Assembly: GCF_000807775.2 (NCBI RefSeq)
Contig: NZ_CP047385.1
Coordinates: 3,782,001 to 3,846,000, forward strand
DNA length: 64,000 bases
Source of the DNA: Pandoraea fibrosis
GTDB taxonomy: Bacteria > Pseudomonadota > Gammaproteobacteria > Burkholderiales > Burkholderiaceae
Direction: 5' to 3'
Part shown: positions 1 through 64,000 of the stretch, in pieces
How positions within the stretch are numbered: the first letter of the stretch is position 1
How the letters are laid out: every line of letters starts with the position of its first letter
The notes under the pieces: generated by a model
Databases searched by the model: none
What the model was told of the DNA's origin: nothing
What the model saw: only the letters and a program-made list of their open reading frames with translations
Translations under genes and position numbers: made by a program

Positions 1-375
1 ACCGGCCAGATTCAGGCCGGCATAAAGGGCAATGGCAAGCAGGAAGTTCGCAACCGGCCCCGCCGCGACAATGGCAAAGCGCTTGTAGACCGATTGATGG
101 TTAAACGCCCGCGTGCGATCTTCGGGGGCCACGATCTGCGTCTCGTCACGCTCGTCGAGCATTTTGACGTAGCCGCCCAGCGGCAACGCGCAAACGGTCC
201 ATTCGGTCCGGTCACGGCCCATCGTCCACTTGATCAATGGCAGGCCAAACCCGACCGAAAACCGCAGCACCTTCACGCCGCACAGTCGCGCAACGGTGTA
301 ATGGCCCAACTCATGGAATACCACCAGCACGCCAATGGCGACGGCAAATGCGAGCAGCGTGGTCAGCAGAGTCAT
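1..375 (-). CDS. rseP: RseP site-2 intramembrane zinc protease, C-terminal part outside the window
   Basis: The visible 125 residues are the N-terminus of the RseP/EcfE family, a membrane metalloprotease that cuts anti-sigma factors such as RseA within the membrane during envelope stress. The first segment is hydrophobic and contains the zinc-binding HELGH motif at about residues 21-25, followed by the conserved GGYVKM stretch. A second hydrophobic segment (AAGPVANFLLAIALYAG) carries the family's PxxN-like motif. The ATG at 375 lies 44 bp after the dxr stop, so rseP is the last visible gene of the rpsB-to-rseP run. The PDZ domains and the second catalytic Asp motif would lie beyond the left edge. 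Confidence 0.95.
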   Translation of the reverse strand, partial: MTLLTTLLAFAVAIGVLVVFHELGHYTVARLCGVKVLRFSVGFGLPLIKWTMGRDRTEWTVCALPLGGYVKMLDERDETQIVAPEDRTRAFNHQSVYKRFAIVAAGPVANFLLAIALYAGLNLAG

Positions 376-419
376 GAGCGAATTCGAGCCCCGGGGACGT
401 TACGACATGGACGCGAGCG

Positions 420-1619
420 TCAGGACGACGCGGGCGCCGGCAGCTTGGCGACAATACTCGCCGCCAATTCGCGAGCACGACGATCGGCTTCGAGCACGAC
501 GTCGAGCGAGGTCGCCTCGCCCACCACGACCGCATCAAGCACTTGCTCGACGACTTGCGCGATGGCGGTGAAGCGAATGCGCTTACCCAGGAACGCCTCT
601 ACAGCGACCTCGTTTGCCGCGTTGAGCAATGCGCCAGCCGTGCCGCCGCTGCGTAGCGTGTCAAACGCCAGGCGCAGACACGGGAAACGGCGCAGATCCG
701 GCGCTTCGAAAGTCAGCTTGCCGATATCGGCGAGATTCAGCCCCGCCACCCCGGACGTCACGCGATCCGGGAATGCCAGCGCGTGAGCAATCGGCGTGCG
801 CATGTCGGGGTTCCCCAACTGCGCGAGCGTGGAGCCATCGGCATAGGTCACCATCGAATGGATCACGCTTTGCGGGTGAATCAGTACCTCGATCTTCTCC
901 GCAGGCATATTGAACAGCCAGCGGGCCTCGATGACCTCGAGCCCCTTGTTCATCATGCTCGCGGAATCCACCGAAATCTTGCGGCCCATGACCCAGTTCG
1001 GATGCGCACAAGCCTCGTCAGGCGTGACGTTCTCGAGCGAAGCCAATTCGCGCTCGCGGAACGGGCCGCCGGAGGCCGTCAACACCAGCTTTTCCACGCC
1101 ACGTGTCGAAATCCGGTTCTCCCCAGCCACTTGCGGCAGGCATTGGAAGATGGCGTTGTGCTCGCTGTCGAGCGGCAACAACGTCGCCCCTGCCCGCTCG
1201 GCGGTTGCCATGAACAGTGCACCGGAAAGCACCAGCGACTCTTTGTTCGCCAGCAAGATGCGCTTACCGGCACGAGCGGCAGCGAGCGTCGACTGAAGGC
1301 CTGCGGCGCCGACAATGGCCGCCACAACCATAGTGACTTCGGACGCTTGCGCGATCTCGACCAGCGCCTGCGGACCATAGGTCACTTCGATCTTCAGGCC
1401 GGCATCGGCCAGACGCGCCGCAAGCGAACGAGCGCCGTCCGCATCGGCCACCACGGCCACCTTCGGGCGATGCGCGACGCATTGCTCGAACAGGCGATCC
1501 AGATTGCGGTGCGCCGAGAGCGCATAGACGGAGAAGCGGTCGGGATGACGCCCCACCACATCGAGCGTGCTAACGCCGATGGAGCCGGTAGAGCCAAGAA
1601 TAGAGAGATGTTGCGACAT
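420..1619 (-). CDS. dxr: 1-deoxy-D-xylulose 5-phosphate reductoisomerase
   Basis: This cytosolic enzyme converts 1-deoxyxylulose 5-phosphate to 2-C-methyl-D-erythritol 4-phosphate with NADPH, the committed step of the MEP isoprenoid pathway. The 399-residue product has the usual length. It shows the NADPH-binding GSTGSIG near residue 9, LANKESLV, the metal-binding DSEHNAIFQ and the substrate-binding [11 protein letters not shown] chose the ATG at 1619 because [15 protein letters not shown] is the typical N-terminus; the frame stays open further upstream, but only inside cdsA. The gene starts 2 bp after the cdsA stop. Its product feeds the undecaprenyl synthesis encoded two genes upstream. Confidence 0.97.
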
Positions 1620-1621
1620 GA

Positions 1622-2431
1622 TCAGACGAAGAGCATAGCCAGCGGGAGCACAGGGAGCAACGCGTCGATTCTGTCGAGCACGCCCCCATGGCCGGGCAAC
1701 AGCGCGCTGGAGTCTTTCACGCCGGCCTGCCGCTTGAGTTGAGATTCGAACAGATCGCCCACGACCGAAAAAGCTACCAGCACCGTCAGCGCCAGTGCGC
1801 CGAGTGCCAGGCCGAGCGTGCCAGCGAGGTGGGAAACGATGGTCGGCGCCTGCAAGCCGCTCGCCAGAACTGCCGCTGCGACCAAGAGCACCAGCACCCA
1901 TCCGCCGATGGCGCCTTCCCAGGACTTTCCAGGACTGATCGAGGGCGCGAGCTTGCGACGACCCAATGCACGACCGGCAAAATAGGCGCCGGTATCCGCG
2001 AGCCATACGATGACGAGCACCGACAGCAGGAATGCCACACCTCGCTCACGCGCCAGACACAGCGCCTGCCATGCCGCAATCAGCAACACGGGACCGGCGA
2101 CGAGCAGCAAGCCGCGCCACGCCCCCTGGGTTGCAGGCTTGCGCGCCAGCGTATAGGGTCCGGCCAACAGCCAGAACACGGCGGCGGGCTTGAGCCAGAT
2201 CGATGAAAGGGTCCAGCCGCCTGCCCAGGTGAGGCCCACGCCGAGTAACGCAAGTGCGCCGTAGAAGATGGCGCCCGTGCCGTTCAGGCCGACGAGCCGC
2301 CCCCACTCCCAGCCGGCGGCGGCCACGATCACGGCGGCAAGCAACGCGAACTGCGCCGGCGTACCGACGAAGATCACAGGCAAGAGAATGGCAAGAAGTA
2401 CGACAGCGGTAATGACGCGTGTCTTGAGCAT
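1622..2431 (-). CDS. cdsA: Phosphatidate cytidylyltransferase (CDP-diglyceride synthase)
   Basis: CdsA is a polytopic inner-membrane enzyme that makes CDP-diacylglycerol from phosphatidic acid and CTP, the precursor of all major phospholipids. The 269-residue product is almost entirely hydrophobic helices. It ends with the family signature, seen here as SQLKR, KDSS, PGHGG and DRID in order near the C-terminus. The start codon overlaps the uppS stop by one base (TGATG), which suggests translational coupling within the operon. Confidence 0.96.
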
Positions 2432-3213
2432 CAGGCGGATTGTCCCGAGGGGTTCTGAACTTGCGCACTGGTACGGCCGAAACGGCGTTCGCGCTGTTGA
2501 AACTCGGCGACAGCCCGTTTGAGCGTATTGGCGTTGAAGTCCGGCCAGAATTCTTCGGTGAAATACAGTTCAGTGTACGCCAGTTGCCAGAGCAGAAAAT
2601 TACTGACGCGCTGGTCACCACCGGTGCGGATGAAAAGATCCGGCTCCGGCGCGTACGCCATGCTCAGATAAGGCGCGAGGTCGTCCTCAGTGAACGAGGC
2701 CTCGAGCGCCGCTGCCCCACCCTGCGCAAGACGCGCGGCCGCAAGCTTCTGCGCCGCTTGCAGAATGTCCCAACGTCCGCCGTAGTTCGCGGCGATCGTC
2801 AGTGTGAGGCCCTTGTTGTCTCGCGTCCGTTCTTCCGCACGCTTGACCAGTTCCTGAATGCGCGGCTCGAACGCTTCAAGCGCACCGATGACACGCAGAC
2901 GGATTCCATTACTGTGCAGTTTTCCCACCTCACGTTCGAGCGCGAGAATGAAAAGCTGCATCAGCGTCGAGACCTCGTCCTGCGGACGACGCCAGTTCTC
3001 GGAACTGAACGCGAACAGCGTCAGGTACTCGACACCGAGTTCGGCACATGCCGTTACCGCTTCACGCACGGCATCGACGCCGCGCTTGTGTCCCGCTACG
3101 CGAGGCAATTTACGACTGGTAGCCCAACGCCCGTTGCCATCCATAACGATGGCAACGTGGCGCGGAATGCTCACTGTTTCGGGAACGGAGAGCGAAGAGC
3201 TGAGAAAACCCAT
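2431..3213 (-). CDS. uppS: Undecaprenyl diphosphate synthase
   Basis: This cis-prenyltransferase elongates farnesyl diphosphate with isopentenyl diphosphate to the C55 carrier used for peptidoglycan and other wall polymers. The 260-residue protein has the catalytic MDGNGRWA motif near residue 24, the FAFSSENW segment, and the C-terminal [19 protein letters not shown] motif. It lies between frr (64 bp upstream) and cdsA (1-base overlap), the standard betaproteobacterial order. Together with dxr it links isoprenoid and lipid-carrier synthesis in one operon. Confidence 0.97.
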
Positions 3214-3277
3214 TGAGATACGGCGCGGGAGTCGAGCGCGAAAGTCGGCGGAGATCTTACGGTGAGTGCCGGGGCAC

Positions 3278-3838
3278 TCAGACCGTCATGATCTCTGCGT
3301 CCTTTTGCTTGACCAACTCGTCGATCTCGGCGACAAACTTGTCGGTCAGCTTCTGGACTTCGTCGCTGCCACGGCGCTCGTCGTCTTCCGAGGCTTCCTT
3401 GTCCTTGACCAGCTTCTTGAGTTGCTCGTTGGCATCGCGACGCAGGTTGCGCACGGCGACCTTGGCGGCTTCGCCTTCCGACTTGACCAGCTTGGTCAGT
3501 TCGCGACGGCGCTCTTCGGTCAGCATGGGCATCGGCACGCGAATCAGATCGCCTTGCGTGGCCGGGTTCAGACCCAGATCCGATTCACGGATGGCTTTTT
3601 CGACCACCGGAACCATCTTCTTTTCCCACGGCTGCACGCCGATCGTGCGACTGTCCACGAGGTTCACGTTAGCGACCTGGGAGATGGGCACCATCGAGCC
3701 GTAATAGTCCACCTGCACGTGATCGAGCAGGCCGGCATGCGCGCGACCGGTACGAATCTTCGCCAGGTTGTTCTTGAACGACTCGATCGAGCTTTTCATC
3801 TTTTGCTCGACATTCTTCTTGATGTCAGCAACGCTCAT
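3278..3838 (-). CDS. frr: Ribosome recycling factor
   Basis: RRF, together with EF-G, splits post-termination ribosomes. The 186-residue product has the typical length and the helical start [14 protein letters not shown] with the conserved KIRTGRAH. Other family blocks are VQPWEKKMV and the C-terminal helical region ending in [12 protein letters not shown]. The ATG at 3838 is preceded by a GGAGG ribosome-binding site about 7 bases upstream. A longer reading from 4030 would only add sequence from the pyrH 3' end and the intergenic region. Confidence 0.97.
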
Positions 3839-3924
3839 GACAACCTCCAAACCTTGAATTGTTACGCAAAACGTAAATGATACGGCGTCGGTGCGCCATT
3901 GCACACCGACGCCGCAATTTGAAC

Positions 3925-4638
3925 TCAAACGTGGACGAGCGTTCCCTCGTCTTCGCCGAGGATAACGTGCTTGAGCGCGCCCGGCTTCACAATCGAGAAA
4001 ACGCGCACCGGCATCTTCTGATCGCGGCACAGCGCGAAAGCGGTCGCGTCCATGACCTGCAGGTTCTTCGAAATGGCTTCGTCGAAGCTGATGGTCGAAT
4101 ACTTGACTGCGTCGGGGTCCTTCTTGGGGTCAGCCGAGTACACGCCGTCGACCTTGGTCGCCTTGAGCACCACTTCGGCGCCGACTTCCGAGCCACGCAG
4201 CGCTGCGGCCGTGTCGGTCGTGAAGAACGGGTTACCCGTGCCGGCGGCAAAAATCACGACTTTACCCTCTTCGAGCTGACGGATCGCGCGCGGACGAATG
4301 TACGGCTCAACGACCTGGTCCATGCGCAGCGCAGACTGCACGCGCGCCTCGATACCGGCGTGGCGCATCGCATCTTGCAGCGCCAGGGCATTCATCATGG
4401 TGGCCAGCATGCCCATATAGTCGGCCGTCGCACGGTCCATACCGGCGGCACCGCCAGCCACACCCCGGAAAATATTGCCACCGCCGATCACGACGGCCAA
4501 TTGCGTGCCAAGGCGAACGACTTCGGCAATGTCGCCAACCATGCGCTCAATCGTCGCACGATTGATGCCGAATGCATCGTCACCCATGAGGGCTTCACCA
4601 GAGAGCTTGAGAAGTACGCGTTTGTAAGGAGTAGACAT
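3925..4638 (-). CDS. pyrH: Uridylate kinase (UMP kinase)
   Basis: PyrH phosphorylates UMP to UDP in pyrimidine nucleotide synthesis and belongs to the amino-acid-kinase fold rather than the NMP-kinase fold. The 237-residue product shows KLSGEAL near the N-terminus, GGGNIFRG in the phosphate-binding loop and [14 protein letters not shown] towards the C-terminal half. The ATG at 4638 gives the family-typical [17 protein letters not shown] and has an AAGGA ribosome-binding site. Its position between tsf and frr is conserved. Confidence 0.97.
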
Positions 4639-4736
4639 GGCGGTCCTTAAGAAGTCTGGTCGGGCACTGTTGGGGTATTCTGGATGAAACAACGGGGACG
4701 GCACCGCCGCCCCCGGTTACTGCGATACTGCGCGAA

Positions 4737-5618
4737 TTACGACTGCTTGGCAGCGGCCACTTGCGCAGCCACTTCAGCAGCGAAGTCGTCCTGCTTCTTC
4801 TCGATGCCTTCGCCAACCACGAACATCGTGAAGCCCTTGACCGACGTGTTGTTGGCCTTGAGCATCTGCTCGACGGTCGACTTGTCGTCCTTCACGTAAG
4901 CCTGGTTGAACAGCGAGACTTCCTTCAGGAACTTCTGCACGCTGCCTTCCACCATCTTCGCGACGATCTCTGCCGGCTTGCCCGATTCCGCAGCCTTCTC
5001 GGCAGCGACCTTGCGTTCCTTCTCGATCAGTTCCGGCGAGACCTGCTCACCCGACACGGCCACCGGCTTCATGGCGGCGATGTGCATGGCGACGTTCTTG
5101 CCCACTTCGGCGTCGGCACCTTCGTACTCGACAACCACGCCGATGCGCGTGCCGTGCAGGTAAGCAGCCAGCTTGCCCGACGTCTCGTAACGCTGGAAGC
5201 GGCGGATCGTCATGTTTTCACCGATCTTGCCGATCAGGTCGGCACGCACCTGGTCAACGGTCTTGCCTTCGAGCGGCAGTGCCGACAGGGCAGCCACGTC
5301 GGCCGGGTTGTTCTCGGCGACCAGCTTGGCCACGTCGTTGGCGAACTTGAGGAAGTCGTCGTTCTTCGAAACGAAGTCGGTTTCGCAGTTGATTTCGACC
5401 ACGGCACCCTTGCCGCCGTCGATGTAAGCAGCGATCACGCCTTCGGCCGTGATACGGCTGGCGGCCTTGCTGGCCTTGCTACCCAGCTTGACACGCAGGA
5501 TTTCTTCAGCACGGACCATGTCGCCGTCGGCTTCGGTCAGCGCCTTCTTGCATTCCATCATCGGCGCATCGGTCTTGGCGCGCAGTTCGCCCACCATTGC
5601 TGCAGTAATTGCCGGCAT
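4737..5618 (-). CDS. tsf: Elongation factor Ts
   Basis: EF-Ts is the guanine-nucleotide exchange factor of EF-Tu. The 293-residue product begins [13 protein letters not shown] and contains the signature [18 protein letters not shown], followed by the exchange core with [10 protein letters not shown]. The ATG at 5618 follows an AGGAG site 6 bases upstream. A hairpin with a T-run separates it from rpsB, so it is likely expressed by partial read-through from the rpsB promoter. Confidence 0.97.
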
Positions 5619-5721
5619 ATCGTTACTCCTGTATATCGAATCAGTCGGGAGAGGATGGCGCCCGAACGGCCGCACTGCCCGCCCTCGGCGCCCCGCGCAC
5701 CCGACGCGGGGAAATCGGACT

Positions 5722-5753
5722 AAAAAAAAGGGGCGCCACAAGCAGCCCCTTTT
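5722..5753 (-). terminator. Hairpin terminator/attenuator between rpsB and tsf
   Basis: On the minus strand the arms AAAAGGGGC and GCCCCTTTT flank a 10-base loop and are followed by a run of eight T. This is a textbook intrinsic terminator placed after rpsB and before tsf. Because tsf has no clear promoter of its own in the short remaining gap, the hairpin probably attenuates rather than ends transcription. Confidence 0.8.
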
Positions 5754-5772
5754 GTTACGCAGCGGTGGCCGC

Positions 5773-6522
5773 TTACGCCTCTTCGTTCACTTCGACGAAC
5801 TCGTCGCCGTCGCCGCGCACGGCTTCGACAACTTCCTTGACGGCGTTTGCACGGCCTTCGAGGATCGCGTCGGCAACGCCTTGCACGTACAGCTCAACGG
5901 CCTTGCTCGAATCGTCGTTACCCGGGATGACGTAGTCAACACCTTCCGGCGAGTGGTTCGTATCGACCACGGCGATCACCGGAATACCGAGCTTGTTGGC
6001 TTCGGTGATGGCGATCTTGTGGTAGCCGACGTCGACCACGAAAATGGCGTCGGGCATGCCGCCCATTTCCTTCACGCCGCCGATCGACTTCTGCAGCTTG
6101 GCCATTTCGCGATCGAACAGCAGCGCTTCCTTCTTGCTCATGCGCTCTTGCTCGCCGGCTTCCAGAGCCTGCTCCATGTCCTTGAGCTTCTTGATCGACG
6201 ACTTCAGGGTCTTGAAGTTCGTCAGCATGCCGCCCAGCCAACGGTTGTTGACAAAAGGCATACCGGCGCGGCCCGCGGCTTCCGCCACGATTTCACGCGC
6301 TTGACGCTTCGTGCCCACGAACAGGATCGTGCCGCGGTTTGCTGCCAGTTGACGCACATACTTCAGTGCATCCTGGTACATCGGCAACGTCTTTTCGAGG
6401 TTGATGATGTGAATCTTGTTGCGATGGCCGAAGATATAGGGGGCCATCTTGGGGTTCCAGAAACGGGTTTGGTGACCAAAGTGGACGCCCGCTTCCAGCA
6501 TCTGACGCATCGTGACAGACAT
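5773..6522 (-). CDS. rpsB: 30S ribosomal protein S2
   Basis: S2 is a late-assembling small-subunit protein that binds S1. The 249-residue product shows [22 protein letters not shown] at the start, FVGTKRQA and [12 protein letters not shown], and ends in an acidic tail. It is the first gene of the long minus-strand operon. A strong promoter and a leader of about 280 bases lie upstream, and a terminator-like hairpin lies just downstream, an arrangement that allows uneven S2 and EF-Ts expression. Confidence 0.98.
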
Positions 6523-6754
6523 GTGATTCTCCGTGAGGGTTAGGTCTTAGACCGGCTGCCGTACCCGTTTCGTCAGACTGCCATACAGCTTTGCATGACC
6601 CGTCTGCGAAGATCGGGCACCCTGGGTGCGCCGGCCCGCGATTTCAAAATTTCCAAGCCGATGACGACGATGCCATTCGGCAACTCGCCGGGCGCAGCAC
6701 CATCTGGCACCACATTGGGGCGAAAACACCCACAAAACCCGGCGAAGACCGTTG

Positions 6755-6780
6755 AAAGCCAAGGGAAAACCCTTGGCTTT
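6755..6780 (-). other. Perfect 11-bp inverted repeat in the rpsB leader
   Basis: The arms AAAGCCAAGGG and CCCTTGGCTTT are exact complements around a four-base loop. On the minus strand the structure would sit about 25 to 50 bases into the rpsB transcript. It is not followed by a T-run on the minus strand, so it is more likely a leader structure than a terminator. Ribosomal protein S2 leaders are known autoregulatory sites in other bacteria; a similar role here is inference. Confidence 0.55.
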
Positions 6781-6810
6781 ATTAGCAACTCGTCCTCGAC
6801 TTAGCCCGAG

Positions 6811-6840
6811 ATTATAGCATCGCACCACGCCATCACTCAA
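6811..6840 (-). promoter_or_regulatory. Predicted sigma-70 promoter of rpsB
   Basis: Reading the minus strand, TTGAGT (6840-6835) and a perfect TATAAT (6816-6811) are separated by 18 bases. The predicted start near 6804 gives a leader of about 280 bases before the rpsB ATG at 6522. Confidence 0.7.
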
Positions 6841-7040
6841 GCGACGCGTGAACTTGTGATGACAAGCGGGAAATGCCCGGTTTGCGCGGCGCTCCGCCCA
6901 ATTTGCTCCGCCATCCGGCATCCCGCCCGGCGCATCGGAAATTCATGGTCGGAACCCTCCGAAATCCACGCCAGACGGGGCGAAAACCGGCCATTGATGC
7001 GATAATGCGGCACTGTTTACGCAATTTGTCCGATTCATCA

Positions 7041-7868
7041 ATGGCCATCACCCTCAAGAATGCCCACGACATTGAAATGATGCGCGTCGCCTGCCGACTG
7101 GCCAGCGAAGTGCTCGATTTCATCACGCCCTACGTGCGCGCCGGCGTCACCACCGGGGAACTCGACCGCCTTTGCCACGAGTTCATGGTCAAGGAACAGG
7201 GCACCGTACCGGCGCCGCTGAACTATCAGCCGCCGGGCTACCCGCCCTACCCCAAGGCGACCTGCATCTCCGTGAACGACGTGATCTGCCACGGCATTCC
7301 CGGCGACAAGGTGCTCAAGAACGGCGACGCGCTCAATATCGACATTACCGTCATCAAGGACGGTTACTTTGGCGACACCAGCCGGATGTTCATCGTCGGC
7401 GACGGCACCATCCTTGCCAAGCGTCTGGCACAGGTCACGTACGAGTGCATGTGGCTCGGCATTAACCAGGTGCGCCCGGGCGCCCATCTCGGCGATATCG
7501 GCCAGGCCATTCAGACGCACGCCGAAGCCCAGGGCTACAGCGTGGTGCGCGAGTATTGCGGCCACGGTATCGGACAGGTGTTCCACGAAGATCCGCAAAT
7601 CCTGCACTACGGTCGACAAGGCACCGGGCTCGTGCTGCAAGCCGGTATGATTTTCACCATCGAGCCGATGATCAACGCAGGCAAGCGCGAGATTCGGACA
7701 ATGCCCGACCAGTGGACGGTCAAGACACGCGATCGCAGCCTGTCGGCGCAATGGGAGCACACCGTGCTGGTGACGGAGACGGGTCACGAAGTGCTCACGC
7801 ACTCGGCCCTGACACCGCCGCCGCCGCCCGGTTCGTCGTACGTGACATCGTTCGCGACAGCAGCCTGA
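7041..7868 (+). CDS. map: Type I methionine aminopeptidase
   Basis: MetAP removes the initiator methionine from nascent proteins using a dinuclear metal site. The 275-residue product contains the metal ligands in DALNIDITVIKDGYFGDTS, the GHGIG histidine block, FTIEPM and the C-terminal QWEHTVLVTETG. I chose the ATG at 7041 (MAITLKNAHDIEMMR) by family alignment. No strong ribosome-binding site precedes it, while upstream in-frame starts would add an unrelated Arg-rich stretch. The C-terminus has a proline run after the conserved core. It lies head-to-head with rpsB, an arrangement common in bacteria. Confidence 0.96.
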   Translation: MAITLKNAHDIEMMRVACRLASEVLDFITPYVRAGVTTGELDRLCHEFMVKEQGTVPAPLNYQPPGYPPYPKATCISVNDVICHGIPGDKVLKNGDALNIDITVIKDGYFGDTSRMFIVGDGTILAKRLAQVTYECMWLGINQVRPGAHLGDIGQAIQTHAEAQGYSVVREYCGHGIGQVFHEDPQILHYGRQGTGLVLQAGMIFTIEPMINAGKREIRTMPDQWTVKTRDRSLSAQWEHTVLVTETGHEVLTHSALTPPPPPGSSYVTSFATAA

Positions 7869-7943
7869 GCATTTATCGTCCGGTCGCCGGAAGATTCGGC
7901 GGCCACCCGGCCTGACCGTTATTTATCCACCCAGGAAGCCGTC

Positions 7944-10508
7944 ATGCACGCGCGCGCGCACGCCCCTTCTCCGCTACGTCAGGCCCTCAAGGAACGCAAG
8001 GCCGAACTTGTCGAACGCTTTTCTGCACACGGCAAGGTCGACACGCTGCTGCATGGCTTGAGCCAGGCCGTCGATCAGGCCATGCGCGACGCCTGGGCCG
8101 AATGTCACATGCCTGACGATTTCGCCCTTGTTGCGGTCGGTGGCTACGGACGCGGCGAGCTGTATCCCCACTCGGACGTCGACATTCTGTTGCTGCATCG
8201 GCATGCCGATGGCCCAGCGCTCACGTCGCATGTGGAGCCGTTCATCGGTTTTCTTTGGGACATCGGGCTCGAAATCGGGTCATCGGTGCGCACGGTCGAT
8301 GAATGCATCATCGAAGCGCACGCCGACGTCACGGTGCAAACCAGCCTGCTCGAAGCACGGCTTCTGACGGGAAATCGCGCCCTCTTCGACGAATTCGAGC
8401 AACGCTTTTCGGCAGACCTCGATCCGCGCGCGTTTTTCCGCAGCAAACAACTGGAAATTCGCCAACGTCACGCGAAGTATCAGGACACCCCGTATAGCCT
8501 CGAGCCCAACTGCAAGGAAAGCCCCGGGGGACTGCGCGATCTGCAGGTCATTCTCTGGATGACGAAGGCCGCGGGGCTGGGCAATAGCTGGTCGGAACTG
8601 TTCGCGCGGGACTTGCTGACGGATCGCGAACTCAAGGAACTGCGCCGTAACGAACAATTCCTGAAAGGGCTACGGGCACGGCTTCATTTGCTCGCACGGC
8701 GCCGCCAGGACGTGCTGGTGTTCGACATGCAAACGGCGCTCGCGCAGAGCCTCGGCTTCGACGCCACCACGACGAAGCGCGCCAGTGAGCAGTTAATGCG
8801 CCGCTACTACTGGGCCGCGAAGGCCGTCTCGCAACTCAATACTGTCTTGCTGCTCAACGTCGAGGCTCGCCTGTTCCCGCAAACCAGTGGCGTCACGCGC
8901 GTGATCAACGAGCGCTTCGTCGAAAAGCAGGGGATGATCGAGATCGTGGATGACGAGTTGTATCAGCGTCATCCGAACGCGATTCTCGAGACCTTCCTGT
9001 TGTACGAACAGGTGGTGGGCGTGAAAGGTCTGTCGGCGCGCACGTTACGCGCGCTGTACAATGCGCGCGAACTGATGAATGCGCAGTGGCGCGCCGACCC
9101 CGAGAATCGCCGTACATTTCTCGCGATTCTTCAGCAACCGCAGGGCATCACCCACGCCTTGCGCCTGATGAATCAGACGAGCGTGCTTGGCCGGTATCTG
9201 ATCAACTTCCGCCGCGTGGTCGGACAGATGCAACACGATCTGTACCACGTGTACACGGTCGATCAGCACATCCTGATGGTTGTGCGCAACATCCGCCGGT
9301 TTGCCGTGGCGGAACACACGCACGAATATCCGTTCTGCAGTCAGTTGATCGCAAACTTCGACAGACCCTGGGTGCTGACGATCGCCGCCCTTTTCCACGA
9401 CATTGCGAAGGGACGTGGCGGCGACCACTCGACGCTCGGCATGGTCGATGCGCGACGCTTCTGTACACGTCACGGTATCGATAAGGACGATACGGAACTG
9501 ATCGTCTGGCTCGTCGGCGAGCACCTCACGATGAGCACTGTCGCGCAGAAGCAGGACACGACAGATCCCGAGGTCATCCGGCGCTTTGCCGAGAAAGTGG
9601 GAAATGAACGGCGCCTGACCGCACTGTACCTGCTGACGGTCGCCGATATTCGCGGCACCAGCCCGAAGGTGTGGAACGCCTGGAAGGGCAAGCTGCTGGA
9701 AGATCTCTACCGGCTGACATTGCAGGTGCTGGGCGGAGCGAACCCGGATCCGCACTCGCAGTTGAAAACGCGCAAGGAAGAAGCGCTCGGACTGCTGCGT
9801 CTGTACACCGTGCCGGAGCGCGCGCAGGAAGCGCTCTGGAACACACTCGACGTTGCGTACTTCCTGCGCAACGATCCGGCCGACGTCGCCTGGCAGACGC
9901 GTCATTTGTGGCGGCACGTCGACAGTGCGGTGCCGATCGTCAAGGCCCGCCCCTCACCGATTGGCGAAGGGTTGCAGGTCATGGTCTATGTCCGCGATCA
10001 GGTCGATCTGTTTGCGCGCATTTGCGGCTACTTCGAGCGCAAGGGCCTGTCGATTCTCGATGCGAAGGTGCACACGACCAGCCACGGCTTCGCCCTGGAT
10101 AGCTTCCTGTTGACGGACCCCGGCCTCGACACCAGCTACCGGGACATCATCAACCTGGTAGAGAGCGAGCTGGTGTCGTTGCTCACCCGTGTAGAACCGC
10201 TGGCAGAGCCGAGCAAGGGACGGTTGCCACGACGTTCGCGCAGCTTTCCGGTCACGCCGCGCGTCGATTTGCGGCCTGACGAGCGCGGCCAGTATTACCT
10301 GCTGTCGGTGTCGGCCAACGACCGCACCGGCTTGCTTTATGCGGTTGCTCGCGTACTCGCCCGTCATGGTGTGAGCGTGCGGACCGCCCGCATCAATACC
10401 CTCGGCGAACGTGTCGAAGACACGTTCCTGCTTGATGGCAGCCGTTTGCAGGACAACCGCCTGCAAATTGCCGTTGAGACCGAATTACTAGAAGCATTGG
10501 AACCATGA
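7944..10508 (+). CDS. glnD: Bifunctional PII uridylyltransferase/uridylyl-removing enzyme
   Basis: GlnD senses glutamine and adds or removes UMP on PII proteins, controlling nitrogen assimilation. The 854-residue protein shows the four expected domains. A nucleotidyltransferase domain carries [15 protein letters not shown] at residues 66-80. The HD hydrolase domain has [12 protein letters not shown] around residue 484. Two ACT domains for glutamine binding start near 678 ([15 protein letters not shown]) and 784 ([15 protein letters not shown]). An AGGAAG site precedes the ATG. Its stop overlaps the next start by four bases (ATGA). Confidence 0.97.
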
Positions 10509-12184
10509 GCGATACCCCGCGCGCCAAACTCGGCGCCAAACATCCCCGCACTCTCGACAAGACCCGCGCGCCCGTGCGGTCGTCCGGCGCGCTGCGCCGT
10601 CCGACCAAGGCGGTGCCGGCGTCGATGCTCGACGCCAGCGGCGCGAAGAAGAAGCCTGCGGCGAAACCGCCCCGCCCGCGTCCGGCAAACGATGCCACGT
10701 CGCCGGCCGGCGCACGTCGCTCGGCAGATGGCGGCACCGCACCGCGCAAACCCGCGACTGGCGCAGCAAAACCCTACGAGAAACGCCCGACGGGTGAACG
10801 TCCGCCGGCGCGCGGCCAGCGCGAGCGCGTTGCAGGCGCACGCCCCGCGCGATTTGACGATGAGTCCCGCTCGCGTCGCTTCGACGAAGACCGCCCGCGT
10901 CGCATTACCGAAGGTGGTGCACGTGGCGACTTTTCCCGCCCGCCCCAACGTGGCACGAATGATCGCGCTCCGCGTCGCTTCGACGAAGATCGTCCGCGCC
11001 GTACTACCGAAGGCGGTGCACGTGGCGACTATTCCCGTCCGCCCCAACGTGGCACGAATGATCGCGCTCCGCGTCGCTTTGACGAAGATCGTCCGCGCCG
11101 TACTACCGAAGGCGGCGCACGTGGCGACTATTCCCGTCCGCCCCAACGTGGCACGAATGATCGCGCACCCCGTCGCTTCGACGAAGATCGTCCGCGCCGC
11201 ACTACCGAAGGCGGTGCACGTGGCGACTATTCCCGTCCGCCCCAACGCGGCACGAATGATCGCGCACCGCGTCGCTTTGACGAAGATCGTCCCCGTCGCG
11301 ATGGTGAAGGCGCGCCGCGTGGCCGCTTCGCCCGTGACGATCGCAACGCCCAGGCGCCGCGCTCGACGCGCCCCGCACGCGCTACGCGTGACGACGACGA
11401 TGACATCAAGGTCCACCACGACGCCGCCGGATCGTTGCGTCTATCGAAGCGGATGTCGGAACTCGGTCTGTGTTCGCGTCGCGAAGCCGATGAGTGGATC
11501 GCCAAGGGATGGGTCCGCGTTGACGGCAAGGTCATGACGGAGCTCGGCACGAAAATTCTGCCAACGCAGGAAATCACCGTCGTGCAAGCCGCACGAAAGG
11601 AACAGGCCAATCGCGTCACCATCCTGCTGCATAAGCCCGTAGGCTATGTCTCCGGCCAGGCGGAAGACGGTTACGAGCCGGCCGTCGTCTTGGTCACGCG
11701 CGAAAACCACTGGTCCGAAGACGATGCCGGCGTGCGCTTCTCGCCGACGCATCTGCGCAGCCTGGCACCGGCCGGTCGCCTCGATATCGATTCCACCGGC
11801 CTGCTCGTCCTCACGCAGGACGGCCGTATCGCGAAGCAACTGATCGGCGAAGACTCGGATATCGAGAAGGAATATCTCGTCCGTGTGTCGTATAACGAAC
11901 ACGAGCAGAATGTCGAGGCGCACTTCCCCGCCGAACGTCTGGCTCTGCTGCGTCACGGCCTGGGACTCGACGATCAACCGCTCAAGCCTGCGCAGGTCGA
12001 ATGGCAAAATCCGGAGCAACTGCGCTTCGTTCTCAAGGAAGGCAAGAAGCGTCAGATTCGCCGGATGTGCGAACTCGTCGGTCTGCATGTGACTGGCCTC
12101 AAGCGCGTGCGCATGGGACGCATCACGCTGGGCAACCTGCCCGTGGGTGAGTGGCGTTATCTGCGCGCTGGCGAAGGCTTCTGA
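10505..12184 (+). CDS. RsuA/RluB/RluF-family rRNA pseudouridine synthase with repetitive N-terminal tail
   Basis: The last ~250 residues form a standard RsuA/RluB/E/F enzyme that isomerises uridine to pseudouridine in rRNA. An S4 RNA-binding domain ([20 protein letters not shown]) is followed by the catalytic core with [10 protein letters not shown], the catalytic Asp in [14 protein letters not shown], and [14 protein letters not shown]. The IRRMCE and GEWRYL motifs resemble RluF (23S U2604) more than RluB, so I leave the symbol open. The first ~300 residues are a basic, disordered extension. It includes four nearly identical 33-residue units rich in Arg, Asp and Gly (residues 124-255) plus a partial fifth. 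The start overlaps glnD by ATGA, implying coupling. Confidence 0.9.
10874..11332 (+). repeat. 99-bp in-frame tandem repeat, four full units plus a partial one
   Basis: Units begin at 10874, 10973, 11072 and 11171, with a partial fifth from 11270. Each encodes a 33-residue unit starting [10 protein letters not shown] and ending RGTNDRAP. The units differ by only a few, mostly silent, bases, so the array expanded recently or is kept homogeneous. The unit length is a multiple of three, so copy-number change would leave the downstream catalytic domain in frame. Confidence 0.93.
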
Positions 12185-12200
12185 GTCAGCATCGCGCATG

Positions 12201-12231
12201 AAAAAGCCCGCCATCGAGGCGGGCTTTTTTT
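12201..12231. terminator. Bidirectional terminator between the pseudouridine synthase gene and def
   Basis: AAAAAGCCCGCC and GGCGGGCTTTTT pair around a five-base loop. There is a seven-base T-run on the plus strand and a five-base run on the minus strand. It serves both convergent genes. Confidence 0.9.
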
Positions 12232-12246
12232 ATGCCTGTTGCAACG

Positions 12247-12780
12247 TCAGTCGTCGGTTTTCGGGTCGAGTCCCGGGAAGAGAATCTCGGTAAAGCCGAA
12301 CTTGCTGAAGTCGGTAATCCGCATCGGATAGAGCTTGCCGATCAAGTGGTCGCATTCATGCTGCACCACCCGGGCATGAAAACCTTCGGCGATACGGTCG
12401 ATCGGGTTGCCTTTCTGATCCAGCCCCTCGTAGCGCAGCATCGAGTAGCGATTGACCATGCCGCGCAGCCCCGGCACTGACAGACAGCCCTCCCAGCCCT
12501 CCTCCATGTCCTGCGTCAGCGGCGTGATGACAGGATTGATGAGCACGGTTTGGGGGACCTCGGGCGCATCCGGATAGCGCTCGTTGTGCTCGAAACCGAA
12601 GATCACCACCTGCAGATCGACACCGATTTGCGGCGCCGCGAGTCCGGCGCCGTTAGCATGTTTCATGGTGTCGAACATGTTTGCGACGAGTTCGTCCAGC
12701 TCGGGCGTATTGAACTGCTCCACAGGTTTGGCGATGCGCAGCAGGCGCGGATCGCCCATCTTCAGAATGTCGCAAATCAT
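12247..12780 (-). CDS. def: Peptide deformylase
   Basis: Peptide deformylase removes the N-formyl group from new proteins before methionine aminopeptidase acts. The 177-residue product shows all three family motifs: [18 protein letters not shown] (metal-binding Cys) and HECDH (metal-binding histidines and catalytic Glu). The ATG at 12780 ([14 protein letters not shown]) has a GAGGA site upstream. It follows ligA by 16 bp. Genomes of this group often carry a second deformylase near fmt, so this copy may be one of two. Confidence 0.95.
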
Positions 12781-12796
12781 CGGTTGGGTCCTCACA

Positions 12797-14923
<2,127 letters not shown>

Positions 14924-15071
14924 TTATGCCCTCGACGCACGCGCCTGCGCGTTGCCGACAGCATCCATTCATCGGAACAAAAACGCCGCTCACCCGACGG
15001 TGAACGGCGTGCATCGAACGCGGCCGCGGACAGATCCGACAGATCGTCGCCTGCCGCGCACCGCCTCGTTG

Positions 15072-16577
15072 TTACTGGCTGAACAAGCGGCGTGTCACCG
15101 GCGAACCGGCCGGCAAACCGCGTGCCTCGAGGCGTTCGTAGAGCTTGAGCAACTGCTTGTCGACATTTTGCAGCGCAGCATCCGAAAGCGGCCGACGCTG
15201 GTCGTCCACGACTCGCCCACCAATGCGTTGCCCGATCGAGCGAGCGTAATCGCACATCAGACGGAACGGCAGCAGATCTTCATCGGCCACCGGCACATCG
15301 AGCAACATCGTAATCAGATCGCCGCCCTTGTACGTCAGATCGTCGCGCAGGAAGTTGGTATCGCCGAACTGCAGCATGAACACCGGATTCTGGCGTGCGT
15401 CGAGCTTGACGAAACGCATACCGTCGCGCGAGAGCAGCAGACCGTCCTGCGTCGCCACTGCCTGGACATAGTTCGCCGACCAGGGGGCGCCGTCCGAGAG
15501 CACGTTGACCGACAGTTGCGCGTCGCATTGCGCGGCGAAACTGTCGAGCTCGCGGCCACGGGCCACCGTCTCCATCATGTCGGGCAGTTCGGGCAGCGCA
15601 TCGACGGCGTCGGCGAGGGTCTGAACGAGATTCGAGAACTCCGAGAATTCGACTTCGTTCAACGCCCCGGCTCGGTTGGCCAACTGCACGGCCATGCGCA
15701 ACTGATGGTAGCGGCCGCCTGTGCGAATCAGTTCCCATGGCGAATGTTCGTCGGCGCGGCCCTCGACGTTCACGGGCTTGCCGCCCGCGCGGCGCATGCG
15801 CACCGTCAACGGCATCAGACGCTCCGCAGCTACCACGTTCGCCAACGGCAATTCGACGATGCAGTCGATGCGCTCGTCGATGACCGGCGGCGGACCGCTC
15901 GGCACCGCCGGGCGCGCCGCTGCGACGGGCGCCGTCACGGTCTCGGCTGCGGACGCCACGGTGCCTTGCGGGTGGGCTAGCGATTCGTCATCGGGTGCGC
16001 CGGCCGCCGCAGCCACCGCGCCAGCAGCGGCGGCATCCACGGTGTCGTCGGCCGCCAGTTCCGCGTCGACGCGTGCCACCGTGCTCGCCGCTGCGGCTTG
16101 TTCCGCGTCGCGTGCCAGCTCGTCGGCATCGGTGTGTTGGACGGATTCCGCAGCGGATTCCGCCGTGGCCGCGCCGGAAGTACCCGCTTGGGCGGCCAGC
16201 GCAGCCGCTTCCTGCGCGGCACGCTTACGCGAGGCAGGCGGCGCGTCCCAGGCGTCTTCGTTAATGGCGAAGGCATCCTGCACCGACGTACCGGCCCCAC
16301 TGGATGTCCCCGATGCGGCGGCCGAGCCGCCCAGCGTCGGTTCGCGACGCTCGCCCGACTGCGCGGGCACGCGCGGGGGAGAAAGCGTCGGTTCGATGAA
16401 CGGACGGTCGTCGTCGGCGTCGGGCGTGCCGGCAGTGGCATCGATACCGGCACCGTCGACCGGCATGCGACGCGGGATGCGCGCGCGCGCCTTGCTGCCT
16501 TGCCAGGCGTTATAACTGACGACCCCCAGCAGTACCACTACCCCTGCCGCAATCAAGCTCAGCTGCAGTTCATTCAT
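15072..16577 (-). CDS. zipA: ZipA-like cell division protein with ZipA C-terminal FtsZ-binding domain
   Basis: This protein has the architecture of ZipA, which tethers FtsZ rings to the inner membrane. A single N-terminal membrane segment (about residues 5-25) is followed by a basic patch. A long Ala/Asp/Glu-rich disordered linker runs to about residue 240. A C-terminal domain of roughly 250 residues begins around DCIVELPLANVVAAERLM and includes FMLQFGDTNFLRDDLTYKGG. It lies directly after smc and before ligA, which is the common betaproteobacterial setting. The function is assigned from domain layout and context; sequence similarity to gammaproteobacterial ZipA is expected to be weak. Confidence 0.85.
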   Translation of the reverse strand: MNELQLSLIAAGVVVLLGVVSYNAWQGSKARARIPRRMPVDGAGIDATAGTPDADDDRPFIEPTLSPPRVPAQSGERREPTLGGSAAASGTSSGAGTSVQDAFAINEDAWDAPPASRKRAAQEAAALAAQAGTSGAATAESAAESVQHTDADELARDAEQAAAASTVARVDAELAADDTVDAAAAGAVAAAAGAPDDESLAHPQGTVASAAETVTAPVAAARPAVPSGPPPVIDERIDCIVELPLANVVAAERLMPLTVRMRRAGGKPVNVEGRADEHSPWELIRTGGRYHQLRMAVQLANRAGALNEVEFSEFSNLVQTLADAVDALPELPDMMETVARGRELDSFAAQCDAQLSVNVLSDGAPWSANYVQAVATQDGLLLSRDGMRFVKLDARQNPVFMLQFGDTNFLRDDLTYKGGDLITMLLDVPVADEDLLPFRLMCDYARSIGQRIGGRVVDDQRRPLSDAALQNVDKQLLKLYERLEARGLPAGSPVTRRLFSQ

Positions 16578-16616
16578 GCGCGGCGTTCCTCTCTCTTCTC
16601 CATCGTAGGCGCGGGG

Positions 16617-19600
16617 TCAGGCGATCTCGGCCAGATTGATCGCAGACTCCATGTCCACTGCCACGATCCGCGACACCCCTTGTTCCTGCATGGTGACGCC
16701 GATGAGCTGATTGGCCATTTCCATCGCGATTTTGTTATGCGAAATAAATACGAATTGGGTACGGTCCGACATGCGCGCCACCATCTTGGCGTAGCGCTCG
16801 GTGTTGGCATCGTCCAGCGGTGCGTCCACCTCATCGAGCAAGCAGAACGGCGCCGGGTTGAGCTGGAACATCCCGAACACCAGCGCAATCGCCGTCAGGG
16901 CCTTCTCACCCCCAGACAGCAAATGGATCGTAGAGTTCTTCTTGCCCGGCGGTTGCGCCATCACCTGAACGCCTGCGTCGAGAATTTCGTCGCCCGTCAT
17001 GATGAGCTTGGCTTGCCCGCCGCCGAACAGCATCGGGAACAGTTCGCCGAAATGTTTGTTCACTTCGTCGAACGTGCCTTGCAACAGCACACGTGTTTCT
17101 TCGTCGATCTTGCGAATGGCGCCTTCGAGCGTTTCGATGGCGTCATTCAGGTCGGCCGATTGTGCGTCGAGGAATACCTTGCGGTCACGCGCCGTTTCCA
17201 ATTCTTCGAGCGCGGCCATGTTGACCGGGCCCAGCGCGTTGATGGCGTTGTTGATTCGGGTGACTTCGCCTTGCAGGTACGACGGCTTGAGATCCGGCGT
17301 CAGCTTGGTGGCGAGCGCCTCCTCATCGACCTCGGCCGTTGTGAGTTGCTCGACGAACTGCTCGCGGTTCAGGCGGGCGGCCTGTTCCTTCAACTGCAAT
17401 TCCGTAATGCGATCGCGCAACGGTTGCAAGCCGCGCTCGGCGGCCAGGCGCTCTTCGTCGCTCTGACGCAGCTTTTGCGTCAGCGCATCGAGTTCGATAC
17501 GGGCCGCGCCAAGAATCTCTTCCTTCTCGGCGCGCAATTCAAGCGCATCCTGCAGGCCGTTCTCGACGGTCTGCTCGGTAATCTGCGCGAGTTCGGCCTG
17601 TGCCTGCTCGATCGACACCACAAGACGTTCGGCCTGTTCGAGCGCCGTCTGAATATTGCGGCGATGCTCGTCGATCTTGCTCGAAATTCCCTTCTGACCG
17701 TAAGACGCCTCTTGCGCCAGGCGCTCCAGCTCACGCGCACGGTTGCGGGCGTCCGAGAGTTGGCTGTCGAGCGATTCGAACTCGAGCTGACCGTCTTCGA
17801 ACGTTGCCTGCAATTCGGCCAGACGCGAATCGCTTTGCTCGAAATTCGCTTCCGATTCGGCGCGCAACGCCATTTGTTCTTCGATCTGCGCGGCGATCTC
17901 GTTCAGCTCTTCGTCGATCTGCGTGCTGCGAGCGTTGTAGCGCTCATAGGCTTGCGTGAGCTTGAGCACCTCCATCTGCAACGCATGCACACGCTGCGTG
18001 GCACGCTCCGCACGGCCGCGCACGTCGGTGAGCGACTGCGCCGCCTGGCTGTAGGCCGCCTCGGCACGCACGGCGGCTGACTTGGCTTCGTCCGACAGCA
18101 AAGCCTGCGCACGCAGTTGCTTGCCCAGATTCTCGATTTCCTGCTGGCGGGCGAGCAAACCGGCCTGCTCGGAGTCGGCAGCGTATAGCTGCACGCCCAC
18201 GCGTGTGACCTGATGGCCCGCCTTGACGACAATCGACGTCCCTTCAGGCAGTTGTGCGCGAACGACCATGGCTTGCGTCAGATCGTCTGCGACAAAGACT
18301 TGGCCGAGCCATTCCTGCAACACCGCGCGCAGGCCCGGATCGTCGATTCGGAGCAACGAGAGCAGCGGGCGCAGAGAGGCCGGCGTTTCGATCGGGCGGG
18401 CGGCCGGCGGCGGCGAATAGAACGCCAGCTTGGCCGGCGGCGCATCGCTCGCAAAGGCTTTCACCCAGTCGAGATTGCTGATCTCCAGTGCCGCGAGTCG
18501 CTCGCGCAGCACCGATTCGAGCGCGTTTTCCCAGCCCGGCTCGATATGGAGTTTCTTCCAGAGACGCGGCAATTGCGCCAGCTCGTGCTTATCGAGCCAC
18601 GGCTGCACCTTGCCTTCCGTCTGAACACTTTCCTGCAGTTGCTTGAGCGCCGTGAGACGCGCCTCGAGCTGTGCGATGGTCGCCGCCTCGGACTGCACCC
18701 GCGCCTGTGCCTCGGCACGCTCGGCTTCCAGTCGGGGCAGACGCTCCTGCGCGTCGGCGAGTTCGGCTTGTGCGTCTTCGAGCATCGCCTGATGCTCGGC
18801 AAGCTCGGCGCGCTGCGTTTCGAGTTCGACCTCATCAGGCTTGTCGAGCCCGCGCGCCTCCCCCTGCAAACGCTCCTGTCGTTGCTGCAACTGCTGCAAG
18901 GCCTGATCGGCATTGCGCTGGTGCGCCGCTTCGAGCTTCAGACTCTGCTCGACCTGTGCGATCTCGCTGCGCTGCTCGTTGAGCAGATTCTGCGCATCGC
19001 GCCAGCCGGCTTCGAGCGCAGGCAGTGCGTCGTTCTGCTCGGCAGCCTGATCTTGCGCAGTCGCTGCGCGCTCCTCGGCGATGATGAGTTCTTCTTCGGC
19101 GAGCGCGAGTTCTTCTTCCGATTGCGCCGAACGGGCCTGCCACTGCTCGCGCTGCGAGGTCAGTGCCGCCAGTTGCGCCTGCACACGGTTGCGCGACTCG
19201 ACCACATAGCGAATCTCGGCTTCCAGTCGGCTGACTTCCGAATTCGCCTCGTACATGGCGCTCTGCGCGGCCTGCACGGCGTCGGTGGCCGTGTAGTGCG
19301 CGGCGCGCAGCGTTTCGAGATCGGACTCCGAACCACGCAGACGTGCCATCTGCGCTTCGAGATCGACCTGCGCCGATTCGATCGCACGTTGCTGGCGTTC
19401 TTGTTCGTTCTGCGCTTCGTTCTTGCGCAGCAACCACAGCAACTGCTGCTTTTCCTCGCCGTCGCGCTGCAAGTCCTTGAACCGGTTGGCCACGACGGCC
19501 TGCGATTCGAGCTTCTCGAGGTTGGTACCGAGTTCACGCAGAATGTCTTCAACGCGCGTGAGGTTTTCCCGCGTGTCCTGCAGACGGTTTTCGGTCTCGC

Positions 19601-20132
19601 GACGGCGCTCCTTGTACTTGGAGACGCCTGCCGCTTCTTCGAGGAACACGCGCAACTCTTCCGGCTTGGCCTCGATGATGCGCGAGATCATCCCCTGCCC
19701 AATGATGGCGTAGGCGCGCGGCCCGAGGCCGGTACCGAGAAAGATGTCCTGGATATCGCGGCGGCGGGCCGGCAGATTGTTGATGTAGTAGCTGGAGGTG
19801 CCATCGCGCGTGAGCACGCGCTTGACGGCGATTTCGGCGTACTGGCTCCACTGCCCGGCGGCGCGCCCGGCGCTGTTGTCGAACACGAGTTCGACGCTGG
19901 CGCGGCTCGCCTGTTTGCGGGCTGTCGACCCATTGAAAATCACGTCCTGCATCGATTCGCCACGCAGCTCGGAAGCGCGCGACTCGCCGAGCACCCAGCG
20001 CACGGCGTCGATGATGTTGGATTTGCCGCACCCGTTCGGGCCGACAATCCCGACCAGTTGGCCGGGTACCGCGAAGTTCGTCGGATCGACGAAAGACTTG
20101 AAGCCAGCGAGTTTGATGGAGGTCAGACGCAC
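16617..20132 (-). CDS. smc: Chromosome segregation ATPase SMC
   Basis: SMC is the coiled-coil ATPase that, with ScpA and ScpB, organises and segregates the chromosome. The 1171-residue product has the N-terminal Walker A GPNGCGKSN near residue 32 and two long coiled-coil arms rich in Glu, Gln, Ala and Leu. A central hinge lies around residues 520-660. The C-terminal ABC signature LLSGGEKALTAIAL and the Walker B LLDEVDAPLDDAN complete the head. The start is a GTG at 20132 giving MRLTSIKLAGFKSF, which matches the family; no strong ribosome-binding site is visible. The zipA gene begins 39 bp downstream. Confidence 0.96.
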   Translation of the reverse strand: MRLTSIKLAGFKSFVDPTNFAVPGQLVGIVGPNGCGKSNIIDAVRWVLGESRASELRGESMQDVIFNGSTARKQASRASVELVFDNSAGRAAGQWSQYAEIAVKRVLTRDGTSSYYINNLPARRRDIQDIFLGTGLGPRAYAIIGQGMISRIIEAKPEELRVFLEEAAGVSKYKERRRETENRLQDTRENLTRVEDILRELGTNLEKLESQAVVANRFKDLQRDGEEKQQLLWLLRKNEAQNEQERQQRAIESAQVDLEAQMARLRGSESDLETLRAAHYTATDAVQAAQSAMYEANSEVSRLEAEIRYVVESRNRVQAQLAALTSQREQWQARSAQSEEELALAEEELIIAEERAATAQDQAAEQNDALPALEAGWRDAQNLLNEQRSEIAQVEQSLKLEAAHQRNADQALQQLQQRQERLQGEARGLDKPDEVELETQRAELAEHQAMLEDAQAELADAQERLPRLEAERAEAQARVQSEAATIAQLEARLTALKQLQESVQTEGKVQPWLDKHELAQLPRLWKKLHIEPGWENALESVLRERLAALEISNLDWVKAFASDAPPAKLAFYSPPPAARPIETPASLRPLLSLLRIDDPGLRAVLQEWLGQVFVADDLTQAMVVRAQLPEGTSIVVKAGHQVTRVGVQLYAADSEQAGLLARQQEIENLGKQLRAQALLSDEAKSAAVRAEAAYSQAAQSLTDVRGRAERATQRVHALQMEVLKLTQAYERYNARSTQIDEELNEIAAQIEEQMALRAESEANFEQSDSRLAELQATFEDGQLEFESLDSQLSDARNRARELERLAQEASYGQKGISSKIDEHRRNIQTALEQAERLVVSIEQAQAELAQITEQTVENGLQDALELRAEKEEILGAARIELDALTQKLRQSDEERLAAERGLQPLRDRITELQLKEQAARLNREQFVEQLTTAEVDEEALATKLTPDLKPSYLQGEVTRINNAINALGPVNMAALEELETARDRKVFLDAQSADLNDAIETLEGAIRKIDEETRVLLQGTFDEVNKHFGELFPMLFGGGQAKLIMTGDEILDAGVQVMAQPPGKKNSTIHLLSGGEKALTAIALVFGMFQLNPAPFCLLDEVDAPLDDANTERYAKMVARMSDRTQFVFISHNKIAMEMANQLIGVTMQEQGVSRIVAVDMESAINLAEIA

Positions 20133-20254
20133 GGCAGGTTCGCTTTATCGGTCATTGAATGATGGGAAAGACGCAGACGCGCTAGCTGGTCCTGTCGGGC
20201 CTCGCGCACGCTGGCGTGCGCAGGCCGCTTACATCGATATAACATCGGTACGCA

Positions 20255-21241
20255 TCATACCATCGCATCCCCCGCCGTCGCGGATTTACAACGACGTGAA
20301 TCCGGCAAAATTCCGGACAGGACACCGGCCGCCACGATGCATAGCCCGCCGGCGACTTCCCGCACGCCCAACCCCTCGCTGGCAAGCCACCAGGACGAAA
20401 TGGCCGCCACCACGATCTCGAACAGCATGATGAGCGCGGCCTGATTGGCCGGCACCCGCGCCAGACCGAACTGCACGATGACGTTGGTGAGCGCGATGGT
20501 GCCGCCCAGCGCCAGCACGACCGCCACCGTGGCGGTGCTCGAGGTCAGGGCCGAAACCGTGGCGCGGCCGGCTTCAGCCCCGCCATCGAACGGCAGCACC
20601 AGCAACCCGCCGACCAGGCAACCGAGATAGAGCGTCCAACTGCGCATTTCGGCCCGCACATCGGGCAACGACTGGCTGACGCGCCGCAGCAACACGTTAT
20701 TCAGCGCAAACGCCGCCCCGGCAATCGCTCCAGCCCATTCGCCGGGGTTGTTCGGCACGGGCCAGCCCAGCTCGGGCGACCACAGCATCAGCCCCGCCCC
20801 GCCCAACGCCAGCGCGATCAGACCGGCGCCCCGCATGCCCACGCGCTCACCGAGGAACCCGTGGGCGAACAGCGCCGTCCACACGGGGGTCAGATAGAAA
20901 AGCAGCAGCACACGCATCACGTGGCCGTGCGTCGTGCCCCAGACAAACGCCACGTTGGTCGTGCCGCCGGCAAACGCCACCCCCACCAGCAGCCACGACC
21001 AGCGCAGCGTACCGAGCGAGCGGCGATAGACCAGGGAAAGGAGCACCAACGCGACGCTCGCGGTGCAAATCTGTGCAGGCACCGCCGCGACGCCCCACTG
21101 GGCCAGCACGCGGTAAGGGAACCAGGCCAGCCCCCAGACGGAAGATCCGATAAGAATGGCCAAGGCGGGCGCCGCCCGGGAGCGCAGCGAAGCGCCGGAG
21201 GTCGACGCCGGGCCGTGCGCGCCGTTGCCGGCTACGGTCAT
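20255..21241 (-). CDS. EamA/DMT-superfamily transporter
   Basis: The 328-residue product has about ten hydrophobic helices arranged as two EamA repeats and belongs to the drug/metabolite transporter superfamily. The first repeat starts at about residue 28 with SSVWGLAWFPYRVL, and the second at about GEWAGAIAGAAFALNNVLLR. Members export amino acids, sugars or metabolites, and the substrate cannot be read from the sequence. It is separated from smc by about 120 bp and is divergent from dapC. I see no operon partner. Confidence 0.85.
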   Translation of the reverse strand: MTVAGNGAHGPASTSGASLRSRAAPALAILIGSSVWGLAWFPYRVLAQWGVAAVPAQICTASVALVLLSLVYRRSLGTLRWSWLLVGVAFAGGTTNVAFVWGTTHGHVMRVLLLFYLTPVWTALFAHGFLGERVGMRGAGLIALALGGAGLMLWSPELGWPVPNNPGEWAGAIAGAAFALNNVLLRRVSQSLPDVRAEMRSWTLYLGCLVGGLLVLPFDGGAEAGRATVSALTSSTATVAVVLALGGTIALTNVIVQFGLARVPANQAALIMLFEIVVAAISSWWLASEGLGVREVAGGLCIVAAGVLSGILPDSRRCKSATAGDAMV

Positions 21242-21587
21242 ACTGTTAACTCCTGAAAAACCTGAGATACTCCGCAGACTTGCCTCATTGGCGCCTCGGA
21301 ATGTGCTGAATTACGCTGTGGTCGCGCTTTGTGAGCGCCGTGACGGTATAATTTTCGCTTTGCCGATCTTGCCATTCTTGAGCGCGTCCGGGAACCCCTT
21401 CACGTGATGTACCGGATAAGTGCGGCTCCATAAGTGGCCTGCCTTGCGCAGGTCCGGCACCGAAAAGCGCGTCACAGCGCGTCGGCGCCCGGGAGATCTG
21501 GCCCAGCCGCCTCGCGCGGCCCGAATTGCCTCGAACGTTGCCCCGAGTGGCACCGCGACCCCTAGCCCTGAGTCTGTTTGAATTCTC
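21242..21587. other. Divergent intergenic region upstream of dapC
   Basis: These 346 bases hold no convincing gene. A perfect TATAAT occurs on the plus strand at 21347-21352 with no good -35 partner. If it is used, dapC would have a leader of roughly 230 bases. A short minus-strand frame at 21311-21607 has no recognisable features. Confidence 0.45.
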
Positions 21588-22790
21588 GTGAACCCATTAC
21601 TCGACAAGCTCCAGCCCTACCCCTTCGAACGCCTGAAGTCGCTGGTGGCGGACATTACGCCCGCCAGCGCGTTCAAGGCCATCAGCTTCGGCATCGGTGA
21701 GCCCAAGCACCCGACGCCGCAATTCATCAAGGAAGCCTTGATCGAAGGACTGGGCGGCCTCTCGAACTACCCCGCCACTGCTGGCGGCGAGCCGCTGCGT
21801 GTGGCCATCGCCGGGTGGCTGGAGCGCCGCTACGCGCTGCCCAACGTGAACCCGGCCACCGAAGTGCTGCCGGTCACGGGCTCGCGCGAGGCGCTTTTCT
21901 CGTTCGCACAGGCGGTCGTCGACGCCAGCAAGCCCGGTGCACGCGTGCTGTGCCCGAACCCGTTCTATCAGATTTATGAAGGCGCGACGCTGCTCGCTGG
22001 CGCCACGCCCTATTACGTCGATAGCGATCCGGCGCGCAATTTCGCCCCGAATTACGACAGCGTGCCCGCCGATGTCTGGCGCAACGTCCAGCTCGTCTAT
22101 CTTTGCTCGCCCGGCAATCCGACCGGCGCCGTGCTCGGCCTTGCCGACTGGAAGCGCCTGTTCGAACTCTCGGACGAGTACGGTTTCGTGATCGCCTCCG
22201 ACGAGTGCTACTCCGAGATCTATTTCGACGAAGAGAGCGCGCCGCTGGGCGGCCTCGCCGCAGCTCACCAATTGGGTCGCGGCTTCGAGCGTCTGGTGGT
22301 GTTCTCCAGCCTGTCGAAGCGCTCGAACGTACCGGGCATGCGCTCGGGCTTTGTGGCGGGCGACGCTGCCATCCTGAAGAAATTCCTGCTGTATCGCACC
22401 TATCACGGCTGCGCGATGAGCCCGGCCGTGCAAGCGGCGAGCGTCGCCGCGTGGAACGACGAAGCTCACGTGCGTCTGAACCGCAGCAAGTACCTGAAGA
22501 AGTTCCAGACCGTCACACCGATGCTCGCCGAAGTGCTCGACGTGCGCCTGCCCGACGCGGGCTTCTACCTGTGGGCCAGAGTCGACACGAAAACCGGCCT
22601 GTCCGACACGGAATTCACGCGCCAATTGCTGGCGCAATACAATGTGGCCGTACTGCCCGGATCGTACCTGGGCCGCGCGGCGCACGGCACCAACCCGGGC
22701 GAGCACTATGTGCGCATCGCCCTCGTGGCCGATGTGGACGAATGCACCGAAGGCGCCCAGCGCATCGTGCAGTTCTGCCAATCCCTTTAA
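21588..22790 (+). CDS. dapC: Succinyldiaminopimelate transaminase
   Basis: DapC transfers an amino group from glutamate to N-succinyl-2-amino-6-oxopimelate in lysine and diaminopimelate synthesis. The 400-residue product is a class I/II PLP aminotransferase with FGIGEPKHPTP, SPGNPTG (174-180) and the PLP lysine K244 in FSSLSKRSNVPGMRSGF. The start is a GTG at 21588 (NPLLDKLQPYPFERL follows). It leads a plus-strand run with dapD 24 bp downstream and dapE two genes on, which supports the DapC assignment over a generic aspartate aminotransferase. Confidence 0.94.
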   Translation: MNPLLDKLQPYPFERLKSLVADITPASAFKAISFGIGEPKHPTPQFIKEALIEGLGGLSNYPATAGGEPLRVAIAGWLERRYALPNVNPATEVLPVTGSREALFSFAQAVVDASKPGARVLCPNPFYQIYEGATLLAGATPYYVDSDPARNFAPNYDSVPADVWRNVQLVYLCSPGNPTGAVLGLADWKRLFELSDEYGFVIASDECYSEIYFDEESAPLGGLAAAHQLGRGFERLVVFSSLSKRSNVPGMRSGFVAGDAAILKKFLLYRTYHGCAMSPAVQAASVAAWNDEAHVRLNRSKYLKKFQTVTPMLAEVLDVRLPDAGFYLWARVDTKTGLSDTEFTRQLLAQYNVAVLPGSYLGRAAHGTNPGEHYVRIALVADVDECTEGAQRIVQFCQSL

Positions 22791-22814
22791 TCCTTACTGC
22801 AACTGATTCTCGCC

Positions 22815-23642
22815 ATGTCGCAACAACTGCAAACCATCATCGACCAAGCCTGGGAAAACCGTGCCGAGATTTCGGCCAAGTCGGCACCTGCCGATGTGCG
22901 TGAGGCTGTCGCCCACGTCATCGCCGAGCTCGACAAGGGCGCCCTGCGCGTGGCCCAGAAGCAAGACGGCCAGTGGATCGTGAACCAGTGGATCAAGAAG
23001 GCCGTGCTGCTGTCGTTCCGCCTCGAAGACAATGCTGTGATGCCTGCCGGTGGCTTCAGCCAGTTCTACGACAAGGTGCCGAGCAAGTTCGCCAACTACA
23101 CGGCCGAAGACTTCGCACGTGGCGGCTTCCGCGTGGTGCCGCCGGCCGTGGCGCGCCGTGGCTCGTTCATTGGCAAGAACGTCGTGCTGATGCCGTCGTA
23201 CACCAACATCGGCGCCTACGTCGATGAAGGCACCATGGTCGACACGTGGGCCACGGTCGGTTCGTGCGCCCAGATCGGCAAGAACGTCCACCTCTCGGGC
23301 GGCGTCGGTATCGGTGGCGTGCTCGAGCCGCTGCAAGCCAACCCGGTCATCATCGAAGACAACTGCTTCATCGGCGCCCGCTCGGAAGTCGTGGAAGGCG
23401 TGATCGTCGAAGAAAACTCGGTGATCTCGATGGGTGTGTATCTGGGTCAGTCGACCAAGATCTACGACCGTGAAACAGGTGAAGTGCACTACGGCCGCGT
23501 GCCGGCCGGCTCGGTCGTCGTGCCGGGCAACCTGCCGTCCAAGGATGGCAAGTACAGCCTGTACTGCGCCGTGATCGTGAAGAAGGTCGACGCGCAAACG
23601 CGCGCCAAGACAGCGATCAACGACCTGCTGCGCGGCGAATAA
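22815..23642 (+). CDS. dapD: 2,3,4,5-tetrahydropyridine-2,6-dicarboxylate N-succinyltransferase
   Basis: DapD succinylates tetrahydrodipicolinate, the step before DapC. The 275-residue product has an N-terminal helical domain ([13 protein letters not shown]) and a left-handed beta-helix of hexapeptide repeats between about residues 105 and 215, for example [19 protein letters not shown]. The C-terminal part includes [16 protein letters not shown]. The ATG at 22815 is 24 bp from the dapC stop. A terminator follows the gene. Confidence 0.97.
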
Positions 23643-23659
23643 GTTCACGTGGCACCTGC

Positions 23660-23705
23660 GAGGCGCGGCCGCAGTCCCGACTGCGATGTTGGCGCCTCGT
23701 TTTTT
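23660..23705 (+). terminator. Terminator after dapD
   Basis: The outer arms CGAGGCGC (23660-23667) and GCGCCTCG (23693-23700) are followed by TTTTT. A small inner hairpin (CGCAGTC with ACTGCG) lies within the loop. It sits between dapD and the ArsC-like gene and probably reduces read-through into the downstream pair. Confidence 0.75.
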
Positions 23706-23732
23706 GTATCTGCGATCTCAGGAGTTCTGGCA

Positions 23733-25236
<1,504 letters not shown>

Positions 25237-25249
25237 GCGAGGTATCCCC

Positions 25250-26146
25250 ATGACAACTCAGGCGACCCACCCCTTCCAGACGTTGCGCGATCTGCTGCGC
25301 TATGCCGTGTCGCGCTTCACCGAAGCCGAGTTGGCTTTCGGGCATGGCACAGCGACGGCCTACGACGAGGCCGCGTACCTGCTGCTCCATACGTTGCATC
25401 TGCCCATCGATACGCTGGATCCTTTCCTCGACGCTCGCTTGCTGCCCGAGGAAATCGAGCGTGTGCTGTCGGTCATCAACCGCCGCGCGGGCGAACGTGT
25501 ACCGGCGTCGTACATCACGAATGAAGCCTGGATGCACGGCCATCGGTTCTACGTGGACGAGCGCGTCATCGTGCCGCGTTCGTTTGTCGGCGAGCTGCTC
25601 GAAGACGCCTTGCAACCGTGGGTCGATCACGCCGAGAACATCACCGACGTGCTCGAGTTGTGCACGGGCTCCGGCTGCCTGGCAATCCTCGCCGCCGAGA
25701 CCTTCCCGGCGGCGCAGATCGATGCTGTCGACATCTCCCCGGACGCACTGGCCGTGGCGAAGATCAACGTGGCCGACTATGGCCTCGAAGATCGCATCGC
25801 ACTGCATCTGGGCGATCTGTACGCGCCGCTGCCGCAAGGCAAGCGCTACGACGTCATTCTCACCAATCCGCCGTATGTCAACGAAGGCTCGATGCAGGTG
25901 TTGCCGCCCGAGTATCTTCACGAGCCACGTCTGGCGTTGGCCGGAGGTGACGACGGCATGGATGTGGTTCGCCGCATCATCGCCGGTGCCCGCGAGCATC
26001 TGACCGAGAGCGGCGTACTGATCGTGGAGATCGGCAACGAGCGGCACTTCGTCGAAGCTGCGTTCCCCGATCTGCCGATGACGTGGCTGGCGACAAGCGC
26101 CGGCGACGACATGGTCTTTCTGGTGCAGGCCGCCGATCTGCCTTAA
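25250..26146 (+). CDS. prmB: 50S ribosomal protein L3 glutamine methyltransferase
   Basis: PrmB methylates a glutamine of ribosomal protein L3. The 298-residue product has the AdoMet-binding motif LELCTGSGCLAI (residues 135-146) and the NPPY active-site motif (206-209) shared by PrmA/B/C/HemK enzymes. The N-terminal helical part and the spacing resemble PrmB rather than PrmC. It follows dapE by 13 bp, so the two probably share a transcript. Confidence 0.92.
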   Translation: MTTQATHPFQTLRDLLRYAVSRFTEAELAFGHGTATAYDEAAYLLLHTLHLPIDTLDPFLDARLLPEEIERVLSVINRRAGERVPASYITNEAWMHGHRFYVDERVIVPRSFVGELLEDALQPWVDHAENITDVLELCTGSGCLAILAAETFPAAQIDAVDISPDALAVAKINVADYGLEDRIALHLGDLYAPLPQGKRYDVILTNPPYVNEGSMQVLPPEYLHEPRLALAGGDDGMDVVRRIIAGAREHLTESGVLIVEIGNERHFVEAAFPDLPMTWLATSAGDDMVFLVQAADLP

Positions 26147-26296
26147 CACGGTAATGCGGTAATGCGGTGACGTGGTCATGCGGCACCCCCTCGGGGCTCG
26201 CACTTTGCCGCGAGCTCTCGCCTAAGTTCACGCACCCCGGTTACACTCGGGTTCCCGGGTCCGCGCGACTCACGGCATGGAGGAAGGTAGTCCGTC

Positions 26297-27724
26297 ATGG
26301 CGCTTAATTGGCTCGACGTCGGCTTTGCCGTCGCCTGTCTGCATGTGATGGGAGTCATCGCAGCGATCCATGCCGTACTCACGGTACGGACATCGCAAGG
26401 CGCGGTGGCATGGGCAGTGTCGCTTGTGACGATGCCCTACCTCACCCTCGTCCCCTATCTGTTCCTCGGCCGCTCGAAGTTCATCGGCTATGTCGAGGCG
26501 CGTCGCGCACGCAATGAGGCGCTGCAATCGCGTATCGGCGAGACGCAGTGGGCCGGGGAGCCGCCCGTCGCCATGGACGCGCACCCGGAATACGCGGCGC
26601 TCACTGCCATGACGGGCATGTCGTTCGTGGCGGGCAATCGGGTACGCCTGCTGGTGAACGGCCGGGCCACGTTCGACGCTATCTTTGCCGCCATCGATCG
26701 CGCACGCGACTACGTCATCGTTCAGTTCTTCATCGTCAAGGACGATGCCCTCGGACGCGCCCTGTCCACCCGCCTGCTCGCGCGCGCCGCAACGGGCGTC
26801 AAGGTCTACTTCCTCTACGACCGCATCGGCAGCCACGATCTGCCGCGCAGCTACTGCGAAAAGCTGCGCCAGGGGGGCGTGATGGTGCACGAGTTCGCGG
26901 CGGCCAAACGCGGCATTTTCGTCAACCGCTTTCAGCTCAACTTCCGCAATCACCGCAAGATCGTGGTGATCGACGGCAACGAAGCGTTCATCGGCGGACA
27001 CAATGTCGGCGTCGAATATCTCGGCGAGAAACCGCCGCTGGCCCCCTGGCGCGATACGCATATCTCCGTGCGAGGCCCGGCCGTGGTCGGCATTCAGCGG
27101 GCGTTCGCCGAGGACTGGCACTGGAGCACGGGGGCAGTCCCGGAACTGAACCGTCTACCGGCCGCGTCCGGCGAGGATATGCACTGCCAGGTGGTGCCCA
27201 GCGGCCCGGCCGACCGGCTGGAAACGTCGTCCCTCTTCTTTGTCACCGCCATCAATGCGGCTCAGAAACGGGTGTGGCTCACCACACCCTATTTCGTGCC
27301 CGACGAAGCCGTGTTCTCCGCGTTGCGGCTGGCGGTACTGCGTGGCGTGGACGTGCGTATCCTGATCCCCGATCGCGCCGATCACTACGTGGTGTTCGAA
27401 GCCACCACCTCGTATGCGTTCGAGGCGGCACGTAGCGGCATCAACGTCTATCGCTACCATCACGGCTTCATTCACCAGAAGGTCGTGCTCATCGACGACA
27501 GCGCCGCCGCCGTGGGCAGCGCCAATCTCGACAATCGATCGTTCCGGCTGAATTTCGAAATCATGCTGCTCACCGTCGACCGGGCATTTGCCGATGACGT
27601 CGCCTACATGCTCGCGCACGACTTCGAACAGGCCTCCCTGCTGAATAAGGACGAGTTTCGGACAATTCCGAGATGGCGACAGATTGTCATGCGTTTGGCA
27701 CGACTTTTTGCCCCAATTCTGTAG
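26297..27724 (+). CDS. cls: Cardiolipin synthase (ClsA type)
   Basis: This membrane phospholipase D-family enzyme condenses phosphatidylglycerol to cardiolipin. The 475-residue product has two N-terminal hydrophobic segments (about residues 5-27 and 35-57). Two HKD motifs follow: NHRKIVVIDGNEAFIGGHN around residue 218 and HQKVVLIDDSAAAVGSANLD around residue 393. Length and layout match ClsA. It stands apart from prmB by 150 bp and from the ABC-F gene by 173 bp. Confidence 0.93.
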   Translation: MALNWLDVGFAVACLHVMGVIAAIHAVLTVRTSQGAVAWAVSLVTMPYLTLVPYLFLGRSKFIGYVEARRARNEALQSRIGETQWAGEPPVAMDAHPEYAALTAMTGMSFVAGNRVRLLVNGRATFDAIFAAIDRARDYVIVQFFIVKDDALGRALSTRLLARAATGVKVYFLYDRIGSHDLPRSYCEKLRQGGVMVHEFAAAKRGIFVNRFQLNFRNHRKIVVIDGNEAFIGGHNVGVEYLGEKPPLAPWRDTHISVRGPAVVGIQRAFAEDWHWSTGAVPELNRLPAASGEDMHCQVVPSGPADRLETSSLFFVTAINAAQKRVWLTTPYFVPDEAVFSALRLAVLRGVDVRILIPDRADHYVVFEATTSYAFEAARSGINVYRYHHGFIHQKVVLIDDSAAAVGSANLDNRSFRLNFEIMLLTVDRAFADDVAYMLAHDFEQASLLNKDEFRTIPRWRQIVMRLARLFAPIL

Positions 27725-27897
27725 ACGCGGCAAGGCGCACATCGCTTTCGCGCGTTCGGACCGGTAAAATGCCGGTTTTGCCGTCCCCTGCGCCATCGAT
27801 TCGATGCACGGTTCGTGCGGTCCCCATTGGGATCGGCGACACCGGCTCGCCGCGCAGACTCGGGACGAACTGACCCGCTTTCCCCTCGGCCTTTTTC

Positions 27898-29838
27898 GTG
27901 ATCCGATTCGAACACCTCACCCTCGCACGCGGCACCAAGCCGCTCTTCGAGGACACCTCCGTAACGCTCAATCCGGGCGAGCGCGTCGGCCTCGTCGGCG
28001 CCAACGGCGCGGGTAAGTCCACGCTCTTCGCCCTGCTACGCGGGCAGTTGCACGCCGATGGCGGCGATGTCTTCGTGCCCAGTAGCTGGCGCGTCGCTCA
28101 TGTGATGCAGGAAACGCCTGCGGTCGAGCGCACCGCGCTTGACTACGTGCTCGACGGCGACACGCGGCTTCGGGAAATCGAGGCGACGATTGCCGCTGCC
28201 GAAGCGGCCCATGACGGTCACGCCCAAGCCGAAGCGCACGCCGCTTTCGCCGATGCCGACGGCTACACCGCGCCGGCGCGTGGCGAAGCCCTGCTGCTCG
28301 GTCTTGGCTTCACGCTCCCACAAACGCAAATGCCGGTCGCCAGCTTCTCGGGCGGCTGGCGCATGCGTCTGAATCTGGCGCAGGCACTCATGTGCCCGTC
28401 CGACCTGTTGTTGCTCGACGAACCGACGAACCACCTGGATCTCGACGCCATCGTCTGGCTTGAAGACTGGCTCAAGCGCTACCCGGGTACGTTGATCGTG
28501 ATTTCGCATGACCGCGAATTTCTCGACGAGGTCTGCAACGTCACGCTGCATATCGACAATCAGCAGATCAAGCGGTACGGCGGCAACTACAGTCAGTTCG
28601 AGATCCTGCGCGCTCAGCAACTCGTGCTGCAGCAAAGCGCGTTCGACAAGCAGCAGAAGACGATTGCCCATCTGGAATCGTTCATTACGCGCTTCAAGGC
28701 CAAGGCGACGAAAGCCCGTCAGGCACAGAGCCGCATGAAGGCGCTCGAGAAGATGGAGCGCATTGCCCCCGCGCATATCGCGTCGCCGTTCACGTTTGAA
28801 TTCCGGCCGTCCGACAGCGCGCCGAACCCGATGCTCGTCCTCGACGCCGTGCGTTGCGGGTATCCGCTCGAGAACGGCACCGAGAAGGTCATCCTCCCGC
28901 ACGTCACGATGTCGGTGCAGAACGAGCAACGCATCGGCCTGCTCGGCGCCAACGGACAGGGCAAGTCGACGCTGATCAAAACGCTCGCGGGCACGCTGGC
29001 GGCGCTGGCGGGCGAGGTCAAGACCGGCAAGGGCTTGCAGATCGGCTACTTTGCTCAGCATCAGGTCGAAACCCTGCGGCATGACGATTCGCCATTGCAG
29101 CATCTGCAACGCCTCGCTCCCGACACACGCGAACAGGAGCTGCGCGACTTTCTCGGTGGCTTCAATTTCCGTGGCGACATGGCGACGTCATCGATCGCGC
29201 CGTTCTCCGGTGGCGAGAAGGCGCGCCTGGCGCTGGCGCTCATCATCTGGCGCAAGCCGAATCTGTTGCTGCTCGACGAACCGACCAACCACCTGGACCT
29301 CGAGACGCGCCATGCCCTCACGATGGCCCTCGCCCAGTTCGACGGCACGTTGATTCTCGTCTCGCACGACCGGCATTTGTTGCGCGCAACGACGGACCAG
29401 TTTCTGCTGGTGGCCGGCGGCGAAGTGCAGCCGTTCGACGGCGATCTCGATGACTACCGCGACTGGCTGCTGCAACACGCGGCCGACCAACGTGCGGCGG
29501 CACGAGACGCCAGCAACGGCAATGGTGAAGGTGCCGACAGTGGCGATGGCGTCAATCGCAAGGATCAGAAGCGTGCCGAGGCGCAGGAGCGTCAGCGCCT
29601 GTCGCAACTGCGCAAACCGCTGCAACGAAAGATCGAGAAGCTGGAGCAGTCGATGGCAAAGCTCTCGGACGAAAAGGCACGGCTCGACGCCATCCTCGCA
29701 GACAGCAGCACTTATGAAGAGGCGAAGAAGGTACTTCTGACCGATAGCCTCAAGCAACAGGCCGAGGTTACGGCGAAGCTGTCGGACGTGGAAGCCGAGT
29801 GGCTCGAAGCGCAAGAGGCGCTGGAGCAAATCGCCTGA
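27898..29838 (+). CDS. yheS: ABC-F family ATPase, YheS type
   Basis: ABC-F proteins carry two ATPase domains and no membrane segments, and many act on the ribosome. The 646-residue product has Walker A GANGAGKST and GANGQGKST. The signatures FSGGWRMRLNLAQAL and FSGGEKARLALAL are each followed by LLLLDEPTNHLDL. The inter-domain linker is rich in charged residues and ends SRMKALEKMERIAPAH. A C-terminal coiled coil covers about residues 540-640. The domain details match YheS better than Uup or EttA. The start is a GTG at 27898. Confidence 0.92.
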   Translation: MIRFEHLTLARGTKPLFEDTSVTLNPGERVGLVGANGAGKSTLFALLRGQLHADGGDVFVPSSWRVAHVMQETPAVERTALDYVLDGDTRLREIEATIAAAEAAHDGHAQAEAHAAFADADGYTAPARGEALLLGLGFTLPQTQMPVASFSGGWRMRLNLAQALMCPSDLLLLDEPTNHLDLDAIVWLEDWLKRYPGTLIVISHDREFLDEVCNVTLHIDNQQIKRYGGNYSQFEILRAQQLVLQQSAFDKQQKTIAHLESFITRFKAKATKARQAQSRMKALEKMERIAPAHIASPFTFEFRPSDSAPNPMLVLDAVRCGYPLENGTEKVILPHVTMSVQNEQRIGLLGANGQGKSTLIKTLAGTLAALAGEVKTGKGLQIGYFAQHQVETLRHDDSPLQHLQRLAPDTREQELRDFLGGFNFRGDMATSSIAPFSGGEKARLALALIIWRKPNLLLLDEPTNHLDLETRHALTMALAQFDGTLILVSHDRHLLRATTDQFLLVAGGEVQPFDGDLDDYRDWLLQHAADQRAAARDASNGNGEGADSGDGVNRKDQKRAEAQERQRLSQLRKPLQRKIEKLEQSMAKLSDEKARLDAILADSSTYEEAKKVLLTDSLKQQAEVTAKLSDVEAEWLEAQEALEQIA

Positions 29839-29894
29839 CGCGCCGGCGGCTGCGGCTTCGCCAAACGGCGCATGCCGCCCCGCTCCGCCCAAAG

Positions 29895-29932
29895 AAAAGC
29901 CCGGTCAAGCTGAGAACTGACCGGGCTTTTTT
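29895..29932. terminator. Bidirectional terminator between yheS and radA
   Basis: AAAAGCCCGGTCA (29895-29907) pairs with TGACCGGGCTTTT (29918-29930) around a ten-base loop. A T-run follows on the plus strand and an A-rich stretch gives one on the minus strand. It separates two convergent genes. Confidence 0.9.
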
Positions 29933-29964
29933 CATACTGGCCACCGCAGGCGGAAGACGCGCGC

Positions 29965-31338
29965 TTACAACCCTGCGACCACCGAAATTGCATGCTCCAA
30001 CCGATCGACGGCGTGGACTTCCAGTCCGTCGATGGGTTGCTTTGGCGCGTTCGCCTTCGGAATGATCGCGATGGAAAAGCCGAGCTTGGCGGCCTCCTTG
30101 AGACGATCCTGCCCCCGGGGGCTCGGGCGAATTTCTCCGGCCAGTCCCACTTCGCCGAACGCGACAATGCCGCGTGGCAGCGCCTTGTTGCGCAGCGACG
30201 AGTGAATCGCCAGCAACACCGCCAGATCCGCCGCCGGTTCCGTGATCTTCACACCGCCAACGGCATTCAGGAACACGTCCTGATCGAAACACGCGATGCC
30301 GGCATGGCGATGCATCACCGCCAGCAACATCGCCAGCCGGTTCTGCTCCAACCCCACCGCCAGACGCCGCGGATTGGGCACCTGTGCCGTATCGACCAGT
30401 GCCTGCACCTCAACGAGCAGCGGTCGCGTTCCCTCCTGAGTCACGAGCACGCAGGAGCCGGGCACACTCTGTTCATGCTGCGAGAGGAACAGCGCGGACG
30501 GATTCGCCACACCGCGCAACCCCTTCTCCGTCATCGCAAACACGCCCAACTCGTTGACGGCACCGAAGCGATTCTTGAACGCCCGGACCAACCGGTATGA
30601 CGAGTGCGTATCCCCTTCGAAATACAACACCGTGTCGACAATGTGCTCGAGCACGCGCGGCCCGGCAAGGCTGCCTTCCTTCGTGACGTGGCCGACCATG
30701 ATGACGGTCACCCCACTTTGCTTCGCGGTACGGGTAAGTTGCGCCGCACATTCACGCACCTGCGCCACGGAACCGGGCGCGGAGCTGAGCGCTTCGGAAT
30801 AGACCGTCTGAATCGAATCGATCACCACGACATCGGGCTTTTCCGACTCGATGGCGCCGAGAATCTTCTCCAACTGGATTTCCGCGAGCAGATCCAGTTC
30901 GCCCCCGCCCTCGCCCGCCGCGCCAAGGCCCAGGCGTTGCGCGCGCAAAGCAATCTGAGCCCCCGACTCTTCGCCGCTGACATACAGCGCACGACGCTCA
31001 CGCGCGAGATGGGCAAGCGACTGAAGCAGCAGCGTCGACTTGCCGATGCCGGGATCGCCGCCGATCAGCACCACGCCGCCCGCCACCAGACCGCCCCCCA
31101 GCACGCGGTCGAATTCGCTCACGCCGCTGGAAAAGCGCGGCACGTCGGCCGCTTCGATATGCGCCAGCTTGAGCACCGGCGTGCTCTTGGCGAGCGATTG
31201 ATAGCGATGACCGGTCGTCGTCTCCGCCACCGATTCGACCAGCGTGTTCCAACCGTTGCAGTTGGGGCACTGCCCCGCCCACTTGGGGGTTTGCCCGCCG
31301 CATTCGGTACAGATGTAGACAGTCTTGGCTTTGGCCAT
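29965..31338 (-). CDS. radA: DNA repair protein RadA
   Basis: RadA is a RecA-like, DnaB-type helicase that helps process recombination intermediates. The 457-residue product has an N-terminal four-Cys zinc finger (CTECGGQ with CPNCNGW), Walker A GGDPGIGKST and the RadA-specific KNRFG motif. A C-terminal Lon-protease-like domain contains AVGGVKITEPAADLAVLLA. The ATG at 31338 (MAKAKTVYICTECG) is the family start. It lies 23 bp after alr on the same strand. Confidence 0.96.
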   Translation of the reverse strand: MAKAKTVYICTECGGQTPKWAGQCPNCNGWNTLVESVAETTTGHRYQSLAKSTPVLKLAHIEAADVPRFSSGVSEFDRVLGGGLVAGGVVLIGGDPGIGKSTLLLQSLAHLARERRALYVSGEESGAQIALRAQRLGLGAAGEGGGELDLLAEIQLEKILGAIESEKPDVVVIDSIQTVYSEALSSAPGSVAQVRECAAQLTRTAKQSGVTVIMVGHVTKEGSLAGPRVLEHIVDTVLYFEGDTHSSYRLVRAFKNRFGAVNELGVFAMTEKGLRGVANPSALFLSQHEQSVPGSCVLVTQEGTRPLLVEVQALVDTAQVPNPRRLAVGLEQNRLAMLLAVMHRHAGIACFDQDVFLNAVGGVKITEPAADLAVLLAIHSSLRNKALPRGIVAFGEVGLAGEIRPSPRGQDRLKEAAKLGFSIAIIPKANAPKQPIDGLEVHAVDRLEHAISVVAGL

Positions 31339-31361
31339 GCGTGGAATTCCGGTGGTGACGC

Positions 31362-32432
31362 TTAGTTCGCGTGCACGGGCACACGCCGCGCCACGGCGCA
31401 CATCAATTCGTAGCCCAACGTGCCGGCCGAAGCAGCCACCTCGTCAATGCTCACCCCACGGCCCCACAGCGTGACGGACGACCCCACGCGTGCCTGCGGC
31501 ACCGGCGTGAGATCGACAGACAGCATGTCCATCGACACGCGGCCAATCGTGCGCGTGCGCACGCCGTCGACGAGCACCGGCGTGCCGGTGGGGGCAACGC
31601 GCGGATAACCGTCAGCATAGCCACACGCCACCGTCCCCACGCGCATCGGGGCGTCGGCGGTAAAGATGCTGCCGTAGCCGACCGTGCCGCCCGCCGGGAC
31701 GTCCTGAATGCCGATCAATTCGGATTCAAGCGTCATCGTCGGTTGCAGATCGAATGTCGACGCCGGGACGTCGAGTCCCTTAGGCGACGAGCCGTAGAGC
31801 ATGATGCCCGGACGGACCCACGCGCCATGTGTCTCGGGAAAGCACAGCGTGGCGGCGGAGTTCGCAAGGCTGCGCTCTCCCGGCACGTCGCAGGCGCCGC
31901 GCTCGAACGCTTCCATCTGATACTGGATCCCGCGCGGGCCGTCCGCATCGGAAAAGTGAGTCATCAATACGATCTGACTCACGCCAGGAATCGCGCGGGC
32001 GCGCTCCCACGCCGCGCGGTAGCGCTCGGGGGAGAAGCCAAGGCGATTCATACCGGAATTCATCTTGAGCTGAATGTTGAGCGGTTTTTTCAGACGCGTC
32101 GTCTCCAGCATGCGCAACTGTTCGTCGCTGTGGACGGTGGTCGTCAAACCGTACTCGTCGATAATCGCCAGATCCTCCGGCTTGAAAAAACCTTCGAGCA
32201 ACAGGATGGGACCGGCCCAGCCGAGTTCGCGCAAACGCACAGCTTCGTCGAGATCGAGCAGGCCGAAGCCGTCGGTGTCGCGCAAACCGGGAAACGCGTT
32301 ATCGATGCCGTGCCCGTAGGCATTGGCCTTGACCACCGCCCACACCTTCGCATTGGGCGCGCTGCGGCGAGCGACATCGAGATTGTGGGCAAGGGCTGCG
32401 GTATGAATCGAGACTTTGATTGGACGAGGCAT
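31362..32432 (-). CDS. alr: Alanine racemase
   Basis: Alr is a PLP enzyme that interconverts L- and D-alanine for peptidoglycan. The 356-residue product has the PLP lysine K35 in [12 protein letters not shown], the beta-barrel domain with [12 protein letters not shown], and a C-terminal domain with the catalytic Tyr region [28 protein letters not shown]. The ATG at 32432 ([18 protein letters not shown]) fits the family; the open frame extends 21 residues upstream without conserved sequence. It forms a pair with radA. Confidence 0.95.
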
Positions 32433-32770
32433 GGGCAGAAACAGAATCGGAGGAGAAGCTCGCCGGGACAGGCCGGCGGCATAACGCATCGGCATATTTT
32501 CGTGTTATAAAGCCGTGCGCACAACTTGTTTTGCCGAAATCTTTTTCCCGATAACAATATCGGTCTCAGACCGAGGGCGAACGGGCGCCCGACACGGGGG
32601 CATCAAGACCGAATATACGGTCGATTAGCGACATTTGAGCGTTTGATGAGCGCAGATACCCCTGTGTTTAAGCCCGGTTTCTTCCCGTGTGGGAGCCCCC
32701 TGCGGGCACCGCGGATTCCGACAACCGAGACACGCAAGTTTTACGCCGCACGGGATCGACTCAAGTACCG
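32433..32770. other. Divergent alr/lplT intergenic region
   Basis: The 338 bases have no supported gene. A 6-bp inverted repeat, CCGATA-acaa-TATCGG, lies at 32548-32563 in a locally AT-rich stretch. A minus-strand TATAAC at 32509-32504 could be the alr -10 box, but no good -35 element was found. The lplT start has no strong ribosome-binding site. Confidence 0.45.
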
Positions 32771-34063
32771 ATGAAGAAAGGCTTTTATACCATCATGGCC
32801 GCGCAGTTTTTTTCGTCGCTGGCCGACAATGCATTGCTCATCGCCGCAATCGCACTCCTGAAAGATCTGCATTCCCCCCAGTGGATGACACCGCTGCTTA
32901 AACTCTTCTTCGTTCTCTCGTACGTCATTCTTGCCGCTTACGTGGGCGCCTTCGCCGACTCGATGCCCAAGGGCAAGGTCATGTTCATCAGCAACTCGAT
33001 CAAGGTCGCAGGCTGCTTGATGATGCTGTTCGGCTCGCACCCTCTCATAGCGTATGGCGTAGTGGGCTTCGGCGCGGCGGCCTACTCGCCCGCGAAGTAC
33101 GGCATTCTCACGGAACTGCTCCCCGCCGAGCGATTGGTCGCGGCCAATGGCTGGATCGAAGGCCTCACCGTCAGTTCGATCATTCTTGGCACCGTTCTGG
33201 GCGGCGCACTCATCAGTCCGCACATATCGGAATGGGTACTCCAGCGCACCCCTGAAGTGATCAGCTCGCCGGCGATGGCCGCGATGGTCGTCATCATGGG
33301 CATTTATGTGATCGCCGCACTGTTCAATCTGCGCATTCCCGATACCGGCGCGCGGTATGCGCGTCAGGAACGCAATCCGATCAAACTCGTGTCCGACTTC
33401 GCCGACTGCTTCGTCACGCTGTGGCGCGACAAGCTGGGTCAGATCTCGCTCGCGGTCACCACGCTCTTCTGGGGCGCAGGCGCGACCTTGCAGTTCATCG
33501 TGCTGCGCTGGGCCGAAAAGGCGCTCGGCATGACGCTGTCGGAAGGCGCGATTCTGCAGGCCGTATCGGCCGTGGGCGTTGCGATCGGCGCCATCGTGGC
33601 TGCCTCGCGGATTCCGCTCAAACGTTCGCTCTCGGTGCTGCCGGTGGGCATTGCCATGGGTATCGCCGTCATGGCGATGGCCTTCTTCTCGAAGGACCTG
33701 TTGCCCTACGGCACGCAATGGAAAGTGCCGCTGTATCTGATCATCGCGTACATTTTCCTGATCATCGTCGGCGCGCTCGCGGGCTTCTTCGTGGTGCCGA
33801 TGAACGCACTGCTCCAGCATCGCGGCCACGTGCTGCTCTCCGCCGGCCACTCCATCGCCGTGCAGAACTTCAACGAAAACCTGTCCGTGCTCATCATGCT
33901 GTGCCTCTACGCACTGCTGATCTGGTTCAATGTGCCGGTCGGGCTCGTCATTATTCTGTTTGGTGTATTTGTGTCGGGCACGATGTGGCTCGTCATGAAG
34001 CGTCACCAGGCCAATCAGCGCGAATTCGATTCGGTCTCGCTCATTGGCGAAGTCAAGCATTGA
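32771..34063 (+). CDS. lplT: Lysophospholipid transporter LplT
   Basis: The 430-residue, roughly 12-helix major-facilitator protein begins MKKGFYTIMAAQFFSSLADNALL, the typical LplT start. LplT flips lysophosphatidylethanolamine across the inner membrane for reacylation by Aas. Family features include SPAKYGILTELLPAERLVAANGW, near the first third, and FFVVPMNALLQHRGHVLLSAG. No aas gene is adjacent here, unlike in E. coli. The downstream thiD start lies one base beyond the lplT stop, so the two are probably co-transcribed. Confidence 0.93.
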   Translation: MKKGFYTIMAAQFFSSLADNALLIAAIALLKDLHSPQWMTPLLKLFFVLSYVILAAYVGAFADSMPKGKVMFISNSIKVAGCLMMLFGSHPLIAYGVVGFGAAAYSPAKYGILTELLPAERLVAANGWIEGLTVSSIILGTVLGGALISPHISEWVLQRTPEVISSPAMAAMVVIMGIYVIAALFNLRIPDTGARYARQERNPIKLVSDFADCFVTLWRDKLGQISLAVTTLFWGAGATLQFIVLRWAEKALGMTLSEGAILQAVSAVGVAIGAIVAASRIPLKRSLSVLPVGIAMGIAVMAMAFFSKDLLPYGTQWKVPLYLIIAYIFLIIVGALAGFFVVPMNALLQHRGHVLLSAGHSIAVQNFNENLSVLIMLCLYALLIWFNVPVGLVIILFGVFVSGTMWLVMKRHQANQREFDSVSLIGEVKH

Positions 34064-34064
34064 T

Positions 34065-34889
34065 ATGAATTTGCGTCAGTCGTCTGTTCCTATTGCCCTC
34101 ACCATCGCCGGTTCCGATTCCAGCGGTGGTGCAGGTATCCAGGCCGACCTCAAAGCGTTTTCCGCGCTGGGTGCCTACGGCGCGAGCGTGATTACCGCGC
34201 TCACCGCGCAGAACACGCAAGGGGTGAGCGGCATCCACACGCCGCCAGCGAGCTTTGTCACCGCGCAAATGGACGCCGTGTTTCAGGACCTTGACGTCGA
34301 CGCCGTCAAGCTCGGCATGCTGGCCAACGCCGAGGTCGTGCGCGCCGTCGCTGCCGGATTGCGGCGATACCAACCCCGCTTCGTCGTGCTCGATACCGTC
34401 ATGATTTCGAAGAGCGGCCACGCGCTATTGCAGCCGGATGCGGTGGCCGCCTTGCGCGACGAGTTACTGCCGCTGGCTGACCTGATTACCCCGAACCTGC
34501 CGGAAGCCGCTGCCCTCCTTGGGGTGGAAGCCGCCACCGACGAGGGCGAAATGGAACGGCAAGCGCAGGCGCTGCGCGCGCTGGGAGCTCGCCATGTGCT
34601 GGTCAAGGGAGGCCATTTGGCCGGCGACCTGAGTCCGGACTGGCTGGTGAGCGCCACCGGCGTCGAGCGCTTCAACGCTCCGCGCATTGCCGCCCACAAC
34701 ACGCATGGCACTGGCTGCACACTCTCGGCCGCATTGGCCGCGCTGCGCCCGCGTCGCGACAACTGGTCCGACACGGTGCGCGACGCCAAGGCGTATCTCA
34801 ACGGGGCTCTCGCTGCCAGCGACGAACTCCATATCGGACACGGCATCGGACCCGTGCACCACTTCCATGCGGTCTGGCCCAAGGGGTGA
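34065..34889 (+). CDS. thiD: Hydroxymethylpyrimidine/phosphomethylpyrimidine kinase
   Basis: ThiD phosphorylates HMP twice to make HMP-diphosphate for thiamine synthesis. The 274-residue product shows the ribokinase-like fold motifs [33 protein letters not shown] and the anion-hole DTHGTGCT region, seen here as [16 protein letters not shown]. The Asp-to-Asn change in that last motif falls just before the conserved THGTGC and is not the catalytic residue. I chose the ATG at 34065 ([18 protein letters not shown]); an upstream in-frame ATG lies inside lplT. Confidence 0.95.
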
Positions 34890-34918
34890 GGCGCAGGTTG
34901 GCCGACTGACGCGTCGAA

Positions 34919-36079
34919 TCAGATCGATGGCGCGCCATCGTCGATACTGCGCGCCAAGGCACGACGGGCCGCCGCGTCGGCCCGCTCGCTCAACTCCTCG
35001 ATACGATGGCGAGCCCGCGGCGCCCAGAAGTCCGGCACGATAAATCCGCGCCCGCACTCGAACCAATCCCCCTTACCGGCGCGGCGCGTCAACGAGACCA
35101 CCAGCAAAGGCTCGGCAACACCGCGCTCACGCCAGTGCGTCTCGATACGTGCATGCATCCCGGCAAGCGATAGCGCGCTCGCCTCCTCCACACGGGCGGG
35201 TGCAAGCCAACGCGCCCTCGGCAGCATGGCCCAGCGCCGCGCGCCCGATGCCGCGGCGTCGTGAGGCGCCGACTGCGCGTGCGCCCACCACTCGTCTAGC
35301 GTCGCCCACCAGCCCCGGCCATGCGATTCGGATGCCACCTGCGGCAACTGCCCGGACTGCGCGAGCGGATGGAACAACCAGCCCTTGAGATAGACCTGCG
35401 GCAACCACGGTCCGGCAGCGGGCAATGCGCTTCGCGCCGCTTCGAGCGTCGTCAGTCGCAATTGATGCCCTAACAAGCGCGCCACTTTGTCGGCCAGACT
35501 GTCCGCCAGATTCGGTCCGAGCCAGTGGAACTGAATGGCACGTTCGTCCAACATCGATGCAGGCGACGCCGGCGGGACGAACAAATACAGCTTCACCGCC
35601 AGTTCCCAATGCAACCATTGTTGGTCTGCGCGACGCCTCAGCAGGAAGTCGCACTCGCCGAGCGTCATATTGCCCCGCCGGGGATCGCGCACTTGCAGAC
35701 CCGCCGCGAGCAGATCGAACCGGGGACTATGCAGCAGCGCGAAATGCAGCAACTGCTCCGCGTAACGCCCCAGCCGGTTGGTTTCGCCGCGCGAGAGAAA
35801 TTCGCGCAATGGTTCGGGATTGGCGTCGCAGGCCAGCAGCCAGTCGTGCAGAAGCCGCGAATGGAAGACCGGGTCCGCGCCCCCGGATATCGGGATGGGG
35901 CTGCCGGGAGCCGCATCGGCGGCCGCCTGCACGCTATCGAAATGCGCGAGTGCCGCCGGAAAGCGGGCAGCACTAAGGAGGTCGGCGGACAGCAATAGCC
36001 ACGCGAGGTCGCGCACCGGCGCCTCGCGCAGCGTTTCGATCAGTTCGCCGTAGGCTTGTTGGCCGGAGTCGATTCGCAC
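34919..36079 (-). CDS. DUF1853 family protein, possible PD-(D/E)XK nuclease fold
   Basis: I recognise the DUF1853 family, whose function is not established. From the GTG at 36079 the product has 386 residues, soluble and Arg/Ala/Leu-rich. A helix with GRYAEQLLHFAL (about residue 104) is followed by GECDFLLRR (E142, D144) and HWELAVKLYLF (E159, K163). This order of acidic and Lys residues looks like a PD-(D/E)XK nuclease core, which is inference. The GTG is preceded by GAGG four bases upstream; an ATG at 36112 in the same frame would add 11 residues. The gene overlaps the uracil-DNA glycosylase stop by 40 bp, the last of four overlapping genes. Confidence 0.8.
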   Translation of the reverse strand: MRIDSGQQAYGELIETLREAPVRDLAWLLLSADLLSAARFPAALAHFDSVQAAADAAPGSPIPISGGADPVFHSRLLHDWLLACDANPEPLREFLSRGETNRLGRYAEQLLHFALLHSPRFDLLAAGLQVRDPRRGNMTLGECDFLLRRRADQQWLHWELAVKLYLFVPPASPASMLDERAIQFHWLGPNLADSLADKVARLLGHQLRLTTLEAARSALPAAGPWLPQVYLKGWLFHPLAQSGQLPQVASESHGRGWWATLDEWWAHAQSAPHDAAASGARRWAMLPRARWLAPARVEEASALSLAGMHARIETHWRERGVAEPLLVVSLTRRAGKGDWFECGRGFIVPDFWAPRARHRIEELSERADAAARRALARSIDDGAPSI

Positions 36080-37122
36080 ACTGCCTCGTAGGTGGCCCGC
36101 GCCAGGCACCAATCCGTCCAGGCTTTGGCCTTGTCGGGCAGACTGCGTAACAGATAGGCCGGATGGTACGTCACGATCACCGGCACACCTTCATACTCAT
36201 GCACACGTCCGCGCAGGCTGGCAATGCTCGCTTGCGTGCGCAGGATACTTTGCGCCGCGAAGCGCCCCATCACCACGATCACCCGCGGCTTGAGCAACGC
36301 GACCTGCCGCTTCAGATACGGTTCGCAACTCGCGACTTCGCCTGCCTCCGGGTCGCGGTTGTTCGGTGGGCGGCACTTGAGCACGTTTGCGATATAGACG
36401 TTCTCGCCTCGCTGCAACGCCGAGGCTCGCAGCATATTGTCGAGCAACTTGCCCGCCTGACCGACGAACGGCTCACCCTGCAAGTCCTCTTGCTGTCCCG
36501 GCGCTTCGCCCACGAGCAGCCAGTCGGCCTCGCGATCGCCGACACCGAAAACCGTCTGCGTGCGCTTCTCGCACAGGCCGCACAAGCGGCAATTGGCGAC
36601 GCGCTCGGCCAGCGCCTCCCAGTCCAGCGTCTCGACACCCGGCAGTGCCGGACGCGTCGGCGCCTCGGCTTCGCCGGCATCTCGCACAATCGACCACAAC
36701 GCAGCGTCCGCAGCGGCATCGCCGTCACCGTTGCCATCGCTGTCGAGCCACATCGGAATGTCGTCGGGCGGCAGATCCGGCCCACGACGATTGCCACCAG
36801 CGCCCGGCGCGGCGTCGCGACGCACGGATGCGGCGGGTGCGGCGGGCATGCCGGACGTAACAGCCTCGAGCGGCGCGGCGGACACATCGCTCACATCTGC
36901 AACGCGTGTCGCTGGACGCACTGCCGCCGGGACGGCCGACGGCGTCACATCCCACGGCGGTAAATCGTCGGCCTGACTGCCGCCGCGCACGGTGGCCGGC
37001 GCATCGAGCGTTGCCACATCGCTGTCTTGCGCAGCCACCGCTGTGGCCTTTGCCACGGCATCGTGCGACATCCACACCGGCCACAGCCCGAACTCCTCCA
37101 GAATTGCTTTAGGCCACGGCAC
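36040..37122 (-). CDS. Family 4 uracil-DNA glycosylase with iron-sulfur cluster
   Basis: The C-terminal ~190 residues match family 4 uracil-DNA glycosylases, which remove uracil from DNA. Four Cys ligands are seen at C178 and C181 and at C250 and C266 with the typical 15-residue spacing. The active-site GEAPG is at 205-209 and the HPAYLLR motif starts at H320. The first ~165 residues are Ala/Asp/Pro-rich, probably disordered, and longer than in most relatives. The start is a GTG at 37122 with GGGAG upstream. The gene overlaps rimI by 14 bp and the DUF1853 gene by 40 bp. Confidence 0.93.
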
Positions 37123-37588
37123 GATCGGTCTCCCAGGAAAGGCGCATCACAATGGCGTCTTCGCGACGCCCGCCCGCCGGGTAATATCCCTTGCGTCGGC
37201 CGATCTGCTCGAAACCGAAACGCTCATAGATGCGCAACGCCCGCATGTTCGACGGCCGCACCTCCAGGAGCACGCCGCCCATCCCGTGCGAGCGCGACAC
37301 GCGCACCACTTCTTCCAGCAACTTCACGCCCAGGCCGTTGCCCTGCATTTCCGGCACCACGCAAACGTTGAGCAAATGCGACTCGTCGACCACCGGCATC
37401 ATCAGGAAATAGCCCAGCAACGAGCCGTCAATTGCGCGCAGGCAAACGCCTTGATGTCCGGCGTCCAGCGAATCGGCAAAATTCTGACGCGTCCACGGGA
37501 ACGGGTACGCGCGCACCTCGACCGCGACCACCTCGTCGAGATCGGCCAGCGTCATCGGTGAAAAATGGTTCGGGCCGGTCTGGCGCAT
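37109..37588 (-). CDS. rimI: Ribosomal protein S18 alanine N-acetyltransferase
   Basis: RimI acetylates the N-terminal alanine of S18. The 159-residue GNAT protein has EVRAYPFPWTRQNFADSL, the acetyl-CoA-binding VVPEMQGNGLGVKLLEEV and the C-terminal ALRIYERFGFEQIGRRKGYY. It sits directly after tsaB with a one-base TGATG overlap, a conserved pairing. It overlaps the uracil-DNA glycosylase start by 14 bp. Confidence 0.94.
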   Translation of the reverse strand: MRQTGPNHFSPMTLADLDEVVAVEVRAYPFPWTRQNFADSLDAGHQGVCLRAIDGSLLGYFLMMPVVDESHLLNVCVVPEMQGNGLGVKLLEEVVRVSRSHGMGGVLLEVRPSNMRALRIYERFGFEQIGRRKGYYPAGGRREDAIVMRLSWETDRAVA

Positions 37589-38349
37589 CAGGACGCCTCC
37601 TTGCCACCGCTCTGCGCAGCCGCCTGCTTGATGGCTTCGCGCTCGGCCGTCGTCTGCGCCACCTTGTTGCGGATGTAGACCGGCATAGCCTGATCGGCAG
37701 GAATCGCTTCACCCCGCAGGAAGGCGCGTGCCGCCAGCGCGGCGACGTAGCGGGCACGCGGCATGGCATCGGTCAGGACGGCTTGCGCCTGCACACTGGC
37801 CTGCAACCGGTCGCCAAACGCCAGCACGGCATTCCCGGCAACGACGAATGCGGCGTCGGGGGCACGCACCTGTTCGGCAGCGTCAAGCGACGGTGGCTGG
37901 ACTTCGCGCCAGTCGCCTGCTGTGGCATCCCAGGCGTAATCGGCCCAGTAGGCCTCGTTCATGCGCGCATCCAGCGCGACAAGCACCCGTTGCGTATCGA
38001 CACGCAACGCGCGCGCGGCTTCGGCACAGGCGAGCAGCGTACCGACGGGCACCACGGGCAGTTTGGCGCCAAAAGCGAGCCCCTGCGCGACGCCGCAGGC
38101 CGTGCGCAGCCCGGTAAACGAGCCGGGGCCCGCGCCAAAGGCGATCGCATTGCACTCGGCGAGCGCCACATCGGCGTCGCGCAGCACCTCGCGCACGGCG
38201 GGAAGAATATGGGTACTGGAAACGGGACCGGTATCGAGATGGCGCTCGAGCACAAGGGCCGGCGCCCCACTGGCGGGGTCATGGCGATACAAGGCGACCG
38301 AACAGAACTCGGTCGAGGTATCGAGAGCGAGAAGCGTAATCGAAGACAT
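37588..38349 (-). CDS. tsaB: tRNA threonylcarbamoyladenosine biosynthesis protein TsaB
   Basis: TsaB partners TsaD and TsaE in forming t6A37 in ANN-decoding tRNAs. The 253-residue product has the ASKHA-fold start LLALDTSTEFCSVAL, the THILPAVREVL helix and GAGPGSFTGLRTACGVAQGLA. A minus-strand TACAAT at 38361-38356 ends only six bases before the ATG at 38349, so transcription could begin at or very near the start codon. It heads the tsaB-rimI-udg-DUF1853 cluster. Confidence 0.95.
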   Translation of the reverse strand: MSSITLLALDTSTEFCSVALYRHDPASGAPALVLERHLDTGPVSSTHILPAVREVLRDADVALAECNAIAFGAGPGSFTGLRTACGVAQGLAFGAKLPVVPVGTLLACAEAARALRVDTQRVLVALDARMNEAYWADYAWDATAGDWREVQPPSLDAAEQVRAPDAAFVVAGNAVLAFGDRLQASVQAQAVLTDAMPRARYVAALAARAFLRGEAIPADQAMPVYIRNKVAQTTAEREAIKQAAAQSGGKEAS

Positions 38350-38780
38350 GGCGCTATTGTAATCGGGCGCGCGACGAGCGACCTAGTGGGATCGACGGCA
38401 ACCCGCGTCAAAGCTGACGCCACCTGCCGCGCGACGCCTCCGGAATATGTGCCCGGGAGACCCCCCACGCCCCCGTGAAAATCCGAACGTGCACTTTTCT
38501 CAAAATAGCGGTATAATCCGCGCTTCGCTTCGCGGGGTTCTATGAAATACCCCGTCAGGCGACGAAAAACCGCGTTTTGCCCCAATCCTGTGATAAGCCG
38601 CTGTAGTTCTTGCCGGTACTGGCGTTCCTGATGGAACGACCCGCCGCCGTCCCTGGCTTACGATACGGATTTCGATCCGCTTTCTGCCCCATCCGCGATT
38701 TGCTTCCTGCTTGCGACGAATTGGGTTTGCCGATTGGCGCCAACGCCCCGACATAACCTTATCAATCCGCAAGAGGATTC
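38350..38780. promoter_or_regulatory. tsaB/helicase intergenic region: long helicase leader with a small upstream frame
   Basis: On the plus strand a perfect TATAAT lies at 38512-38517, with no strong -35 element. It implies a leader of about 260 bases before the helicase ATG at 38781. Just downstream of the box is a short stem, CCGCG with CGCGG (38518-38535). A 29-codon frame follows at 38542-38631, starting MKYPVRRRKTAF and preceded by GGGG. The left end contains a possible minus-strand -10 box for tsaB. Long cold-regulated leaders are known for DEAD-box helicase genes in other bacteria. Confidence 0.5.
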
Positions 38781-40574
38781 ATGGAACAGCATTCCAAAAT
38801 GTCTGCGCTCGCGCAGACGTACTTCCCCACGTCTGAAGAAAACACCGACGCTATTGTTGTCGACGCCGCGCCGGCGCCCAGCACCGACGGTCAGCCCACG
38901 TTCGCCGAACTCGGCCTGAACCCTGCCATTCTGACGGCCCTCACCACCGCTGGCTACACCAGCCCGACGCCGGTCCAGCAGCGCGCGATTCCCGCAGCGC
39001 TTGCCGGGCGCGATCTGCTCGTATCGAGCCCGACGGGTTCGGGCAAGACGGCCGCCTTCATGCTGCCGGCCATCCATCGCTTCGCAGAAATGCAAGCGAG
39101 TGGCGAACTGGGTAGCCGTGCACCGGCCGCCCATCCGCGCAATCAGCCGGCCGCCCCGGGCGAAAAGCCCCGCAAGGGCCAGCGCGTGCGCCGTGTGGCC
39201 GCTCAACCGCTGCTGCTCGTGCTCACGCCGACGCGCGAACTGGCACAACAGGTCTCGACCGCTGCCGATACGTATGGCAAGCAACTGCGCCGCCTGCGCA
39301 CCGTCAGCATTCTGGGCGGCATGCCCTACCCGCGTCAGCTCGAAATGCTGGCCAAGCAGCCCGAAATCATCGTGGCAACGCCGGGCCGTCTGCTCGATCA
39401 CATCTCGAGCGGCAAGATCGACCTGTCGCAACTGATGATGCTGGTGCTCGACGAAGCCGACCGCATGCTCGACATGGGCTTCATCGACGACATCCAGACG
39501 ATCGTCGACGCCACGCCCGAGTCGCGTCAAACGCTGCTGTTCTCGGCAACGATCGACGGCCGCATGGGTGAAATCACGCGTCGTCTGCTGCGCGATCCGG
39601 AAACCATCGAGATCACGCGTGGCAGCGAACAACGCACCAACGCAAACATCGAGCAAACGCTCCACTATGTGGACGACCGCGCCCACAAGGATCGCCTGCT
39701 CACGCACCTGCTCGGCAACGACGCACTCGATCAAGCCATCGTGTTCACGTCGACCAAGCGCGACGCCGACCTGATCGCCGACCAGCTCGAACAAGCCGGT
39801 TTCGACAGCGCTGCGCTGCACGGCGACATGCCCCAAGGTGTGCGTAACCGCACGCTGCGCGCACTGCGCGAGCGTCGTGTTCGCGTGCTCGTGGCCACCG
39901 ACGTGGCGGCACGCGGTATCGACGTGCCGGGCATCACGCACGTATTCAACTACGATCTGCCGAAGTTCGCGGAAGACTACGTCCACCGCATTGGCCGCAC
40001 CGGCCGTGCCGGTCGTCGTGGCGTGGCGGTGAGCCTCGCTGCCCACGGCGAAATCGGTGCCGTGCGCCGCATCGAACGTTACACGCGTGAGCCGCTGCCG
40101 GTAAACGTGGTCGCCGGTTTCGAACCGCGTCGCTCGCCGCCGAAGGGTGGCGCGGGCGGTGGCGGCAAGCGTCCGGGTCAGGGCCGTGGCGGTCCGCGTC
40201 ACGGTCAAGGCAACGGTGGTGGCCGCTGGAGCAACAGCAACAGCGCCCCGCGTTACGGCAACAGCAGTGGTAACGGTGGCAGCGGCGGTGGCTATCAAGG
40301 TGGCCAACGCTTCGGCGGCGCCAAGCCGGCCGGTGCACCGTTCGAGCGTCGCGAAAGCAGCGGCTATCAAGGCGGCTACCAGCAGGGCGAAGGCGGCAAC
40401 GGCGGCAATGGCTTCTCGAACGGCAGCGCAACCGATCGCTTCGAGCGTCGCTCGCCGCGTCCGGCCGACGGCAACCGTCAGGATCGTGGCGCCCGTAGCT
40501 TCGACGCCCCGCGTCAGGACCGTGGCTTCGGCAATCGCAACGGCGGCGGCTTCAACAAGCGTCGCAGCGGCTGA
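38781..40574 (+). CDS. DEAD-box ATP-dependent RNA helicase with glycine/arginine-rich tail
   Basis: This RNA helicase of the RhlE/DeaD type probably acts in RNA decay or ribosome assembly. All core motifs are present in order: the Q motif (FAELGLNPAILTALTTAGY), ASPTGSGKT-like SSPTGSGKTAAF, PTRELA, TPGRLLDH, LDEADRMLDMGF, SATI, then IVFTSTKRDADLIADQL, VATDVAARGIDVPG and HRIGRTGRAGR. The last ~150 residues are Gly/Arg/Asn/Ser-rich with several RGG-like motifs, suited to RNA binding. A basic insert (about residues 115-150) lies between motifs I and Ia. An AGAGGA site precedes the ATG. Confidence 0.95.
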   Translation: MEQHSKMSALAQTYFPTSEENTDAIVVDAAPAPSTDGQPTFAELGLNPAILTALTTAGYTSPTPVQQRAIPAALAGRDLLVSSPTGSGKTAAFMLPAIHRFAEMQASGELGSRAPAAHPRNQPAAPGEKPRKGQRVRRVAAQPLLLVLTPTRELAQQVSTAADTYGKQLRRLRTVSILGGMPYPRQLEMLAKQPEIIVATPGRLLDHISSGKIDLSQLMMLVLDEADRMLDMGFIDDIQTIVDATPESRQTLLFSATIDGRMGEITRRLLRDPETIEITRGSEQRTNANIEQTLHYVDDRAHKDRLLTHLLGNDALDQAIVFTSTKRDADLIADQLEQAGFDSAALHGDMPQGVRNRTLRALRERRVRVLVATDVAARGIDVPGITHVFNYDLPKFAEDYVHRIGRTGRAGRRGVAVSLAAHGEIGAVRRIERYTREPLPVNVVAGFEPRRSPPKGGAGGGGKRPGQGRGGPRHGQGNGGGRWSNSNSAPRYGNSSGNGGSGGGYQGGQRFGGAKPAGAPFERRESSGYQGGYQQGEGGNGGNGFSNGSATDRFERRSPRPADGNRQDRGARSFDAPRQDRGFGNRNGGGFNKRRSG

Positions 40575-40624
40575 ATCGCCTGATCTCGGCAGGACAGGTT
40601 ATCGACCTGCCCTGCCCGAATCGT

Positions 40625-40665
40625 AAAAAACCCCGATATCGACCCATGGTCGGTATCGGGGTTTT
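40625..40665. terminator. Terminator between the helicase and prolyl aminopeptidase genes
   Basis: AAAAAACCCCGATATCGAC pairs with GTCGGTATCGGGGTTTT around a short loop, with one G-U pair. T-rich ends on both strands allow it to serve both convergent genes. Confidence 0.85.
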
Positions 40666-40700
40666 AGCTTTCCCGCACCCAATTACGGATGGCCTTCACG

Positions 40701-43593
<2,893 letters not shown>

Positions 43594-43611
43594 CAGGGAT
43601 CTCCAGCTATC

Positions 43612-43624
43612 TTGATTTATATAA
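43612..43624. promoter_or_regulatory. 13-bp motif upstream of aceB, also found upstream of aceA
   Basis: TTGATTTATATAA on the plus strand recurs as an exact reverse complement at 48030-48042 upstream of aceA. It lies at the expected position of the aceB promoter or just downstream of it. A shared regulator of the glyoxylate genes is a reasonable inference. Confidence 0.45.
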
Positions 43625-43686
43625 GGGAGTGCGCCGCAAGGAAGAACTTCAGGGGCTTTGCACAGGGCCTCACACCGCGGTGGGGG

Positions 43687-44424
43687 TCAGGCGCGCGCTC
43701 CCGTCACTGCCTCGACAAATCGCTGCAAGTCGCGCATGTCGCGCCCCATCCCTTGCGGCGTTACGCCGAGTTGTTCGACCGGCAGCCCGGCGCGGTTGAC
43801 CCAGAACGTCGGGTAACCGAACCAGGTAGCACCGGCCGCGTCCCAGCCATTGCTGGAGACGAAAACGATGGCGTCGACCGGCAAGCCGAACGCATCCGGT
43901 CCAAGTTGATAGGCCTCGGGGGCCGTTTTGTATTTGCGCACGACGTCGACCGACAACACGTGGTCGAACAGGTCCTTGATGCCCGCACTCTTCAGGCCGA
44001 CATCCAACATTCGGGGATCGCCGTTCGACAGCACGCCGAGGCCGAGACCCATCGCACGCAATGCGCGAAGGACGGGCGGGTTCTCGGGGAAGACGGACAG
44101 GCAGGTGTACTCGTCCATCAAACGCTTCTCGGCGACCGGCGTAAGCGTCAGATTCAGCCTGGCGGCGGCATAACGCAGCGCATCGACGGTGATGTCCCAG
44201 AACGGGCGATAGCGTTCGCCCCCGGGACCGGAGAGGGTGCGCAGTTGCGTGTACTCGATCTGCTTCACCCGCCACAGCTCTGCGAGCGCCGTCCCGCGCC
44301 CCGGAAACTGCTGTTCGGCTGCCGCCGCAACGGCATACACGTCGAACAGCGTGCCGTAGGCATCGAAGATCACGGCCTGAATGCGGGAGGTCATCGCTCG
44401 GGTCTCACTTGTATCGCTTGTCAT
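43687..44424 (-). CDS. L-2-haloacid dehalogenase (haloacid dehalogenase type II)
   Basis: The enzyme hydrolyses L-2-haloacids to D-2-hydroxyacids through an aspartyl ester. All hallmark residues of the L-DEX family are present. They are the nucleophile in FDAYGTLFD, the Arg in ELWRVKQIEYTQLRTL, the Ser/Asn of LSNGDPRML, the Lys in RKYKTAPEAY and the FVSSNGWD segment with Ser, Asn and Asp. The 245-residue reading starts at 44424; an ATG at 44394 (MTSRIQAVIFDAYG) would also work, and neither has a strong ribosome-binding site. It is divergent from a LysR gene and next to malate synthase. Confidence 0.9.
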   Translation of the reverse strand: MTSDTSETRAMTSRIQAVIFDAYGTLFDVYAVAAAAEQQFPGRGTALAELWRVKQIEYTQLRTLSGPGGERYRPFWDITVDALRYAAARLNLTLTPVAEKRLMDEYTCLSVFPENPPVLRALRAMGLGLGVLSNGDPRMLDVGLKSAGIKDLFDHVLSVDVVRKYKTAPEAYQLGPDAFGLPVDAIVFVSSNGWDAAGATWFGYPTFWVNRAGLPVEQLGVTPQGMGRDMRDLQRFVEAVTGARA

Positions 44425-44460
44425 GGCATCTCGATTGTATTATTGATAACCAGCACCATA

Positions 44461-44481
44461 AAAGTGCGCATAGATCACTTT
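44461..44481. promoter_or_regulatory. LysR-type operator in the dehalogenase/LysR intergenic region
   Basis: AAAGTG-N9-CACTTT is a perfect 6-bp inverted repeat containing the T-N11-A core typical of LysR-type binding sites. It lies in the 88-bp gap between the two divergent genes, as expected for control of both. Confidence 0.65.
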
Positions 44482-44512
44482 ATCTTTGACTTTTTAGTAC
44501 ATAATCTGCGAC

Positions 44513-45439
44513 GTGGATCGCTTTAAACAAATCGAAACTTTCGTCGCCGTTGCCGGCAAGGGAAGTCTGTCGGCCGCCGCGACGCTCGAAGGGGTGGCGC
44601 CAGCCGTGATCGGACGCCGCATCGACGCTCTCGAATCCCGACTGGGCGTGAAGCTGCTCGTGCGCACGACCCGACGCGTCACCCTGACCTTCGAGGGCTC
44701 GGCATTTCTCGAGGACTGCCAACGCATTCTCAACGAAATGCATAACGCCGAGGCGACCGTGTCGGCGGGTGGCGTCAAGGCGAGCGGCCACTTGCGGCTG
44801 TCGGGACCGGCGGGGTTCGGACGGCGTCACGTCGCCCCGCTGCTGCCGGTATTCATCGAATCGCACCCCGACGTCACGGTGACACTCGACCTCTCGGACC
44901 GGCTCGTCGATCTGGTCAACGAAGGCTTCGACTGCGCTATCCGCCTGGGTGAACTGCCCGATTCAAGTCTCGTGTCGCTGCGATTGGGCGAGAACCGGCG
45001 TGTCTGCGTGGCGTCGCCCGCCTATCTCGCCAAGCGCGGACGCCCCGACTCTCTCGACGCCCTCGCCGCTCACAACTGCCTCGCCTTCGGGTCGACCGCC
45101 AATCAACAACGCGGATGGACTTTCGCGCAGGACGGCAAGGTCGTCACCATCCGCGTGAACGGCAATATGGAATGTACCGACGGCGCCGTGCTGCACGACT
45201 GGTGTCTGGACGGCTATGGCCTCGCCTGGCGTTCGTGGTGGGAGGTCGGCGACGATATTCGTGCCGGCAGACTCGTGACGGTACTTGACGACTTTGCCGC
45301 GCCTCCTATCGGCATTCACGCCGTGTTCCCGCAACGCCGCCATCTGCCGTTGCGGGTGCGCCTGTTCATCGACCATCTCAAGCATCACTACAGCAGTGCC
45401 GCCTATTGGCAGGACGACACTCCACAAATGTCCACCTGA
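44513..45439 (+). CDS. LysR-family transcriptional regulator
   Basis: The 308-residue product has an N-terminal winged helix-turn-helix (GSLSAAATLEGVAPAVIGRR, residues ~18-37) followed by LGVKLLVRTTRRVTLT. An effector-binding domain with two periplasmic-binding-like lobes follows, showing GHLRLSGPAGFGRRHVAPLL and the C-terminal half from SPAYLAKRG. The start is a GTG at 44513. It is transcribed away from the L-2-haloacid dehalogenase gene with a LysR-type box between them, so it probably regulates that gene. The inducer is unknown. Confidence 0.92.
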   Translation: MDRFKQIETFVAVAGKGSLSAAATLEGVAPAVIGRRIDALESRLGVKLLVRTTRRVTLTFEGSAFLEDCQRILNEMHNAEATVSAGGVKASGHLRLSGPAGFGRRHVAPLLPVFIESHPDVTVTLDLSDRLVDLVNEGFDCAIRLGELPDSSLVSLRLGENRRVCVASPAYLAKRGRPDSLDALAAHNCLAFGSTANQQRGWTFAQDGKVVTIRVNGNMECTDGAVLHDWCLDGYGLAWRSWWEVGDDIRAGRLVTVLDDFAAPPIGIHAVFPQRRHLPLRVRLFIDHLKHHYSSAAYWQDDTPQMST

Positions 45440-45845
45440 GACCGCGTCGATCTGCCGCAAGGCGACGCAGGAGGATAGAGGAACGTTTATTGCGTACACC
45501 CTCTCTCAGCTAGAGATGAGGACGACGAAACGGTCATTTGCCGCACAGTTGGGGTACCGAAATTGCCGCATTCGCACGCGCATTGGGCATGCGGCATGCC
45601 GAGGCACCACGATTGGGCTTGACTGGAAAGACGCGCGGCGTCTGGCGAATGGGCATTACCGGGTTTGCCCCCGTTGTTGCGTCGCGCCAAAGCCATAGAA
45701 TCGAAACGAAGGGTTTGCTGGCAATGTCGATGTCGATGCGTAACCGAGTGTCGGGATCATCGGACAGCAGACTGGGTGCAAGACCGTGTACTACCTGCGC
45801 GAGCCTGTGAACGCGTGTTCAGCAACGCCAACTGCGGGAGGTCAT
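45440..45845. other. Intergenic region without a supported gene
   Basis: These 406 bases lie between the LysR and universal stress protein genes. Short frames exist on both strands, but none has a good ribosome-binding site or family features. Short GC-rich repeats such as GCATGC occur near 45588-45602. I see no clear terminator or promoter. Confidence 0.4.
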
Positions 45846-46283
45846 ATGTTGTTTACCCACATCCTCATTCCGACCGACGGCTCGGAGCTATCGCAAAAGG
45901 CCGTCAATGGCGGGCTGGAATTGGCGCGCGCGTTGGGGGCGAGAGTGACCGGCTATTGTTGCCTCGCCGAATATCCCTACTCGCCTTTCAGCGAATATGT
46001 ACTCGAAGCGCCAGCCACCTTCAGCGAGCGCATTGCCGAAGAGGCCTGCGCCCACCTCGACAGACTGGCCGAAGCCGCCGCCGCCGCCGGCGTGCCGTTC
46101 GACCGTGACAGTTCCACCTTCCCCGCGCCCTATCTGGGCATCATCGACGCAGCGGAGCGGCACGGGTGCGACGTTATTCTGATGGCCTCGCACGGACGAC
46201 GCGGTCTCACGAGCCTGTTGCTCGGCAGTGAGACACAGCGCGTGCTGGTTCACTCGAAGATTCCGGTACTTGTCTATCGGTGA
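45846..46283 (+). CDS. Universal stress protein (UspA family)
   Basis: The 145-residue single-domain protein has the UspA fold: FTHILIPTDGSELSQKAV at the start, and the ATP-binding loop GRRGLTSLLLGSETQRVLVHSKIPVLVYR, which fits the G-2x-G-9x-G-S/T type of nucleotide-binding Usp proteins. The ATG at 45846 has GGGAGG upstream; a longer frame to 45786 is less likely. It stands alone and ends at a shared terminator facing aceA. Confidence 0.93.
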   Translation: MLFTHILIPTDGSELSQKAVNGGLELARALGARVTGYCCLAEYPYSPFSEYVLEAPATFSERIAEEACAHLDRLAEAAAAAGVPFDRDSSTFPAPYLGIIDAAERHGCDVILMASHGRRGLTSLLLGSETQRVLVHSKIPVLVYR

Positions 46284-46321
46284 GCGATCGCCGAGACGGT
46301 CCCCGCCCGACACCGCATGAA

Positions 46322-46358
46322 AAAAGGCCCGTGAGCGGGATAAGCTCACGGGCCTTTT
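46322..46358. terminator. Bidirectional terminator between the stress protein gene and aceA
   Basis: AAAAGGCCCGTGAGC (46322-46336) pairs exactly with GCTCACGGGCCTTTT (46344-46358) around a seven-base loop, with T-runs on both strands. Confidence 0.93.
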
Positions 46359-46379
46359 CTCGTTCAGGCGTGCATTGCT

Positions 46380-46410
46380 GCGCTAACGGCGACGGGACCG
46401 CCGTTAGCGC
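46380..46410. other. Perfect 12-bp inverted repeat without T-run
   Basis: GCGCTAACGGCG (46380-46391) and CGCCGTTAGCGC (46399-46410) are exact complements around a seven-base loop. The structure lies in the aceA 3' region, just before the bidirectional terminator. It could be a 3' stabilising stem or a protein-binding site. Confidence 0.5.
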
Positions 46411-46526
46411 AACCCCCGACCGGATAGGCCGGACGCGCAGTCATGACACGGCAACGTTCCACCCACGACGATGTGCCCCCACGCGCATCGTCGCTGGCGG
46501 GCGCGCCGCGCCCTCCCTTCGCCCTG

Positions 46527-47849
<1,323 letters not shown>

Positions 47850-47959
47850 GGTGATCTCTCCTGGTTTCTCGATACAAATAAAAGAGGGGTATCTCTTGCT
47901 GCCTTGTCATCGCCGGGACTGCGGTTGACCGCTTTCGGCGTCTCCAAATCGGCAGGTCT

Positions 47960-47989
47960 TGTATAAGAGTTTAGGGATTTCCCATGCAA
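47960..47989 (-). promoter_or_regulatory. Predicted promoter of aceA
   Basis: On the minus strand TTGCAT (47989-47984) and TATACA (47965-47960) are 18 bases apart, giving a predicted leader of about 100 bases. The spacer includes the small dyad GGGAAATCCC directly beside the -35 box, a possible operator. Confidence 0.6.
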
Positions 47990-48029
47990 TGCAACAGAAC
48001 GAATTACTGGCTTAATGCATATTTTTTAT

Positions 48030-48042
48030 TTATATAAATCAA
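48030..48042. promoter_or_regulatory. 13-bp motif upstream of aceA, also found upstream of aceB
   Basis: TTATATAAATCAA on the plus strand is the exact reverse complement of the motif at 43612-43624. It is about 180 bp before the aceA start and about 40 bp upstream of the predicted -35 box. Confidence 0.45.
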
Positions 48043-48153
48043 CCAGATAACAAAATAATTTCTTGATGTGAAACGATATTTCCCTTCCTGAAATCATCGT
48101 GTTGTGCCAAGCAGCGCAAATTTTTACGCACCGCAAAGCCATTCCACATCATG

Positions 48154-48184
48154 AAAAAAGCCGGTAACCGCAGTGACCGGCTTT
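48154..48184 (-). terminator. Terminator after the second EamA transporter gene
   Basis: On the minus strand AAAGCCGGT and ACCGGCTTT pair around a ten-base loop and are followed by six T. It separates the transporter gene from the aceA control region. Confidence 0.85.
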
Positions 48185-48236
48185 GATCGAGGAACGTCGC
48201 AAGCGGGGCGATCTTCCCCCTGACGCGCTCAAGACC

Positions 48237-49148
48237 TCATGACGCTGCCCCGCTCGCGGCCGGAATGGCTTTCGGCGGCTTGCACACGAGCCACACGGCA
48301 AGGGCGATGCAACAGCCGCCGAAGAAGTGAGCCATCGTGACGGCTTCGTTCAGGAACAAGGCGCCCCACAGCACGCCGAACGGCGGAATGAGGAAGGTCA
48401 CGGTCAGCGAGCGCAGCGGGCCGAGATCGGCAATCAGGCGGAAGAACAACATATAGGCCACCGCGCTGCAAAGGAAGCCGAGCGCCGCCATCGCCGCCCA
48501 GACACCGCCGGTCGCAGGGCCGGGAACGCCGGACGTCATCGACACATACCCAAAGAACGGCAGCAGCACGATCGCGGCCCCCAGTTGACTGCCGAAGGCG
48601 ACGAGCTTGGCGTCGAGGCCGCCGCGCTCGGTGATCCAGCGTCGCGTGAGGTAACCCGCCAGGCCGTAGCACGACGTGGCAACCAGACACGCCAGCGCGC
48701 CCATGAGCACCGGGCCCGACATCGTGACCGGCCCGGCCTGCGTCAGCACGGCGACACCCGCCAGCCCCAGCAGCACGCCCAGCGCCTTGGCACCTGTCAG
48801 ACGGTCATGGAAGAACAGCGCGCCGATGATGACGCCCATCATCGGTGTGGTGGCATTGAAGATGGCGGAGTAACCGGCGGGCAGCACGCGCGCGGCCAGG
48901 CAGTACATCACGAATGGAATGCCCGAGTTGATCACCCCAAGCACCATCGACGCGCCAAGCAGCCCCTTGAACTCCCAGCGCACGCGCAAGGCGAGCAGGA
49001 TGACCGCCAGGCCGACAGCACCGAGCGTGACGCGCAGGAAAGCGGTCGGAAGCGGTCCGAGCGCGGGAACGATGATGCGCATGAAAAGAAAGCTCGCGCC
49101 CCAGATGGCGGAGAGCGTCAGCAAACGGGCAATGTCAGACGAGCGCAT
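48237..49148 (-). CDS. EamA/DMT-superfamily transporter
   Basis: The 303-residue product has about ten membrane helices in two EamA repeats: LLTLSAIWGASFLFMRIIVP at the start, and a second repeat from about residue 150 (LMGALACLVATSCYGLAGY). Substrate unknown. I chose the ATG at 49148 (MRSSDIARLLTLSAIWG) because it puts the first helix at the usual distance. An in-frame ATG at 49208 would add 20 residues. It is divergent from the QueF-like gene and distinct in sequence from the EamA protein at 20255. Confidence 0.85.
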   Translation of the reverse strand: MRSSDIARLLTLSAIWGASFLFMRIIVPALGPLPTAFLRVTLGAVGLAVILLALRVRWEFKGLLGASMVLGVINSGIPFVMYCLAARVLPAGYSAIFNATTPMMGVIIGALFFHDRLTGAKALGVLLGLAGVAVLTQAGPVTMSGPVLMGALACLVATSCYGLAGYLTRRWITERGGLDAKLVAFGSQLGAAIVLLPFFGYVSMTSGVPGPATGGVWAAMAALGFLCSAVAYMLFFRLIADLGPLRSLTVTFLIPPFGVLWGALFLNEAVTMAHFFGGCCIALAVWLVCKPPKAIPAASGAAS

Positions 49149-49389
49149 GGTCGGAGAAACGGCACGGGTGACCGTCGATAGCGTAGGAATGCGTGAATCG
49201 TCCCACAATGGCCGCAGGCACGCTGGTCATAATCGGACATGGCGGCATACGCACGCGCCGGGCGCTCGTCAAACCGCATCACCCGGTATACCGGATGACC
49301 TCCTTACACGTTTTCAGAATCCACGCATTGAGCAGGCGAGACGTCACGGGATATGGTGATCGATCGACTCATCAGAGATTTCACATCCC

Positions 49390-50307
49390 ATGACGCCACA
49401 CGATTCCCGTGCCAGTTCGATCGCCGATGCATTCACCGATGCGCCCGCCGATTCCCCGACCTCGCCTCCGGATGCGCATCCCCTCTCCTGCACGTCGCCG
49501 GCTAGTCTGGACAACGGCCTCCATCCGATGCCTCGCACGCGCTTCGCGCATCGAACACCCCCGCCAACGGGCACACCCATTGTCACGCCGCGCGGCTATG
49601 ACTTATGGAATCACTACGAAGTCGCGTGGCTCGACATGCACGAGCGGCCCCAGATCGCCGTCGTGGAACTCGTGATTCCCTGCGACTCGCCTTATACGTT
49701 GGAGATGTCGGACGCGCATCGCTATTTCCTCACGTTGCGCGACCGGTGCTTCGAGTCGACCGATGCCCTTGAGGCGCATGTGGCAGGCGAGCTTTCGCGC
49801 GGTCTGCACGCCTACGTTCTCGTGCGCACGACACCCGTCAGGCAAGCCGTGCGCGCAACCGCCGCGCGCGATCCGGGGGCGGAGAGTCTCGATCTCGAGC
49901 CGGTCAGCGTGGTGCGCGGCGGCGTGCAGGCGAACCTGCTGCGTCATGCCAGCGATGCCAATGCCGATACTGCTCTCGTGTCGCCCATCCGCGAATGCCT
50001 GACCTCCGATCTGTTGAGTGTGCGATGTCCGCTGACGAATGGCGTCGACTACGGCACTGTCTGGTTCGACTACACAGGCGCACCGATCTGCCGTCAGGCA
50101 CTGCTGGCCTACGTGCTGTCGTATCGCGACAGCGCGATGTTCATCGAGCAATGTGTGGAGACGCTCTTCGCCGACGTGCTCGCGCAGTGTGCCCCGTCCC
50201 GGCTGGCCGTAGGCGCGCGATTCACACGACGTCACGGCATCGATATCAACCCCGTGCGCTCGACGCATGCCATTGCCATCACCAACATTCGCACCGTCCG
50301 CCAATGA
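49390..50307 (+). CDS. queF: QueF-like tunnelling-fold protein with altered signature residues
   Basis: The 305-residue protein aligns end to end with the long (E. coli-type) QueF, the NADPH-dependent reductase of preQ0 to preQ1 in queuosine synthesis. Shared blocks include GYDLWNHYEVAWLD, the thioimide Cys C213 and acid D220 in VRCPLTNGVDYG, E253 in IEQCVE, RRHGIDINPVRS and the C-terminal TVRQ. Two key features differ. The NADPH-binding QueF motif (ESKSxK in relatives) reads E105-MSDAH, and the His before the substrate-binding Glu is I252. Reductase activity is therefore uncertain. About 60 disordered residues precede the core. The stop overlaps the next start (ATGA), a queuosine-precursor transporter. 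Confidence 0.85.
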   Translation: MTPHDSRASSIADAFTDAPADSPTSPPDAHPLSCTSPASLDNGLHPMPRTRFAHRTPPPTGTPIVTPRGYDLWNHYEVAWLDMHERPQIAVVELVIPCDSPYTLEMSDAHRYFLTLRDRCFESTDALEAHVAGELSRGLHAYVLVRTTPVRQAVRATAARDPGAESLDLEPVSVVRGGVQANLLRHASDANADTALVSPIRECLTSDLLSVRCPLTNGVDYGTVWFDYTGAPICRQALLAYVLSYRDSAMFIEQCVETLFADVLAQCAPSRLAVGARFTRRHGIDINPVRSTHAIAITNIRTVRQ

Positions 50308-51134
50308 TCGATACCGCTGCTTCCCCGCTATCCCCTGCCGCCAGCCCGTCACGTCAGGCCACACGCATCACGCCGTCGGTGATCGTGCTTGCCATCGCGT
50401 TCGTGAGCTTCTTGCTGATCTCGAACGCGCTCGGCGCGCGCGTGTGCGAAGTCACGCTGCCGTGGATGGAGACAGAGGAGCCCTTCCGGTTGACGTTTTC
50501 CGCCGCGCTGATCAGTTTTCCCTTCGCGTATCTGTTCTCTTCGGTACTGACGGAGGTCTATGGCTATCGCCTCAGCCGCATTGTGATCTGGAGCGGCCTT
50601 GCGACCAATCTGGTGATGATCGGGTTTCTCTGGCTAATGTCGTGGCTGCCAACCGAAGCGGCCTGGGCGGCGCAAACGGGCTTTACCGATGAGGTACAAC
50701 GTCACTGGTTCGAGGCGATTGCCCACATGTTCGTCGCGTCGGTCAGCGCGTGCCTCGTGGGTGAGTTCGCGAATGCGGCCACGCTTGCCCGCATGAAAGT
50801 GGCAATGCATGGCAGGCTGGCCAGCCTTCGCCTCATGGCGGGCAGCGCGCTTGCCGCCATGCTCGACTCGGTCGTGTTTGTGGGGGTGGCGTTCGCCTAT
50901 GTGCTCGACATCGACGCGATGGCCCGCATGGCCGGACTCGAGTTCGTATTCAAGTGTGCACTGCAATGGCTCGTGCTGCCGCTCACGATCGGTCTCGCAC
51001 GTCTACTCAAGCGGACCGACGGCATCGATCATTACGACATCGGGACGTCACTGAATCCCTTCGGCTTTCACTGGTCGATATGCCGGCGGCTTACGCTGGG
51101 TCGAATCGCCCGTTTCAGCCGACTGGGCCGATAA
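50304..51134 (+). CDS. yhhQ: Queuosine precursor transporter (YhhQ/QPTR family)
   Basis: The 276-residue membrane protein belongs to the QPTR family, which imports preQ0/preQ1 or queuine. It shows SNALGARVCEV, SFPFAYLFSSVLTEVYGY and GEFANAATLARMK, with about six helices. The ATG at 50304 overlaps the QueF-like stop by four bases, so the two proteins are made together. The length exceeds E. coli YhhQ because of an N-terminal Ser/Pro-rich stretch and a basic C-terminal tail. Confidence 0.9.
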   Translation: MIDTAASPLSPAASPSRQATRITPSVIVLAIAFVSFLLISNALGARVCEVTLPWMETEEPFRLTFSAALISFPFAYLFSSVLTEVYGYRLSRIVIWSGLATNLVMIGFLWLMSWLPTEAAWAAQTGFTDEVQRHWFEAIAHMFVASVSACLVGEFANAATLARMKVAMHGRLASLRLMAGSALAAMLDSVVFVGVAFAYVLDIDAMARMAGLEFVFKCALQWLVLPLTIGLARLLKRTDGIDHYDIGTSLNPFGFHWSICRRLTLGRIARFSRLGR

Positions 51135-51171
51135 CCAACGCGATTGCCCACGCGATTTGCCGCACCCCGGC

Positions 51172-51639
51172 TCACGCCTCGCTGGTGTCGCGCTCGCGGC
51201 GATAAGCGACCCAGTCGCCAGCAGGGATCTGCGGCAACTGGGCGACGGCCGACTCGCTCACCGGATACACGATGCACGTGTAAGTCGCGCCATTGCAGGC
51301 GACGTCGTGCATCTCTCGCACGAACAACCCCGCCTCCCCCGGATAAACCGCTTCGATCTCGTCGAGCACGGGAATCAGTGCGGCCGGGATCCGGTAGATG
51401 TCCCCCGTCACGCCGCTGCCTGCCGCGTCGAGCACCATGCCCGGATAGTGTCCGAAATCATAGAGTCGTCCGCCGAGCGACGCCGAGCCCACATAAGCCG
51501 GCGGCGCAATGCCGTGACGCGCGGCGGCATGCATCAGGTCGTTGATCTCGCCGGCACGCAGCGTGCCGTAGACAAAAACGTGGATCGCCTCGTCGGGCGT
51601 GTCATGGGCGTCTTGCAAATCGCGCGTAGCCGTTGTCAT
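51172..51639 (-). CDS. Gamma-glutamylcyclotransferase-like protein (AIG2/GGCT family)
   Basis: The 155-residue product has the family start HVFVYGTLRAGEINDLMHAA with the YGTLR substrate loop, LYDFGHYPGMVLD, and the catalytic Glu region VLDEIEAVYPGEAGLFVRE. Members release 5-oxoproline from gamma-glutamyl peptides or act on related amides; the substrate here is unknown. I chose the ATG at 51639; an ATG three codons earlier (51648) and one at 51738 are possible. It is convergent with yhhQ and divergent from the AraC gene. Confidence 0.87.
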   Translation of the reverse strand: MTTATRDLQDAHDTPDEAIHVFVYGTLRAGEINDLMHAAARHGIAPPAYVGSASLGGRLYDFGHYPGMVLDAAGSGVTGDIYRIPAALIPVLDEIEAVYPGEAGLFVREMHDVACNGATYTCIVYPVSESAVAQLPQIPAGDWVAYRRERDTSEA

Positions 51640-51900
51640 CACAAACATTCCGATCGGAAATCGCGGACATTGGGGCCATGCCAACGCCGGAGAATTGGGG
51701 GAAATGCCGCTCGCCTGCAACGCTCTGCACGGCGACATGCCTTCACGTACTGCCAGCGATCATAGCGCCTTTGCCGGACGGAAAGCTGTGACGCGCCCCA
51801 ACACACGCGCCCTCTTCCTTCGCCTGCGGCCCACCGACGCGGCTGCCGAGGCGACGCGGCTGATTTACACTCATGCATCTCAAATTGTCGCAACTACGCC

Positions 51901-52773
51901 ATGCCCAACCTCCCGCCCGTGCTGCCCGATTCATTGGGGACGGTGCCACAGGCCGAACCCGACCCTTATGTCCTGCCGGCGGGGTACATGCCGACTCGGG
52001 AGCGTCCGGTGCGGCTGCGCGCCCGGCCGTTGGGCGACGGCACCCGCGTGCCGGACCATCAGCATGCCTGGGCACAGGTCGCGTACACCCCTCGAGGCGT
52101 GATTCAGATTGCGGTTGCCGATGCGGCATGGATCGTTCCGCCGTCACGTGCGATCTGGATTCCGCCGAATGTCGTGCACAGCCTGCAAGTCAACGAACCC
52201 TCGTACCTTCGCACCCTCTACGTCCATCCCGAGGTCATTCCGGCCGGGCTGGATCATTGTCGGGTCGTGGAGGTGTCGCCGTTGCTGCGCGAGTTGATCG
52301 CGGCCATCGACGTGCCCAAGGAAGCGCTGGACACGCCTCGCGAACAACTCCTCGGTGGCCTGATCCTCGACGAATTGCGCCGAGCGTCGCCACTGCCGCT
52401 GGAGGTACCGCTACCGCACGACAAACGGCTGCTGACCCTCTGCAATGCGATGCTCGCCGACCCGGCACGCGCCTGGACACTCGATCAATGGGCTCGCTAT
52501 GCAGGCGCCAGCCCGCGCACCATCGGACGGCTGTTCCGGCAAGAGCTCAACATGAGCTTCGTGCAGTGGCGTCAACAGGTCGTGCTGGTGCAGGCGATTC
52601 CGCTCGCGTCGAAGGGCTATCCGCTGGCCCGCATTGCCCGGGAATTGGGCTATCGAAGCCAGAGTGCGTTTTCCGCGATGTTCAAACGCACCTTCGGCCG
52701 CACGCCCAGCGAGTTCTTCGCCACCGCGCCCGGCACTACATCTGCCGGAACAGGTGAGCGTACTGACGGCTGA
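51901..52773 (+). CDS. AraC-family transcriptional regulator with cupin sensor domain
   Basis: The 290-residue product has an N-terminal cupin-like domain (HQHAWAQVAYTPRGVIQIAV, WIPPNVVHSLQV). The C-terminal AraC domain has two helix-turn-helix units, from WTLDQWARYAGASPRTIGRL and from YPLARIARELGYRSQSAF, and ends FKRTFGRTPSEFF. It resembles the YidI/NimR group of single-ligand AraC regulators. Its 3' end overlaps the convergent response-regulator gene by 38 bp. The target genes are not evident. Confidence 0.92.
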   Translation: MPNLPPVLPDSLGTVPQAEPDPYVLPAGYMPTRERPVRLRARPLGDGTRVPDHQHAWAQVAYTPRGVIQIAVADAAWIVPPSRAIWIPPNVVHSLQVNEPSYLRTLYVHPEVIPAGLDHCRVVEVSPLLRELIAAIDVPKEALDTPREQLLGGLILDELRRASPLPLEVPLPHDKRLLTLCNAMLADPARAWTLDQWARYAGASPRTIGRLFRQELNMSFVQWRQQVVLVQAIPLASKGYPLARIARELGYRSQSAFSAMFKRTFGRTPSEFFATAPGTTSAGTGERTDG

Positions 52774-53587
52774 CCGCCACCCGATCCTTGCGACGTTTGA
52801 GCTTGAGCGTAAGACGGCCTAACGGGGTGTGCTGCGCGCTCACGACTTCGGCCACGTTGACCACCGTACTGCGGTGCACCTGCCAGAAGCGCGACGGATC
52901 GAGTTGCGGCATCAGTTCGCGCAGACTCGTGCGGATGAGCAGATCGCCGTCGGTCGTCGCTACCACGACATACTTGTCGGCAGCCTCGAAAAAGCACACA
53001 TCCTCGACAGGAACGATACGAATCTCGTCACGCACCGATGCCCGGACGAAACGCAGGTACTCACGGGGATCCGTGGCCACTGAAGCGGATGAGGTGGATG
53101 CGCCGGATGGCGTGCCTGGTGCCTGCGCTGCATCTTGCCGATTCGACACTGCCCCCGACTCCAGATGTGACTGCAACGTCGCGAGCAATTGCGAGAGCGT
53201 GCTGCCATCGGGTGCGGCCAGCCGTTCACGCACACGCGCCACCGTTCGTGCCAGACGATCGGGCTCCACCGGCTTGAGCAGATAGTCGACGGCGGCCGCG
53301 TCGAAGGCATCGAGCGCGAAGCGGTCGAACGCCGTGACGAATACGATCTGCGGCGGCCGGGCCAATCGCGCACAGGCGCGCGCGACGTCGAGTCCAGTCG
53401 CACCGGGCATCGAGATGTCGAGAAACACGACATCGGGCTGCGCCTGTGCGATGGCGGCAATCGCCGACATCCCGTCCGGCGCCACGGGGAGGATCGTCAA
53501 CGCGGGCCACGCCTGCGCGAGCAGGGTGCGCAGCGCATCGGCGAGCAACGGTTCGTCTTCGGCAATTAGGGCGACGGGGGATGTCAT
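52736..53587 (-). CDS. LytTR-family response regulator
   Basis: The 283-residue product has a receiver domain (residues ~5-120) with acidic pocket AEDEP, phospho-acceptor D57 in VVFLDISMPG, and TAFDRFALDAFDAAAVDYLLKPV. A Ser/Ala-rich linker (~130-165) is followed by a LytTR DNA-binding domain with FFEAADKYVVV, LRELMPQLDPSRFWQVHRSTVVN and LKLKRRKDRVAVSRQY. The ATG at 53587 overlaps the histidine kinase stop (ATGA), which fixes both the start and the partnership. The 3' end overlaps the AraC gene. Confidence 0.94.
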   Translation of the reverse strand: MTSPVALIAEDEPLLADALRTLLAQAWPALTILPVAPDGMSAIAAIAQAQPDVVFLDISMPGATGLDVARACARLARPPQIVFVTAFDRFALDAFDAAAVDYLLKPVEPDRLARTVARVRERLAAPDGSTLSQLLATLQSHLESGAVSNRQDAAQAPGTPSGASTSSASVATDPREYLRFVRASVRDEIRIVPVEDVCFFEAADKYVVVATTDGDLLIRTSLRELMPQLDPSRFWQVHRSTVVNVAEVVSAQHTPLGRLTLKLKRRKDRVAVSRQYAHLFRQM

Positions 53588-54792
53588 GCACTCCACTCTC
53601 TGGGACTAGAAACCGATGCCGTTGTCGACGTATGCGGCCTGGACCCGGTCGACGCCAGGGGCAAGCGCAATGTCGCGACGACACCTCGCGGCACGCCCTC
53701 GGTGAGCGTGAGCCGTGCGGTGTCGCCATAGAGCACCCGCAGGCGCTCCCGAATATTCGTCAGGCCGACGCCACCTGCGGGCGCTTGTGCGTCGCGCTCC
53801 ATCACAGCGCAAAACCCAGCGCCGTCGTCCGTCACGCGCAGCACGAGTTGCCACGCACCGTCGGCCGAGCGCTCGCGCCGCGCGCTGACCTCCACGGCGG
53901 CCCCGAGGGCGAGCGGCTCGACGCCATGCTTCACGGCATTCTCGACGAGCGGTTGCACAAGCATGGGCGGCACCTGCAAGGCGCGGCAATCCTCTGGCAG
54001 GTCGAACGAATAACGCAGCCGTTCGGCAAAGCGCACCTGCTGGATCGACATCAAGGCTTCGAGCAAGGCGAATTCGTCGGCCAACGTCGTGACATCTGCG
54101 CGCGTGGCCGCGAGCGATGCGCGCAAGAACCGGTTGAGATGCCCGAGCAACGTGCGCGCACGCGCCGGATCGCTTGCAATGAGCGAGTCGAGATTGGCGA
54201 GCACGTTGAACAGAAAGTGGGGTTCCAGTTGTGCCTGCAACGTTTGTAGTTGCGCGTGCACGAGTTCCTTTTCCGCCGCCGCCTCACGCAACGCCTGCTG
54301 TGCCGTGGCCTCACGCAGTTGCGACAGCCGCGCACGCGACCAGCCGTGATACGTGCCAATGCCGGTGGCCAGCAACGCGATGAGCAGCGCAATGGGCAGC
54401 GAGTGGCCGTTCAACGGCCGCCACATCGAAATCGGCAACCCCAGCAGCGCGGTACCGATGGCGATGCCCAGCACGAGCCCGGCCGCGCAGCCCAACGCCA
54501 CGAGCAGCAGGAACGGCACCATCGCGGGTGCACCGTCGCGCCAGATCGCGCGCCGTCCACCGTCGACAAACAGGGCGATGGAGATGCCAATGCACTGACT
54601 GAAAACGAGGTTCTGGAAGAAGGTCCCGCCAAAGCCGATGAAAAAGAGCATCAGGGCGATGGCAGTGTTGAAAAGCACGATGCCCACGAGTTCGCGAAAA
54701 AACGTCTGCCACAGGCCGCGTGTCACTTTGACGGGGCTCGCGTGTACGGTCTCGACGGATTGCGGTTGTCTCATTATCGACGTGCGTTTCAT
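53584..54792 (-). CDS. LytS/YehU-type sensor histidine kinase
   Basis: The 402-residue membrane kinase has about four hydrophobic segments (roughly residues 33-55, 60-76, 91-120 and 131-147). A coiled-coil stretch follows, then the His_kinase domain with the phospho-acceptor H192 in LEPHFLFNVLANLDSLI and the ATP-binding N box VENAVKHG (N285). The G box is in GGVGLTNIRERL. No PAS or periplasmic sensor is evident, so the membrane part probably senses the signal. Start and stop overlap the neighbours by four bases each. Confidence 0.93.
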   Translation of the reverse strand: MKRTSIMRQPQSVETVHASPVKVTRGLWQTFFRELVGIVLFNTAIALMLFFIGFGGTFFQNLVFSQCIGISIALFVDGGRRAIWRDGAPAMVPFLLLVALGCAAGLVLGIAIGTALLGLPISMWRPLNGHSLPIALLIALLATGIGTYHGWSRARLSQLREATAQQALREAAAEKELVHAQLQTLQAQLEPHFLFNVLANLDSLIASDPARARTLLGHLNRFLRASLAATRADVTTLADEFALLEALMSIQQVRFAERLRYSFDLPEDCRALQVPPMLVQPLVENAVKHGVEPLALGAAVEVSARRERSADGAWQLVLRVTDDGAGFCAVMERDAQAPAGGVGLTNIRERLRVLYGDTARLTLTEGVPRGVVATLRLPLASTGSRPHTSTTASVSSPREWSA

Positions 54793-55352
54793 GCGCCTGC
54801 ACCGCCTGTCATGGCGAGCGAGCCCGACTCGGCTGGCGGCGCGCTTTGCATTGATTTTGGTGCCCCGACTTGTCTGTCGCGATCGTGGCGACGCCCGTCC
54901 TCCCGCGAGACCGGCACTACCCGGCCTTGCGCGGCAAGCCCGGCACTCGTATCCCCCGGCGCCACGACGGCCTCATGGTGCCACATCTGCGCCAACGTGC
55001 TGTTGAGCACTCGTCCGGGCAGCCAGACCGCCGCTGCTCCGGCAATCACCAGTCCGGTATAAAGGCCCAGCATCTGCCGGCGATGTGCGCTCACGTGCCC
55101 GCGGCGGATCGCCACCACCGCCAGCACCAGACTGACCAGCACGTAGGCCGAAAGCGCATGCAGCCACGACAGATGGCCCGCGTCGAGTTCGCGAATGCCA
55201 AAGCTCGTTGCCGCCGTCGCGGCCATTGCCGTCACCCACAACCGGCCGAACCACCGATGCCGTGATGTACCGCGTCGCATGAACAAAATTCCGGCGCCCA
55301 GCAGCACGGCCGCGACCGCCGCCGCCAGATGCATTCCCACAATCGTCGCCAT
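54789..55352 (-). CDS. DUF2306-like membrane protein
   Basis: The 187-residue product has about four membrane helices and the HRWFGRLWVTAM and GHVSAHRRQMLGLYTGLVIAG segments that recall DUF2306 proteins, whose function is unknown. The last ~50 residues are charged and probably cytosolic. It has a GAGGA site and is the first gene of a three-gene operon, with ATGA overlap to the histidine kinase. It may be a co-sensor or target of the two-component system; that is inference. Confidence 0.75.
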   Translation of the reverse strand: MATIVGMHLAAAVAAVLLGAGILFMRRGTSRHRWFGRLWVTAMAATAATSFGIRELDAGHLSWLHALSAYVLVSLVLAVVAIRRGHVSAHRRQMLGLYTGLVIAGAAAVWLPGRVLNSTLAQMWHHEAVVAPGDTSAGLAAQGRVVPVSREDGRRHDRDRQVGAPKSMQSAPPAESGSLAMTGGAGA

Positions 55353-55587
55353 GACATCCTCGTTGACAATGGATCATGGCGCTACGATAAAAACCTGTCC
55401 CGATCCTCGCAGCCAACTTGCGACGAATGGCGTCGACACGCCGCTAACGGCAGCCTTGTAGCGTGAATGGCTGTCGAGACGCATCGGGCGACCAACCGGC
55501 GCAGTGCACGGCGACGCGCTACGGTCGCGCATTTTCGCCGACGATTGTGACACGACGATGCGACGTGTCACGCGCAAAAAAATAGAC

Positions 55588-55623
55588 AAAAAAATCCCCG
55601 CGCTCCTCTCGGAACGCGGGGAT
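55588..55623 (-). terminator. Terminator after clpB
   Basis: On the minus strand ATCCCCGCG and CGCGGGGAT pair around a 12-base loop and are followed by seven T, then a second T-run. It lies 25 bp after the clpB stop. Confidence 0.92.
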
Positions 55624-55647
55624 CTATCGGGCTCGTCCTGCTCAGGC

Positions 55648-58275
<2,628 letters not shown>

Positions 58276-58308
58276 CGAGTGCTCCGGTAAGAAATCTTTC
58301 TGGATCGG

Positions 58309-58337
58309 ATGTGCGGACAATCCCCTGTGGTTTCAAG
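58309..58337 (-). promoter_or_regulatory. Possible sigma-32 promoter of clpB
   Basis: On the minus strand CCCCTTGAA matches the sigma-32 -35 consensus (CTTGAA at 58337-58332). After 15 bases follows CCGCACAT, a partial match to the CCCCAT-type -10 box. The position, about 35 bases before the start codon, fits a heat-shock gene. Confidence 0.55.
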
Positions 58338-58549
58338 GGGCATTACAGCGCGACGATCGACATTTCGCGCGAGGCCGGGCGAAGTCCGGTTCAGGACTCG
58401 CGGCGGAAGACTTCGGGGGCGTGAAACAACCGCAGGACACGCCCGGGTTTGAAGGTCATAATAGCCATTTTCAGTGCGCCGTACCATGCGTCATCCCTCC
58501 GCCGGAACCTCGCAAACGCACAGCGCGCGCGTCCTGGCCCTGCGTCCCA

Positions 58550-59035
58550 ATGTCTGCTGAAACCTCCCGCCAAACGCCAAGCGAATGGCCCGAAAAGCGC
58601 CTCGCCGAGATCGACGAAGACGCCGTGCGTCTGCTCGTGCACACGTTCTATGGACGGATTCGCGACGACGACATGCTGGGGCCGGTATTCCGGCAGGCAC
58701 TCGAAGGCCGCTGGGACATGCATCTGGAAAAAATGGTCGGGTTCTGGTCCAGCATCGTGCTCGGTGCCAAACGATACCGCGGCAATGTGACGCAGGCCCA
58801 TCAGCCCTTCGGCCACCTGAGTGGCGAGCATTTCAGCCGCTGGCTCGCCCTCTTCTTCGATACGCTGGACAAGCTGTTCGAACCGCAGGCAGCGTTCGCC
58901 TTTGCGGAGCCAGCCATCCGCATCGCAGAAAGCCTTCAGTTGAACCTGTTCGGATGGGAGTACACGTTGCCGCCCGCGCAGAAAGCGCTACTCGACAGCG
59001 TGAAACAGGCAAGACCGGCGCGGCAGCACGACTAG
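58550..59035 (+). CDS. Group III truncated hemoglobin
   Basis: The 161-residue product is a short globin: LLVHTFYGRIRDDDMLGPVFR, then LEKMVGFWSSIVLGAKRYRGN, HQPFGHLSGEHFSRWLALFFDTLD. The helix pattern matches group III (class P) truncated hemoglobins, which bind heme and oxygen or NO. It lacks the glycine motifs of group II. The ATG at 58550 (MSAETSRQTPSEWP) is my choice; no strong ribosome-binding site is visible. It is divergent from clpB. Confidence 0.9.
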   Translation: MSAETSRQTPSEWPEKRLAEIDEDAVRLLVHTFYGRIRDDDMLGPVFRQALEGRWDMHLEKMVGFWSSIVLGAKRYRGNVTQAHQPFGHLSGEHFSRWLALFFDTLDKLFEPQAAFAFAEPAIRIAESLQLNLFGWEYTLPPAQKALLDSVKQARPARQHD

Positions 59036-59133
59036 CCGACCAGAAAAATCGACGATCATCCAAGATATTCGCCGACATTCACTGAAAATAACCGGTAAAT
59101 CAGGGATTATCAGGGATTTTTTGCGGAATCGGG

Positions 59134-59592
59134 CTAACCGTTCGTCACCCAGCGCTCTCTCGCGGCGGTGTCGGTCTCGCGTGCATCGACCCAACGCTCG
59201 CCCTGCGGGGTCGATTCCTTCTTCCAGAACGGCGCCTCGGTCTTCAGATAGTCCATGATGAACTCGCACGCGGCGAAGGCATCCCCTCGATGGGCGGACG
59301 TGACGGCGACCAGCACGATCTGATCGCCCGGCCCCAGATCCCCGTAACGGTGGATCACCAGTGCGTCGAAGAGGCGCCAGCGTTCACGGGCTTGCGCGAC
59401 GATCGCCTCCAGCGCTTTCTCCGTCATGCCCGGATAGTGCTCGAGCGTCATGCGCGAGACGTCCTTGCCGTCGTTCAGATCGCGCACGGTGCCGACAAAG
59501 CTCGCCACCGCCCCCACGCGCAGGTCGCCCGCACGCAGTTGCCGAACCTCCTCCGACAGGTCGAAATCCTCGGTCTGAACACGAATCGGCAT
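59134..59592 (-). CDS. moaE: Molybdopterin synthase catalytic subunit
   Basis: MoaE transfers sulfur from thiocarboxylated MoaD to precursor Z to form molybdopterin. The 152-residue product has FVGTVRDLNDGKDVSRMTLEHYPGMTEKAL, IHRYGDLGPGDQIVLVAV, HRGDAFAACEFIMDYLKTEAPFWKKE with the active-site lysines. It follows moaD by 52 bp in a moeA-moaD-moaE run. Confidence 0.96.
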   Translation of the reverse strand: MPIRVQTEDFDLSEEVRQLRAGDLRVGAVASFVGTVRDLNDGKDVSRMTLEHYPGMTEKALEAIVAQARERWRLFDALVIHRYGDLGPGDQIVLVAVTSAHRGDAFAACEFIMDYLKTEAPFWKKESTPQGERWVDARETDTAARERWVTNG

Positions 59593-59644
59593 GGCGACTA
59601 GATCTCCTGTATCGGGTTTCGCTACGCTGGCGAAAAAATGCGGG

Positions 59645-59902
59645 TCAGCCGCCGGTGACGGGCGGGAAGAACGCGACTTCGCAGCCCTCGGTCAGGCGCG
59701 TGGTCGCCGGCACCATCGTATGGTTCAGCGCCATGCGCAGCAAGCGCTGCTCGCCGAGCGTCTCGGCCCAGACCGGGCCACGGCCGCACAGCCACTGACG
59801 CACGTCTCCCACCGTAGCAATCCCGGCCGGAACCTCCACGCGCTCCTCGGCGACATTGAGCGCCTCGCGGACGCTGGCGAAAAAGCGAAGATCGATCTGC
59901 AT
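59645..59902 (-). CDS. moaD: Molybdopterin synthase sulfur carrier subunit
   Basis: MoaD is the ubiquitin-like sulfur carrier for molybdopterin synthase. The 85-residue product starts MQIDLRFFASVREAL and ends in the essential Gly-Gly (FFPPVTGG). The ATG at 59902 is chosen by family alignment; an ATG seven codons upstream is unlikely. It lies 39 bp after moeA. Confidence 0.95.
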   Translation of the reverse strand: MQIDLRFFASVREALNVAEERVEVPAGIATVGDVRQWLCGRGPVWAETLGEQRLLRMALNHTMVPATTRLTEGCEVAFFPPVTGG

Positions 59903-59941
59903 AGTCTGGCTGGCCCGTCGCACGCGCGTTGGGCCATTCTC

Positions 59942-61153
59942 TCAATATAGGAGGTCGGAGAACGGCAGGAACGCCACCGTCTGCCCGGCTTCGATGCGAT
60001 GGCCCGGCGGGTTGTCGATGAGGCCATCGCCCCAGACGGTCGAGGTCAGCACCGCCGAACTCTGGTTCGGAAAAGCGTCGAGGCCGCCTTGCGCGTTGAT
60101 CCGCGCCCGCAGGAACTCGTTCCGACGATCCGCCTTCGTCTGCGTGAAATCGGCACGCATGGCGATGCGGCGCGGCGTCACGTTCTCGCCCCCCTGCAAA
60201 CGAAGGATGAACGGACGCACGAACAGCAGGAACGTCACGAAACTCGACACCGGATTGCCCGGCAAGCCGATAAAGTGCGCCGTCTCGCCGTTCGCGCGAT
60301 TGACTTCGCCATAGGCCAGCGGCTTGCCCGGCTTGAGCGCGATCTGCCACAGATTCAGGCGCCCCTCGGCGTCTACCGCAGGCTTGACATGATCCTCCTC
60401 GCCCACCGACACGCCGCCGGACGTGATGATCAGGTCGTTGGCACGCGCGGCGTCGCGCAGGATCGCACGCGTGGCGGCCAGATTGTCCGGGACAATGCCG
60501 TAATCGGTCATCTCGCAGCCGAGATTCTCCAGCAGGCCACGCAACACAAAACGGTTCGAGTTGTAGATGCTGCCCGCGCGCAATGTCTCGCCGGGCATCG
60601 TCAACTCGTCGCCGGTAAAGAACACGGCCACCCGAAGGCGACGCGCGACTTGCAGCTTCGCAATACCGACCGACGCCGCCAAGCCCAGCGCCGGCGCACT
60701 CAGACGCGTGCCTGCGGCGAGCACCACACTGTCGCGGCGGATATCCGCGCCCTGGCGATTGACGAATTCGCCTTCGGCCGGCGTATGGCGGATGACGACC
60801 GAACCGTCGTCACGCACCTCGCATTGCTCCTGCATGACGACGGCGTCGGTGCCTTGCGGCACCGGCGCGCCCGTGAAGATGCGCGCCACCGTGCCACTGG
60901 CAAGCGGCGCGGGCGCGTGGCCCGCCGGGATGCGTTGCGAGACCGGCAACACCGTCTGCTCGCCCTGCAGGTCCGCGATCCGCACGGCGTAACCATCCAT
61001 GGCGCTGGTGTCCATGGGCGGCACGTCGAGCGTGGCGATCACGTCGGCCGCCAGCACGCGGCCGTTGGCCGCGAGTGTGTCGACCGTCTCCCTCTGGCCG
61101 AGCGGGCGGGCAGCCGCCAGCACGGCGTCGAGGGCTTCTTGTGTACTCAGCAT
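59942..61153 (-). CDS. moeA: Molybdopterin molybdenumtransferase
   Basis: MoeA inserts molybdate into adenylylated molybdopterin. The 403-residue product has PPMDTSAMDGYAVR near residue 45, RIFTGAPVPQGTDAVVMQE, the domain with TGDELTMPG, ITSGGVSVGEEDH and FIGLPGNPVSSFVTFLLF. It lies 40 bp after thrC on the same strand and begins the molybdenum cofactor run. Confidence 0.96.
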   Translation of the reverse strand: MLSTQEALDAVLAAARPLGQRETVDTLAANGRVLAADVIATLDVPPMDTSAMDGYAVRIADLQGEQTVLPVSQRIPAGHAPAPLASGTVARIFTGAPVPQGTDAVVMQEQCEVRDDGSVVIRHTPAEGEFVNRQGADIRRDSVVLAAGTRLSAPALGLAASVGIAKLQVARRLRVAVFFTGDELTMPGETLRAGSIYNSNRFVLRGLLENLGCEMTDYGIVPDNLAATRAILRDAARANDLIITSGGVSVGEEDHVKPAVDAEGRLNLWQIALKPGKPLAYGEVNRANGETAHFIGLPGNPVSSFVTFLLFVRPFILRLQGGENVTPRRIAMRADFTQTKADRRNEFLRARINAQGGLDAFPNQSSAVLTSTVWGDGLIDNPPGHRIEAGQTVAFLPFSDLLY

Positions 61154-61193
61154 GTCGAATGGCCCGAAAGTCAGGGGCAGCGCTAACGCCGGC

Positions 61194-62660
61194 TTACAGA
61201 CCGGTGTGCTCTGCGATGTAGGCTTTCACACGTGCCACATCGTTCGGCACGGTCTCGAAGCGTTGCGGCAGCGATTCGAGCTGCTCGAAGCCAGCAGGAC
61301 GCGGCGGCTCGCGATGCAATGCCTCGCGAATCGTTTCGGCGAACTTCGCCGGCTGCGCGGTCTCGAGCACCACCATCGGCACACCGGGTTCGAGCGCCTC
61401 GCGAGCCACTTTCACGCCATCGGCAGTGTGCGTGTCGATGACCACGTCGTAGCGCTTGGCCACGTCCTGAATCGTCGTCACACGATCCGCGTGCGTGCTG
61501 CGGCCCGAGACGAAACCGAACTGCGCGACCCGGGCGAACGCCTCGGTCCCCGACAGATCGAAACCGCCTTCGCGCTCGACCTTCGAGAGCAGATCGGCCG
61601 TCGCCGTGGCGTCGCGTCCGAGCAAATCGAACAGGAAACGCTCGAAATTCGACGCCTTCGAGATGTCCATGCTCGGGCTGCTCGTATGGAACGTTTCGGC
61701 CGACTTGCGCACACGGTAACGGCCGGTGCGGAAGAACTCGTCGAGCACGTCGTTCTCGTTCGTTGCCACAACCAGCTTGCGGATCGGCAGCCCCATCATG
61801 CGGGCGATATGGCCTGCGCAAACGTTGCCGAAGTTACCCGACGGCACCGTGAACGATACCTCGCCGTCCTGACCGGACTTGCCGCCCGTGGCCGCGAAAT
61901 AACCTTTGAAGTAGTACACGACCTGCGCCACGACACGCGCCCAGTTGATCGAGTTCACCGTGCCGATCTTGTAGCGCGCCTTGTAGGCGTGATCGTTCGA
62001 GACCGCCTTGACGATGTCCTGCGCGTCGTCGAACACGCCTTCGACCGCGAGATTGAAGATGTTCGGGTCTTGCAGGCTGTACATCTGCGCCGTCTGGAAC
62101 GCGCTCATCTTGCCTGCCGGCGAGAGCATGAACACGCGAATGCCTGCTTTGCCGCGCATGGCGTACTCGGCCGCACTGCCCGTGTCGCCCGACGTCGCCC
62201 CCAGAATATTGAGCGCGTCGCCGTGTTGCGCCAGTGCGTATTCGAACAGGTTGCCCAGCAACTGCATGGCCATGTCCTTGAACGCGAGCGTCGGACCGTT
62301 CGAGAGTGCCAGCAGCGAGAGCTGCGTGTCCTTCTCGACGCCCAACGGCAGCAGCGGCGTAATGTCGGCGGCGTCCTCGCCCGGGCGCACGTTGCGGTAC
62401 ACCTCGGCGGTGTACGTGCGCTTGGTCAGATCGGCCAGAATTTCGGCCGGAATATCGCCCGCAAACTTGGCCAGCACCTTGGCGGCCAGCTCGGCGTAAG
62501 ACAATTGGCGCCAGGCGCGCAGTTCTTCAGCCGTTACCTGCGGGTACTCCGTCGGCAGATACAAACCGCCGTCCGGCGCCAGACCGCCAAGCAGGATGCT
62601 GGAGAACGATTGCGGTTCGCCCGAGTTCAGGCCTGCGCCGCGCGTGGAGATGTATTTCAT
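61194..62660 (-). CDS. thrC: Threonine synthase
   Basis: ThrC converts O-phosphohomoserine to threonine with PLP. The 488-residue product starts MKYISTRGAG and has the PLP lysine K128 in TLAFKDMAMQLLG, GATSGDTGSAAEYA, and VPSGNFGNVCAGHIARMMG. It follows hom by 55 bp, so the last two committed steps to threonine are co-transcribed (thrB is not in the window). Confidence 0.97.
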   Translation of the reverse strand: MKYISTRGAGLNSGEPQSFSSILLGGLAPDGGLYLPTEYPQVTAEELRAWRQLSYAELAAKVLAKFAGDIPAEILADLTKRTYTAEVYRNVRPGEDAADITPLLPLGVEKDTQLSLLALSNGPTLAFKDMAMQLLGNLFEYALAQHGDALNILGATSGDTGSAAEYAMRGKAGIRVFMLSPAGKMSAFQTAQMYSLQDPNIFNLAVEGVFDDAQDIVKAVSNDHAYKARYKIGTVNSINWARVVAQVVYYFKGYFAATGGKSGQDGEVSFTVPSGNFGNVCAGHIARMMGLPIRKLVVATNENDVLDEFFRTGRYRVRKSAETFHTSSPSMDISKASNFERFLFDLLGRDATATADLLSKVEREGGFDLSGTEAFARVAQFGFVSGRSTHADRVTTIQDVAKRYDVVIDTHTADGVKVAREALEPGVPMVVLETAQPAKFAETIREALHREPPRPAGFEQLESLPQRFETVPNDVARVKAYIAEHTGL

Positions 62661-62715
62661 GGGGATCGTGTCCTGTCGTATCGGTTCGTGTGGCCGGAAG
62701 CTGACGCCGGGGCGC

Positions 62716-64000
<1,285 letters not shown>

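Follow-up and report, generated by a model that had tools for sequence, protein, structure and literature searches.

What does a QueF homologue do once it has lost the motif with which QueF holds its cofactor, in a gene that runs directly into one for a putative queuosine-precursor transporter? To our knowledge, no enzyme family other than QueF is known to reduce nitriles to amines, and the archaeal QueF-L is the one departure from this nitrile reduction that has been described. The locus considered here lies in Pandoraea fibrosis, within a window of 64,000 nucleotides (G000:C1:3782001-3846000), and we refer to the variant homologue as QueF2. A first-pass annotation had recorded a QueF homologue whose reading frame overlaps that of a transporter, and we confirmed both frames and their ATGA junction (window positions):

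49390..50307, plus strand: QueF2, a 305 aa two-domain QueF homologue without the NADPH signature (open reading frame, Pfam and alignment to V. cholerae QueF)
50304..50307, plus strand: ATGA overlap of the QueF2 stop with the transporter start (read from the sequence)
50304..51134, plus strand: transporter of the QPTR/YhhQ (COG1738, PF02592) queuosine-precursor family, 276 aa (Pfam, NCBIfam)

QueF2 has the build of a bimodular QueF: its QueF_N and QueF domains both score above their Pfam cut-offs, it has the tandem T-fold domains and the length above 200 aa by which that type is recognised, and it matches two-domain QueF over 250 residues and QueF-L over 102. The alignment with V. cholerae QueF covers residues 66-298 (E 3.9e-34), and against TIGR03138, the NCBIfam QueF equivalog model, the protein reaches 191.8 bits, under the cut-off of 293.45. 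The exact start is uncertain, because the first ~40 residues have low confidence in the model and the length ahead of the first domain differs among species.

According to PMC5372742, the residues defining QueF are Cys55/194, Asp62/201, Glu97/234 and motif Glu78/94 (B. subtilis/V. cholerae numbers), the NADPH-binding residues are held in the motif E(S/L)K(S/A)hK(L/Y)(Y/F/W), Cys236 is present in 100% of bimodular QueF sequences, and sequences without any one defining feature were excluded by the authors as non-QueF. We therefore read these positions from an alignment of 15 Pandoraea QueF2 with 67 canonical rows (55 loci, 11 database proteins and V. cholerae QueF; 65 distinct), two of them duplicates (L026/L061, L033/L087) and eight of them second copies linked to QPTR; we kept P0021 out of the canonical rows as non-canonical, and P0025, P0033 and P0034 were also omitted. 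The sites of interest are as follows (window positions):

49702..49725, plus strand: EMSDAHRY, codons 105-112, replacing the QueF motif, with Glu105 kept (sequence and alignment)
50026..50028, plus strand: Cys213, aligned with the thioimide-forming Cys194 of V. cholerae QueF, kept in 15/15 (alignment)
50047..50049, plus strand: Asp220, equivalent of Asp201, kept in 15/15 (alignment)
50143..50145, plus strand: Ile252 replacing His233, Ile in 12/15 and His in 3/15 (alignment)
50146..50148, plus strand: Glu253, equivalent of the preQ0-anchoring Glu234, kept in 15/15 (alignment)
50233..50235, plus strand: His282 at the Gly263 (RRGG) position, His in 10 and Tyr in 5 of the 15 QueF2 (alignment)

The motif is intact in 66 of the 67 canonical rows, the 67th reading ESKT, and in none of the 15 QueF2, whose consensus there is E-M-(S/A/T)-(D/N)-A-(Q/H/R)-(R/H)-Y, with Asp replacing a motif Ser in 14/15. 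Kept in all 15 are the equivalents of Glu94, Cys194, Asp201, Glu234, Cys236, Arg258, Arg261 and Arg262. QueF2 thus has in common with bimodular QueF of the E. coli/V. cholerae type the two-domain T-fold, the catalytic Cys and Asp, both preQ0-anchoring Glu residues, the second (backdoor) Cys and the RR-x-G stretch in the tail. It differs in the missing motif, in a rewritten Cys loop, in its score under the equivalog cut-off and in three further positions: His229 is Ser in 15/15, His233 is Ile in 12/15, and Gly263, a Gly in 67/67 canonical rows (65 distinct), is His or Tyr in 15/15. The changes are concentrated, since among 70 columns conserved at ≥93% in the canonical rows 18 are changed in QueF2, 10 of 15 in the motif and Cys loop as against 8 of 55 elsewhere (Fisher p 1.7e-4). 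Judged by the motif, the defining feature tested, QueF2 should not be classed among the QueF reductases.

The first-pass annotation had noted that ESKSxK is lost while Cys213, Asp220 and Glu253 remain, and this extends to all 15 Pandoraea QueF2; it had also proposed a clade-wide alignment, in which the canonical QueFs of the clade retain the signature, so that the substitutions are not general there. Its further point, loss of the active-site His, is true of this genome and of 12/15 but not of the three in which His is kept. A residue lost in only 12 of 15 cannot define the function, and on the aligned residues the clade is marked by loss of the signature, not by loss of the His before Glu253. 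We rejected the idea that the replaced residues form a newly constrained active site: we found no new constraint at these sites, where conservation within QueF2 (0.815) is no greater than in ordinary columns (0.826) and 4 of 18 columns hold a single residue, against 71 of 158 ordinary ones.

A protein so altered might still be the only QueF of its genome, with substitutions that the clade tolerates. That is ruled out by a canonical QueF in 32/32 Pandoraea genomes; in the present one it carries ESKSFK and FHEQC and lies at G000:C1:884459-885181. The genome search, which covered this and the other genes the first-pass annotation had suggested looking for (queC/D/E and tgt), also gave the following (genome positions):

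229368-230039: QueC
230113-230472: QueE-like match, 57.6 bits, under the model cut-off
230752-231183 and 406643-406972: two PTPS/QueD-family genes
992652-993731: TGT
993952-994983: QueA

The QueE model cut-off was reached by 0/14 control genomes, and 12/14 have a match below it. Only the PTPS/QueD-family gene at 230752-231183 adjoins queC. With a canonical QueF, queC, queD, a queE-like gene, tgt and queA all present, the cell should make preQ0 and preQ1 without QueF2. A TGT-family search of this genome gave one match, tgt itself, and no DpdA-like protein. In another Pandoraea genome, the locus L071 (G030:C1:4055000-4073000) holds a second QueC, two DndB-domain proteins, a DUF6884 protein and a helicase near an IS66 element, together with a DpdA-like TGT-family protein at 23.6 bits (cut-off 26.3) and a partial Vut_1 match nearby; we take it to resemble a Dpd 7-deazaguanine DNA-modification island.

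QueF2 itself occurs in 15 of the 32 Pandoraea genomes. Its locus is syntenic in the 14 that were checked with wider flanks (all except G006), where the order is an EamA-transporter gene, QueF2 and, as far as the contig permits, QPTR and then a GGACT-family gene. The transporter neighbourhood described by the first-pass annotation is likewise conserved, a same-strand QPTR match following QueF2 directly in 15/15 genomes; the gaps between the matches range from -4 to 63 bases, so tight translational coupling of the two genes is not general. QPTR is incomplete twice, by a contig end inside it (G024) and by a match to residues 8-148 of 276 (G008). G014 is the only Pandoraea genome without QueF2 to have a full-length QPTR domain, which lies at the same locus with QueF2 cleanly missing, whereas in G003 and G013 fragments of QueF2 remain at the locus and there is no Vut_1 match. 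Partial Vut_1 matches in G012, G018 and G030 lie away from the locus, with none of its neighbouring genes beside them. Such a distribution suggests that the genes were inherited vertically and lost repeatedly, in most cases but not always together. G014 (L070; QPTR without QueF2) and G008 (L009/L059; QueF2 with about half of QPTR) are single losses of opposite kind, and the frame ahead of QPTR in G014 starts like the one that precedes QueF2 in G022.

The region separating the divergent EamA and QueF2 genes contains the block GCTGGTCATAATCGGACATGGCG (window 49222-49244), a possible promoter or operator. Of 14 aligned Pandoraea loci, 13 preserve it, differing by about one change at most, and the 14th ends short in the stretch taken. 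No Rfam match near the gathering score for a preQ1 riboswitch was found over 48000-52000, where there were two weak unrelated matches, and a consensus scan over 49100-51350 gave no sigma-70-like promoter or terminator-like site.

By score the downstream gene belongs to the same family as the QPTR/YhhQ preQ0 transporter, its own transport substrate being putative: it is the sole Vut_1 match in the genome, at 101.2 bits against PF02592 (cut-off 27.2), and it stands barely above the cut-off of TIGR00697 (51.7 versus 50.95 bits). QPTR subfamilies have been suggested to favour preQ0, preQ1 or queuine (PMC5372724, in part), and the residues leading up to and including the Cys are LLSVRC in QueF2, as against LLKSNC in the canonical QueF of this genome. 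Both points would suit a carrier or sensor for another QPTR-imported ligand, be it preQ1, queuine or some other deazapurine. However, a ligand that bears no nitrile would leave the nucleophilic Cys and the Asp acid without an evident function, yet both are kept in 15/15, and we regard this reading as very unlikely.

To place QueF2 among its relatives we used two genome-wide profile searches, both judged by score, with motifs read solely in fetched loci, and with order and family taken as Burkholderiales and Burkholderiaceae, an inferred assignment. The family search (398 genomes, 32 of them Pandoraea; E up to 1e-60; mostly six first-look candidates scored per genome) gave the 15 Pandoraea QueF2 at 466-509 bits and then 16 second-type QueF at 261-324 bits. 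In the order search (399 genomes; E up to 1e-50; six first-look candidates scored in most genomes; two Pandoraea among the matches listed) the best match outside QueF2 reached 197 bits, versus 518. Of the 16 second-type QueF loci 15 were fetched, and in all 15 a QPTR match lies downstream on the same strand and ESK(S/T)xK and FHEQC are intact; residues were read from the alignment where simple patterns gave spurious matches (Cys in L125 and L126; His in L107, L110 and L111), and in G043 the QPTR frame appeared interrupted. The two-gene operon therefore recurs, with the reductase signature outside Pandoraea. These operons of other genera (inferred Trinickia, Paraburkholderia and Burkholderia) resemble the Pandoraea locus in having a second queF directly upstream of a same-strand QPTR; they differ in keeping ESK(S/T)xK and FHEQC, and Pandoraea QueF2 is near only one of the eight copies placed in the tree. 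An N-terminal extension of ~70 residues on the QPTR of seven non-Pandoraea operons (L044, L046-L051) is absent from Pandoraea QPTR.

In that tree (84 rows, with eleven Pandoraea canonical rows omitted and a midpoint root used for drawing only), QueF2 joins the database protein P0019 on a long stem (1.58, support 100/100) and then P0021 (89/84). Next come the QPTR-linked copy L045/G043 (P0035, inferred Trinickia terrae) and four metagenome proteins, with support (83/84) below the tool's starred level. The other seven of the eight QPTR-linked copies fall elsewhere, across that branch, and operon-linked QueFs are thus not one clade. Descent of QueF2 by recent duplication of the Pandoraea canonical QueF was rejected, as several well-supported branches separate the two; its deeper placement in the tree is unsure because the branches are long. 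In P0021 the signature is partly lost (EATS) and Gln occupies the His position, an intermediate state by these residues, while P0019 shows full signature loss and does not have the motif Asp of QueF2. They are the sole other signature-loss cases among 133 database proteins, in which P0039, P0092 and P0110 are one residue off the pattern; the search returned 6882 proteins at E 1e-20, the best 120 of the 6882 were examined, and more such cases may exist. The database proteins P0066, P0098 and P0112 (named Legionella rowbothamii) carry both QueF domains, with ESKSxK intact, joined to a MerR-family DNA-binding domain, and might be preQ0-sensing regulators or regulated reductases.

The long stem, the QueF2 remnants in G003 and G013 and the clean loss beside an intact QPTR in G014 would all be expected if QueF2 were what remains of a lost salvage reductase, either decaying or serving a structural role only. 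This we consider most improbable, since the reading frames are free of stops in 15/15 and dN/dS (Nei-Gojobori) is 0.09-0.15 for the eight closest pairs. Over all pairs the median is 0.117 (103 usable of 105), and over the 19 pairs with dS <0.8 it is 0.109, with a maximum of 0.154; on these ratios we rejected a pseudogene. For comparison, the canonical QueF has a median of 0.073 (12 sequences, 66 pairs), QPTR gives 0.089 over all usable pairs and 0.086 in a second estimate (13 sequences, omitting G008, which is truncated, G024, which is split by a contig end, and G011, which was lost to trimming), and the EamA neighbour gives 0.113, one genome being counted twice (L004 and L060). Purifying selection on QueF2 is clear, though somewhat weaker than on canonical QueF. 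A state common to 15 genomes and maintained in this way is not due to chance, and we conclude that the earlier observation of a signature-less QueF beside a transporter is real.

One could envision that QueF2 is still a nitrile reductase with an altered cofactor, e.g., NADH, the signature lysines having gone together with the 2'-phosphate contact. Lysine loss and Ser to Asp, the latter seen in 14/15 QueF2, are changes typical of relaxed NADPH specificity; the Cys, the Asp, both Glu residues and Arg262 are all kept; and in other genera the QueF copies linked to the operon have the canonical signature. However, the changes reach beyond the motif lysines to S95, L100, Q199, P200, W202, H229 and G263, and P0019, the closest relative, does not have the Asp. 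We find a cofactor switch distinctly unlikely on these residues.

The simplest reading of a protein that has kept its preQ0 and thioimide residues, has lost the hydride-donor signature, is followed by a transporter and shares its genome with a canonical reductase is that of a non-reductive binder. We tentatively propose, at a little short of an even chance, that QueF2 may be a former salvage reductase turned non-reductive 7-deazaguanine-binding protein that serves the adjacent QPTR. Under such a scheme, the old pocket would take up imported preQ0 or a close relative, perhaps as a reversible thioimide at Cys213, without reducing it; QueF2 would retain the base, hand it on or release it to the canonical QueF and TGT, and would thereby help to capture what is imported rather than to convert it. 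The basis is sequence, gene order, selection and predicted fold, from which we infer the ligand, the adduct and the hand-over. Several findings count against this proposal. The transporter does not need QueF2, as QPTR survives without it in G014; QueF2 survives beside a half-length QPTR in G008; and the replaced sites give no independent indication that an active site has come under new constraint. Arg262, a residue implicated in NADPH binding, is retained in 15/15, which counts against complete loss of the cofactor site. Taken as a whole, the first-pass reading is partly supported: it stands as to the missing cofactor signature, the retained substrate residues and the conserved QPTR neighbour, preQ0 binding, thioimide formation and absence of NADPH use are predictions, and the His loss that it stressed is confined to 12 of the 15.

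Alternatively, the Cys213 thioimide might be attacked by ammonia or water instead of hydride, yielding an amidine or amide, by analogy with the archaeosine synthase QueF-L (Pyrobaculum calidifontis). QueF-L resembles what is predicted of QueF2 in being a non-NADPH relative of QueF with Cys/Asp thioimide chemistry. It differs in having small single-domain subunits that form a decamer and in acting on preQ0-tRNA, while QueF2 has both QueF domains, and we know of no tRNA role for QueF2. QueF and QueF-L homologues are hard to separate by similarity alone (PMC6884629, in part), and RNA binding has been reported for a cyanobacterial QueF, which makes a tRNA substrate possible for QueF2 (PMC12475003, in part). 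On the other hand, ammonia reaches the QueF-L decamer via a central tunnel (PMC5485725, in part), QueF of the two-domain V. cholerae type is described as having no central tunnel (PMC5372742, in part), and according to PMC5485725 the QueF-L thioimide with free preQ0 is inert to ammonium, glutamine and asparagine. In the literature searched, which lacks most subscription journals, we also found no report of such a product in Pandoraea, and no publication joining Pandoraea and queuosine. Overall, we judge this chemistry unlikely.

Whichever of these holds, a search of best-ranked titles and abstract openings, outside which most subscription journals lie, gave no publication on a QueF without the motif beside QPTR. 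A paralogue that has shed mainly the cofactor side is a natural test of what the remaining active site can do, and the signature-intact version of the operon in sister genera provides a comparison set. There is also an annotation hazard, as public records call some members NADPH-dependent reductase and others hypothetical protein. For the organism, QueF2 is relevant to the fate of imported preQ0 in a cell expected to make preQ0 too. It is conceivable, though on balance doubtful, that in Pandoraea a two-domain QueF has become, for precursor salvage, either a covalent thioimide carrier that takes preQ0 from the transporter or a new amidine- or amide-forming enzyme. If so, NADPH-dependent nitrile reduction would have been abandoned a second time, independently of archaeal QueF-L, with sister genera still carrying the reductase-transporter operon.
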